Source: Candidatus Yanofskyibacteriota bacterium
Lineage (GTDB): Bacteria > Patescibacteriota > Minisyncoccia > 2-02-FULL-40-12 > GWA2-44-9
Reading direction: 5' to 3'
Assembly (NCBI GenBank): GCA_903830625.1
Contig: CAIKUK010000012.1
Coordinates: forward strand, 1-36,672
DNA: 36,672 nucleotides
The notes beneath the pieces were generated by a model that was not told where the DNA came from, made no database searches, and saw only the letters and a program-made list of their open reading frames with translations. The first letter of the stretch is position 1. Every line of letters begins with the position of its first letter. Both the position numbers and the translations under genes were made by a program. Shown here piece after piece: positions 1 through 36,672 of the stretch.

Positions 1-811
1 CCAGTAAATACATGGCCCCGAAAATAGAAGCCACGGCATCTATCCGGTTATCCGCCTCTGTCGCTTTGAAATATCCATCCTTGCTGTAAAGTTTTTGGAG
101 GATGCTTTTTTTAACTTTTTCGAACTCAGCTCCATATTCTTTGGTTTTAGTATCCTGGCCAAGCTTGGTATATATATCACGCATGTATTTGAGGCTTTGG
201 GCCCACCAAATGTTTATATCCGACAGTTTCCCGCCCCGATTGATACTGTCGGCCCAATCCGGGGTATGATTTTTAAAAAATGCCAAACCGTCGTCAGGGT
301 CTATTTTTGTTTTAAAAAAAGAAACGGCTTTTTCTACTTGTTTAATATGACTTTTGACAAATTCCTCCCCCTCTTTTGAATTTTCAAATAATTTTCCGAT
401 TGAAATTAAAATTACCGGCACCGTATCCTCGGCTCCGGAAAAATCTTGACCTTCGTATACTGGACGTTCCGGCCAACCCTTGCTTTTGCGTTCTATCAAA
501 GCAAACAAGGGCCATGCCAAAAAACGCAGGCCGGGCACTAAACGCAATAGCAAATACTGACGCTCCACCCTGAAAGGAAGCGCGCCATCTGCTCTTTGGT
601 ATTTAAAGATTGTTCGCAAAGAGTCTACTACTGCCTGCGGGTTAGTAATGGTGAAATAATTTCCAGCCGCATGAGCAAAATCTCTTGACCAGAGTTGGTT
701 ATAATAATTCGACTTAGGATCGCTTGACGGCATGATACCGAACCCGGGAAAATAATTAGATTCCAGCCGCTTCGTTATATCCTCGGCTATTTCGTCAACA
801 ATATTATTCAT
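1..811 (-). CDS. Six-hairpin glycosidase, glucoamylase or debranching type (partial)
   Basis: The frame is open from ATG at 811 to the window edge (about 270 codons). It is missing from the ORF track because its stop lies outside. The translation has LWSRDFAHAAGNYF near residue 40, then RADGALPFR, DWADSI and an alpha-helical pattern, as in (alpha/alpha)6 glycosidases of the amylo-alpha-1,6-glucosidase, GH15 and GH63 kind. Such enzymes hydrolyse or trim alpha-glucans or related glycosides. No signal peptide is visible, so a cytoplasmic role is likely. The ATG overlaps the end of the upstream acyltransferase gene by 8 bases, so the two are translationally coupled. Fold assignment is fairly secure; substrate is not known. 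Confidence 0.72.
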   Translation of the reverse strand, partial: MNNIVDEIAEDITKRLESNYFPGFGIMPSSDPKSNYYNQLWSRDFAHAAGNYFTITNPQAVVDSLRTIFKYQRADGALPFRVERQYLLLRLVPGLRFLAWPLFALIERKSKGWPERPVYEGQDFSGAEDTVPVILISIGKLFENSKEGEEFVKSHIKQVEKAVSFFKTKIDPDDGLAFFKNHTPDWADSINRGGKLSDINIWWAQSLKYMRDIYTKLGQDTKTKEYGAEFEKVKKSILQKLYSKDGYFKATEADNRIDAVASIFGAMYLL

Positions 812-1667
812 GATTTTCTTCTTTGGGCTGTTTTTCGGATGGCATTAACTCCACTATTTTATCAATAAGAATCCTAGATTGGATTTTTAACTGCTCCTTA
901 AGAGAATCGAATTCTTGCAGTTCCTGTTTGTCTATTGTTACTCCCTTTTTTCTTTTTTCGATAATTTCGGCCAATCTATCAAGCCCTTCAATATGTTGAA
1001 GTTCAAAAGACGGCCCTATTTTAATATCTGCAGCTGGCCTTTGCAGAAGTGTCTTGATTTTATGGTCAGACATTCCAACCTTGGTTCCTTCATCTGATTT
1101 GACATCTACTCCCACTGGTAATACCACCGCATTGGTTATTTCCGATAAATAAACGGCACCATACCCACTGCGCTCCACGACACCTTGATGTGACGGCTGA
1201 TGGCCCGCAATTATAATACTTCTACCATCCTGCATTGCATCAGCCATTGGTTTGAAATTTTCGGGATTAAATTTTCTTGGTTTACCACTCGCAGGCAATT
1301 CCCAATCTATGGGCAAGAAGTTTCCCGTCCCTAAAACTTTCATTCCCACGTTGGACCCCATATCCTGGCTGAATTTATACTGGATAGATTGATTGGTGAT
1401 TATCACATCAAAATACTTGGAAAGCAGGCCGGCCGCTAGAGGTAAATCCAAATCTGACGCGTGAGATACAGCGATAACCACCTTCCGGTCAGAAGGTATT
1501 TCAAGGACGTGTTCAAGACCATCAACTTTCACCTCCCGAACCGCAACTTTAGTGAAAACTTCCAAAGCCGTAATAAGCCGTTTCGAACTTTTATCTTTAC
1601 GTTTCCAGATTTTTTCTGGATTGTTTTCTATATTTTTATCTACAACAGTGGGACGTTCTAAACTCAT
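804..1667 (-). CDS. PlsC-like 1-acyl-glycerol-3-phosphate acyltransferase family protein
   Basis: This 287-residue protein carries the acyltransferase signature: an HX4D box (SHASDLDLP, near residue 88), a block II-like GNFLPID, a GRSIIIAGHQPSHQG segment where EGTRS usually lies, and NAVVLPVGVD as block IV. PlsC-type enzymes transfer an acyl chain to lysophosphatidic acid or another lysolipid at the membrane. The classic EGTRS is not conserved, so the acceptor may differ. No transmembrane helix is obvious. It is followed with an 8-base overlap by the glycosidase gene. The start ATG at 1667 has no Shine-Dalgarno site. A strong hairpin upstream separates it from the cupin gene. Confidence 0.6.
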   Translation of the reverse strand: MSLERPTVVDKNIENNPEKIWKRKDKSSKRLITALEVFTKVAVREVKVDGLEHVLEIPSDRKVVIAVSHASDLDLPLAAGLLSKYFDVIITNQSIQYKFSQDMGSNVGMKVLGTGNFLPIDWELPASGKPRKFNPENFKPMADAMQDGRSIIIAGHQPSHQGVVERSGYGAVYLSEITNAVVLPVGVDVKSDEGTKVGMSDHKIKTLLQRPAADIKIGPSFELQHIEGLDRLAEIIEKRKKGVTIDKQELQEFDSLKEQLKIQSRILIDKIVELMPSEKQPKEENHE

Positions 1668-1700
1668 GTTTTTATTTGATTATTTACCTTATTGTACCAT

Positions 1701-1731
1701 AAAAGCCGGCCAGTTGAACTGGCCGGCTTTT
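1701..1731 (-). terminator. Perfect hairpin terminator after the cupin gene
   Basis: Perfect 15-bp inverted repeat with a one-base centre (AAAAGCCGGCCAGTT and its complement). It ends in a short T-run on either strand and lies 9 bases after the cupin stop. It can work in both directions but most likely ends the cupin transcript. Confidence 0.8.
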
Positions 1732-1740
1732 ATGATTAGT

Positions 1741-2139
1741 CTACTCGCTCGTAACCCCGTCAAAATGCTCTCCTTCATCAGCTACGGCATCAGCTTTGGT
1801 TTTGTGAATTTTCCCATCCTTGTGATTAGGTGGAGAATAAACGGTATAAAGTTTAAGAGGCGTGTCGGAGGAGGTATTAATGATATTGTGTTTGGCGCCG
1901 GCCGGAACGACTACCGCAAATCCGCTTTTAATTTCATGTTCCACATCATCCAAAATCGCTTTGCCTTGTCCTTCTTCAACGCGAATGAACTGGTCAAGCT
2001 GATGTATTTCTTCTCCGATATCTTCACCGGCATTTATGCTCATCACTACCAATTGGCTATTCTTGGCGGTATATAAAACCGTACGAAAATTCTCATTCTG
2101 AATAGACGCTTCTTCTATATTTATGACATATCCTTTCAT
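1741..2139 (-). CDS. Small cupin-domain protein
   Basis: This 132-residue protein is a single cupin barrel. The first conserved block is seen as GEDIGEEIHQLDQFIRVEEG (residues about 38-57) and the second as PAGAKHNIINTSSDTPLKLY (about 95-114). The His and Glu residues are candidate metal ligands. Small stand-alone cupins bind a metal and act as isomerases, dioxygenases or sensors, so the sequence alone gives no substrate. It has its own terminator and a TATAAT-like box about 45 bases upstream, so it is probably monocistronic. The family is common in CPR genomes. Confidence 0.8.
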   Translation of the reverse strand: MKGYVINIEEASIQNENFRTVLYTAKNSQLVVMSINAGEDIGEEIHQLDQFIRVEEGQGKAILDDVEHEIKSGFAVVVPAGAKHNIINTSSDTPLKLYTVYSPPNHKDGKIHKTKADAVADEGEHFDGVTSE

Positions 2140-2218
2140 AATGTATGCGCCGCATTACTGAATCCGGCGTTTTAAAGCTTAACCTAATTATAATAAAACC
2201 CCGTAAAAAAAGAAGAGC

Positions 2219-2244
2219 GGGCGGCGGGACAAGTCCCGCCGCCC
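2219..2244 (-). terminator. GC-rich hairpin terminator of the 24-residue ORF
   Basis: A perfect 12-bp stem (GGGCGGCGGGAC with its complement, two bases between) is followed on the minus strand by GCTCTTCTTTTTTT. It starts 4 bases after the stop of the tiny Cys-rich reading frame. Confidence 0.8.
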
Positions 2245-2248
2245 TGAG

Positions 2249-2323
2249 TCACCCTGCTCCGCAACCGCAGCTGCAACTGGCCGGGCAGGCCAGCTGGCGG
2301 AGCCAACGACGTCCAAGAAACAT
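2249..2323 (-). CDS. Candidate Cys-rich micropeptide (24 residues)
   Basis: ATG at 2323 follows an AAAGGAG Shine-Dalgarno site at good spacing and opens a 24-codon frame. Its C-terminal half is ACPASCSCGCGAG, with four Cys in nine residues; the N-terminal half is basic and hydrophobic (FLGRRWLRQL). It is framed by an extended -10 element upstream and a strong terminator directly downstream, so the whole unit is promoter, ribosome site, ORF and terminator in about 140 bases. Cys spacing suggests metal or thiol chemistry, but no family is recognised. It could also be a leader or a small RNA with a chance frame. Confidence 0.4.
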   Translation of the reverse strand: MFLGRRWLRQLACPASCSCGCGAG

Positions 2324-2352
2324 CTCTCTTACTCCTTTCACCTTACTATTTA

Positions 2353-2358
2353 ATTATA
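2353..2358 (-). promoter_or_regulatory. Extended -10 promoter element for the micropeptide
   Basis: The minus strand reads TGGTATAAT, a perfect extended -10 (TGnTATAAT). A TTGACA lies too close upstream (7-base gap) to act as -35. The predicted start gives a leader of about 20 bases before ATG 2323. Confidence 0.4.
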
Positions 2359-2367
2359 CCACACCTG

Positions 2368-2526
2368 TCAACCGGTATGGTTATCTTTTCTGGTGTTTTT
2401 CTCTATTTTTTCCAGTAAATCTATGGCTTTATTCACTTTCCAGTACCAAAGCACGGCTTTTCTGAAGATCAAAAGCAGAACCGAAAAGATGACTATCAGT
2501 GTCAGCAGAATTTGAAGGTTTTCCAT
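2368..2526 (-). CDS. 52-residue membrane partner of the band-7 protein
   Basis: This frame is too short for the ORF track. It starts 6 bases after the band-7 gene stop and encodes 52 residues: one N-terminal transmembrane helix (LQILLTLIVIFSVLLLIF, about residues 4-21), an aromatic patch LWYWK, then an amphipathic stretch AIDLLEKIEKNTRK. It has no Shine-Dalgarno site of its own and is probably coupled to the upstream gene. Bacterial band-7 genes are often paired with an NfeD-type membrane protein; this small protein occupies that position but shows no NfeD beta-barrel. Function is unknown; the operon link is inferred from spacing. Confidence 0.6.
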   Translation of the reverse strand: MENLQILLTLIVIFSVLLLIFRKAVLWYWKVNKAIDLLEKIEKNTRKDNHTG

Positions 2527-2532
2527 ATTTTA

Positions 2533-3291
2533 TTATTTCTTAACTTCTTCAGCGAGGAATCCTTGGATATCCTTGATAGTACCCATGAATTGTGCCGGGA
2601 AAATGATAGTGGAATTCTTCTCGGTGGCAATTTCGGCCAGGGTCTGCAAATTACGCAACTGAAGCGCAATGGGATGAGCCATCATAATATCGGCGGTGTC
2701 GGCCAGTTTTTGGGCGGACAAGAATTCGCCTTCGGCGGAAATGATTTTCGCTCTCTTTTCTCGTTCGGCTTCGGCTTGCTTGGCAATCGCCCGTTGCATG
2801 TCATCGGGCAATTGAATATCTTTTATTTCCACCGAACTGACCACGACGCCCCAGCTTTCCGTAAAGGCGTCAAGAATCTTCGTGATCTCGGCATTGATCG
2901 TTTCTCTTTCGGAAAGAATTTCATCCAACTGGAATTTGCCGACAATATTGCGAAGCGAGGTCTGGGCAATCTGGTCTATCGCCGCTTGAACATCCTGAAT
3001 AGCGACGATACTTTTAATCACGTCGGTAATGCGATAATACGCCACCGCCGAGACATCTACTGACACATTATCTTTAGTAATAATCTTCTGGGGCGGGACC
3101 GGCAAAGTCACGGTTCGCAAATCTATTTTTCTCATGCTTTCAAAATAAGGAATAATCATGCTCAAGCCCGGCCCTCTGGTGCCGACAATTCTGCCAAATC
3201 TAAAGACGACACCTTGTTTATACTGCTTGACCGTCCGTAAACCCGGAAAAATGAAGACAAAGAACACGAATAAAATATAGTAAAAAATCAT
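2533..3291 (-). CDS. SPFH/band-7 (stomatin or slipin-like) membrane protein
   Basis: The 252-residue protein has one N-terminal hydrophobic anchor (residues 1-17), then the stomatin core: GVVFRFGRIVGTRGPGLSMI, IDLRTVTLPVPPQKIITKDN, VDVSAVAYYRI and the heptad region LPDDMQRAIAKQAEAEREKRAKII. Length and order match bacterial slipins, which oligomerise in membrane microdomains and often scaffold proteases. Residues 180-215 form the typical coiled coil. The start at 3291 places the anchor first. A small membrane protein follows within 6 bases. Substrate and partner proteins are not evident. Confidence 0.9.
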   Translation of the reverse strand: MIFYYILFVFFVFIFPGLRTVKQYKQGVVFRFGRIVGTRGPGLSMIIPYFESMRKIDLRTVTLPVPPQKIITKDNVSVDVSAVAYYRITDVIKSIVAIQDVQAAIDQIAQTSLRNIVGKFQLDEILSERETINAEITKILDAFTESWGVVVSSVEIKDIQLPDDMQRAIAKQAEAEREKRAKIISAEGEFLSAQKLADTADIMMAHPIALQLRNLQTLAEIATEKNSTIIFPAQFMGTIKDIQGFLAEEVKK

Positions 3292-3309
3292 ATTTTTATT
3301 GGTTAAATT

Positions 3310-3337
3310 GTTATACCCAAACGATACACCTTGTCAT
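3310..3337 (-). promoter_or_regulatory. Promoter of the band-7 gene
   Basis: On the minus strand ATGACA and TATAAC are 16 bases apart. The predicted start would leave a leader of roughly 12 bases, with no Shine-Dalgarno site. Confidence 0.5.
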
Positions 3338-3362
3338 AAGCCCGGTCAATAAACCAAATCAT

Positions 3363-3393
3363 TAGAAAAAGAAGGGGGAATTAGCTCTCCCCC
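3363..3393 (-). terminator. Terminator overlapping the zinc-ribbon stop codon
   Basis: GGGGGA pairs with TCCCCC, and CTTCTTTTTCT follows on the minus strand. The stop codon of the small gene lies in the loop. Confidence 0.65.
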
Positions 3394-3536
3394 AGGAGCT
3401 GAAAGCACTTCGTGCAAATCCACTTCTTGATTCCCTTAATCAAGGCAAAGACGGTGTAGCAGTTGTACCCGTTCACCGTGCTGCATCGCTCACAGAAAAA
3501 CGTATCCGTCTTGCACAGTTCCGCTTTTTTCCCCAT
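3381..3536 (-). CDS. 51-residue zinc-ribbon-like protein
   Basis: This frame is absent from the ORF track. ATG at 3536 follows a perfect AGGAGG at 7-base spacing. The protein is 51 residues with CERC (15-18) and CTKC (41-44) knuckles plus Cys 8 and Cys 26, a layout expected for a small zinc ribbon; the rest is basic and aromatic. Zinc ribbons of this size usually bind nucleic acid or a protein partner. The gene has its own terminator and no obvious operon partner. It resembles in style, not in detail, the partial Cys-rich gene at the right edge of the window. Confidence 0.65.
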   Translation of the reverse strand: MGKKAELCKTDTFFCERCSTVNGYNCYTVFALIKGIKKWICTKCFQLLGES

Positions 3537-3560
3537 TCACTGCCTCCTATCCACTACTAC

Positions 3561-3842
3561 TTATTCATCGACATCATTCCCCCATTGCCAGCGCGGTTTT
3601 TCTCCTTTCCAGTAACCGAAAGTAAATATAAGCGTCATCATCAGCAGGAAGCCTAAGAGCGCCGCGCCAGGAGCGTCATCAGTATCCCCAACGTAAACAC
3701 CGGCAAAAAGAATAGCTATGCCAATAACCACGACAAGCCAACCCTGCCAAGTCACCGGAGTCCAGCCCCAGCCATAAAGTTTCCGTTTAAACCAGTACCC
3801 TTCCGGATTATCTTTTAAATATTGTAAGTATTTCTTAAACAT
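3561..3842 (-). CDS. Conserved CPR-type 93-residue membrane protein
   Basis: The protein has a conserved amphipathic N-terminus (YLKDNPEGYWFKRKLYGWGW), then two transmembrane helices (about residues 35-51 and 60-77) and a charged C-terminus. I recognise this pattern as a small protein common in Patescibacteria; no biochemical role is known to me. The start is notable: ATG at 3842-3840 lies two bases after the last base of tRNA-Gln, so no leader or Shine-Dalgarno site is possible outside the tRNA. The conserved N-terminus supports this start. The gene and the tRNA are probably co-transcribed and separated by tRNA 3' processing. Confidence 0.75.
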   Translation of the reverse strand: MFKKYLQYLKDNPEGYWFKRKLYGWGWTPVTWQGWLVVVIGIAILFAGVYVGDTDDAPGAALLGFLLMMTLIFTFGYWKGEKPRWQWGNDVDE

Positions 3843-3843
3843 G

Positions 3844-3914
3844 CTGCGGGACTTGGATTCGGACCAAGATACTGGGCTTCAAAGGCCCATGTCCTACCAT
3901 TAGACGATCCCGCA
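3844..3914 (-). tRNA. tRNA-Gln (anticodon UUG)
   Basis: The minus strand folds into a full cloverleaf: acceptor TGCGGGA with TCCCGCA, D-stem GTCT with GGAC, anticodon stem TGGGC with GCCCA around CTTTGAA (anticodon TTG), and T-stem CTTGG with CCAAG. The U1-A72 end pair is typical of glutamine tRNAs. The discriminator is G and CCA is not encoded, so it must be added after transcription. The 3' end abuts the start codon of the 93-residue gene. Confidence 0.93.
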
Positions 3915-3924
3915 AATTAAAACT

Positions 3925-3953
3925 ATTATGCCCTATTTCGGGCTTTTTTTCAA
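3925..3953 (-). promoter_or_regulatory. Promoter of tRNA-Gln
   Basis: TTGAAA and CATAAT are 17 bases apart on the minus strand, directly after the dnaX stop codon and about 10 bases before the tRNA. A short GCCC/GGGC hairpin lies in the spacer; on the plus strand it is followed by seven Ts and could stop antisense transcription. Confidence 0.55.
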
Positions 3954-5024
3954 TTAGAGTTGCATCACCGCAAGCTCCAGAGGAAGTTGAGGAATGGGGG
4001 AAAACTTAATTTGACTGCGGGCAAGCGTGAAAACATTTATTATCTTAATAAGCTTATCATTGTCAATAGATGCCAATGTGACGAATTGATTATGAGCTTC
4101 GGGACCTTCAATTGAACCTGAGAGGGTTGGATTGACCCGCGAGAGCAACGCGCCCCGGGCATATGAAATAAATTCTTTGGTGAAGTGTTCCAAATCCATA
4201 CCAGCATCATGAATACTATGAATCAGGGCCACAGCGGAGGCTTTGTCGCCGGAAGCTAGATAACCCATGAATTGCGGATGGTAGGTATAAGGAATAAGAC
4301 CCAGCACATTACTGACTTGAGCGAGACTGATCTGACCACTCGGAATCATACTACGAATTTTGGTCAAAGCCACTTCGGCATCACGAAGCGCGCCGTCGGC
4401 CGATTTGGCCACGGCCAGTAAAGCATCGTCGTCAATCTGAATTTTCTCGACTCTGGCGATAGATTTTAATTTTCCGGCAATATCGCCGGGCGTGATGCGT
4501 TTAAAATCAAAGCGCTGAACGCGCGAAAGCACGGTTGTCAAAATTTTGTGCGGCTCAGTCGTAGCCAGAATAAAAACCACATGTGAAGGCGGTTCTTCCA
4601 GCACTTTCAAAAGAGCATTGAATGATTCCTTGGTCAGCATGTGAACCTCATCAATGAGAAAAACTTTGTATCCGCCGGACGGAGCAGCCACTTGGGCCGA
4701 TTCTTTAAGAGCGCGAATCTCATCAATACCGCGGTTGGAAGCGGCATCTATTTCAATCAGATCAAGAGAGATACCATTATTGACCGCGAGGCACGCCACA
4801 CAAGCATTGCAGGGCACCACTGCACCTTTTTTACCAAACTCGGCGCAATTCAAAGCCTTGGCAAAGATTCTAGCCAGAGTCGTTTTCCCTGTTCCCCTTG
4901 GCCCGGTAAACAAATAAGACTGGCCGATTCGCCCACTCGAAATCGCCCCTTCCAGGGTTCTGACGACGTGTTCCTGCCTCACTACTTGTGAGAAGGATTG
5001 AGGCCTGTATTTGCGATATAACAT
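3954..5024 (-). CDS. dnaX: DNA polymerase III subunit gamma/tau (gamma-length)
   Basis: The 356-residue protein is the clamp-loader ATPase. It has Walker A GPRGTGKT (41-48), a zinc module with Cys 60, 72, 75 and 78 (PCNACVAC), Walker B VFLIDEVHML (about 121-130), the sensor segment FILATTEPHKI and the SRVQRFDF arginine-finger motif. The C-terminal domains that bind DnaE and DnaB in tau are absent, so this is a gamma-like short form, as is common in reduced genomes. It would assemble with the delta-prime-like protein encoded at 28.9 kb. A TGATATACT box 11 bases before the ATG suggests a near-leaderless transcript. Confidence 0.95.
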   Translation of the reverse strand: MLYRKYRPQSFSQVVRQEHVVRTLEGAISSGRIGQSYLFTGPRGTGKTTLARIFAKALNCAEFGKKGAVVPCNACVACLAVNNGISLDLIEIDAASNRGIDEIRALKESAQVAAPSGGYKVFLIDEVHMLTKESFNALLKVLEEPPSHVVFILATTEPHKILTTVLSRVQRFDFKRITPGDIAGKLKSIARVEKIQIDDDALLAVAKSADGALRDAEVALTKIRSMIPSGQISLAQVSNVLGLIPYTYHPQFMGYLASGDKASAVALIHSIHDAGMDLEHFTKEFISYARGALLSRVNPTLSGSIEGPEAHNQFVTLASIDNDKLIKIINVFTLARSQIKFSPIPQLPLELAVMQL

Positions 5025-5035
5025 TGCTCAACTAC

Positions 5036-5044
5036 AGTATATCA
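5036..5044 (-). promoter_or_regulatory. Extended -10 element of dnaX
   Basis: The minus strand reads TGATATACT (TGnTATACT). Transcription would begin about 4-5 bases before the dnaX ATG, giving an almost leaderless mRNA. No clear -35 is seen. Confidence 0.4.
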
Positions 5045-5071
5045 ATTTTCAAAAATATTAAAGTCTCTAGA

Positions 5072-5099
5072 TTGACAATAATTCCACATGCCTTATTCT
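5072..5099 (+). promoter_or_regulatory. Promoter of the 46-residue gene
   Basis: Consensus TTGACA and TATTCT are separated by 16 bases, followed by a short leader with AGGGAGGAGGT. Confidence 0.7.
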
Positions 5100-5119
5100 A
5101 AAAAGGGAGGAGGTGCGTG

Positions 5120-5260
5120 GTGATAAAGAAAATTGTGAAAATTGTCCTTATCTCGTTGTTCTTTGTTGCACTTCTTGTCGCGGGAGTGAATCCGAGGCCG
5201 CTCGTGACCTGGGGCTGTATCATCTTTGCCATCGTTGATTTAATTTATTTGGCGAGGTGA
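5120..5260 (+). CDS. 46-residue two-helix membrane peptide
   Basis: This plus-strand frame is too short for the ORF track. It has a promoter, a very strong Shine-Dalgarno (AGGAGGT) 6 bases before GTG 5120, and a perfect terminator after its TGA. The peptide starts with a short basic segment (IKK), then a helix (IVLISLFFVALLVAG), a loop with NPRP, and a second helix (WGCIIFAIVDLIYL). GTG 5117 is an alternative start one codon upstream. No family is recognised. It is the only plus-strand gene between dnaX and the GtrA-like gene, so it is an autonomous unit. Confidence 0.65.
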   Translation: MIKKIVKIVLISLFFVALLVAGVNPRPLVTWGCIIFAIVDLIYLAR

Positions 5261-5282
5261 AGCATGTGGTTCTTTCCCCGAT

Positions 5283-5317
5283 GGGCTTGACAACAGCAGT
5301 CAAGCCCTTTTGGTTTT
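5283..5317 (+). terminator. Terminator of the 46-residue gene
   Basis: Perfect 9-bp stem GGGCTTGAC with GTCAAGCCC, seven-base loop, then TTTTGGTTTT on the plus strand. Confidence 0.85.
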
Positions 5318-5333
5318 AAGAGTTTGTTCCGTA

Positions 5334-5951
5334 CTACTTGAAGACGGCCAGTTTGAAGCCGACGAAGCTGAAGATGAGACCACAAGCGGAGCCGGCGACA
5401 GTGCCGACATTGGCCCAAGCATTGGGGGTTAAACCTCCCAGCGGATGAACAAAGTTGACGACCAGCGAGGCAATACTCACATTAACAATGAAAGCGATAA
5501 TGGTCACAATAAAAAATTTAGCAAACTCACCTGCACCGCCTTCATTATTTTTGGATTTGAACGCCCAATACTTGTTCCAGATGTAACTGGAGAGTACGCC
5601 GACGATAAAAGAAGCGCCGGAAATAATTGAGTAGCCGATGCCGGAAGTATAACCAGTATTGTATAAGAGGATATTCAATACGCCAGCCGTAACGGCAAAA
5701 TTAGTAAAACCAATGGCGGCGAATTTTCCAAATTGATTAAAGAAGTTCAGCCATTGGCCAAGCAAGTAGCCGAGCATCACGCCGAGAATCCAGACAATCG
5801 GCACAATGACAATTAGCGACATCCACGGCAAACCGTAAACTTCAGGCGTTTTTAAAAACACGAATATCTGCCACCCAATCGTCCCTGTCAACGCTCCCGT
5901 CAGTACTGCGAACCCCAAGTCTCTCTTCGTAAATTTTGAGACAAAACTCAT
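5334..5951 (-). CDS. GtrA-like polytopic membrane protein
   Basis: The 205-residue protein has two extra N-terminal helices (about 15-32 and 43-65) followed by the four-helix GtrA-like core. Core signatures are FGKFAAIGFTNFAVTAGVLN, SYIWNKYWAFK, FAKFFIVTIIAFIVNVSIAS and the final FSFVGFKLAVFK. GtrA-like proteins are thought to help move polyprenyl-linked sugars across the membrane, often for surface-glycan decoration. That fits the two GT39-type enzymes encoded at 11-14.5 kb, although the link is inferred. No Shine-Dalgarno site precedes ATG 5951. Confidence 0.82.
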   Translation of the reverse strand: MSFVSKFTKRDLGFAVLTGALTGTIGWQIFVFLKTPEVYGLPWMSLIVIVPIVWILGVMLGYLLGQWLNFFNQFGKFAAIGFTNFAVTAGVLNILLYNTGYTSGIGYSIISGASFIVGVLSSYIWNKYWAFKSKNNEGGAGEFAKFFIVTIIAFIVNVSIASLVVNFVHPLGGLTPNAWANVGTVAGSACGLIFSFVGFKLAVFK

Positions 5952-5965
5952 AGTTTATTTGTTAT

Positions 5966-6277
5966 TTATTGATTCTTTTTTAGGTCTAACACGGTCCTAC
6001 ACACTGCAATTTTACGGGACAGTTCTAAAAATAATTCTTCCGATTCTCCCGCCTCTACATCTGACCTAATACAGACCTTCTCAATCTCAATTCGAAGTCT
6101 ATCCCATTCAATTTGGAGTTCTTCGACAGTAGAGGGTCCTCGCAACTGTTCGTGAAAATCTTTCATAAGCTCCCTTGCTGTTGTACCAGAACTTTTTGTT
6201 TTTGAAAAAAATTCTTTTAAAAATGGATAGCTCTCAATCTCTCTTTCTCCTAAATCATCTGGCATCTCGTGGTTCAT
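5966..6277 (-). CDS. Hypothetical helical protein, third gene of the TraG-like operon
   Basis: This 103-residue acidic protein is not recognised. It appears wholly alpha-helical and soluble, with a Glu-rich segment (VEELQIEWDRLRIEIEKV) that could form a coiled coil. Its ATG overlaps the TGA of the TraG-like ATPase gene (ATGA), so the two are translationally coupled and the product may bind or regulate the ATPase. It has two Cys and no transmembrane helix. Confidence 0.6.
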   Translation of the reverse strand: MNHEMPDDLGEREIESYPFLKEFFSKTKSSGTTARELMKDFHEQLRGPSTVEELQIEWDRLRIEIEKVCIRSDVEAGESEELFLELSRKIAVCRTVLDLKKNQ

Positions 6278-8703
6278 GATTTATTTTGATTAAATTTTGA
6301 TTTGATTTCGTCTTCGACCTCTTGGCGGATACGGGAATACTTAGAACGGGAAAGCTGTTTCAGGTATTCTGTCATTTCGGGATTGCCCGCGCCGAACACG
6401 CGTTCGGTTTCTAGTTTCATGTTGAATGGTTGGGTGGTCTGGCCGTTGACCAATAAATTAGCGTAAGCGTTCAGATTATCAATATTGATTAAATCCTGGG
6501 GCGAGAAGACCGGTTCAAATTTATTCTTCATGAATTCGGCATCATCGGGACCGATGCGGAAAGAGACCAAGGAGCCAACATTACCGAAAACAGAATCGCG
6601 GATGCCTTCTTTTAATTGTTTAATGAATTGATGGGCAATAATCAAATCCAAGCGATATTTGCGCGCTTCCGAGAGAATGGTGGCGATGCTGTCGGTGGTA
6701 AAGTTCTGGAACTCGTCTATATACAAATACATGTCCTTGCGGGCCGATTCGTCCACAATATCCGCCCGCGACAGCGCCGACATCAAAAGTTTGCCGACAA
6801 TAATCATACCCAGCAAATTAGCATTTAGATCGCCAATCCGGCCTTTGGACAAATTCACGACTAAAATCTTCTGGTTATCCATCACTTCCCGGAAATTAAA
6901 CGAACTTTTCTGCTGGTTGATAATGGGTCTAAGGAATTCATTAAAGACAAACGAAGTGATTTTGGAAGTGATATACGGCGCCATACTAGACAGACTTTGT
7001 TCGCCTTGAGCTTTCTCGGCTTCAAGTTTCCAGAATTGGGACACCAGCGGATTGGTTTCGCGACTTAATTTATCGGCGCGATAAGCATCGTCCACCAGCA
7101 CTCTAGAAATATCGGCCAGCGTCGGAACTTCGTGGACATAATCATCCAACAGAAGCAAAGCGGAATTTTTGAAATATTTTTCAAACATCGGACCGCCAGT
7201 AGTTTTCAAATCGTAGAGCTTGTCAAAAATTCCGAAAAGCTCGTCAATAACCATTGATTTTTGTTCAGGATGGGTCGGGTCTATCTCCAGCATATTCAAG
7301 CCCATCGGATAATCGACATCGCCCGGGTCAAAATAAATCACATCTTCAGCCCGTTCGGGCGGCACGATTGATAAAACAAATTCGGCAAAATCTCCGTGCG
7401 GATCAATAACACAGACGCCTTGGCCATTTTCCACGTCCTGACGGAGCATGGACTTCATAAACACGGTTTTACCGGTACCGGTTTGCCCGATAACGTACAG
7501 GTGCCGGCGGCGGTCGGCATCAGTCATGTGAACTTCTTTTTCCACACCCCGAAAAACATTTTTACCAAGAATTATTCCTTCGTCCGGAAGATTAAGCGGC
7601 GGCGGAGCGGATTTGGAATTTACAAATTTAACACCGGCGGCAGTGGCTGAAACCGGAAAATGATACAGACTGGCCAGCTCTTCCGATGAAAGCAATACTT
7701 TTTGTCTCTCATTGAACATGCGAAAAGAGAAATTAAAAAGCAACGAACGAAGATACCGGCCAGCCATCTTTTTGACCGAGAATTCATTCTGGTTAGTCGT
7801 AGAAAATTGGGCCAAGGCGCCGGCCAAAATATCCAGTAATTGATTGGCTCGGGGTTCGGATTCGGCCGAGACCACTAATCGAATATTGGCATCAAACCAC
7901 GGCTTGGCCGATTTCGCCTGAATACTTTTAATCACCTCTTCTTCAAATGGCGTCACCACTTTAGGTTGTTGCTTAGCTAATTCTTCCGGCGTTGGTTCTT
8001 TGGGTGGATGCTTGACCCGATTAACAGCATCTTTAAGCTGGTAGCCTTGTTGCATTTGACGGACTACCTTTTCGGCAAATTTACGCTGGCTGTCTTGGTG
8101 GGATGGTTTAAATAAAACTTGTAATGCCGCGCCTTCACCTTTATTGTTTATTTTGGAAAGCCCGGCCAAAATTTCGCCCAGCGAATCGCTTTCCAGTTTT
8201 TGATAAGTTTTAACAGGTAGGATTGAATTGTTTTTTTGAGCGACATAAGCGCCAGCTGTCGCACCACCGGGGTGGAACACGGAATAATCCTGGACCTGGT
8301 CGATTTGCGCTTCCGGATACAAGCCATGAATTTGTTTTTCAAATATATCTTCAATGCTTCGGGGTACAGCCATATAAAATTGGATATCTTGGCCAGTATG
8401 ACTGACAGCAATTTCCAGGGCCAGGTACGGTTCGCCATAAACAAACTTGTTCCAGCCCTTGGCATGAATGTTGGTAAAGGAGCCATACAATTGCTCCATG
8501 ACGCCGATAAGCTCTTTTTCAGGTCGTGGAGAAGCGCCTGGAGTGCCTGGCGGAGCCGGACGGGGCAGACTAACCGAAAAAAGCGCCATATTAAGCGCCC
8601 GTGCAATCGAACCTTTGGACCGCATGGAATTAAGCGTAATTAATGCCGCAATGAGGATTAAAACAAGAACGACACCATATACGCCAACGAGAAATATAGA
8701 CAC
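6274..8703 (-). CDS. TraG/VirD4-like membrane-anchored AAA ATPase
   Basis: The 809-residue protein has an N-terminal transmembrane helix (about 2-24), a roughly 370-residue N-domain, then a HerA/TraG-type motor with Walker A VIGQTGTGKT (about 403-412), CVIDPHGDFAEF, Walker B LYIDEFQNFTTDSIATILSEA (about 661) and the following IIAHQFIKQL. VirD4/TraD-type couplers feed DNA or protein into type IV secretion channels; no relaxase, VirB6 or pilin gene is in this window. CPR genomes often carry such ATPases, possibly linked to pili or DNA handling. GTG start chosen because it places the helix first. It lies 5 bases after the upstream 133-residue gene and overlaps the next gene by 4. Confidence 0.82.
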   Translation of the reverse strand: MSIFLVGVYGVVLVLILIAALITLNSMRSKGSIARALNMALFSVSLPRPAPPGTPGASPRPEKELIGVMEQLYGSFTNIHAKGWNKFVYGEPYLALEIAVSHTGQDIQFYMAVPRSIEDIFEKQIHGLYPEAQIDQVQDYSVFHPGGATAGAYVAQKNNSILPVKTYQKLESDSLGEILAGLSKINNKGEGAALQVLFKPSHQDSQRKFAEKVVRQMQQGYQLKDAVNRVKHPPKEPTPEELAKQQPKVVTPFEEEVIKSIQAKSAKPWFDANIRLVVSAESEPRANQLLDILAGALAQFSTTNQNEFSVKKMAGRYLRSLLFNFSFRMFNERQKVLLSSEELASLYHFPVSATAAGVKFVNSKSAPPPLNLPDEGIILGKNVFRGVEKEVHMTDADRRRHLYVIGQTGTGKTVFMKSMLRQDVENGQGVCVIDPHGDFAEFVLSIVPPERAEDVIYFDPGDVDYPMGLNMLEIDPTHPEQKSMVIDELFGIFDKLYDLKTTGGPMFEKYFKNSALLLLDDYVHEVPTLADISRVLVDDAYRADKLSRETNPLVSQFWKLEAEKAQGEQSLSSMAPYITSKITSFVFNEFLRPIINQQKSSFNFREVMDNQKILVVNLSKGRIGDLNANLLGMIIVGKLLMSALSRADIVDESARKDMYLYIDEFQNFTTDSIATILSEARKYRLDLIIAHQFIKQLKEGIRDSVFGNVGSLVSFRIGPDDAEFMKNKFEPVFSPQDLINIDNLNAYANLLVNGQTTQPFNMKLETERVFGAGNPEMTEYLKQLSRSKYSRIRQEVEDEIKSKFNQNKS

Positions 8704-8708
8704 GTGAA

Positions 8709-9110
8709 TTATTTAAGCTCCGGCAGTTTCCCCCGCTTTACCATCTCTTGAAAAACTTCGTTGCTTGTCAGGGCCTTATGAAGTGGATCGAAAAGAGACG
8801 GGTCACCTGAATCTTTGGCCGCTTTTACGCCAGCCGAAGGATCATTAAGAGCCAGGCTGACCCATGATCTAACTTTTGCCTGCGCTTCTTCCGGCAATTC
8901 GTCAGCCGTTCGGCCAGGTTCGTGAGAAGAAGCTTTGAATCCCGGATCCTGCTCCTGAATCATATTTTCCGTCACTTCTGAAACGGCCTGATGTTCGGGG
9001 GCTATCTCAGAAGAACGCTCGCCGGTTTCGGTGGCTTTTTGTATTTCGGCTACTCGGCGCTCGTATTCCTTCTTTAATTGTTGGACTTGCTGTTCGGGAG
9101 TTCCTTCCAT
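8709..9110 (-). CDS. Hypothetical 133-residue partner of the TraG-like ATPase
   Basis: First gene of the minus-strand operon. It has a Gln/Glu-rich coiled-coil N-terminus (QQLKKEYERRVAEIQKATE), a disordered acidic middle and a helical C-domain (VRSWVSLALNDPSAGVKAAK through EVFQEMVKRGKLPELK). I believe this C-domain accompanies TraG-like genes in other Parcubacteria, but no function is known. A TAGAAT box four bases before the ATG suggests a leaderless transcript. Confidence 0.65.
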   Translation of the reverse strand: MEGTPEQQVQQLKKEYERRVAEIQKATETGERSSEIAPEHQAVSEVTENMIQEQDPGFKASSHEPGRTADELPEEAQAKVRSWVSLALNDPSAGVKAAKDSGDPSLFDPLHKALTSNEVFQEMVKRGKLPELK

Positions 9111-9167
9111 ATAGATATTCTACTCTTTTATCGGCTAGAATGCTTTATTTAATGTGGATAATTAAAT

Positions 9168-9195
9168 TTGAAACTTGCAACACGAATGCTATCAT
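9168..9195 (+). promoter_or_regulatory. Promoter of the plus-strand operon
   Basis: TTGAAA and TATCAT are 16 bases apart, giving a leader of about 19 AT-rich bases without a Shine-Dalgarno site. It lies in the 110-base divergent space with the TraG-like operon. Confidence 0.55.
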
Positions 9196-9220
9196 AAAAT
9201 CAAAATTATAACTCATAAAT

Positions 9221-10891
9221 ATGCCTACAGAAACAAGGCTGGAGCCGATTAAAAAAGACGAGCAGGAAGAAGAACGCGAATACAACGAGGATAAGGAAAG
9301 AGGTTATAAGACAATCGATAAGCGTGTCGGCCCAGACGCCCTAAAGGAAGCGGAGGAAGAGTTGGTTCAAAATAAGCCCCCTATGACTAGGGAGCAGATG
9401 GAAGAATCAGAATACAACAGAGATAAAGAAAGAGGTTTTAAAATAGGAGAAGACAGACCAGTCGGCATGCGACAAGGGATTGTAGAGATAGAATCAGTGG
9501 AAGCATCCGAAGCCATCAGAAAGGCCGCCAAGGAGTATGATGACATGATGGTGGCAAAAGACGCTGGTAACATTGATGTCTATCAGACCGCCCGGGAAGA
9601 ATTCAATAAAGACAAGCGGGACATAGACCAGATGCGCGAATCAGAACCGACGGAACCCCCGCCTACGTTGCACCATTTGGAAGACCACCCCGAGCAGATG
9701 TCCGTTGAGTATATCCAGCGGCAATTTGAATTGTCTAAGAGCCAAGGCGTGTTGTCACGCTACTATTGGGAGAGTTTATTGAAAGAAGCCAAGGAAGCTG
9801 AACAAAGGACACCAGCACCACAAAGAGAAAAAGAACAGGCATCAGTCAACGAAGCGCGACAAGGGGCGGTTGAAAATCTGAAAAATAATAGGAAGGAAGG
9901 TTGGGGTAAGCGCTTTAAGGACTCGGTGCGCTCAAAGTATGAGACTGCCAAGGATAAAGTCAAGTCAATATGGCCATTTTGGAAGGAACGGGCAAAAGGA
10001 CTGGCGACAGCTGGTGCGCTTGAATACATTCATGCTGAAAAATTCAGACGAGCCACTAGGGATGTCGGCCGAGATACGGAAACTCAGTCCCGTCTCGTTA
10101 AGATAGAAGATTACGTGCCATTTGACGAACTCACTAAAAAAGCCAAAGAAGCCGGATTAATAAAAGAAGGGGAAACATTCAGAGATGCTGACAAAAAACA
10201 GCTTGAGCAGGTTTCTAATGAAGTTCTGGGTGAACGTATTTTAGTTAATGAACACGTGGAAGATAGCATCGTTGCCGATGCAAAAGAGCGATTAAGTAAA
10301 CGGCTTGAAAAATTCATAAGCACCGGAGGAACAAAAGGATTGACCGAAGAAAAGTGGGCCCAAATAGAACCGCTCCTCCGCCAAAATATCAAGAACATCA
10401 GGAAGAACACGGCTTTAGACAGTATGACTGACTATATAAAACTATACCGGCAAGGATTTGATGCAGGAGAGAGTGGCTGGAACAAATGGAAAATGAGGTA
10501 CCTTTATGGGGCCGTTGAATCGACACTTTGGCTGAGCGGCATCGCTATATTGTTCTCGAAACTATCCGGTGCCGGAGCAATGCCTTTATTGCCACCTAAG
10601 CCAATTCTTCCTGGGACTGAATCGTTACCCCAAGTGACTGGTTTGGACCCAATGGATAAATCTGTCTGGCACACTATCAGTAATGTCGCAAAAAATGAAT
10701 TTGGAATCAACTTAAATAACGATCAACTTCTTAGATTTGGTAAAGGTGTGGTTAGTAACCCAAACAATCATATTGGAGTCAAGATCTGGAATATTCCCGG
10801 GAATCCTCTTGATATACATATGCAACAAGGCCATTTGCTTGATCTCAAATATGTGAGAGATGTTCTAACTCAACTTTCCGTACATCCATAA
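9221..10891 (+). CDS. Large charged single-pass protein with possible LysM-like C-terminal domain
   Basis: This 556-residue protein is mostly Glu/Lys-rich helix with coiled-coil character. A short internal duplication is visible (EYNEDKERGYK near residue 20 and EYNRDKERGFK near 64). One transmembrane helix lies at about 430-447 (STLWLSGIAILFSKL), followed by a proline-rich linker and an 80-residue C-domain (SVWHTISNVAKNEFGINLNN, then DQLLRFGKGVV). That domain resembles the terminal LysM-like domains I associate with CPR surface proteins; this is an inference. The likely topology is a long cytoplasmic N-part with an exported C-domain. It is divergent from the TraG-like operon. Confidence 0.65.
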   Translation: MPTETRLEPIKKDEQEEEREYNEDKERGYKTIDKRVGPDALKEAEEELVQNKPPMTREQMEESEYNRDKERGFKIGEDRPVGMRQGIVEIESVEASEAIRKAAKEYDDMMVAKDAGNIDVYQTAREEFNKDKRDIDQMRESEPTEPPPTLHHLEDHPEQMSVEYIQRQFELSKSQGVLSRYYWESLLKEAKEAEQRTPAPQREKEQASVNEARQGAVENLKNNRKEGWGKRFKDSVRSKYETAKDKVKSIWPFWKERAKGLATAGALEYIHAEKFRRATRDVGRDTETQSRLVKIEDYVPFDELTKKAKEAGLIKEGETFRDADKKQLEQVSNEVLGERILVNEHVEDSIVADAKERLSKRLEKFISTGGTKGLTEEKWAQIEPLLRQNIKNIRKNTALDSMTDYIKLYRQGFDAGESGWNKWKMRYLYGAVESTLWLSGIAILFSKLSGAGAMPLLPPKPILPGTESLPQVTGLDPMDKSVWHTISNVAKNEFGINLNNDQLLRFGKGVVSNPNNHIGVKIWNIPGNPLDIHMQQGHLLDLKYVRDVLTQLSVHP

Positions 10892-10912
10892 TAAAAATTA
10901 ACAACCAATAAA

Positions 10913-11218
10913 ATGCCGGACGAACAAACACAAAATAAAATCGCAGAAGAACTCGCAGGATTACTGGCCAAGTCGGATCTTAACGAGGATATAAAAGAAA
11001 AGATACTGGATAAGCTAGACGAGCTTCCTGACTATCTTATATTCGGTCTCATTGACGCGCTAAAACGGGAAGAGAAGGACATTTCAAGAATGCTGCTGGA
11101 TATAGACCTATTCTCCAAAGACCAAGATAGGGTTTGGGAAGAGACTGAAACCGCCCAAAAAAAGGCAGCTGACTCAATCATTGAAGAAGGAGCCGTAAAA
11201 ATAGAGTCAGGAAATTAA
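10913..11218 (+). CDS. Hypothetical 101-residue helical protein
   Basis: Acidic, all-helical and without membrane segments or Cys. The core (LAKSDLNEDIKEKILDKLDE, then LPDYLIFGLIDALKREEKDI) looks like a two- or three-helix bundle with a C-terminal amphipathic helix. It sits 21 bases after the 556-residue gene and 13 bases before the first glycosyltransferase gene, so it belongs to the same operon. No family is recognised. Confidence 0.6.
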   Translation: MPDEQTQNKIAEELAGLLAKSDLNEDIKEKILDKLDELPDYLIFGLIDALKREEKDISRMLLDIDLFSKDQDRVWEETETAQKKAADSIIEEGAVKIESGN

Positions 11219-11231
11219 AACTGAATAAAAA

Positions 11232-12749
11232 ATGAAGTGTAAACCAAGCAGTGAAGTATTTGTTGTTCTTATTATTTTGGTTGTTGCCGTCTTTTTTCGA
11301 TTTTATCATCTTGAACAAACACCTCCGGGTCTCTATCCCGATGAGGCCATGAATGGTTCAAACGCGCTCGTGGCCAACGCCACCGGGCATTATCAAATTT
11401 TTTATCCTGAAAATTACGGTCGGGAAGGATTATTCATCAATATTCAGGCTCTGGCCATTAAATTTTTTGGTATTCATCCTTGGGCTTTGCGAGGCGTATC
11501 GGCCATGTTTGGTGTTTTAACCGTCCTCGGTCTTTATTTATTGGCTAAGGAACTTTTTGACTGGAAGATCGGGGTGATCTCAAGTTTTCTGCTGGCTATT
11601 TCGTTTTGGCATGTAAATTTTTCACGTATTGGCTTTAGAGCTATCATGCTGCCTTTTATTTTGGTTTACGCTTTTTATTTCCTCTGGCGAGGACTGAAAC
11701 AATCTCATTGGGGCAGTTTCTTTTGGGCCGGCATTTTCGGCGGACTAGGTTTTTATACCTATTTCTCCTATCGTATCGCGCCTTTAATCGTCATCGCGGT
11801 CTTTATTAATTATTGGATGTTCTTGAAAAAAGATTACCACCACGAAAATTACGAGCATACCCGCAACCGATTCCTGGGCGGATTTTCGTTGTTCATAATC
11901 ACAACGTTCTTCGTTGCTCTACCAATCGGTATTTATTTTTTAAAAAATCCTGATAACTTTTTACAACGAAGCACCCAATCGGTCTTTGTACAATCCCAAC
12001 CGCTCCAAGAACTAGCTACTAGTGTCGTTCGCACGCTAGGCATGTTCACTTTTGCCGGTGATGGCAATCCGCGCCATAATTTAGACGGTCAAGCCATGCT
12101 CGGCTGGCCGATTGCCATTTTGTTCGCTATTGGATTTATAAAAGAACTTTACCACTGGCTCCGGCGCAAACACGGTCATTTCTCGCCTGTTCATACGCTT
12201 ATGTTCGCCTGGTTTTTTGTGATGCTTCTCCCTGGTTTCCTTTCCACCGAAGCGCCGCACGCCTTGCGAGTCATTGGTGTCATTCCTATTGTGATGATTT
12301 TTGCCGCCCGGGGCCTCATGTGGTTATTTAGCGCTTCCGAAGGCTGGGAGGCAGTAACTCATCCATGGGAAGGCCGAGGACATTACCAATTTATCGCTCC
12401 GGTTTTGGCCGCACTGGCGCTGATGGGCGCTCTGGGGTTCTATGAATATAATCGTTATTTCAATGTTTGGGCGCCCAGTCAAATAACCGCCGATGCTTTT
12501 GCGGCAAATTATGTTGATATTGCCAATCAGATAAACGCCCAATCAATTTCCAAGAAGAAATATGTCGTCGTTGATGCCTCGACAAGCATTGAAGCTTACG
12601 GCTTACCGATTTCCGCGGAAACAGTGATGTTTTTAACTAACACAGTTTTGCCTTCCACCCAGCGCGCCAAGAATTTAACTTATCTTACCACCAGTCAATC
12701 AATTAATTATAAATTTAACCCCAATGCCATTATTTGGCATATCCGATAA
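11232..12749 (+). CDS. GT39/ArnT-like membrane glycosyltransferase
   Basis: The 505-residue protein has an N-terminal helix, then the acidic loop motif PPGLYPDEAMNG (about residues 31-42), in which the DE pair corresponds to the catalytic acidic residues of dolichyl- or undecaprenyl-phosphate sugar transferases (GT-C fold). About ten further helices follow, with a soluble C-terminal tail of roughly 110 residues. Such enzymes transfer a sugar from a polyprenyl-phosphate donor to lipid or protein outside the membrane. Its TAA overlaps the ATG of a second GT39-type gene by one base, so the pair is made together. Acceptor unknown. Confidence 0.8.
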   Translation: MKCKPSSEVFVVLIILVVAVFFRFYHLEQTPPGLYPDEAMNGSNALVANATGHYQIFYPENYGREGLFINIQALAIKFFGIHPWALRGVSAMFGVLTVLGLYLLAKELFDWKIGVISSFLLAISFWHVNFSRIGFRAIMLPFILVYAFYFLWRGLKQSHWGSFFWAGIFGGLGFYTYFSYRIAPLIVIAVFINYWMFLKKDYHHENYEHTRNRFLGGFSLFIITTFFVALPIGIYFLKNPDNFLQRSTQSVFVQSQPLQELATSVVRTLGMFTFAGDGNPRHNLDGQAMLGWPIAILFAIGFIKELYHWLRRKHGHFSPVHTLMFAWFFVMLLPGFLSTEAPHALRVIGVIPIVMIFAARGLMWLFSASEGWEAVTHPWEGRGHYQFIAPVLAALALMGALGFYEYNRYFNVWAPSQITADAFAANYVDIANQINAQSISKKKYVVVDASTSIEAYGLPISAETVMFLTNTVLPSTQRAKNLTYLTTSQSINYKFNPNAIIWHIR

Positions 12750-14497
12750 TGAAAAAACATTCTTTTATCGCCAGTGTTCTAGTGGCGGTTGCCAGTGTTA
12801 TTGCTATCGCCAGTGCCTGGCATGATTCGCCTATCGTCGATGAAATTCCTCACATCGGCGCCGGTTATTCCTATATCATCGGTCGGACTTATGAATTTAA
12901 TCCCGAACATCCCCCGCTCGCTAAAGACTTGGCCGGTTTGGCTCTTCTCCCGCTTGATATAAATTCCAGTATCATTCCAAAGATTGGCAGCGCTAATCCG
13001 CCTAATGGCGTCAATGATCAGTGGAATTTTGGACGATTATTGATTTATCATTCCGGCGATGACCCGATTGCCATTGTTCACGCCGCCAAACTGCCCCTTA
13101 TTCTTCTCTTTATTTTTTCTGCTATCCTGGTTTTTGCGTGGACTAAAAGAACCTACAACTCCCGCGCCGCGCTATTGGCCGTTTTCTTGTTTTCTTTTTG
13201 TCCAACCATTATTGCCCATAGCCGATTTGTTACAACCGATATCGCCGCTCTCTTCGGGGTTTTGTTCTCAACTTATTTCTTCGTCCGTTATCTCCAAGAA
13301 CAGAACACCGCTAATTTTTGGTTAGCGGCATTATCATTCGGTGTGGCTTTGCTTACCAAATTTTCGACATTTCTTTTGGTGCCATTCTTCGTGCTTACTG
13401 CAATCGCCTGGGCTTGGACTCATCATAACCAGTGGTTTAAACCGATGTGGCGGTTAGTCGTTAAAAGCATTCTGGTTATGGCCGTCGGTTTTGTGGTTGT
13501 AGTCGGTCCGGTTTATCAATTTCATATTTTAAATTATCCGGCCTCTCAACAAAAATCCGATTCTATACAAATCCTAGGTAGTTACGGAGTTCCGATAATA
13601 AAATCGGCTATTATCTGGAGCGCCGATAAACCGGTTCTTCGGCCGTTCTCTCAATTTGGTCTTGGACTAGCCATGGTCACTCAGAGGGCAGAGGGCGGAA
13701 ACCGCACTTATTATCTCGGGCAAGTTTCAAGCCAGTCGTTCAAATCATATTTTCCGATTGTCTATTCACTCAAGGAACCGATTCCGTTCTTGATTCTCCT
13801 TCTTGGCGCTATCTGGTTCGGTTTCAAATCTTGGCGAAAAGAACGTAAACCATTTAAAGAAAAGGTTAAGGAGCATTTCCTCGGGTTTACGATGCTTCTT
13901 TGGATAATTATTTATATGGTCGCCAGTATCAATGCCAATCTCAATATCGGCATCCGCCATCTCATCCCGATTTATGGATTCATCTTCATCTTAGTGGCCG
14001 GTCAAATCGAAGCGGTAATAAATAGAGAAAATATCAAAAAATGGTTCAAGATTTTTGTCTTTATTCTTCTTGGTTGGTATGTTGCCGAATTCGCATCTGT
14101 CTATCCGTACTATCTGACTTACTTTAACGAATTCGCGGGCGGGCCGGCGGGTGGTCATCGCTTTGTCGCTGATTCCAATCTTGATTGGGGCCAGGACCTT
14201 TGGCGCTTGGGAGATTTTGTAAAGCAAAATAATATTCAAAAGATATATACCGATTATTTCGGCTGGGCTGATGCCTCTTTCTATCTTGGTGATTCCTTTG
14301 TTTGGATGCGCGGCGGACAATACACCAGTGCTGATGCTTTTCTAAGAGAAAATCCTAATGGCGGCTGGTTGGCTATTTCCGCGACATTCTATCAGGAAGC
14401 GTCCGTTGACCCAAATCATCCCTATTTATGGCTTGAAAAATACACGCCAGTGAAAGTCATTGGGAACTCGATTTTTGTCTGGCACGTCACTCCGTAA
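12749..14497 (+). CDS. Second GT39 (PMT-type) membrane glycosyltransferase
   Basis: With the start at ATG 12749 (TAATG overlap) the protein has 582 residues and begins MKKHSF before the first helix; the ORF track start at 12734 lies inside the upstream gene and is less likely. It has the luminal motif SPIVDEIPHIGAGYSYI with the catalytic DE pair, EHPPLAKDLAGL, many helices, and a C-terminal SNLDWGQDLWRLGDFVK domain typical of bacterial PMT-like proteins. It probably glycosylates surface proteins or lipids together with its neighbour. Its stop codon lies in one arm of an inverted repeat (14494-14602). Confidence 0.82.
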   Translation: MKKHSFIASVLVAVASVIAIASAWHDSPIVDEIPHIGAGYSYIIGRTYEFNPEHPPLAKDLAGLALLPLDINSSIIPKIGSANPPNGVNDQWNFGRLLIYHSGDDPIAIVHAAKLPLILLFIFSAILVFAWTKRTYNSRAALLAVFLFSFCPTIIAHSRFVTTDIAALFGVLFSTYFFVRYLQEQNTANFWLAALSFGVALLTKFSTFLLVPFFVLTAIAWAWTHHNQWFKPMWRLVVKSILVMAVGFVVVVGPVYQFHILNYPASQQKSDSIQILGSYGVPIIKSAIIWSADKPVLRPFSQFGLGLAMVTQRAEGGNRTYYLGQVSSQSFKSYFPIVYSLKEPIPFLILLLGAIWFGFKSWRKERKPFKEKVKEHFLGFTMLLWIIIYMVASINANLNIGIRHLIPIYGFIFILVAGQIEAVINRENIKKWFKIFVFILLGWYVAEFASVYPYYLTYFNEFAGGPAGGHRFVADSNLDWGQDLWRLGDFVKQNNIQKIYTDYFGWADASFYLGDSFVWMRGGQYTSADAFLRENPNGGWLAISATFYQEASVDPNHPYLWLEKYTPVKVIGNSIFVWHVTP

Positions 14498-14602
14498 ATC
14501 GAATTGGGCTTACGTCCCTCTCGGACCGATAATAAACCTGCTCCTGCGGCAGGTTTTTATCTACATGCTCGCGAACCGGACCGTAAGCCCAATTCGATTT
14601 AC
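14494..14602. repeat. Intergenic inverted-repeat element E1
   Basis: Two perfect 21-base arms (14494-14514 and 14582-14602; core AAATCGAATTGGGCTTAC) enclose a 67-base centre that holds a terminator hairpin. The left arm contains the stop codon of the GT39 gene. It resembles the other junction elements in size (109 bp) and plan. Confidence 0.8.
14535..14558 (+). terminator. Terminator of the glycosyltransferase operon
   Basis: AACCTGC pairs with GCAGGTT around a seven-base loop and runs into TTTTT on the plus strand. It sits at the centre of element E1. Confidence 0.75.
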
Positions 14603-14627
14603 TCCGTTCTTTTTTGTTTTTTTGGAA

Positions 14628-14660
14628 TAAAAAAACGCCCCGCCGCAGAACGGTCGGGGC
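14628..14660 (-). terminator. Minus-strand terminator at the left end of the GC-rich island
   Basis: GCCCCG pairs with CGGGGC, with an inner CCG/CGG, followed by GTTTTTTTATT on the minus strand. It would end transcripts coming from the 14.7-15.2 kb region. Confidence 0.8.
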
Positions 14661-14940
14661 ATTGTTAGCCCATGGGCCACCTCCTTGAAAGAACGTTGGG
14701 CGATGCGGTGCACCGCATCGCCCTCGAAGCACTCGAAGCTTTCGAAGCTTTCGAAGCCGAAGCGAGAAGAAGGGGGTCCGGACGGCACCAGCGGAGTCAT
14801 TACTTCCGCGACGCCGTCCGGTCGCCGGCCAGGCCAGCACGCTTTCGGCGGATGTTGGGCTTGACGTGGTCCTACAAGCCCCACGTACCCTCACCACGAG
14901 CGCGCGGCTCGGTCAGCTTCTTGTCGCGACATATGCGACA
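14661..14940. other. GC-rich, hairpin-dense stretch without a convincing gene
   Basis: The stretch is clearly richer in GC than its neighbours. It holds a 26-base perfect palindrome (14698-14723, core GATGCGGTGCACCGCATC), four 9-bp units of the form TTCGAAGCT (14723-14758), a two-part hairpin closed by CCGGACGGC (14778-14821), and two overlapping, mutually exclusive stems near 14857-14886. On the minus strand a strong AAGGAGGTG site precedes ATG GGC TAA and then the terminator at 14628. Several overlapping frames are open but run straight through the terminator and palindrome, so I do not call them genes. It may be the 3' part of the RNA unit that starts at 15197. Confidence 0.5.
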
Positions 14941-15197
14941 TTTAAGAGCCCGACTAAACGGGCTCGCAAAAACCAATACTTACTCGCCCGGCCGTAGTTA
15001 TACGGAGGAGGGCTTACGCTCGTTAGCTATGACGAACTTACTATGAATTTCTATGGGCCTATCACTAAAAATGTGTTGTTGCCCGAAAAATAGCGTACTT
15101 ACTGGTTTTTGCGAGCCCATTTCGACAGAGATTCCAGGCCGGCTAAAGCACGGCCTAAAACCTTATCCGATAGGGCTCTTGTAAAGAACAAGTGTGT
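14941..15197 (-). ncRNA. Candidate structured non-coding RNA
   Basis: A consensus sigma-70 promoter (15204-15232) predicts a start near 15197. The RNA can close through nested long-range stems: AAGAGCCC near its 5' end (plus 15173-15180) with GGGCTCTT at its 3' end (plus 14944-14951), and inside that a perfect 16-bp stem (GGGCTCGCAAAAACCA, plus 15103-15118 with 14960-14975). Small hairpins fill the interior, for example AGGCCG/CGGCCT and CCGTA/TACGG. The 3' arm can instead fold locally as GAGCCC/GGGCTC. I find no tmRNA, RNase P, SRP or 6S signature. The 3' end is uncertain; it could continue to the terminator at 14628. Confidence 0.55.
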
Positions 15198-15203
15198 ACT
15201 ACC

Positions 15204-15232
15204 ATTATAGCAGGTAGGGACTTTTATGTCAA
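15204..15232 (-). promoter_or_regulatory. Consensus sigma-70 promoter of the candidate RNA
   Basis: Perfect TTGACA and perfect TATAAT are separated by exactly 17 bases on the minus strand. This is the strongest promoter in the window, and no convincing protein gene follows it. Confidence 0.9.
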
Positions 15233-15261
15233 CTACCCCAATAAAGACGGCTGTTTTATTG

Positions 15262-15287
15262 AAAAATAGCGAGGTTTTTCGCTTTTT
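15262..15287 (-). terminator. Hairpin terminator downstream of ftsQ
   Basis: On the minus strand AAAAAGCGA pairs with TCGC-TATTTTT. It stands between element E2 and the consensus promoter, and could isolate the RNA unit from ftsQ read-through. It is symmetric enough to work both ways. Confidence 0.55.
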
Positions 15288-15308
15288 CTTCCATCTGCAC
15301 AATCGGCT

Positions 15309-15440
15309 GCTATTTAAGCATCTTTGACGCTATTTCTCTGGGTGCCGGCCCGAGGATGTCGGGAACGGCTGAAAGCCGCATGGCCCGACAGGAGTGGCTT
15401 CGGCTGGCCAGAGAAATAAGGAGAAGATGCTATAAATAGC
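15309..15440. repeat. Intergenic inverted-repeat element E2, 3' of ftsQ
   Basis: Arms at 15309-15341 and 15408-15440 pair over 27 bp in three blocks (GCTATTTA, AGCATCTT and TATTTCTCTGG with their complements), with one internal loop and one bulge. Inside, TGTCGGG pairs with CCCGACA around a smaller CGGCT/AGCCG hairpin. It begins 40 bases after the ftsQ stop. No ORF within it has a ribosome site. Confidence 0.75.
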
Positions 15441-15479
15441 CCGAGCGGAAGCCGGAAGAAAAAGTGGAATCCGAGCGAC

Positions 15480-16334
15480 CTATTTGAAGTAAACCCGGCC
15501 GTCAAAGCGCAAATCGACATATTGGGGTCTAAGCGTGCCACTGGCCATTTTCTGGGTTCTGAAGATGCGAAAGATATCCAGTTGGTTCTGCAAATCAGAA
15601 TCCAGACTGAATTTAACAGAATAATTTCCTGAAATAGAAGCGTCGGAACTATAACCTACCAAAACATCGAATTCAGTGTAAGTGTCGGCGGGGATGGTAA
15701 TTTTTTTAACTTTTATATCTTGGCCTGTGAGTACTGGTATTACCACCTGGATGGCTTTAAAAAATCTTGGGTCAACTGTGGCTAGAGAGGTCGAGGCTGA
15801 TTGAATCCGCATATCATCAACATTGAGCAACAACACGCCCGACGACTGAATAGCCTGACCAAAAGTTATGCCATTATGGTCAAAATATCGGCAATCAGGA
15901 CCATTGGTTGATGAAGTTGAAGCAAAGCACCACACTCCTTCCGCTTGGCGCTCGGTGGCTACGACTTTAAGTGTGTGAAAATATTTTTTCTGGATAGAAA
16001 TATTGTCTAAAAAAGAGAACTGCGAAGTTAAATCGGCCGCCAACGAACCTGGCCGGACAAATAAAATATCTCGTCCGACCGGAATCCCTAAAACTTTACC
16101 GTCTAAATTCTGCTCTATCGCCTGTTGAATTTCGGTTTGATGCTGACTGGTTAATCCTTCAAGATTAATTGTATTTACTTTTAGCCAAGGCATGTAAAAA
16201 AGCGCGTAACCAATGCCAGCGAGAACCACAATAGCTAATACAATAATTACTATAGCTCGGATATTAAAGTTTCGGCGTCGTTTCGACGCCAGATTGCTTC
16301 CATATTTAAATTTCTTAACATCGACAGGTCTCAC
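15480..16334 (-). CDS. ftsQ: Cell-division protein FtsQ/DivIB
   Basis: The 284-residue protein has a basic cytoplasmic N-terminus (SKRRRNFN), one transmembrane helix (about 26-48), then a POTRA domain beginning VNTINLEGLTSQHQTEIQQA and the FtsQ beta-domain (ISIQKKYFHTLKVVATERQA). FtsQ links FtsB and FtsL to the divisome at midcell. The GTG start at 16334 follows the serS stop with no gap, so it is read by translational coupling. The gene is outside a mur/fts cluster, but PBP2, mre and murG genes lie within 15 kb. Element E2 lies downstream. Confidence 0.85.
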   Translation of the reverse strand: MRPVDVKKFKYGSNLASKRRRNFNIRAIVIIVLAIVVLAGIGYALFYMPWLKVNTINLEGLTSQHQTEIQQAIEQNLDGKVLGIPVGRDILFVRPGSLAADLTSQFSFLDNISIQKKYFHTLKVVATERQAEGVWCFASTSSTNGPDCRYFDHNGITFGQAIQSSGVLLLNVDDMRIQSASTSLATVDPRFFKAIQVVIPVLTGQDIKVKKITIPADTYTEFDVLVGYSSDASISGNYSVKFSLDSDLQNQLDIFRIFRTQKMASGTLRPQYVDLRFDGRVYFK

Positions 16335-17582
16335 TTATTTCTGGGGCTTAATTTCCTTAAAGCCGGTGTATTTCTGAAGTAATTTAGGAATTTTGATTCC
16401 ACCATCTTTGGTTTGGAAGTTTTCGGCAATAATTAATGGCCAACGGCTATTATTCAAGGCTGTACCATTAAGTGTGTGAACAAATTCAGTTTCGCCATTT
16501 TCTTGGCGATATCTGATATTTAATCGGCGGGCTTGGTAGTCAGTACAATTGGAAGCACTAGTAATTTCACCGTAATCATTCTTCATGGTCATCCAGGCTT
16601 CTATATCAAATTTTCTATAAGCGGGACCACCAAGATCTCCACTGGCAATATCAATGACTCGATATGGTATTTCTAATCCAGAAATTAATTCTTTTTCTAC
16701 CTCGCAGATGTGGTTATGCATAATCTCACTTTCTTCCGGTTTGCAGAAAATGAATAACTCCAGTTTCGTGAATTGGTGTATTCGATACAATCCTTTTGAT
16801 GTTTTACCATAAGCGCCAGCTTCAGTCCTGAAACAATGTGAGATGCCAGCATATTTAATCGGGCCTTTTGATAAATCCAGGATCTCATTGGCATGATATC
16901 CTCCCACCGTTATTTCTGCGGTTCCAATTAAACTTAAATCGCTATCTTGAATTGAATAAACCTGGGTTTCCGGGCCACGAGGATTAAATCCGATCCCTTC
17001 TAGGATTGAGTCCTTCGCTAAGTCTGGTGTTTCTATCAGTTTGAATCCATGCTTACTTACAATATCCATGCCGTACTGAATAAGAGCGTGGTTTAATTGA
17101 ACTAATTTATTTTTAACAAAAAAGAATTTATTACCGGTTACCTTAGTTCCTCGTTCAAAATCAATTAAGTCCAATGCCGTCATTAATTCTTCATGATCTT
17201 TTGGTTTAAAATCAAATTCTGGGGGCTGGCCATTAGTTTCAAGAACTTTAAAATCAACCTCGGTACCAATAGGCGCTTCAGGATGAGTTAGGTTGGGCAC
17301 TGCCATCATGAGCTTATTATAATCAGCTTCAATGGTGGCCAGTTCTTTTTCTAAACGTGTAATATCATCGCCGACTTGGCGCATTTTTGCGATATCTTCA
17401 TCGCTCGGTTTGCCTTTAGAACCTTGATTGCGCTGGGCGCGCATTTCTTCTATCTGATTAATGTAATTGCGGCGTTCGTGGTCAAGAGACAATAATTTAT
17501 CCAAAACCAAAACCACTCCCCGGTTCTTCAAATTTTCCCTGATTATTTCCGCATGTTCGCGGATATATTTAATATCAAGCAT
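16335..17582 (-). CDS. serS: Seryl-tRNA synthetase
   Basis: The 415-residue class II synthetase charges tRNA-Ser. It has the N-terminal antiparallel coiled-coil arm (about residues 26-100, with MRQVGDDITRLEKELATIEA), motif 2 as CFRTEAGAYGKTSKGLYRIH and motif 3 near the end as LNGTALNNSRWPLIIAENFQ. Length is normal. The start ATG at 17582 gives the usual MLDIKYIRE opening and has no Shine-Dalgarno site. ftsQ follows with no gap. Confidence 0.96.
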   Translation of the reverse strand: MLDIKYIREHAEIIRENLKNRGVVLVLDKLLSLDHERRNYINQIEEMRAQRNQGSKGKPSDEDIAKMRQVGDDITRLEKELATIEADYNKLMMAVPNLTHPEAPIGTEVDFKVLETNGQPPEFDFKPKDHEELMTALDLIDFERGTKVTGNKFFFVKNKLVQLNHALIQYGMDIVSKHGFKLIETPDLAKDSILEGIGFNPRGPETQVYSIQDSDLSLIGTAEITVGGYHANEILDLSKGPIKYAGISHCFRTEAGAYGKTSKGLYRIHQFTKLELFIFCKPEESEIMHNHICEVEKELISGLEIPYRVIDIASGDLGGPAYRKFDIEAWMTMKNDYGEITSASNCTDYQARRLNIRYRQENGETEFVHTLNGTALNNSRWPLIIAENFQTKDGGIKIPKLLQKYTGFKEIKPQK

Positions 17583-17594
17583 TTTTTAGTAGTT

Positions 17595-17966
17595 AGTGAT
17601 TAGCCATTAGGACTTAGGACTCCAAAGGATAAACATCCAAAGCCACTTCCTCATACGGATGAACGGTTTTGACAGCTTCGATTATATCAGCTAATTTCGA
17701 ACGTTCACACACCACTTCAATCCGTTCTTCCTCAACTTTTTCTAATGTACCCACCTTGCCTATAGTTGGATGGGCACCCTCCATGGGTTTAAATCTCCCT
17801 AGACCTTTTGTTGAAAAACTACAGAAGGTGTAATTACCTATTTTACCTGCACCAGCTTTTCCCATAGCCTCCCTGACTATTTCAGAATGAGATTCTGGAA
17901 CGAACACAACAATTTTTACGTTTTTTGATTCCATAATATGTTTCTATGTTCTAATGGCTAATTACT
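17595..17966. repeat. Inverted 16-mers flanking the YqfO-like gene
   Basis: AGTGATTAGCCATTAG (17595-17610) and CTAATGGCTAATTACT (17951-17966) are inverted copies with one mismatch on either side of a single gene. The right copy overlaps the lysS stop codon. Both belong to AT-rich, tandem-like intergenic sequence. Confidence 0.5.
17614..17934 (-). CDS. Stand-alone YqfO/NIF3-insert domain protein (CutA/PII-like fold)
   Basis: The 106-residue protein matches the domain inserted in YqfO-type NIF3 proteins: KIVVFVPESHSEIVREAMGK, AGAGKIGNYTFCSFSTKG, GRFKPMEGAHPTIG and the final VHPYEEVALDVYPLE. Free-standing copies are trimeric in related families; their role is unknown, though metal or nucleotide binding has been suggested for the fold. 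The gene lies between lysS and serS on the same strand and is bracketed by inverted 16-base repeats. Confidence 0.8.
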   Translation of the reverse strand: MESKNVKIVVFVPESHSEIVREAMGKAGAGKIGNYTFCSFSTKGLGRFKPMEGAHPTIGKVGTLEKVEEERIEVVCERSKLADIIEAVKTVHPYEEVALDVYPLES

Positions 17967-19302
17967 AGTGGCTATCCTTCGGTCGCATCGTTGGGAACAG
18001 GATAATTTCGCGAAGAGAACTGGAATCGGTCAGCAGGGCAATCAGACGGTCTATACCGACGCCAATTCCGCCTACCGGCGGCATGCCGTATTCCAGAGCT
18101 TCAATAAAGTCCGTGTCCATGCGCTGGGCTTCTTCATCGCCTTTGGCCCGGAAGTTTTCCTGGGTCGCAAATCTTTCCCGCTGATCAATCGGATCATTGA
18201 GCTCGCTGAATATTTTTGCCAGCTCAATGCCGTCTGAATAAAACTGAGCCCCTTCAACAGTATCATCCGAGCCAGGTTTGAGTTTAGTTAAAGGCAGCAT
18301 GTCTTTGGGATAATCCATCACAAAAGTTGGTTCAACCAAAGTGTGAAGGACTTTCTCTTTGAAAACAGCGTCGTCCAAGCTGCCGGCATCTTTCATGAGT
18401 TCGGCATATTTCACTCGGCGAAATGGTTTCTTGAATTTATCCGGCGCAATAGTAGCCAACATATCTTCCAGCAAATCCATCACCCAATTATAGTCTTTGT
18501 AGGCGGCATAAAACTCCATAGCCAAGAATTCCGGATTATGTTCGCGATCAATGCCTTCGTTGCGGAAATTAGTGGTAAATTCAAAAACTTTATCAAATCC
18601 GCCGACCATCAGACGCTTTAAGTATAACTCCGGAGCAATGCGAAGATACATATCAATATCCAAAGCATTTAAATGCGTTTTGAACGGCCGGGCTGAAGCC
18701 CCGCCATATAATGGCTGGAGGGTCGGCGTACTCACTTCCAGAAATTCATTTTTAATCAAATAATCCCGGATACCCTGAATAATTTGGGCGCGTTTGATAA
18801 ATTTAGATTTCACTTCTTCATCCATCAATAAATCCAGATAGCGCTTACGGAAACGTTCCTCGACATCCTGAAGACCGTGCCATTTTTCAGGCAAAGGCAG
18901 AAGCGCTTTCGTAAGCATGCCGATCTTTGAAGCCTCGATGGTCCGTTCATCTTGTTTGGTTTTAAAAAGCGTGCCGGTTACTTCTATGATATCGCCAATA
19001 TCGACAAGTTCTTTAAAAAATTTAAAGCCTTCTGCGCCCAGCGTGTCTTCTTTGGCACAGCCCTGAATTCTTGAACCGCCGTCGTTGAGATCAAAGAAAA
19101 CCAAACCGCCATGGCCTCGCTGAGCCATGATCCGGCCTGCTAGAGTAATTTCTTTCTTAGACTCGGCCAGCGAGTCAAATTGGGCAATAGCCTCGCCCAC
19201 GCTCACGGAGCGCTTCGTAGTCGCCGGATACGGGTCAACCCCCGCCTTCCGTAATACTTTTAATTTATTCAGTTTTATCTGCCTAATCTCATCAAGTGCC
19301 AT
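17965..19302 (-). CDS. lysS: Lysyl-tRNA synthetase, class II
   Basis: The 445-residue protein has an N-terminal OB-fold anticodon-binding domain (ITLAGRIMAQRGHGGLVFFD) and a class II core: motif 1 around FLEVSTPTLQPLYGGASARP, motif 2 FEFTTNFRNEGIDREHNPEF and motif 3 GIGVGIDRLIALL. It charges tRNA-Lys in the cytoplasm. It is somewhat shorter than the usual near-500 residues, mostly at the N-terminus. The terminator between greA and lysS suggests lysS has its own promoter, which I could not place firmly. ATG 19302 lacks a Shine-Dalgarno site. Confidence 0.96.
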   Translation of the reverse strand: MALDEIRQIKLNKLKVLRKAGVDPYPATTKRSVSVGEAIAQFDSLAESKKEITLAGRIMAQRGHGGLVFFDLNDGGSRIQGCAKEDTLGAEGFKFFKELVDIGDIIEVTGTLFKTKQDERTIEASKIGMLTKALLPLPEKWHGLQDVEERFRKRYLDLLMDEEVKSKFIKRAQIIQGIRDYLIKNEFLEVSTPTLQPLYGGASARPFKTHLNALDIDMYLRIAPELYLKRLMVGGFDKVFEFTTNFRNEGIDREHNPEFLAMEFYAAYKDYNWVMDLLEDMLATIAPDKFKKPFRRVKYAELMKDAGSLDDAVFKEKVLHTLVEPTFVMDYPKDMLPLTKLKPGSDDTVEGAQFYSDGIELAKIFSELNDPIDQRERFATQENFRAKGDEEAQRMDTDFIEALEYGMPPVGGIGVGIDRLIALLTDSSSLREIILFPTMRPKDSH

Positions 19303-19330
19303 ATCTAAATATAATAACAGAATCCGTATA

Positions 19331-19361
19331 AAAAACCACCGCCCAGAGGGCGGCGATTTTC
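19331..19361 (-). terminator. Terminator of greA
   Basis: On the minus strand CGCCGCCC pairs with GGCGGTGG around TCTG, followed by TTTTTTAT. It starts directly after the greA stop codon. Confidence 0.85.
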
Positions 19362-19823
19362 TTATTTGACCTCCAGAATCTTGTACTGCTCTACACCGCG
19401 AGGAGTGCGGACTTCAACCACATCGCCTTTTTTGTGGCCGATGAGGACTTTGCCCAAAGGAGATTCGTTGGAAATGAAACCGGCAGTGGGATTAGATTCA
19501 GTCACGCCGACAATAACAAATTGCTGAGGACCTTTGCCGGCATCGGCCTTGACACTTGAGCCGACCACAATCACTCCGCTGGATTTGTTTTCATCGGATA
19601 TAACGATGGCGTTCTCAAGGATTTGGTGGATTTCTTCGATGCGGCCCTCATTGATTGACTGGGCTTCTTTGGCAGCGTCAAATTCGGCATTTTCTGATAA
19701 GTCGCCTTGTTCTTTCGCTTCTTTGATACGGTTGGCAATTTCCGGACGCAAAACGTCAGTTCGTTCCAGAAGTTCTTTTTTTAATTTCTCTAATCCTTCC
19801 TTGCTAAAATATTGGTTTTGCAT
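19362..19823 (-). CDS. greA: Transcription elongation factor GreA
   Basis: The 153-residue protein has the N-terminal coiled coil (LEKLKKELLERTDVLRPEIA, with the acidic tip in DLSENAEFDAAKEAQ) and the C-terminal FKBP-like domain (ISNESPLGKVLIGHKKGDVV). GreA enters the RNA polymerase secondary channel and stimulates cleavage of backtracked RNA. It is monocistronic, with its own promoter and terminator. The leader has no Shine-Dalgarno site. Confidence 0.96.
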   Translation of the reverse strand: MQNQYFSKEGLEKLKKELLERTDVLRPEIANRIKEAKEQGDLSENAEFDAAKEAQSINEGRIEEIHQILENAIVISDENKSSGVIVVGSSVKADAGKGPQQFVIVGVTESNPTAGFISNESPLGKVLIGHKKGDVVEVRTPRGVEQYKILEVK

Positions 19824-19857
19824 TCGTTGGGAGGTTATCTAGCTTTTGAGATACCAA

Positions 19858-19886
19858 ACTATACTACGATTATTACCGTTCTGCAA
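19858..19886 (-). promoter_or_regulatory. Promoter of greA
   Basis: TTGCAG and TATAGT are 17 bases apart on the minus strand, predicting a leader of about 28 bases. Confidence 0.65.
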
Positions 19887-19988
19887 GACGGTGTGGATAA
19901 ATGTCTTTCCTACTAATTACGAATATTTACTAATGTACAAATAAAGAATTCGACATTCGTATATTTGTATTGATTAGTAATTGGTAGT

Positions 19989-21854
19989 TTATCGAGTAAA
20001 ATACCATTTCAAAATATTGTTAGCCGCACGGATAGCCAAACTTTCGTCAGTCGGGTTCTCTACCAGTATCGTCATAGCAATCTGGGGATGATCAAACGGG
20101 GCAAAGACGGTAAAGAGTGAATTGATTTGTTGACCGTTAACAACTTGGGCCGTGCCGGTTTTGGCGCCGGCTGTTACGGGCAAATCTTTCAAGAGGGTGG
20201 CTGTGCCGGACAAGATGGTTTCACGCATATCGTCTTTGATGATAGCCAGATTTTGGTCGCTAAACGATAATTTATCCAAGACTTTGGGGGCAAAGGATTG
20301 AAGAGTGTTTTTATTATTATCTACAATACGACTGGCTACTTGGGGCTGGTATAGTGTGCCGCCATTGGCAATAGCGGAAATATAGGTGTTCAACCAGAGA
20401 GGTGTCACCGATAAATCGCCCTGGCCAATGGAAACATTATACGTATCGCCTTGGTACCAAGATTCGCCTCGGGTTTGTTTTTTCCAGTCAGGAGTAGGCA
20501 CAAAACCGTGGCCTTCGCTCGGCAAATCAATACCCAAGATTTTGTCCACAAAACTCGCTTTAAAATACTGGACCATTCTATTGATACCCAAACCAGCAAT
20601 ATTGCCAAAACCGCCGCCAACAGTGGCAAAGAAAATATTACAAGAATTAGCGATAGACCGGCGTAGATTAAACGCCCCACGATCCACTCGCCAATTATTA
20701 AAAGTATAGGTTACGTCCGGATTGAACGGATTGGGAATAGAGATACTGATACAATCCTGAATAGACGTATTCGACGTAATGACCTTCTCCTGCAAACCCA
20801 TTAAACCCATTAAAGGCTTGATGGTGGAACCGGGGTTATAGGTGCCACTCACCACACGATTGAATAATGGCCGGCCAGAATTTTGAAATATTGAATCATA
20901 TTCAGCCTGAGACAAACTGTCAGAAAAAACATTATTATCAAAACCAGGGAAACTCACCATAGCTAAAACCGCGCCTGTTTGAGGATTTTGAATGATGGCC
21001 GAGCCGCGCGATAAGCCTGCACCCGCTAAAATACTGCGGAGCTCCTTGTAGGTGCGTTCTTGAAGAGCAGAATCAATATTCAAAACCACATTACCGCCAT
21101 TTTTGGAATTAATATTTATTTTATCCGCCGTATCGCCGAAAAATATCCGGCCATGTTCGCCGCGGAGGATTGACTCATATTGGGCTTCAATCCCCAATCG
21201 GCCGATAGTATCAGTAGATATATAATAAGAATCGCCAGTAAGATCATCTTTATTGACCTTGCCGACATACCCAAGCACCGTTGAGAATTCGGGTCCATTA
21301 ATATACGTGCGTTGAACATCGGGAATGATATAAACGCCGGGTGATTCGAGGCCCTGAATAGCTAGAATCTGCTCCTTGTTCAAATTGTTGGCAATGGAAA
21401 AAACGTTCGCTTGTTGGACTTGATCATTAAACATGGTTTCAAGATCGCCGGCGCTCATGTTTAAAGCCGAGCCAAGCTTAACAAGATCAAGCGTGTTTTT
21501 TTTCATCGCTAATTTAATTTCTTTGGAAACCCCGACCACATCAAACCGGGGAATATTTTTAACTAACGGCTGCCCGCGCTGGTCGAAAATAATGCCCCGT
21601 GGCGGTGGAACAGAAAAATTAGCCGAACGATTTTGAAGCGCCAAAGTAGAATAATATGAGTTTTTAACAATGCTTAGATTTGCACTTACGAGAAATATTA
21701 TCCCCAAGAGTCCGGCCACGCCCCAAAATATCGCCCGGAACACACCGGGCCGAATTGGCCGTTCAATATTCGAAAACGCGCTATCACCGTCCAAAAGAGT
21801 TTCTTCGGGCATAGCGATATCGCTTTCAATATTGACGTAATATTCTTTAGCCAT
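19989..21854 (-). CDS. mrdA: Penicillin-binding protein 2, elongation transpeptidase
   Basis: The 621-residue protein has one transmembrane helix (about 43-63), the PBP dimerisation domain starting PPPRGIIFDQRGQPLVKNIP, and a transpeptidase domain with STIK (active Ser near 342), SCN and AKTGTAQV (near 560). It cross-links peptidoglycan during elongation in the periplasm-facing space. It follows mreC and mreD in the same direction, which is the classical mreBCD-mrdA order; no rodA is seen here. Repeat element E3 lies between mreD and this gene and ends just before the ATG. Confidence 0.95.
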   Translation of the reverse strand: MAKEYYVNIESDIAMPEETLLDGDSAFSNIERPIRPGVFRAIFWGVAGLLGIIFLVSANLSIVKNSYYSTLALQNRSANFSVPPPRGIIFDQRGQPLVKNIPRFDVVGVSKEIKLAMKKNTLDLVKLGSALNMSAGDLETMFNDQVQQANVFSIANNLNKEQILAIQGLESPGVYIIPDVQRTYINGPEFSTVLGYVGKVNKDDLTGDSYYISTDTIGRLGIEAQYESILRGEHGRIFFGDTADKININSKNGGNVVLNIDSALQERTYKELRSILAGAGLSRGSAIIQNPQTGAVLAMVSFPGFDNNVFSDSLSQAEYDSIFQNSGRPLFNRVVSGTYNPGSTIKPLMGLMGLQEKVITSNTSIQDCISISIPNPFNPDVTYTFNNWRVDRGAFNLRRSIANSCNIFFATVGGGFGNIAGLGINRMVQYFKASFVDKILGIDLPSEGHGFVPTPDWKKQTRGESWYQGDTYNVSIGQGDLSVTPLWLNTYISAIANGGTLYQPQVASRIVDNNKNTLQSFAPKVLDKLSFSDQNLAIIKDDMRETILSGTATLLKDLPVTAGAKTGTAQVVNGQQINSLFTVFAPFDHPQIAMTILVENPTDESLAIRAANNILKWYFTR

Positions 21855-21855
21855 A

Positions 21856-21993
21856 CCGAGATAGTAGAAATTCGACCTGCGCTTTTGGTTTTCTGTACCT
21901 AAATACGTCTTATCGAATGTCTATGAAAAATGTGATTATGCCAAATATTAATTTTAAGCGCCAGGAAAACCTAGTCGAATTTTCACTACCCGG
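21856..21993. repeat. Dispersed structured repeat E3 (mreD/mrdA junction)
   Basis: This 138-bp element has terminal inverted arms (TAGTAGAAATTCGAC on the left, GTCGAATTTTCACTACCCGG on the right). It is homologous to E5 at 28697. Inside are GCGCTT with AAGCGC and GGTTTTC with GAAAACC, whose order makes the two stems cross. Compared with E5 several pairs change together. The right arm contains the mreD stop codon and the left arm ends 2 bases before the mrdA ATG. Confidence 0.8.
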
Positions 21994-22516
21994 CATAGAT
22001 TGGATTTTTTGATCTATACCCAAAACGAAGGATAAAAATTGTAACTGAAAGTTCAATTAAAATAATGATGCAAATTACCGGCAACCGAAAAATATTAATT
22101 AGGGTCATTATGTTCAGACCTGATTTGTAAACAAAATTACTTATTGCCCACAAAACACCCTCCCCAATAATAAAAAGGCTAAACCCCAACATTGTAAGCG
22201 GAATAAGAACCATAAGAGAAACGTTTTCGTTGGCCAGATTTATATTTAAAAATCGATTTAAAATGTGCCAAACCCAAGCTATAACTAACCAAGCACTGAT
22301 AATGGTTCCGAAATATAACCCCAACATCAGCTCAGTAATTCCAGCTAATACTATTCCTAAAATAATAACCCAGCGATAAATACCGAAGGTTACCGCTAGA
22401 GCCGACAGTAGGGCTATGATGCCAAAACCTGCCGGCAAACCGGTCAGAGCCGAAAGAATAGTGCCATCGCCCACAATTATTGCGAACCACACAACGATGA
22501 TAATAAAATATTTCAT
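21986..22516 (-). CDS. mreD: MreD-like rod-shape membrane protein
   Basis: The 176-residue hydrophobic protein has five or six predicted helices (for example YFIIIVVWFAIIVGDG, IIALLSALAVTFGIYRWVII, VSLMVLIPLTMLGFSLFII). Sequence identity is hard to judge for this fast-evolving family, so the call rests on topology and on its place between mreC and mrdA. MreD is part of the elongasome that positions wall synthesis. The ATG at 22516 overlaps the end of element E4 and the stop lies in the arm of E3, so the gene sits exactly between two repeat elements. Confidence 0.8.
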   Translation of the reverse strand: MKYFIIIVVWFAIIVGDGTILSALTGLPAGFGIIALLSALAVTFGIYRWVIILGIVLAGITELMLGLYFGTIISAWLVIAWVWHILNRFLNINLANENVSLMVLIPLTMLGFSLFIIGEGVLWAISNFVYKSGLNIMTLINIFRLPVICIIILIELSVTIFILRFGYRSKNPIYAG

Positions 22517-22639
22517 CCCGTTAGAGACAGGTTGCGACCAAGTCGCAACCGTGCCTAGCTACTTTGTTATTGATTTTTATTAAGATATCCCGCACACTGA
22601 TTTTTGATAATGTTTTATTTAATATGTCTCTAACGGGAT
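22515..22639. repeat. Intergenic inverted-repeat element E4 (mreC/mreD junction)
   Basis: Perfect 15-base terminal repeats (ATCCCGTTAGAGACA) bound a 125-bp element that fills the whole space from the mreC TGA to the mreD ATG; the last two arm bases form part of the ATG. Inside is a perfect 9-bp hairpin (GGTTGCGAC, loop CAA). The motifs ACTTTGTT and ATCCCGCACA recur in element E7. Confidence 0.85.
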
Positions 22640-23425
22640 TCATGGTTGGATAACAACAACCGAACCTTGGCCAGGTTGAATCGAGGGATTAATTTCTACT
22701 TTTTTAAAAAGCTGAGTTTCATTATTTTCAACCCGCCGGACAACTCCGATTACCAGACCGGCTGGAATCAAATCATCTCCTGTAGTCACAATCGTATCTC
22801 CTTCCGAAATAGTGTCGGCTTGCGTGATAAAATTTAAACTTAGGCCTTCGGCTAATGCGCCGGAAACGATACCATTTGTTTTGTTACCCAACACTTTGGC
22901 CGTGACAGAAAAAGCCGGGTCAGTCACGAGCATCACCTGAGATGACGTTGAAAAAACAGTCACCACTTTGCCGATGAGTTCGCCAGCCAAAGAAATTACC
23001 ACTTGCTCGGCAACGATTCTGTCCACAGATCCCTTATTTATTAGAGCGTAATAGCCATCTGGCGAGAGAGAAATATTGAATATTCCGGCCGGCAACAAAT
23101 TTCGTTTCAAACGAGTGGCCAGACCGGCTGTTTTTCTTAAGGTTTCATTTTCAGTTTGAAGAGATTTAATTGTCGCTGTCGCAGACACATCATCGGCTAC
23201 CAGGCTCCGAAGATGAGCATTTTCAATAGATAAATTTTGCCATTGTTTAATATACCCGAACCATTCTCGAACCTGACCGGCAATATCAAACAACGAAGCA
23301 CCGGCAGATGTTCCAGGAGTATATTGCCGACGGACAGCATGAAGCGCGACAACATTAAATACCATCAGTATCGCCAGTACTATAATCGTAATGAATATAA
23401 ACCTAGAAATGCTTTGGTTGCGCAT
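22640..23425 (-). CDS. mreC: Rod-shape-determining protein MreC
   Basis: The 261-residue protein has an N-terminal helix (about 7-28), a coiled coil (IENAHLRSLVADDVSATATIK to TENETLRKTAG, about 60-100) and the double beta-barrel with GIFNISLSPDGYYALINKGS and VISLAGELIGKVVTVFSTSS. MreC is a periplasm-side scaffold joining MreB, MreD and PBP2. It begins 2 bases after the mreB stop. Its TGA directly abuts element E4. Confidence 0.93.
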   Translation of the reverse strand: MRNQSISRFIFITIIVLAILMVFNVVALHAVRRQYTPGTSAGASLFDIAGQVREWFGYIKQWQNLSIENAHLRSLVADDVSATATIKSLQTENETLRKTAGLATRLKRNLLPAGIFNISLSPDGYYALINKGSVDRIVAEQVVISLAGELIGKVVTVFSTSSQVMLVTDPAFSVTAKVLGNKTNGIVSGALAEGLSLNFITQADTISEGDTIVTTGDDLIPAGLVIGVVRRVENNETQLFKKVEINPSIQPGQGSVVVIQP

Positions 23426-23427
23426 TT

Positions 23428-24477
23428 TTAAAAGAAGTTATCGTTTTGCGTGGACAAAAGCACCGACCGAAGTTCATCAATATTCTCCAGAACAAATCCG
23501 CAACCACGAGCCACCGCCGTTAATGGGTCGTCTACAATTTTAACGGCCAAATTGGTTTCATGAGCAATCAACTCATCCAGACCTTTCAAAAGCGCGCAAC
23601 CACCAGCCAAATAGATATTGCGGTTCACCAAATCAGCCGTCAGTTCCGGCGGAGTTTCTTCGATGGTATTTTTAATGGCTGCCACAATACTCTTCACTGA
23701 TCTCTGAATGGCCGCCCGAATCTCTTCTGAAGTAACCGTGATTTCTTTTGGCAATCCCGAGACTAAATCCCGACCCCGAACATGCCCGTCGAGTTCTTCT
23801 TCGGCCGGATAAGCGGAACCGAGATTGATTTTTAAATTTTCAGCCGTGGCTTCGCCAATCAGCAAGTTTCTTTCTTGGCGCATGTAACGTAAAATGTCGT
23901 CGGTCAATTTGTCGCCCGCAATTCTCAAAGAACGTGAAGCAATTATTCCGCCCATGGAAATCACCGCTACTTCAGTGGTCCCGCCGCCCATATCCACAAT
24001 AACATTGGCCACCGCTTCTTGAATCGGCAGACGAGAACCGATGGCCGCCGCCATCGGTTCTTCAATCAAATAAACTTCGCGCGCGCCGGCGCTGTAGGTC
24101 GCATCTTCCACGGCCCGTTTTTCCACTTCGGTCACGCCTGACGGCACGCCAATAACCACGCGCGGACGAGGCAATAACGAAAACCGGCCCTGATGGACTT
24201 TATCTATAAAATATTTAAGCATCTGCTCGGTCACTTCAAAGTCCGAAACCACGCCATTAACCAACGGCCGAGTAACCGTAATGTAGCCCGGCGTTCGTCC
24301 AACCATTGTTCGGGCTTGGGTACCGATGGCCAGAATCTTGCCCGTTTTTTGATTTAAAGCGACTATCGACGGTTCGTTGATAGTAATACCTTTTCCGCGC
24401 ACATAAACCAGTGTATTGGCGGTGCCAAGGTCAATGCCGATGTCTTGTGACCAAAAGCTAAAAAGCTTGTTTAACAC
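23428..24477 (-). CDS. mreB: Actin-like cell-shape protein MreB
   Basis: The 349-residue protein has the actin-fold phosphate loops (IGIDLGTANTLVYVRGKG at about 13-30 and VNVIVDMGGGTTEVAVIS) and the adenosine motif IYLAGGCALLKGLDELI. The N-terminal amphipathic segment MLNKLFSFW can bind the membrane. It polymerises at the inner membrane and guides elongation. GTG start at 24477 chosen; no Shine-Dalgarno site is present. It is the first gene of the mreB-mreC-mreD-mrdA run. Confidence 0.97.
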   Translation of the reverse strand: MLNKLFSFWSQDIGIDLGTANTLVYVRGKGITINEPSIVALNQKTGKILAIGTQARTMVGRTPGYITVTRPLVNGVVSDFEVTEQMLKYFIDKVHQGRFSLLPRPRVVIGVPSGVTEVEKRAVEDATYSAGAREVYLIEEPMAAAIGSRLPIQEAVANVIVDMGGGTTEVAVISMGGIIASRSLRIAGDKLTDDILRYMRQERNLLIGEATAENLKINLGSAYPAEEELDGHVRGRDLVSGLPKEITVTSEEIRAAIQRSVKSIVAAIKNTIEETPPELTADLVNRNIYLAGGCALLKGLDELIAHETNLAVKIVDDPLTAVARGCGFVLENIDELRSVLLSTQNDNFF

Positions 24478-24506
24478 AATAAAAATACGGTTAAATCCGA
24501 TACTTT

Positions 24507-24534
24507 AGGATAGCAGAAAAGTTTGTCTAAACAA
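24507..24534 (-). promoter_or_regulatory. Promoter of the mre operon
   Basis: TTGTTT and TATCCT are 16 bases apart on the minus strand, with an extended TGC before the -10. The leader would be about 23 bases. Confidence 0.5.
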
Positions 24535-24541
24535 GAGGATA

Positions 24542-24588
24542 AGAAAAGGCGGCTCAGCCATCAACGCACGTGCGTGACAACTGAGCCG
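24542..24588 (-). terminator. Terminator of the 107-residue gene
   Basis: CGGCTCAG pairs with CTGAGCCG; inside, ACGCAC pairs with GTGCGT. CCTTTTCTTATCC follows on the minus strand. It begins directly after the stop codon. Confidence 0.85.
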
Positions 24589-24589
24589 T

Positions 24590-24912
24590 TCAGTAGTTGC
24601 CGGCCCGACTTCCACGGACACGGAAAAGAAAATCCTTCACTTCGGCATCTAGCGCCACTTGCTCTAGACGGCAACGCCGGAGGCCTTCAGCGATGGTGTC
24701 GTAGAGAAACACAAGGAAGTTCTCATCGCTCAGATTGGGCGAACATTTCGCCACAAATGAAGCCATGAGACCTTCCAAGGTGTTGGTTGGGTGGCATTGA
24801 ATAGCCACGCGAAGCTTGTGTTCCTTGTCCATCGCCAGTCGAACAGAGTTGGATTGCTCAGGCGATAAAGGCATACCCGAGCGTTCTAACGGAAGCTTAA
24901 GCTGTAGTTGCA
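24590..24912 (-). CDS. Hypothetical 107-residue soluble protein, autonomous gene
   Basis: I start it at ATG 24912, which has AAGGAG 7 bases upstream; the longer ORF-track start (24979) has no such signal. The protein opens MQLQLKLPLERSGMPLSPEQ, and has a helical core (LEGLMASFVAKCSPNLSDEN, FLVFLYDTIAEGLRRCRLEQ) and three Cys. No membrane helix or known motif is seen. It is bounded by a strong terminator and is not in an operon. Function is unknown. Confidence 0.65.
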
Positions 24913-24993
24913 TCAAGGAACTCCTTTCCCTCTTCTTATCACACCATGATAATGAGTCAACAGACACCCACACCAGCACTGATTATTAAAACA

Positions 24994-25140
24994 CTAAACT
25001 TCTTTGTTGGTAGAAATAAAGACAAACAGCGCAATGGCTGAAAAGTAATAAAGCCACATTCCCTGCCAATCCATAATTTGCGCTGTCACAGCCAATAAAA
25101 CAACGGGGATAAGAAGAATCGGTAAAATAATTAATTTCAT
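24994..25140 (-). CDS. 48-residue two-helix membrane protein
   Basis: This frame is not in the ORF track, which lists a different frame (24986-25174) over the same bases. ATG 25140 begins a 48-residue peptide with two hydrophobic helices (LIILPILLIPVVLLAVTAQI and MWLYYFSAIALFVFI) joined by MDWQG and ending STNKEV. It starts 17 bases after proS and may be the last gene of that operon. The hydrophobic pattern and flanking charges favour this frame. No family recognised. Confidence 0.6.
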   Translation of the reverse strand: MKLIILPILLIPVVLLAVTAQIMDWQGMWLYYFSAIALFVFISTNKEV

Positions 25141-25157
25141 AAATATAATCTAACACA

Positions 25158-26375
25158 CTAAAGCATTCCGGCAAGTTCTGACCGTTTGATAATTTGGGGC
25201 TTGGCTTCAGTTCGTTTTTTGATTTCTATTTCATCCGGCCCCATCTTTCCACTCACAACTAATCTCCAAGGAATACCCATCAGATCGGCATCGGCAAATT
25301 TTTCGCCGGCGCTCTTGTCTTCTCGGTCGTCATAAAGCACTTCCACACCCTGGGTTTTCAAGTTTTCATATACGTCATCCGCGTTCACTCCCAAAGAAAT
25401 CAGATGGACTTTGAAAGGCGCAACATTTTCTGGCCAAATGATACCCTTATCGTCATGCGATACTTCCACGACCGTGCCCATTACCCGGCCCGGCCCGATA
25501 CCATAAGAAGCCATGACGACCGGCATATTCTGGCCAGTAGCATCAGTATAAGTGAGCCCGAGAGGTTCAGAAAATTTAGTTCCTAATTTGAAGATGTTGC
25601 CCACTTCGATGGCCGGTTTTTCGACTAACTCTTCTTCCTTCCAGTTAAGATCTTTCAAAACCTCGCCGGTGTTTATTTCTTTGTTCACAGCCCGGTTTTC
25701 TTTTTCATTTATATAAATTATATCTTCCCCGATATCGGCCACGACTTGAAATTCGTCGGAGAATTTGGAGAACAATCCGCCGGAGGCGAACGTTCTTATA
25801 GCCTTCAAACCCGTCCGTTCAAATATTCGGACATAAGCCTCGGCCACTTTTTCGTAATATTCGTCGCAATCTTTTTGATCGGTGTGAAAACTGTACAAAT
25901 CTTTCATTAAAAACTCGCGGCCGCGCAGGAGGCCTGACTTGGCCCGGGCTTCATTGCGGAACTTCGTCTGAATCTGATAAACAGCTTTCGGCAAGTCTTT
26001 GTAAGAACTAATGAAATGGCGGGCGGCGGCGGCCAGCGGTTCTTCGTGAGTGAAACCGAGGCCATATTCTTTGCCGTTCGTGTCCTTGAATTGATACATC
26101 ACTTCTTTGGCGCTTTCCCAACGGCCCGAGGTTGACCAAGTTTCTTTATCTTGAAAAACAGACATGGAAAGCTCCTGCCCGCCGACAGCATTCATTTCTT
26201 CTCTGATAATGTTGTTGATATTGTTCAGGACGCGCAAGCCAAGTGGCATATACTCATAAACGCCGGCCATGACCTTGGAAATAAAACCGGCCCGAATTAA
26301 TAATTGAGCATTAACCGCCACTTCTTCGGCTGGAGCGTTCTTTAAGGTTTTACTGAATAATTGTGAAAATTTCAT
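25158..26375 (-). CDS. proS: Prolyl-tRNA synthetase lacking the editing insert
   Basis: The 405-residue protein is a bacterial-type ProRS core: PLGLRVLNNINNIIREEMNA (motif 1 area), KFRNEARAKSGLLRGREFLM (motif 2), YGIGPGRVMGTVVE (motif 3) and an anticodon-binding domain (VHLISLGVNADDVYENLKTQ). Typical bacterial ProRS has near 570 residues with an editing (INS) domain between motifs 2 and 3; here only a short linker of some 50 residues remains (IYINEKENRAVNKEINTGEV). Editing of Ala-tRNA-Pro must come from elsewhere or be absent. The gene overlaps rseP by ATGA. Confidence 0.95.
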   Translation of the reverse strand: MKFSQLFSKTLKNAPAEEVAVNAQLLIRAGFISKVMAGVYEYMPLGLRVLNNINNIIREEMNAVGGQELSMSVFQDKETWSTSGRWESAKEVMYQFKDTNGKEYGLGFTHEEPLAAAARHFISSYKDLPKAVYQIQTKFRNEARAKSGLLRGREFLMKDLYSFHTDQKDCDEYYEKVAEAYVRIFERTGLKAIRTFASGGLFSKFSDEFQVVADIGEDIIYINEKENRAVNKEINTGEVLKDLNWKEEELVEKPAIEVGNIFKLGTKFSEPLGLTYTDATGQNMPVVMASYGIGPGRVMGTVVEVSHDDKGIIWPENVAPFKVHLISLGVNADDVYENLKTQGVEVLYDDREDKSAGEKFADADLMGIPWRLVVSGKMGPDEIEIKKRTEAKPQIIKRSELAGML

Positions 26376-27637
26376 TTTATAAAAAATTTGGCGACGTCTT
26401 TATAAGTTATATAAACCATGAGCGCGACCAGAAGATAAAAGCCTATCATATTAACCCAGGATTCAACGCTTTTGCGGACAGGCGAACCTTTTATCTTTTC
26501 AATAATCAGCATCAATACTCGGCCACCATCAAGCGCAGGAAACGGGATAATGTTCAACACGGCCAGATTGATTGATATCATCGCTACAAACTGTAACAAA
26601 TAGTTGAAACCTACCCGAGCGGCCTGGCCCGTCAGACTGGCAATGCCAATCGGCCCTGAAACATCTGCAATCAATTTACCATGAATAAACAAGGTTTTCA
26701 AAAGTGAATAGTAACCTTGAACCGTGGCCATGGTTAAAAAGGCGGCATCGGAGATGCCTCGCCAGATGGCTTCGTACCACGGATAAGCAATCGTACCCGT
26801 TAAGGCCAATGAAATCCCCATGGCGCCTTGGCCCTCCGGCGGATTGGCACGAGGAATAAGAGTTTTCTCAATAACACCATCCCCGTGACTAATCTCTAAT
26901 GTAAGCGATTGGCCTAAATGCGAATTAACGGCATCCTGAACATCTTTTGCGGTACGGATAGGTACAATTGCGCCGTTCTGTTTATATCCTTCAATGGCAT
27001 CAAGAGGCTGAAGGCCTGCCATTTCAGCGGGACTGCCCGCAGTCACACTCACAATCTGAACCTTGATGTCTTTGGCCGGACCGATTTGATCATCAATCAG
27101 CCCGATCCGCAGACCAAAGAAATTAACCACCATCAGTAAAACCGCCGCCAAAAGAAAATTCATGACCACGCCCGCCACCAAAACAAGAATTCGATTTAAG
27201 AATGACGCCGAAGCAAAACTATGAGCTTCGCGAGTATCGCCGTCCTCGCCGAGAATTTTTACAAAACCGCCAAAAGGAATCCAATTGATGGAATAAATCG
27301 TCCGATCTTTGCTTAAGGGTTTTTGTTGCCCCCAAGTAAAATGCCATCTATTTCTGCGAATTCCTTTAGATTCTTTTATTTCATCTGTGATATTTTCAAC
27401 TATTGTTTCCCCATTTTTAGATTCAATGACTTCTCTTTCAATTGTTATTTTTTCAAAAGTTCTAATTTTATCTACTTCGTTATCACTAAAAATTTGAATT
27501 CCAAGGGCTCTTGGCGGAAATCCAAATCCAAATTCTTCTACTTTCATTCCCGCCCGCTTCGCCAACACAAAATGCCCGAACTCATGCACGAGGACGAGCA
27601 CCCCGATAACAATAATGAAAATAATAGCAGTAAACAT
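26372..27637 (-). CDS. rseP: Site-2 membrane metalloprotease RseP (M50)
   Basis: The 421-residue protein has the zinc-binding HEFGH (18-22) in the first helix, the INWIPFGGFVKILGEDGD region, a PDZ domain (KVQIVSVTAGSPAEMAGLQP) and the second catalytic motif ALDGGRVLMLI (near 370). It cleaves membrane-bound regulators or signal-peptide remnants within the bilayer. An extra charged segment (about 55-95, TIEREVIESKNGETIVENIT) before the third block is longer than in model RseP proteins. Neighbours frr, rseP and proS follow a conserved bacterial order. Confidence 0.93.
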   Translation of the reverse strand: MFTAIIFIIVIGVLVLVHEFGHFVLAKRAGMKVEEFGFGFPPRALGIQIFSDNEVDKIRTFEKITIEREVIESKNGETIVENITDEIKESKGIRRNRWHFTWGQQKPLSKDRTIYSINWIPFGGFVKILGEDGDTREAHSFASASFLNRILVLVAGVVMNFLLAAVLLMVVNFFGLRIGLIDDQIGPAKDIKVQIVSVTAGSPAEMAGLQPLDAIEGYKQNGAIVPIRTAKDVQDAVNSHLGQSLTLEISHGDGVIEKTLIPRANPPEGQGAMGISLALTGTIAYPWYEAIWRGISDAAFLTMATVQGYYSLLKTLFIHGKLIADVSGPIGIASLTGQAARVGFNYLLQFVAMISINLAVLNIIPFPALDGGRVLMLIIEKIKGSPVRKSVESWVNMIGFYLLVALMVYITYKDVAKFFIK

Positions 27638-28135
27638 TTAGCCTTTAAAACTATCTAACTGATTAGGTGATTGAACAGTTAATATCTTAACTTTTGAAGC
27701 AAGTGTTTTAAATTCGTTTTCCTTTTTCTTTTTTCGATCTGGAGTCGTTATTACAAATAACTTGTCAAATCCTATATATGCGGTTCGCACAAATTGATCT
27801 CCATTCACATGGCAAAGGACAGATCCGATCATGATAACCGGTATGATAACTTCGCCATGAATCTTCATTTCTTTTAATTTTTTCTGAAGAATAAATTTAT
27901 TTTTATTGAGAATATTTTTTGCCAATATTTTATCTTTTAATAATTTTAATTCTCTCCCCAAAGGACCGTGTTTGGTCAATGTTAAACCCTTGCTTTGAAA
28001 GATTTGGTTTATTTGTCTTCCTCCACCGACACAAATTGTGAGATCGTAATCTTCGCTTAATTTTTTCAAGATTCTGAGAAACCCTGAAGAGATAAACAGA
28101 TCACCGGAAACTTTAAAAAATGCTTTTTGTTTCAT
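27638..28135 (-). CDS. Short amino-acid-kinase-fold protein, possibly a degenerate UMP kinase relative
   Basis: The 165-residue protein opens with FFKVSGDLF, reminiscent of the KLSGE start of UMP kinases, and has LTICVGGGRQINQIF, like the VVVGGGN loop, then a C-terminal stretch DQFVRTAYIGFDKLFVITTPDR, like the nucleotide-binding half. UMP and acetylglutamate kinases are 230-300 residues, so about a third of the fold is missing, including much of the substrate-binding middle. pyrH normally precedes frr; this gene follows frr by 4 bases. It may be a repurposed or regulatory protein; activity is doubtful. Confidence 0.5.
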   Translation of the reverse strand: MKQKAFFKVSGDLFISSGFLRILKKLSEDYDLTICVGGGRQINQIFQSKGLTLTKHGPLGRELKLLKDKILAKNILNKNKFILQKKLKEMKIHGEVIIPVIMIGSVLCHVNGDQFVRTAYIGFDKLFVITTPDRKKKKENEFKTLASKVKILTVQSPNQLDSFKG

Positions 28136-28139
28136 CGTC

Positions 28140-28697
28140 TTAGCTACTCATCAGCTCCTGCTCTTTCTTCTTAACCATCTCGTCGATTTTTTTATGGAGG
28201 TCGTCGACTATTTTCTGGAGTTCATCTTTGGCTTTGAAAGCTTCGTCCTCGCGGGCGGTTTTATCTTTAACGGCATTTTGGACTTTTTTAAGAATATCTT
28301 CGCGGGTTTGGCGGATGCGGACGCGGACTTCTTCAATACGCTGGTGAAGAATTTTAGTGAATTCTTTGCGACGTTCCTCGCTCAAAGGCGGTATGGTCAG
28401 ACGGATGGCATGGCCGTCACTGGCCGGATTTAAACCCAGAGAGCTTTCACGGATAGCTTTTTCAATCAAAGGCACGGCAGCCGCATCCCAGGGCTGAATG
28501 ACAATCACCCGAGGCTCAGGTGCGCTAATACTGGCTAATTCTTTAACCCGCGAACGCGCGCCCATATATTCAACCGGAATATCTTCCACCAGCGACGGGC
28601 TGGCCCGCCCAGTCCGGATAGATGAAGCTTCCATTTTGGCGGCTTCCAACGCGACATCGAAGTCTCTTTTTCTGGAAGCGATAAGTTCTTTATACAC
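28140..28697 (-). CDS. frr: Ribosome-recycling factor
   Basis: I choose GTG 28697, which gives exactly 185 residues, the usual length; the ORF-track ATG at 28718 adds seven residues (MSNLYYL) that are translated from the arm of repeat E5. The protein has the family blocks SSIRTGRASPSLVEDIPVEY, AIRESSLGLNPASDGHAIRL and PPLSEERRKEFTKILHQRIE. RRF with EF-G splits post-termination ribosomes. It is followed by the kinase-fold gene, rseP and proS in one run. Confidence 0.95.
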   Translation of the reverse strand: MYKELIASRKRDFDVALEAAKMEASSIRTGRASPSLVEDIPVEYMGARSRVKELASISAPEPRVIVIQPWDAAAVPLIEKAIRESSLGLNPASDGHAIRLTIPPLSEERRKEFTKILHQRIEEVRVRIRQTREDILKKVQNAVKDKTAREDEAFKAKDELQKIVDDLHKKIDEMVKKKEQELMSS

Positions 28698-28835
28698 CAG
28701 GTAGTAGAGATTCGACATACGCCTTAGGTTTTAGACCTAAATACGTATCTATAGAATCACTTATTTATATTTTACATGGCCAGATAATCGATATAACCGG
28801 CGTTGCTAAAACCCAGTCGAATCTTCACTACCTGG
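28697..28835. repeat. Dispersed structured repeat E5 (holB/frr junction)
   Basis: This 139-bp element has 20-base arms (CCAGGTAGTAGAGATTCGAC; GTCGAATCTTCACTACCTGG) that pair at 18 positions. It is homologous to E3. Inner stems ACGCC/GGCGT and GGTTTTAG/CTAAAACC cross each other. Its left end touches the frr GTG start; its right end lies 14 bases after the holB stop. A 22-codon frame (28772-28840, minus) in it shares VKIRLGF with E3. Confidence 0.8.
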
Positions 28836-28849
28836 TACATACGCCTATC

Positions 28850-29704
28850 TTAAAGGTTTATGAGCGTATTTTCAAGTAAGACGCGGTGGTTGTATTGGGG
28901 CTGATTTATATACTGATGCAGCATGAGCAACTGACTGAGGACGTTGTGGGCATTGGGAAGCGAAGAACGGTTAGTATAAGCCCAAGCTAGCCAGTAATTT
29001 ACCTGCTCTTTATAATCCTGTTTTTCGAATAGATCTTTGGCAAACAGCATCCGTTCTGCCAGAGGACTTTTTAGAATAGCGCCAAAATCATTGATGGCTT
29101 GTTTAATATCCTTTATATTTTTGTTTTCAGCAGCTGTTATCGCCCAACCGATACGTCCGCCGGCCAAAGATGTAACTAGCTCTTGATCGGTTTTGGACAA
29201 TTTGCTTGTTGTAAGCGCTTGAACCACCACTTCGTCGTTATGAGGCAAAAAAGAAATGTGTTGCCCACGCGAACTTATAGTCTGTAACAGTTCTTGAGGC
29301 TGGCTGGTAATTAATATAAAAACAACTTTGCCAGTCGGTTCTTCCAAAAGTTTTAAAAAGGCATTGGAGGCTTCGGGTGTCAGACGATGAGCATCGTCAA
29401 TGATGGCAAACTGATAAGGCCCGCGAAAAGGTTTCAACGAAAGAAACGTTTTTAAATCTCGGATGTCTTCAATATATATTTTTGTCTCCCCTTCGGTCAC
29501 ACGCGGGGCGATGGCAAAAAAATCAGGGTCAGTGGAATCGAATTTATCTTGGCCATTGGCTAAAACAAAAACATCTTGCGCGAACAGTTTTTTCCCGATT
29601 TGTTCCGGACCCTGAAAGATATAGGCGTGCGATAACGCATCCTGTTTAACAAGGTTTTCAAATATCTTCTTCTGTTGTATGAATCCAGTCGTTCGCCAAG
29701 TCAT
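28850..29704 (-). CDS. holB: DNA polymerase III delta-prime-like subunit
   Basis: The start at ATG 29704 (MTWRTTGFIQQKK) gives 284 residues; the 29 residues before it in the ORF track come from repeat E6. The protein resembles delta-prime: ALSHAYIFQGPEQIGKKLFA in place of a functional Walker A, FAIIDDAHRLTPEASNAFLKLLEEP, ITSQPQELLQTISSRGQ with the SRG/SRC arginine-finger motif, and a helical C-domain. It would form the clamp loader with DnaX. No zinc-binding Cys are present. Confidence 0.85.
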   Translation of the reverse strand: MTWRTTGFIQQKKIFENLVKQDALSHAYIFQGPEQIGKKLFAQDVFVLANGQDKFDSTDPDFFAIAPRVTEGETKIYIEDIRDLKTFLSLKPFRGPYQFAIIDDAHRLTPEASNAFLKLLEEPTGKVVFILITSQPQELLQTISSRGQHISFLPHNDEVVVQALTTSKLSKTDQELVTSLAGGRIGWAITAAENKNIKDIKQAINDFGAILKSPLAERMLFAKDLFEKQDYKEQVNYWLAWAYTNRSSLPNAHNVLSQLLMLHQYINQPQYNHRVLLENTLINL

Positions 29705-29716
29705 AAAATCTGTTAA

Positions 29717-29825
29717 AAGTTGACCGTATGCCTTTTGGCCCAGACCCGGGAAACCAGTCCCGTCGGTTTCCCCACTGCTGTGGGTCCCCATCCGCTACTG
29801 GGCCATAAAGACATACGGTCAACTT
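29717..29825. repeat. Intergenic inverted-repeat element E6 (murG/holB junction)
   Basis: The outer 14 bases of each arm match perfectly (AAGTTGACCGTATG), continued by GGCCCAG/CTGGGCC after an imperfect gap. Inside are two hairpins: GGGAAACC/GGTTTCCC and CCCAC/GTGGG. The total length is 109 bp. The murG stop codon lies in the right arm, and read in frame the element fuses 29 residues to the holB ORF. Confidence 0.82.
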
Positions 29826-30934
29826 AATAATACTTGCGCAATATTTCTTGCCGCGTCGGGTTTGGCGAAAGTTTTTATTTGAGCGCTGACGGATTGATAG
29901 TGGGCCGGCTCAAGAAGTTCTTGAATCTGATTTACGATAATGTGAGGTGTGATATTCGCTTCCTCAATGACCACGGCGCCGTATTTTGAAAATTCCTCCG
30001 CATTATGGATTTGATCTCCCCGGCTCGCATCACGGGAAAGCGGAATAATGATGGCCGGTTTACCCAGCGCCGAAATTTCAAACAAATTAGAAGAACCGCC
30101 TCGAGAAATAATAATATCCGCCACGGCATAAGCCAGACCCATCTCTTGCGAATTCATAAACGGATACAAACGGTAATTAGCGCTAATCATCGGGCCGTAA
30201 GACTGCTCGCCTTCTTTTATAAATTGATCCACGGCCGCTTGGACAGCCGAGTATTGAGATTCGCCACACTGATGGATTATTTGAAAGTTTTGAACCAATT
30301 GAATGAGCGCTTCCAGAATAGCATCGTTCACTCGTTTAGCGCCCTGACTGCCTCCGGTAACTAAAATTGTTTTTTTATCCGCTTGAAAATTAAATTGCTG
30401 AAGAGCAGTGGCTTTATCTCCATTTAGTAAATCAGGTCTGATTGGGTTGCCAACGAGAACGGCTTGACCTGATTTAAAATATTGAGCTGTTGATTCAAAA
30501 GAAGTAAAAACAGTAACCGCCAGCTTGCTTATGAATTTATTAGCCAATCCGGGAATGGAATCGGATTCGTGAGTATAGACGGGTATCATGTACAACTTAG
30601 CCACCAGAGCAGGCATCACGGAAGCATAACCGCCTTTCGTGAACATAACATCGGGCATGTAGGCAAAAAGAATCCAGAGAGACTGGAAAAACCCGGCAAT
30701 GGCTTGAAACGGCGACAGAAGAGTCCATAAACTAAAATAACGGCGTAGTTTGCCAGCCTGAACAGTTTTGAACGGCAAGCCGGCTGTAGCCGCCGCAGAA
30801 GCCAGAAACGGGCCATCACCGAGAACTAGAAGCTCCACGCCAGGATCAGCCGTACGCAAAGCCTCCGCCACCGCCATTAGCGGGAAAACGTGGCCGCCCG
30901 AACCGCCCCCCACCAGAATAATCCTTTTAGGCAT
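29819..30934 (-). CDS. murG: UDP-GlcNAc transferase MurG
   Basis: The 371-residue GT-B enzyme adds GlcNAc to lipid I at the inner face of the membrane. Visible signatures are IILVGGGSGGHVFPLMAVAE (G-loop 1, residues 5-24), GVILV-type TKGGYASVMPALVAK, ILVTGGSQGAKRVNDAILEA and the donor-site DIIISRGGSSNLFEISALGK. Length is typical. The -10 TATAAT lies six bases before the ATG, so the mRNA is probably leaderless. The stop codon is inside element E6. Confidence 0.95.
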   Translation of the reverse strand: MPKRIILVGGGSGGHVFPLMAVAEALRTADPGVELLVLGDGPFLASAAATAGLPFKTVQAGKLRRYFSLWTLLSPFQAIAGFFQSLWILFAYMPDVMFTKGGYASVMPALVAKLYMIPVYTHESDSIPGLANKFISKLAVTVFTSFESTAQYFKSGQAVLVGNPIRPDLLNGDKATALQQFNFQADKKTILVTGGSQGAKRVNDAILEALIQLVQNFQIIHQCGESQYSAVQAAVDQFIKEGEQSYGPMISANYRLYPFMNSQEMGLAYAVADIIISRGGSSNLFEISALGKPAIIIPLSRDASRGDQIHNAEEFSKYGAVVIEEANITPHIIVNQIQELLEPAHYQSVSAQIKTFAKPDAARNIAQVLLS

Positions 30935-30940
30935 AGAACC

Positions 30941-30969
30941 ATTATATGAATAAAAAACAACCCGCGCAA
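30941..30969 (-). promoter_or_regulatory. Promoter of murG
   Basis: TTGCGC and perfect TATAAT are 17 bases apart on the minus strand. Only six bases separate TATAAT from the ATG, so transcription should begin at or next to the start codon. Confidence 0.65.
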
Positions 30970-31001
30970 TTAAAAATTATGAAGCCCGCAGGGAGCGGGC
31001 T
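30969..31001 (-). terminator. Terminator of the 71-residue gene
   Basis: AGCCCGC pairs with GCGGGCT; TCATAATTTTTAAT follows on the minus strand. The tail overlaps the murG promoter -35 region. Confidence 0.65.
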
Positions 31002-31022
31002 CCAGGCGGGCATTGGAATCCA

Positions 31023-31238
31023 TCAGACGCTCGTCAGGACTGGAGGGGAAGAACAGCTGTTCATCGGGAAATGTTCGCGCATTGCATTGAGTCTGGTGTC
31101 AGGCGAATCGGAGCGAGGAATGACCACGAAATCGTTTTCGTCTTCAATGACCTCATGCCAGATGTCCTCACTCCTTGGGAAAGTATGCACCACTCCGTTT
31201 GAAATTACCCGAATCACTCCACCGTTCTTATTGTCCAT
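31023..31238 (-). CDS. Hypothetical 71-residue acidic protein, autonomous gene
   Basis: ATG 31238 has AAGGAG five bases upstream, and a promoter and terminator bracket the frame. The protein opens MDNKNGGVIRVISNGVVHTF and continues RSEDIWHEVIEDENDFVVIP, a beta-rich, acidic pattern, ending with a short Ser/Cys segment. It has no membrane helix and no motif I recognise. The neighbouring 75-residue gene has the same promoter-ribosome site-terminator layout, but the proteins are not alike. Confidence 0.65.
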   Translation of the reverse strand: MDNKNGGVIRVISNGVVHTFPRSEDIWHEVIEDENDFVVIPRSDSPDTRLNAMREHFPMNSCSSPPVLTSV

Positions 31239-31263
31239 TGTTTCTCCTTCATGAAGACACGAT

Positions 31264-31292
31264 ATTAAATCATTTTAAATAAATAAAATCAA
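31264..31292 (-). promoter_or_regulatory. Promoter of the 71-residue gene
   Basis: TTGATT and TTTAAT are 17 bases apart on the minus strand, in AT-rich sequence just after the terminator of the upstream small gene. Confidence 0.55.
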
Positions 31293-31295
31293 ATT

Positions 31296-31356
31296 AAAAA
31301 CGCCGGTGAGGAACGCTCCGGTCAGATATCGACCCAGAGCGTTCCAATCAACCGGC
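31296..31356 (-). terminator. Long terminator of the 75-residue gene
   Basis: GCCGGT pairs with ACCGGC and, inside, GAACGCTC pairs with GAGCGTTC; GTTTTTAATTT follows on the minus strand. The stop codon of the gene lies in the outer stem. Confidence 0.8.
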
Positions 31357-31575
31357 ATTGAGGCGGAGTTTGGGAAAACGCCACCTGAAGAGACGTACCA
31401 GCTTGCGCATCCAGGACAACCGGAAAAGCTCCCCGGCATCCCTTACAGTATCCGTTACCGGGTCACGTATTGCGTAGCCAGACGGCTGCTTAGGATCTGG
31501 AGACATGCGCTCACCCATCAAGCGTTCATCCACCTCGCAGCTACGATCCGAACAAAGAACTTCAGTTTCAGCCAC
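31348..31575 (-). CDS. Hypothetical 75-residue basic protein, autonomous gene
   Basis: GTG 31575 follows GGAAGGAGG at good spacing and is preferred over the ORF-track start at 31614, which lies upstream of the ribosome site. The protein has two Cys near the N-terminus (LCSDRSCEVDE), a middle segment RDPVTDTVRDAGELFRLSWM and a basic C-terminus (RKLVRLFRWRFPKLRLNAG). It is soluble in appearance and not recognised. It is bounded by a promoter and a long hairpin terminator. Confidence 0.6.
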   Translation of the reverse strand: MAETEVLCSDRSCEVDERLMGERMSPDPKQPSGYAIRDPVTDTVRDAGELFRLSWMRKLVRLFRWRFPKLRLNAG

Positions 31576-31602
31576 TGTCCTATCCTCCTTCCTGTGGTAA
31601 GC

Positions 31603-31630
31603 ATGGTACAGCAATTAAAATAAAAGTCAA
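31603..31630 (-). promoter_or_regulatory. Promoter of the 75-residue gene, overlapping a terminator
   Basis: TTGACT and TACCAT are 16 bases apart on the minus strand. The TTGAC is the last arm of the palindromic terminator of the MFS gene. Confidence 0.55.
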
Positions 31631-31651
31631 CAACCGAGCTCGGTTGTTGAC
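31626..31651 (-). terminator. Palindromic terminator of the MFS gene
   Basis: A perfect 26-base palindrome (core CAACCGAGCTCGGTTG) is followed on the minus strand by TTTTATTTTAATT. It lies 18 bases after the MFS stop. Confidence 0.8.
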
Positions 31652-31669
31652 CAATCTATATTTAGTTAT

Positions 31670-32290
31670 TTATCCTATTTTATTAGGAATTGGTTCAACT
31701 TGGCCTTGAGGAACTTTCTTTCTAATGTGGTGGAATATTCGGATTTGCATTAACCCACCAAAGATGGCGAATAGACCGCCGGCAAAAAACACAAAATTAA
31801 ATCCGAATCGCTGAGCCAATAATCCACCGATAGCCGCCGCGCCCGCCGCTCCTAGACCAACCGAGATTGAATCAAGCGACCATTCGAAACTTTCTTGAAG
31901 TTTGTCGATGTGGCGAGTAAAAATCGCATACCAAGGCGGTACTGAAAACGCTATACCGACGCCGTAAATAGCTTGGATGATATAAATATGGACGACTTGA
32001 GTGGCGAAAAGATATAAGAACGGCACCAGAGCAATGAGTGTACTGCCAAATATCAAAGAATAAAAATCATCGTACTCACCATGATTTTTATCAAGAATCT
32101 TGGCCACTGGCAGTTCAACCAATATTTTTGCTATCTGAACGATAGCGGCACCGAATCCAACGACGGCCATAGTTCCTCCATCGACCTGACGAGTAACAAA
32201 AATGGCAAAGACTGGGGCAAAGACACTGAACCCGGCATTAGTAAAAAAATCAGCCAAGACCAGTGTTCGGACAACTTGGTTTACTTTCAT
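31670..32290 (-). CDS. Half-size MFS-type transporter protein (six helices)
   Basis: The start MKVNQVVRTLV at 32290 is chosen; the six residues before it in the ORF track (MAVMCG) come from the arm of repeat E7. The 206-residue protein has about six helices (for example TLVLADFFTNAGFSVFAPVF, FGAAIVQIAKILVEL, SISVGLGAAGAAAIGGLLA and FFAGGLFAIFGGLMQI) and resembles one half of a major facilitator. Full MFS proteins have 12 helices, so this may act as a homodimer. No fragment of a second half follows, so it is not simply a frameshifted gene. Substrate unknown. Confidence 0.65.
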   Translation of the reverse strand: MKVNQVVRTLVLADFFTNAGFSVFAPVFAIFVTRQVDGGTMAVVGFGAAIVQIAKILVELPVAKILDKNHGEYDDFYSLIFGSTLIALVPFLYLFATQVVHIYIIQAIYGVGIAFSVPPWYAIFTRHIDKLQESFEWSLDSISVGLGAAGAAAIGGLLAQRFGFNFVFFAGGLFAIFGGLMQIRIFHHIRKKVPQGQVEPIPNKIG

Positions 32291-32428
32291 CCCGCACATA
32301 ACAGCCATCAGTTGCTGTAACGCAGTACAATTTAACTTTGTTCATGCGTTTAGCTTCTAGAATGGTCTGTCTTGTTAATTTCACTTATTCCCGCAACATG
32401 TACTGCCTATGGCTGTTATGTGCGGGAT
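32289..32428. repeat. Intergenic inverted-repeat element E7 (5' of the MFS gene)
   Basis: Perfect 20-base arms (ATCCCGCACATAACAGCCAT) bound a 140-bp element; further in, GCAGTACA pairs with TGTACTGC. The left arm ends in the MFS start codon. Outer bases TTTCATCCCG and CGGGATTCAT and the inner ACTTTGTT are shared with E4. Confidence 0.85.
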
Positions 32429-32447
32429 TCATAAATATATTTTAACC

Positions 32448-32487
32448 GAATCAAAAGGTCTGTGCAACAACACAGACCTTTTGATTC
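32448..32487 (-). terminator. Hairpin downstream of the subtilase gene
   Basis: A perfect 17-bp stem (GAATCAAAAGGTCTGTG) with a six-base loop lies about 25 bases after the subtilase stop. The T-run after it on the minus strand is weak, so part of the signal may be RNA stabilisation. Confidence 0.65.
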
Positions 32488-32511
32488 CAAACCAATATTT
32501 AAAAAATAAAA

Positions 32512-33699
32512 TTATAATTGAGGCATACCCCACCCAGACGCGGAATCATCGCCGGCCGGAAGAATGTCCAAGGAGAATTTATGTAAAAGCTCGCGAGTGG
32601 CTTCGGCTGGGTATTCGGCATCAGTTTGCCATTCTTTGGCTGCCAGGCCGGCAATGTGAGCCGCAGCCATTGAAGTGCCGGATGAGGTCATATAATAGCC
32701 GTTATTCGCGGTTGATTCGATATTCACGCCCGGTCCGACAAGTTCAATATCGCCAGTATTTTTGCTGTATGAGGTGGATGCTTCATTAATGCCCTGGGCA
32801 CTCCAATCGGGAACAATGATTGTATTATCGACAGCGCCGACACTGACAACATTTATATTTGAAGCCGGATAATCGATACTGCCGGCATATGGACCGTCAT
32901 TTCCAGCCGCACCGACAATCATTACGTCTTTGCTCATGGCATATGAAATTGCATCATTAATGAGTGAACTTTCAGAATCAGAACCGAGGCTTAAGAGAAT
33001 AATATTGGCATCATTATCAACCCCATAATAAATGGCGCTGGCGACATCATCGGCAAAACAAGTGCCATCGTTAGCGCAAACTTTATAAATCATCAGATTT
33101 GATTTGGGTGCCACGCCATAAATACCCTTTCCCTCGGGACCGCCGTTGGCCGCCACTACTCCGGCCACTAAAGTGCCGTGGCCGTTTTTATCTTCACAAA
33201 CATTTTTAACGAACGGTTCCGCACCGGAAAAATCATCACAGACACCAATTTGGCTCTTTATATCCGGATGACTGATAAGCGCGCCCGTGTCCAGCACCGC
33301 CACATTAACCCCTTCTCCGCCGGACGGCAGAGAGTTGCCGAGAGTATTGCCATAGATAGATTTAATACCCCAACCTATTTGAGAAGTCGGGGTTTTAATC
33401 GGAGATTTTACGGTTGTTTTTTTGACTGGCGTTGGCGTCGCAGTGGCCGCGGCTAAGATATTAAGCTTCTTAACCGGAACGACTTCCACGCCAAAAACCT
33501 TGGCCACTTTTAATTGCCAGTCTGACAGATTAGCGGTAAATCCAGAGTCAAAAACATTCCGTACTTGAAACGATTTTTTCCAGAACTGAGAGGTGGATTT
33601 TACGAAATAGCGGCTATCGGTTCCAGCCGCTTGGACACTCGACGCCGTCGCTAAAAACAAGGTAAAAGCTAAACAAACCAAAGCTTTCTTTGTATTCAT
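32512..33699 (-). CDS. Secreted subtilisin-like serine protease (S8)
   Basis: I start at ATG 33699 because it opens a clear signal peptide (MNTKKALVCLAFTLFLATAS, probable cut after VQA). About 100 residues of propeptide-like sequence and a Thr/Pro/Lys linker follow. The catalytic triad is visible: Asp in VAVLDTGALI (about 137), His in NGHGTLVAGVVA (about 173) and Ser in SSGTSMAAAHIAG (about 339), with the oxyanion Asn in GAAGNDGPY. No C-terminal anchor is seen, so it is probably exported or held in the cell envelope. It could process surface proteins or degrade external peptides for uptake. Confidence 0.92.
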   Translation of the reverse strand: MNTKKALVCLAFTLFLATASSVQAAGTDSRYFVKSTSQFWKKSFQVRNVFDSGFTANLSDWQLKVAKVFGVEVVPVKKLNILAAATATPTPVKKTTVKSPIKTPTSQIGWGIKSIYGNTLGNSLPSGGEGVNVAVLDTGALISHPDIKSQIGVCDDFSGAEPFVKNVCEDKNGHGTLVAGVVAANGGPEGKGIYGVAPKSNLMIYKVCANDGTCFADDVASAIYYGVDNDANIILLSLGSDSESSLINDAISYAMSKDVMIVGAAGNDGPYAGSIDYPASNINVVSVGAVDNTIIVPDWSAQGINEASTSYSKNTGDIELVGPGVNIESTANNGYYMTSSGTSMAAAHIAGLAAKEWQTDAEYPAEATRELLHKFSLDILPAGDDSASGWGMPQL

Positions 33700-33712
33700 A
33701 ATTGTACTGACA

Positions 33713-33718
33713 AGTATA
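33713..33718 (-). promoter_or_regulatory. Extended -10 element of the subtilase gene
   Basis: The minus strand reads TGCTATACT; a weak TTGTAG lies 17 bases upstream of the TATACT. The leader would be only about 6-8 bases, with no Shine-Dalgarno site. Confidence 0.45.
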
Positions 33719-33754
33719 GCATATCGAGGCAATCTCTACAATCCACAGGCCATT

Positions 33755-34429
33755 CTATGACAGAAGTTTATCGATGCCATCTTTGAACAAATCACCAAGC
33801 TCGCGAAGGCGTTCCATAGCGGTTAAAGATTGGATAAACTTTGATTTAAAGACAACCTTGAAAGCATAAACCAAAATGATGGCCCCGGCCAGGAACAGAA
33901 CGACATAACCCACGTGGTCCACTATGGTTGTGGCCCGATAACCTTTACCGAAGACGAAGCCGACCGTAAAGGTAATCGCCACCCAGCCGAGACCGCCGAT
34001 AAAATTATAGAGCGAGAATTTCCTAAAATTATATTTAAATGAACCGGCCATAATCATCGTGGCGATTGTGAGAGACCAGGTTAATTTTGTGAAAATAATG
34101 GCCCGACCGCTATAACGATGGAAATAACGTTCCACGGTTTCAATAACTTTACGGCTCTTGGGATCTTTCCGGCCCCATTTATCAATTGGCTTGGCGCCGC
34201 CAAAATACCCAACCGCGTACCAGCCCCAGCCGTTAATAAAATCCCCCACGATACAAATTAGAATCGCTGGAATTACAGCCACGGTTCCCAGAGAGGCCAG
34301 AAAGCCCGCCAAAATAATACTATTAAAACCCTCGATGGACGTGGCGATAAGCAGAAATAAATACTTATACTGGGCCAGGACTGGAAAACTTATCTGAATG
34401 GAGTCTACAATTGATGCGAAAAAATCCAT
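33755..34429 (-). CDS. DedA/VTT-domain membrane protein
   Basis: The 224-residue protein has the DedA core: IATSIEGFNSIILAGFLASL (re-entrant loop with Glu), ILICIVGDFINGWGWYAVGY, the F-x-R-Y-S-G-R type segment VERYFHRYSGRAIIFTKL and GWVAITFTVGFVFGKGY. DedA proteins are lipid scramblases or carriers, including for undecaprenyl phosphate, in the inner membrane. That fits the wall and glycan genes in this window. The gene starts one base after the stop of the uracil-DNA glycosylase gene, so the two form an operon. Confidence 0.82.
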   Translation of the reverse strand: MDFFASIVDSIQISFPVLAQYKYLFLLIATSIEGFNSIILAGFLASLGTVAVIPAILICIVGDFINGWGWYAVGYFGGAKPIDKWGRKDPKSRKVIETVERYFHRYSGRAIIFTKLTWSLTIATMIMAGSFKYNFRKFSLYNFIGGLGWVAITFTVGFVFGKGYRATTIVDHVGYVVLFLAGAIILVYAFKVVFKSKFIQSLTAMERLRELGDLFKDGIDKLLS

Positions 34430-34430
34430 A

Positions 34431-35030
34431 TTATATATTCTGCTTTAAAATCTTGAAATCTTCAAACAATGTTTCTTTCGAGTGTTGATTATAAATAGCC
34501 ACCGCCGGATGGTAAAGAGAAACAATATTCACCGGCCCGTATGAAGCTTGGGCCATTATACTGGTACCGTGCATTTGACTGATTGGTTTTAATTCTTTTT
34601 CCAGACCGAATTTACGGATGATATATTCCATCGAGAATCTACCCAGTGTCGCAATCACTTCAGGTTGGATAATATCAATTTGGCGGTCCAAAAATGGGCC
34701 ATATACCACAATTTCTTCGGGCAAAGGATCACGATTAAACGGCGGCCGGTCTTTAACAATGTTGGTGATATACACATCGGGCCGATTGATTCCAACCGAA
34801 ACCAGCAATTCATCCAAAATCTTGCCCGCCGCGCCGGCAAATGGCCGGCCAGTTTTAGCTTCGTTCTTTCCAGGCGCTTCGCCAACAAACATTATCCTCG
34901 CCTTATGGCTCCCCTCCCCAATCACGGGAAATACGCCGTTTTTAATCCGCTCGGCATAGAGCGGTGATTCCTTCAGAGCCAAAACCTCATTTTTGATTGC
35001 CCTAAGTAATTCATCACGATTTTCTAACAT
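34431..35030 (-). CDS. Family 4-type uracil-DNA glycosylase without iron-sulphur cysteines
   Basis: The 199-residue protein has the family motifs: GEAPGKNEAKTGRPFAGAAG (motif 1, about 50-69), YITNIVKDRPPFNRDP (about 88-103), TLGRFSMEYII and the final LYHPAVAIYN. It removes uracil from DNA in base-excision repair. In family 4 four Cys bind a 4Fe-4S cluster, two in an N-terminal CxxC, one in VVKCRPP and one before PFL. Here these read KESPLYAE, IVKDRPP and YGPFL, and the whole protein has no Cys at all, so the cluster cannot form. Fold and active-site motifs remain intact. Confidence 0.88.
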   Translation of the reverse strand: MLENRDELLRAIKNEVLALKESPLYAERIKNGVFPVIGEGSHKARIMFVGEAPGKNEAKTGRPFAGAAGKILDELLVSVGINRPDVYITNIVKDRPPFNRDPLPEEIVVYGPFLDRQIDIIQPEVIATLGRFSMEYIIRKFGLEKELKPISQMHGTSIMAQASYGPVNIVSLYHPAVAIYNQHSKETLFEDFKILKQNI

Positions 35031-35090
35031 GGGTAAATAGTAACCAAAAGAATCTAATTTGAAAAGGAATCCTAATTATTTAGTTTGTTT

Positions 35091-35138
35091 AGTTACTGCT
35101 TTAAAATGTAACATATGTTACATTTTAAAGCAGTAACT
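35091..35138. repeat. 48-base perfect AT-rich palindrome
   Basis: Each half is 24 bases without a mismatch (outer part AGTTACTGCTTTAAAATG, centre ACATATGT) and there is no loop. It lies in the 115-base space between the glycosylase start and the O-antigen-ligase-like stop. It may be a terminator, a cruciform site or a protein-binding site; no long T-run is present. Confidence 0.85.
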
Positions 35139-35145
35139 TTGAATA

Positions 35146-36450
35146 TTATATCGCTCCAGCAAGAAGACCGAGCACGAGCCAAAACATAAGTCGGCCTGTT
35201 TGAATAGTCCAAATAAAGTGGTCGAAAAGACCAAAAATAAAGACCGAAAGGATAACTAGACTGAATGAGAAATGGTAGAGTTTTTTAAACCCTAAACGCT
35301 TATAAAAATCGTAGAGCAGAAATGATAAGAAGAGTAAAAACAGAGAGATGCCGACAACGCCCGTTTCGGAATAGATGAGCAGGTAAATATTATGAACGGG
35401 CTGATATACTTCCCGATTAAGGTGAAGATTTTGAGTCAAAAGCCAGGGCACAAAATTACCCATGCCTAGTCCTAATATATTGTGTCCGCTCGCCAGGGAT
35501 TCATGATTATACAAAATCCGAAGCTGAACCGTTTCGTCGGCAGATGAAATCACCGACCGATTTAATACGTACGGCCAGTAAACAGCGACAAAAACAATGC
35601 CGACTGCAATCGTCGTCCAGAATATCTTTAAACTTCGGCGCCGCATTTCCGCGTTGTCCCAAAATTCTTTACGGAACCGAGGATAGAATCTTATTAGTCC
35701 CGACTGGACAATAAAAGTAACCAGCCATAGTCCAATAATGACGCGGGAAAATGTCAGTAAAAACGCCCAGAGAATCAGGGTATGAAATGCGTGCCACCAC
35801 CAAGCTCGCTTCTGATAAATCGCAATGGAATAAAATGCGCCTAAGGCCACAAATAAATACAAGGCCAACACATTTGAATGGGGTGTTGTGCCATAGGCCC
35901 GCATGATTTTAATGCCGGCCACGAAAAAAGCGGCTATTCCACTCATGGCCGGAGCCAAAGGACTTTCTCCCAAATATTTCAAACCCAGACTTCCCTGCGT
36001 CATAAATTGAGCAATAGCAATGACCGATTGAAAAGCCCCTCCCAGCACAAGCGCCACAAAACCATTAGATAATGTAAAACGTTTTAAAGCGTAATCTTTA
36101 ATGTAAAAATACAAAACCACACCTTCAATTAATTTAACCCACTGGAACACCGCCGTTTGGACATCAATTGCGTTTCCAATTGAAAATCCGGCCACGGCAA
36201 CAAAGGCGATTAAAAACCAATCGGCTGGCTTAATTTTCAATTTCCAATTTTCAATTTTCAGTAAATTACCAATTTTCCAGTTTGCAAACCAGAAACCAAA
36301 CAACGCCAACAAAATTAAATCGGTGCCGTAAACATAAATCGCCGTCCATTCAATAAAATTAAACGGCTCATACCAAAAAATATGCCGAAGAGAAAGCGGT
36401 ATCGCAAAAAGAAAAAAATAGAACAGCCAATTTTCTATTTGTCTAATCAT
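35146..36450 (-). CDS. O-antigen ligase/polymerase-like membrane protein
   Basis: The 434-residue protein has about 11 helices and the signature region of the Wzy/WaaL family: FLLTFSRVIIGLWLVTFIVQ, a large external loop (about 285-340) and HNIYLLIYSETGVVGISLF near the C-terminus. Such proteins polymerise or transfer polyprenyl-linked glycans on the outer side of the membrane. A Lys/Trp-rich low-complexity stretch (NWKIGNLLKIENWKLKIK, about residues 55-73) follows the second helix and looks like an expanded short repeat. The start ATG 36450 lacks a Shine-Dalgarno site. Confidence 0.78.
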   Translation of the reverse strand: MIRQIENWLFYFFLFAIPLSLRHIFWYEPFNFIEWTAIYVYGTDLILLALFGFWFANWKIGNLLKIENWKLKIKPADWFLIAFVAVAGFSIGNAIDVQTAVFQWVKLIEGVVLYFYIKDYALKRFTLSNGFVALVLGGAFQSVIAIAQFMTQGSLGLKYLGESPLAPAMSGIAAFFVAGIKIMRAYGTTPHSNVLALYLFVALGAFYSIAIYQKRAWWWHAFHTLILWAFLLTFSRVIIGLWLVTFIVQSGLIRFYPRFRKEFWDNAEMRRRSLKIFWTTIAVGIVFVAVYWPYVLNRSVISSADETVQLRILYNHESLASGHNILGLGMGNFVPWLLTQNLHLNREVYQPVHNIYLLIYSETGVVGISLFLLFLSFLLYDFYKRLGFKKLYHFSFSLVILSVFIFGLFDHFIWTIQTGRLMFWLVLGLLAGAI

Positions 36451-36479
36451 AGAGTAATCTTAACAAATTATATGGAAAC

Positions 36480-36521
36480 AAAAAGGTCCGCGTGGATTCG
36501 CCGGCACGAATCCTCGCGGAC
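36480..36521 (-). terminator. Terminator of the edge zinc-ribbon gene
   Basis: A 36-base hairpin pairs GTCCGCG-TGGATTCG with CGAATCC-TCGCGGAC around CCGGCA, with CTTTTTG following on the minus strand. It lies 4 bases after the stop codon. Confidence 0.88.
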
Positions 36522-36525
36522 AAGA

Positions 36526-36672
36526 CTATGGTCCCCCATAGGCACACCCCGTACAGAATTTCTCATCCGGCTTCTTGTGGTCAGGAACCACAGTATGCTT
36601 AGGACAGGTATTTCCATGGCAATTGGAACACTTGATGAGGCTCTTCGCTGCGAACTCGTCCCCGCAGCAACA
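36526..36672 (-). CDS. Cys-rich zinc-ribbon-like protein (partial, 5' end missing)
   Basis: The frame is open from the right window edge to TAG at 36528-36526, so 48 C-terminal residues are visible. They contain CCCGDEF, CSNCHGNTCPKH and CTGCAYGG, that is, several CxxC pairs plus His, as in small zinc ribbons or double zinc knuckles. The gene ends in a strong private terminator, like the other small orphan genes here. The start and ribosome site lie outside the window. Confidence 0.65.
   Translation of the reverse strand, partial: CCCGDEFAAKSLIKCSNCHGNTCPKHTVVPDHKKPDEKFCTGCAYGGP

Follow-up and report, generated by a model that had tools for sequence, protein, structure and literature searches.

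A conserved, promoter-driven structured RNA, probably a non-coding RNA gene family of the class Paceibacteria

The DNA analysed here (the window) is a stretch of 36,672 nucleotides from a contig of Candidatus Yanofskyibacteriota bacterium. A promoter scan found its sole 12/12 match to TTGACA-N17-TATAAT at 15232-15204 on the minus strand, a sigma-70 promoter that also carries an extended -10 TG (TGC), with transcription predicted to start at about 15197 on the same strand. The features of the RNA described below lie on this strand. Based on the sequence, the first-pass annotation had proposed that the roughly 250 nt 3' of this promoter hold no good protein frame, and the open reading frames of the window indeed include no convincing one there; a reading frame is further disfavoured because the cores of homologs vary in length from 138 to 235 nt. 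Alignments place a conserved 5' element, TGTTCTTTAC (family consensus AGTTCTTTACATA), at 15181-15190, which is boxA-like by its letters only. In the window and in the four related genomes with the same RNA (G001, G002, G003, and G009), a gene that we take to be ftsQ-like follows serS upstream on the same strand, the name resting on position and appearance as Pfam gives the protein no name, while PMT-type glycosyltransferase genes converge from the opposite strand, an arrangement also found at most loci of the family that were read. Just after the PMT-type gene, the window carries a perfect 21-bp inverted repeat (GTAAATCGAATTGGGCTTACG; 14494-14514 and 14582-14602) with a further hairpin inside.

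Folding of positions 14941-15197 gave a minimum free energy of -107.7 kcal/mol, compared with -67.5 +/- 4.7 kcal/mol for 200 shuffles (z = -8.59). The perfect 16-bp nested stem noticed initially, GGGCTCGCAAAAACCA with TGGTTTTTGCGAGCCC, was recovered with arms at 15103-15118 and 14960-14975 and 127 nt between them, and a 28-nt inverted repeat was detected at this long stem. Covariation defines it as P1, a 22-bp stem with a 5' arm at 15100-15121 (including AAAAACCAGTA) and a 3' arm at 14957-14978 (TATTGGTTTTTGCGAGCCCGTT), and likewise defines P2 at 15048-15088 (TTTC-G-GGC ... GCC-4 nt-GAAA), with a conserved 1x4-nt asymmetric loop and a GGCAACAACAC apical region. Two further hairpins are variable: GTTCGT...ACGAGC (15018-15037; folding and alignment) is present in the genus and elsewhere absent or differently placed, and GCCC...CCGTA/TACGG...GGGC (14986-15013; alignment) occurs in the window genome and G002 only. 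The ends of the RNA, AAGAGCCC (15173-15180) and GGGCTCTT (14944-14951), are able to pair over 8 bp as first described, although this closing is weak or absent beyond the genus, leaving P1 and P2 as the conserved structure. By folding, and by the recurrence of GAGCCC-loop-GGGCTC in relatives, AAGAGCCC is alternatively the 5' arm of a local hairpin that competes with P1, and folding and alignment show GGGCTCTT, in the genus only, to be complementary both to 15173-15180 and to the end of the P1 3' arm. The three AGTAAGT copies reported in the RNA are there (four in the window, 2.2 expected) but are not kept in homologs, and the repeats therefore carry no weight.

Within the loop of the 5' hairpin, about 50 nt (about 15122-15172) correspond to a dispersed, REP-like hairpin element (AAGGTTTTAGGCCGTGCTTTAGCCGGCCTGGAATCTC). 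We regard this piece as inserted because it is missing from the sister genomes and its hairpin recurs elsewhere in the genome (G000, contigs C10, C11, C14, C21, C23, and C24) and in the family (G005, G020, G021, G023, and others). As the sister genomes lack it, the inserted hairpin does not belong to the native fold of the RNA.

When relatives were searched at the DNA level, the RNA turned up in four genomes (G001, G002, G003, and G009), three of them from the genus and one from a further genus of the family. The sister-genome alignment showed conservation of the promoter, the 5' element GTTCTTT, the long stem in both its arms, and the inner motif. A covariance model built from five sequences (R1) was positive in 19 of the 28 genomes of the family (Ca. 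Yanofskybacteria), most of these loci again having the promoter and the conserved 5' element. A second model (R2) extended the RNA to other families of the class, with 23 of 384 sampled genomes matched, and a third (R3, 18 sequences) matched 33 of the 384, in several families. Stricter Infernal filters were used for these class-wide searches, which partly accounts for the patchy detection (33/384), and a genome without a match may still carry the RNA. Genome G024, for instance, scored 36 bits only, yet has the gene context of the family. Just upstream of the RNA, a promoter matching at least 10 of 12 positions was found at 25 of 32 homologous loci, compared with 1.5% of windows drawn at random from these loci, and the best upstream match across the 32 had a median of 11/12.

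The RNA is single copy per genome as a rule. A second, diverged copy with its own promoter was observed in G003 (L075, C9:59832-60017) and resembles versions from the order's other families. Outside the Yanofskybacteria family gene contexts differ, the neighbours being presumably comM and an M23 peptidase gene at L117, L118, and L120, and presumably nth and murD at L112, all named from the look of their sequences. For the RNA, the analysis turned up neither a partner protein or ligand nor a neighbour that is conserved. The DNA pattern AAAARCCAGTA...TTCRGGCAACA had 15 matches over GTDB genomes, of which three were known Ca. Yanofskybacteria loci; the others, in unrelated organisms, were judged from their flanks to be chance. 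Phage records contained no match to the RNA.

Comparative folding, proposed as a check in the first-pass annotation, revealed a shared fold in which the 22-bp P1 and the inner stem P2 with its 1x4-nt asymmetric loop are conserved with compensatory changes. In alignment A7, made with MAFFT from sequence only, with variable stretches trimmed by hand beforehand and the structure named after the family had been viewed, covariation was 0.471, compared with 0.194 +/- 0.017 in shuffled alignments (a value reached in 0 of 500) and no more than 0.122 for slid partners. Compensatory changes occurred at 17 of its 29 pairs (10.4 in shuffles), and 96.0% of cells were paired (81.7% in shuffles). The picture was the same in A5 (eight sequences). 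P2 was misaligned in A4, a MAFFT alignment that combined both subtypes, and A5, A6, and A7 were used instead, while the covariance model-fitted A8 was left out as evidence because it leaned towards the structure and mixed strands. Most members also keep two G-U pairs of P1 in AAAGCCAGTA/TATTGGTTTT, and the P2 loop is kept as about one nucleotide opposite four or five. The apical loop occurs in two subtypes, GGCAACACAC or ATTCAAGTAAGATATA.

Hairpin-plus-T sites were read by eye soon after P1 at L064, L068, L069, L117, L118, and L120, and because such a terminator-like hairpin closely follows P1 in several distant members, the core RNA is estimated at about 130-200 nt. Many members of the Yanofskybacteria family have their next such site several hundred nucleotides further downstream. 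For the window copy, the terminator scan placed an intrinsic-terminator-like site at 14636-14652 (minus strand), giving a predicted transcript of about 550 nt, and in this family the transcript probably extends 3' over 14653-14943, a structured and fast-changing stretch whose extent is taken from that next site. Sequence downstream of the core diverges in the alignment of sister-genome homologs. The interval 14653-14943 itself folds strongly, with a CCGGACGG...CCGTCCGG hairpin and GGTGAGG common to three sister genomes only (the window's, G001, and G002).

No Rfam 15 family matched the RNA in the window or at 17 homologous loci; the sole match in the window was a tRNA, and matches at a loose threshold were chance-level only. 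This agrees with the earlier failure to recognize tmRNA, RNase P RNA, signal recognition particle (SRP) RNA, or 6S RNA by their core motifs, as no model of a known housekeeping RNA matched. The genome's tmRNA (RF00023; 114.8 bits) and RNase P RNA (RF00010; 108.4 bits) are encoded on other contigs, C23 and C24, respectively, and neither model matched at the locus, which likewise showed no tmRNA-type combination of tRNA-like domain and tag frame. The initial reading that a consensus promoter drives an unassigned structured RNA is thus strongly supported by the conserved promoter, compensatory changes, terminator-like sites, occurrence in many genomes, and lack of an Rfam family.

Resemblance to bacterial SRP RNA extends to a rod-like hairpin whose internal loop is asymmetric and to a possible 5' hairpin that may yield to the long stem during transcription. 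In E. coli 4.5S RNA, a 5' hairpin gives way to the long stem while the RNA is transcribed. However, neither SRP RNA model (RF00169 and RF01854) matched in the window or at the 17 homologous loci, and the genomes searched are without detected SRP RNA or Ffh: neither type of SRP RNA was found in the window's genome, a search of 75 genomes also failed to detect the small type, and the SRP_SPB (M) domain of Ffh (PF02978) was found in 0 of 39 genomes around G000 (controls 14/14 positive). An SRP role, suggested by the missing SRP RNA, was rejected because Ffh is also absent. These absences agree with the loss of ffh and ffs already reported for Parcubacteria (PMC4508563).

Among other long or orphan RNAs, OLE, ROOL, and GOLLD are likewise long structured non-coding RNAs with their own transcripts, and the RNA described here may reach a predicted 550 nt overall in the Yanofskybacteria family, but it has no Rfam match and its conserved core is a simple two-stem rod. 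Like Weinberg-type orphan motifs, it has a fold conserved by covariation and no assigned function, although it matches no Rfam 15 family, the comparison covering the motifs listed in Rfam. Our best reading is that the family is new in the sense that it is not in Rfam 15 and that no description was found in the literature searched, which covered few subscription papers.

The boxA-like appearance of AGTTCTTTACATA was followed to the rRNA genes, where G[CT]TCTTT was absent from the 420 nt before 16S and from the 3' flank at seven loci, some of them incomplete or interrupted, and the boxA idea was rejected. As separate observations, a hairpin, AACCACGATTG...CAATCGTGGTT (with variants), is common to the 16S leaders at L126-L128 and L130, which also have in common a pairing of leader with trailer around 16S (TTGTCAATTT...AAATTGATAA). 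The 16S rRNA match at L129 (G000 C8:6966-9170) runs for about 2.2 kb, and its flank reads as a LAGLIDADG-type protein (GFVDGEGCFSV), which suggests an intron in the 16S gene.

Comparison among loci shows the predicted promoter, P1, P2, and terminator-like sites to recur in several families, independently of the neighbouring genes, and judged from sequence this is very probably a real conserved non-coding RNA gene. The best explanation as a whole, which we hold to be reasonably probable, is a free-standing gene for a structured non-coding RNA, driven by a putatively strong, constitutive sigma-70 promoter, belonging to a family of the class Paceibacteria (Parcubacteria group), and having a role in a stable ribonucleoprotein. 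In many members, the 5' part would fold first into a local hairpin during transcription; once the 3' arm has been made, the 22-bp P1 would form and the 5' hairpin give way. P1 would then hold P2, whose asymmetric and apical loops would present the conserved sequence, and the RNA may act in trans as the RNA part of the particle, with a putative protein site made up of these two loops and the part of P1 that contains the G-U pairs (AAAGCCAGTA/TATTGGTTTT). We give about even odds to a housekeeping-type RNA that is bound by protein, as opposed to one that regulates by base pairing.

Base pairing is the main rival of the ribonucleoprotein reading. A trans-acting regulatory RNA, in which either the 5' element (AGTTCTTTACATA) or the apical loop, in its GGCAACACAC or ATTCAAGTAAGATATA form, would pair with target mRNAs, would agree with the short, highly conserved segments predicted to be unpaired, the strong promoter of its own with terminator-like sites, and the usual single copy. 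The loop sequence, however, differs between two subtypes of one family around a constant asymmetric loop, and a 22-bp stem partly kept in primary sequence exceeds what a seed needs, which makes such a regulator rather unlikely.

We consider it improbable that the RNA regulates RNA polymerase in a 6S-like manner, in place of a missing 6S RNA. The window's own genome has no detected 6S RNA (RF00013, E<=0.001), and the RNA resembles 6S RNA in being a single gene with its own sigma-70 promoter, a long closing stem with which a 5' hairpin competes, and a core of similar size (about 150-200 nt). Nevertheless, RF00013 matched neither the window nor the homologs, and the large open central bubble that defines 6S RNA is missing, with the asymmetric loop of P2 in its place: P1 of L103 runs almost directly into P2, and in other members the interval is variable, often with a side hairpin. 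The RNA was, moreover, found only in Paceibacteria, the sole class searched.

The first-pass annotation had also seen an attenuator-like choice in the alternative GAGCCC/GGGCTC pairings. While local hairpins and the long-range stem are both possible in the window and the genus, a cis-acting attenuator or riboswitch is very improbable because nothing is encoded downstream on the RNA's strand, where the PMT-type gene converges from the opposite one. In addition, no T-run follows the switchable hairpin, terminator-like sites suggest that the transcript ends before any coding sequence, and contexts vary between families. The 3' GAGCCC/GGGCTC hairpin is limited to the closest relatives, and the 5' half (GAGCCC-loop-GGGCTC) is found across much of the Yanofskybacteria family and not in all other families, and is therefore at most a folding intermediate there. 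Least credible of all is a mobile inverted-repeat element (MITE) or DNA-level palindrome instead of an RNA, since, for all the length of the inverted repeat and the insertion of a REP-like element, the locus is present once per genome as a rule, is syntenic after the ftsQ-like gene in several genomes, and has a near-fixed promoter distance, compensatory changes, and conserved G-U pairs.

Returning to the stable ribonucleoprotein, its furthest extension is a lineage-wide housekeeping RNA of Paceibacteria with a global job, such as at RNA polymerase, at ribosomes, or in membrane targeting, and a fold unlike those of known housekeeping RNAs, a proposal that we regard as speculative and doubtful. 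If true, it would serve bacteria without SRP and, in the one genome tested, without detected 6S RNA. Because Parcubacteria genomes are very small and lack SRP, an additional conserved non-coding RNA that has a strong promoter is probably not dispensable. Its covariance model and the genomes identified make the RNA a defined target, for transcript data and for partner proteins, in a large part of the bacterial tree that is uncultured.
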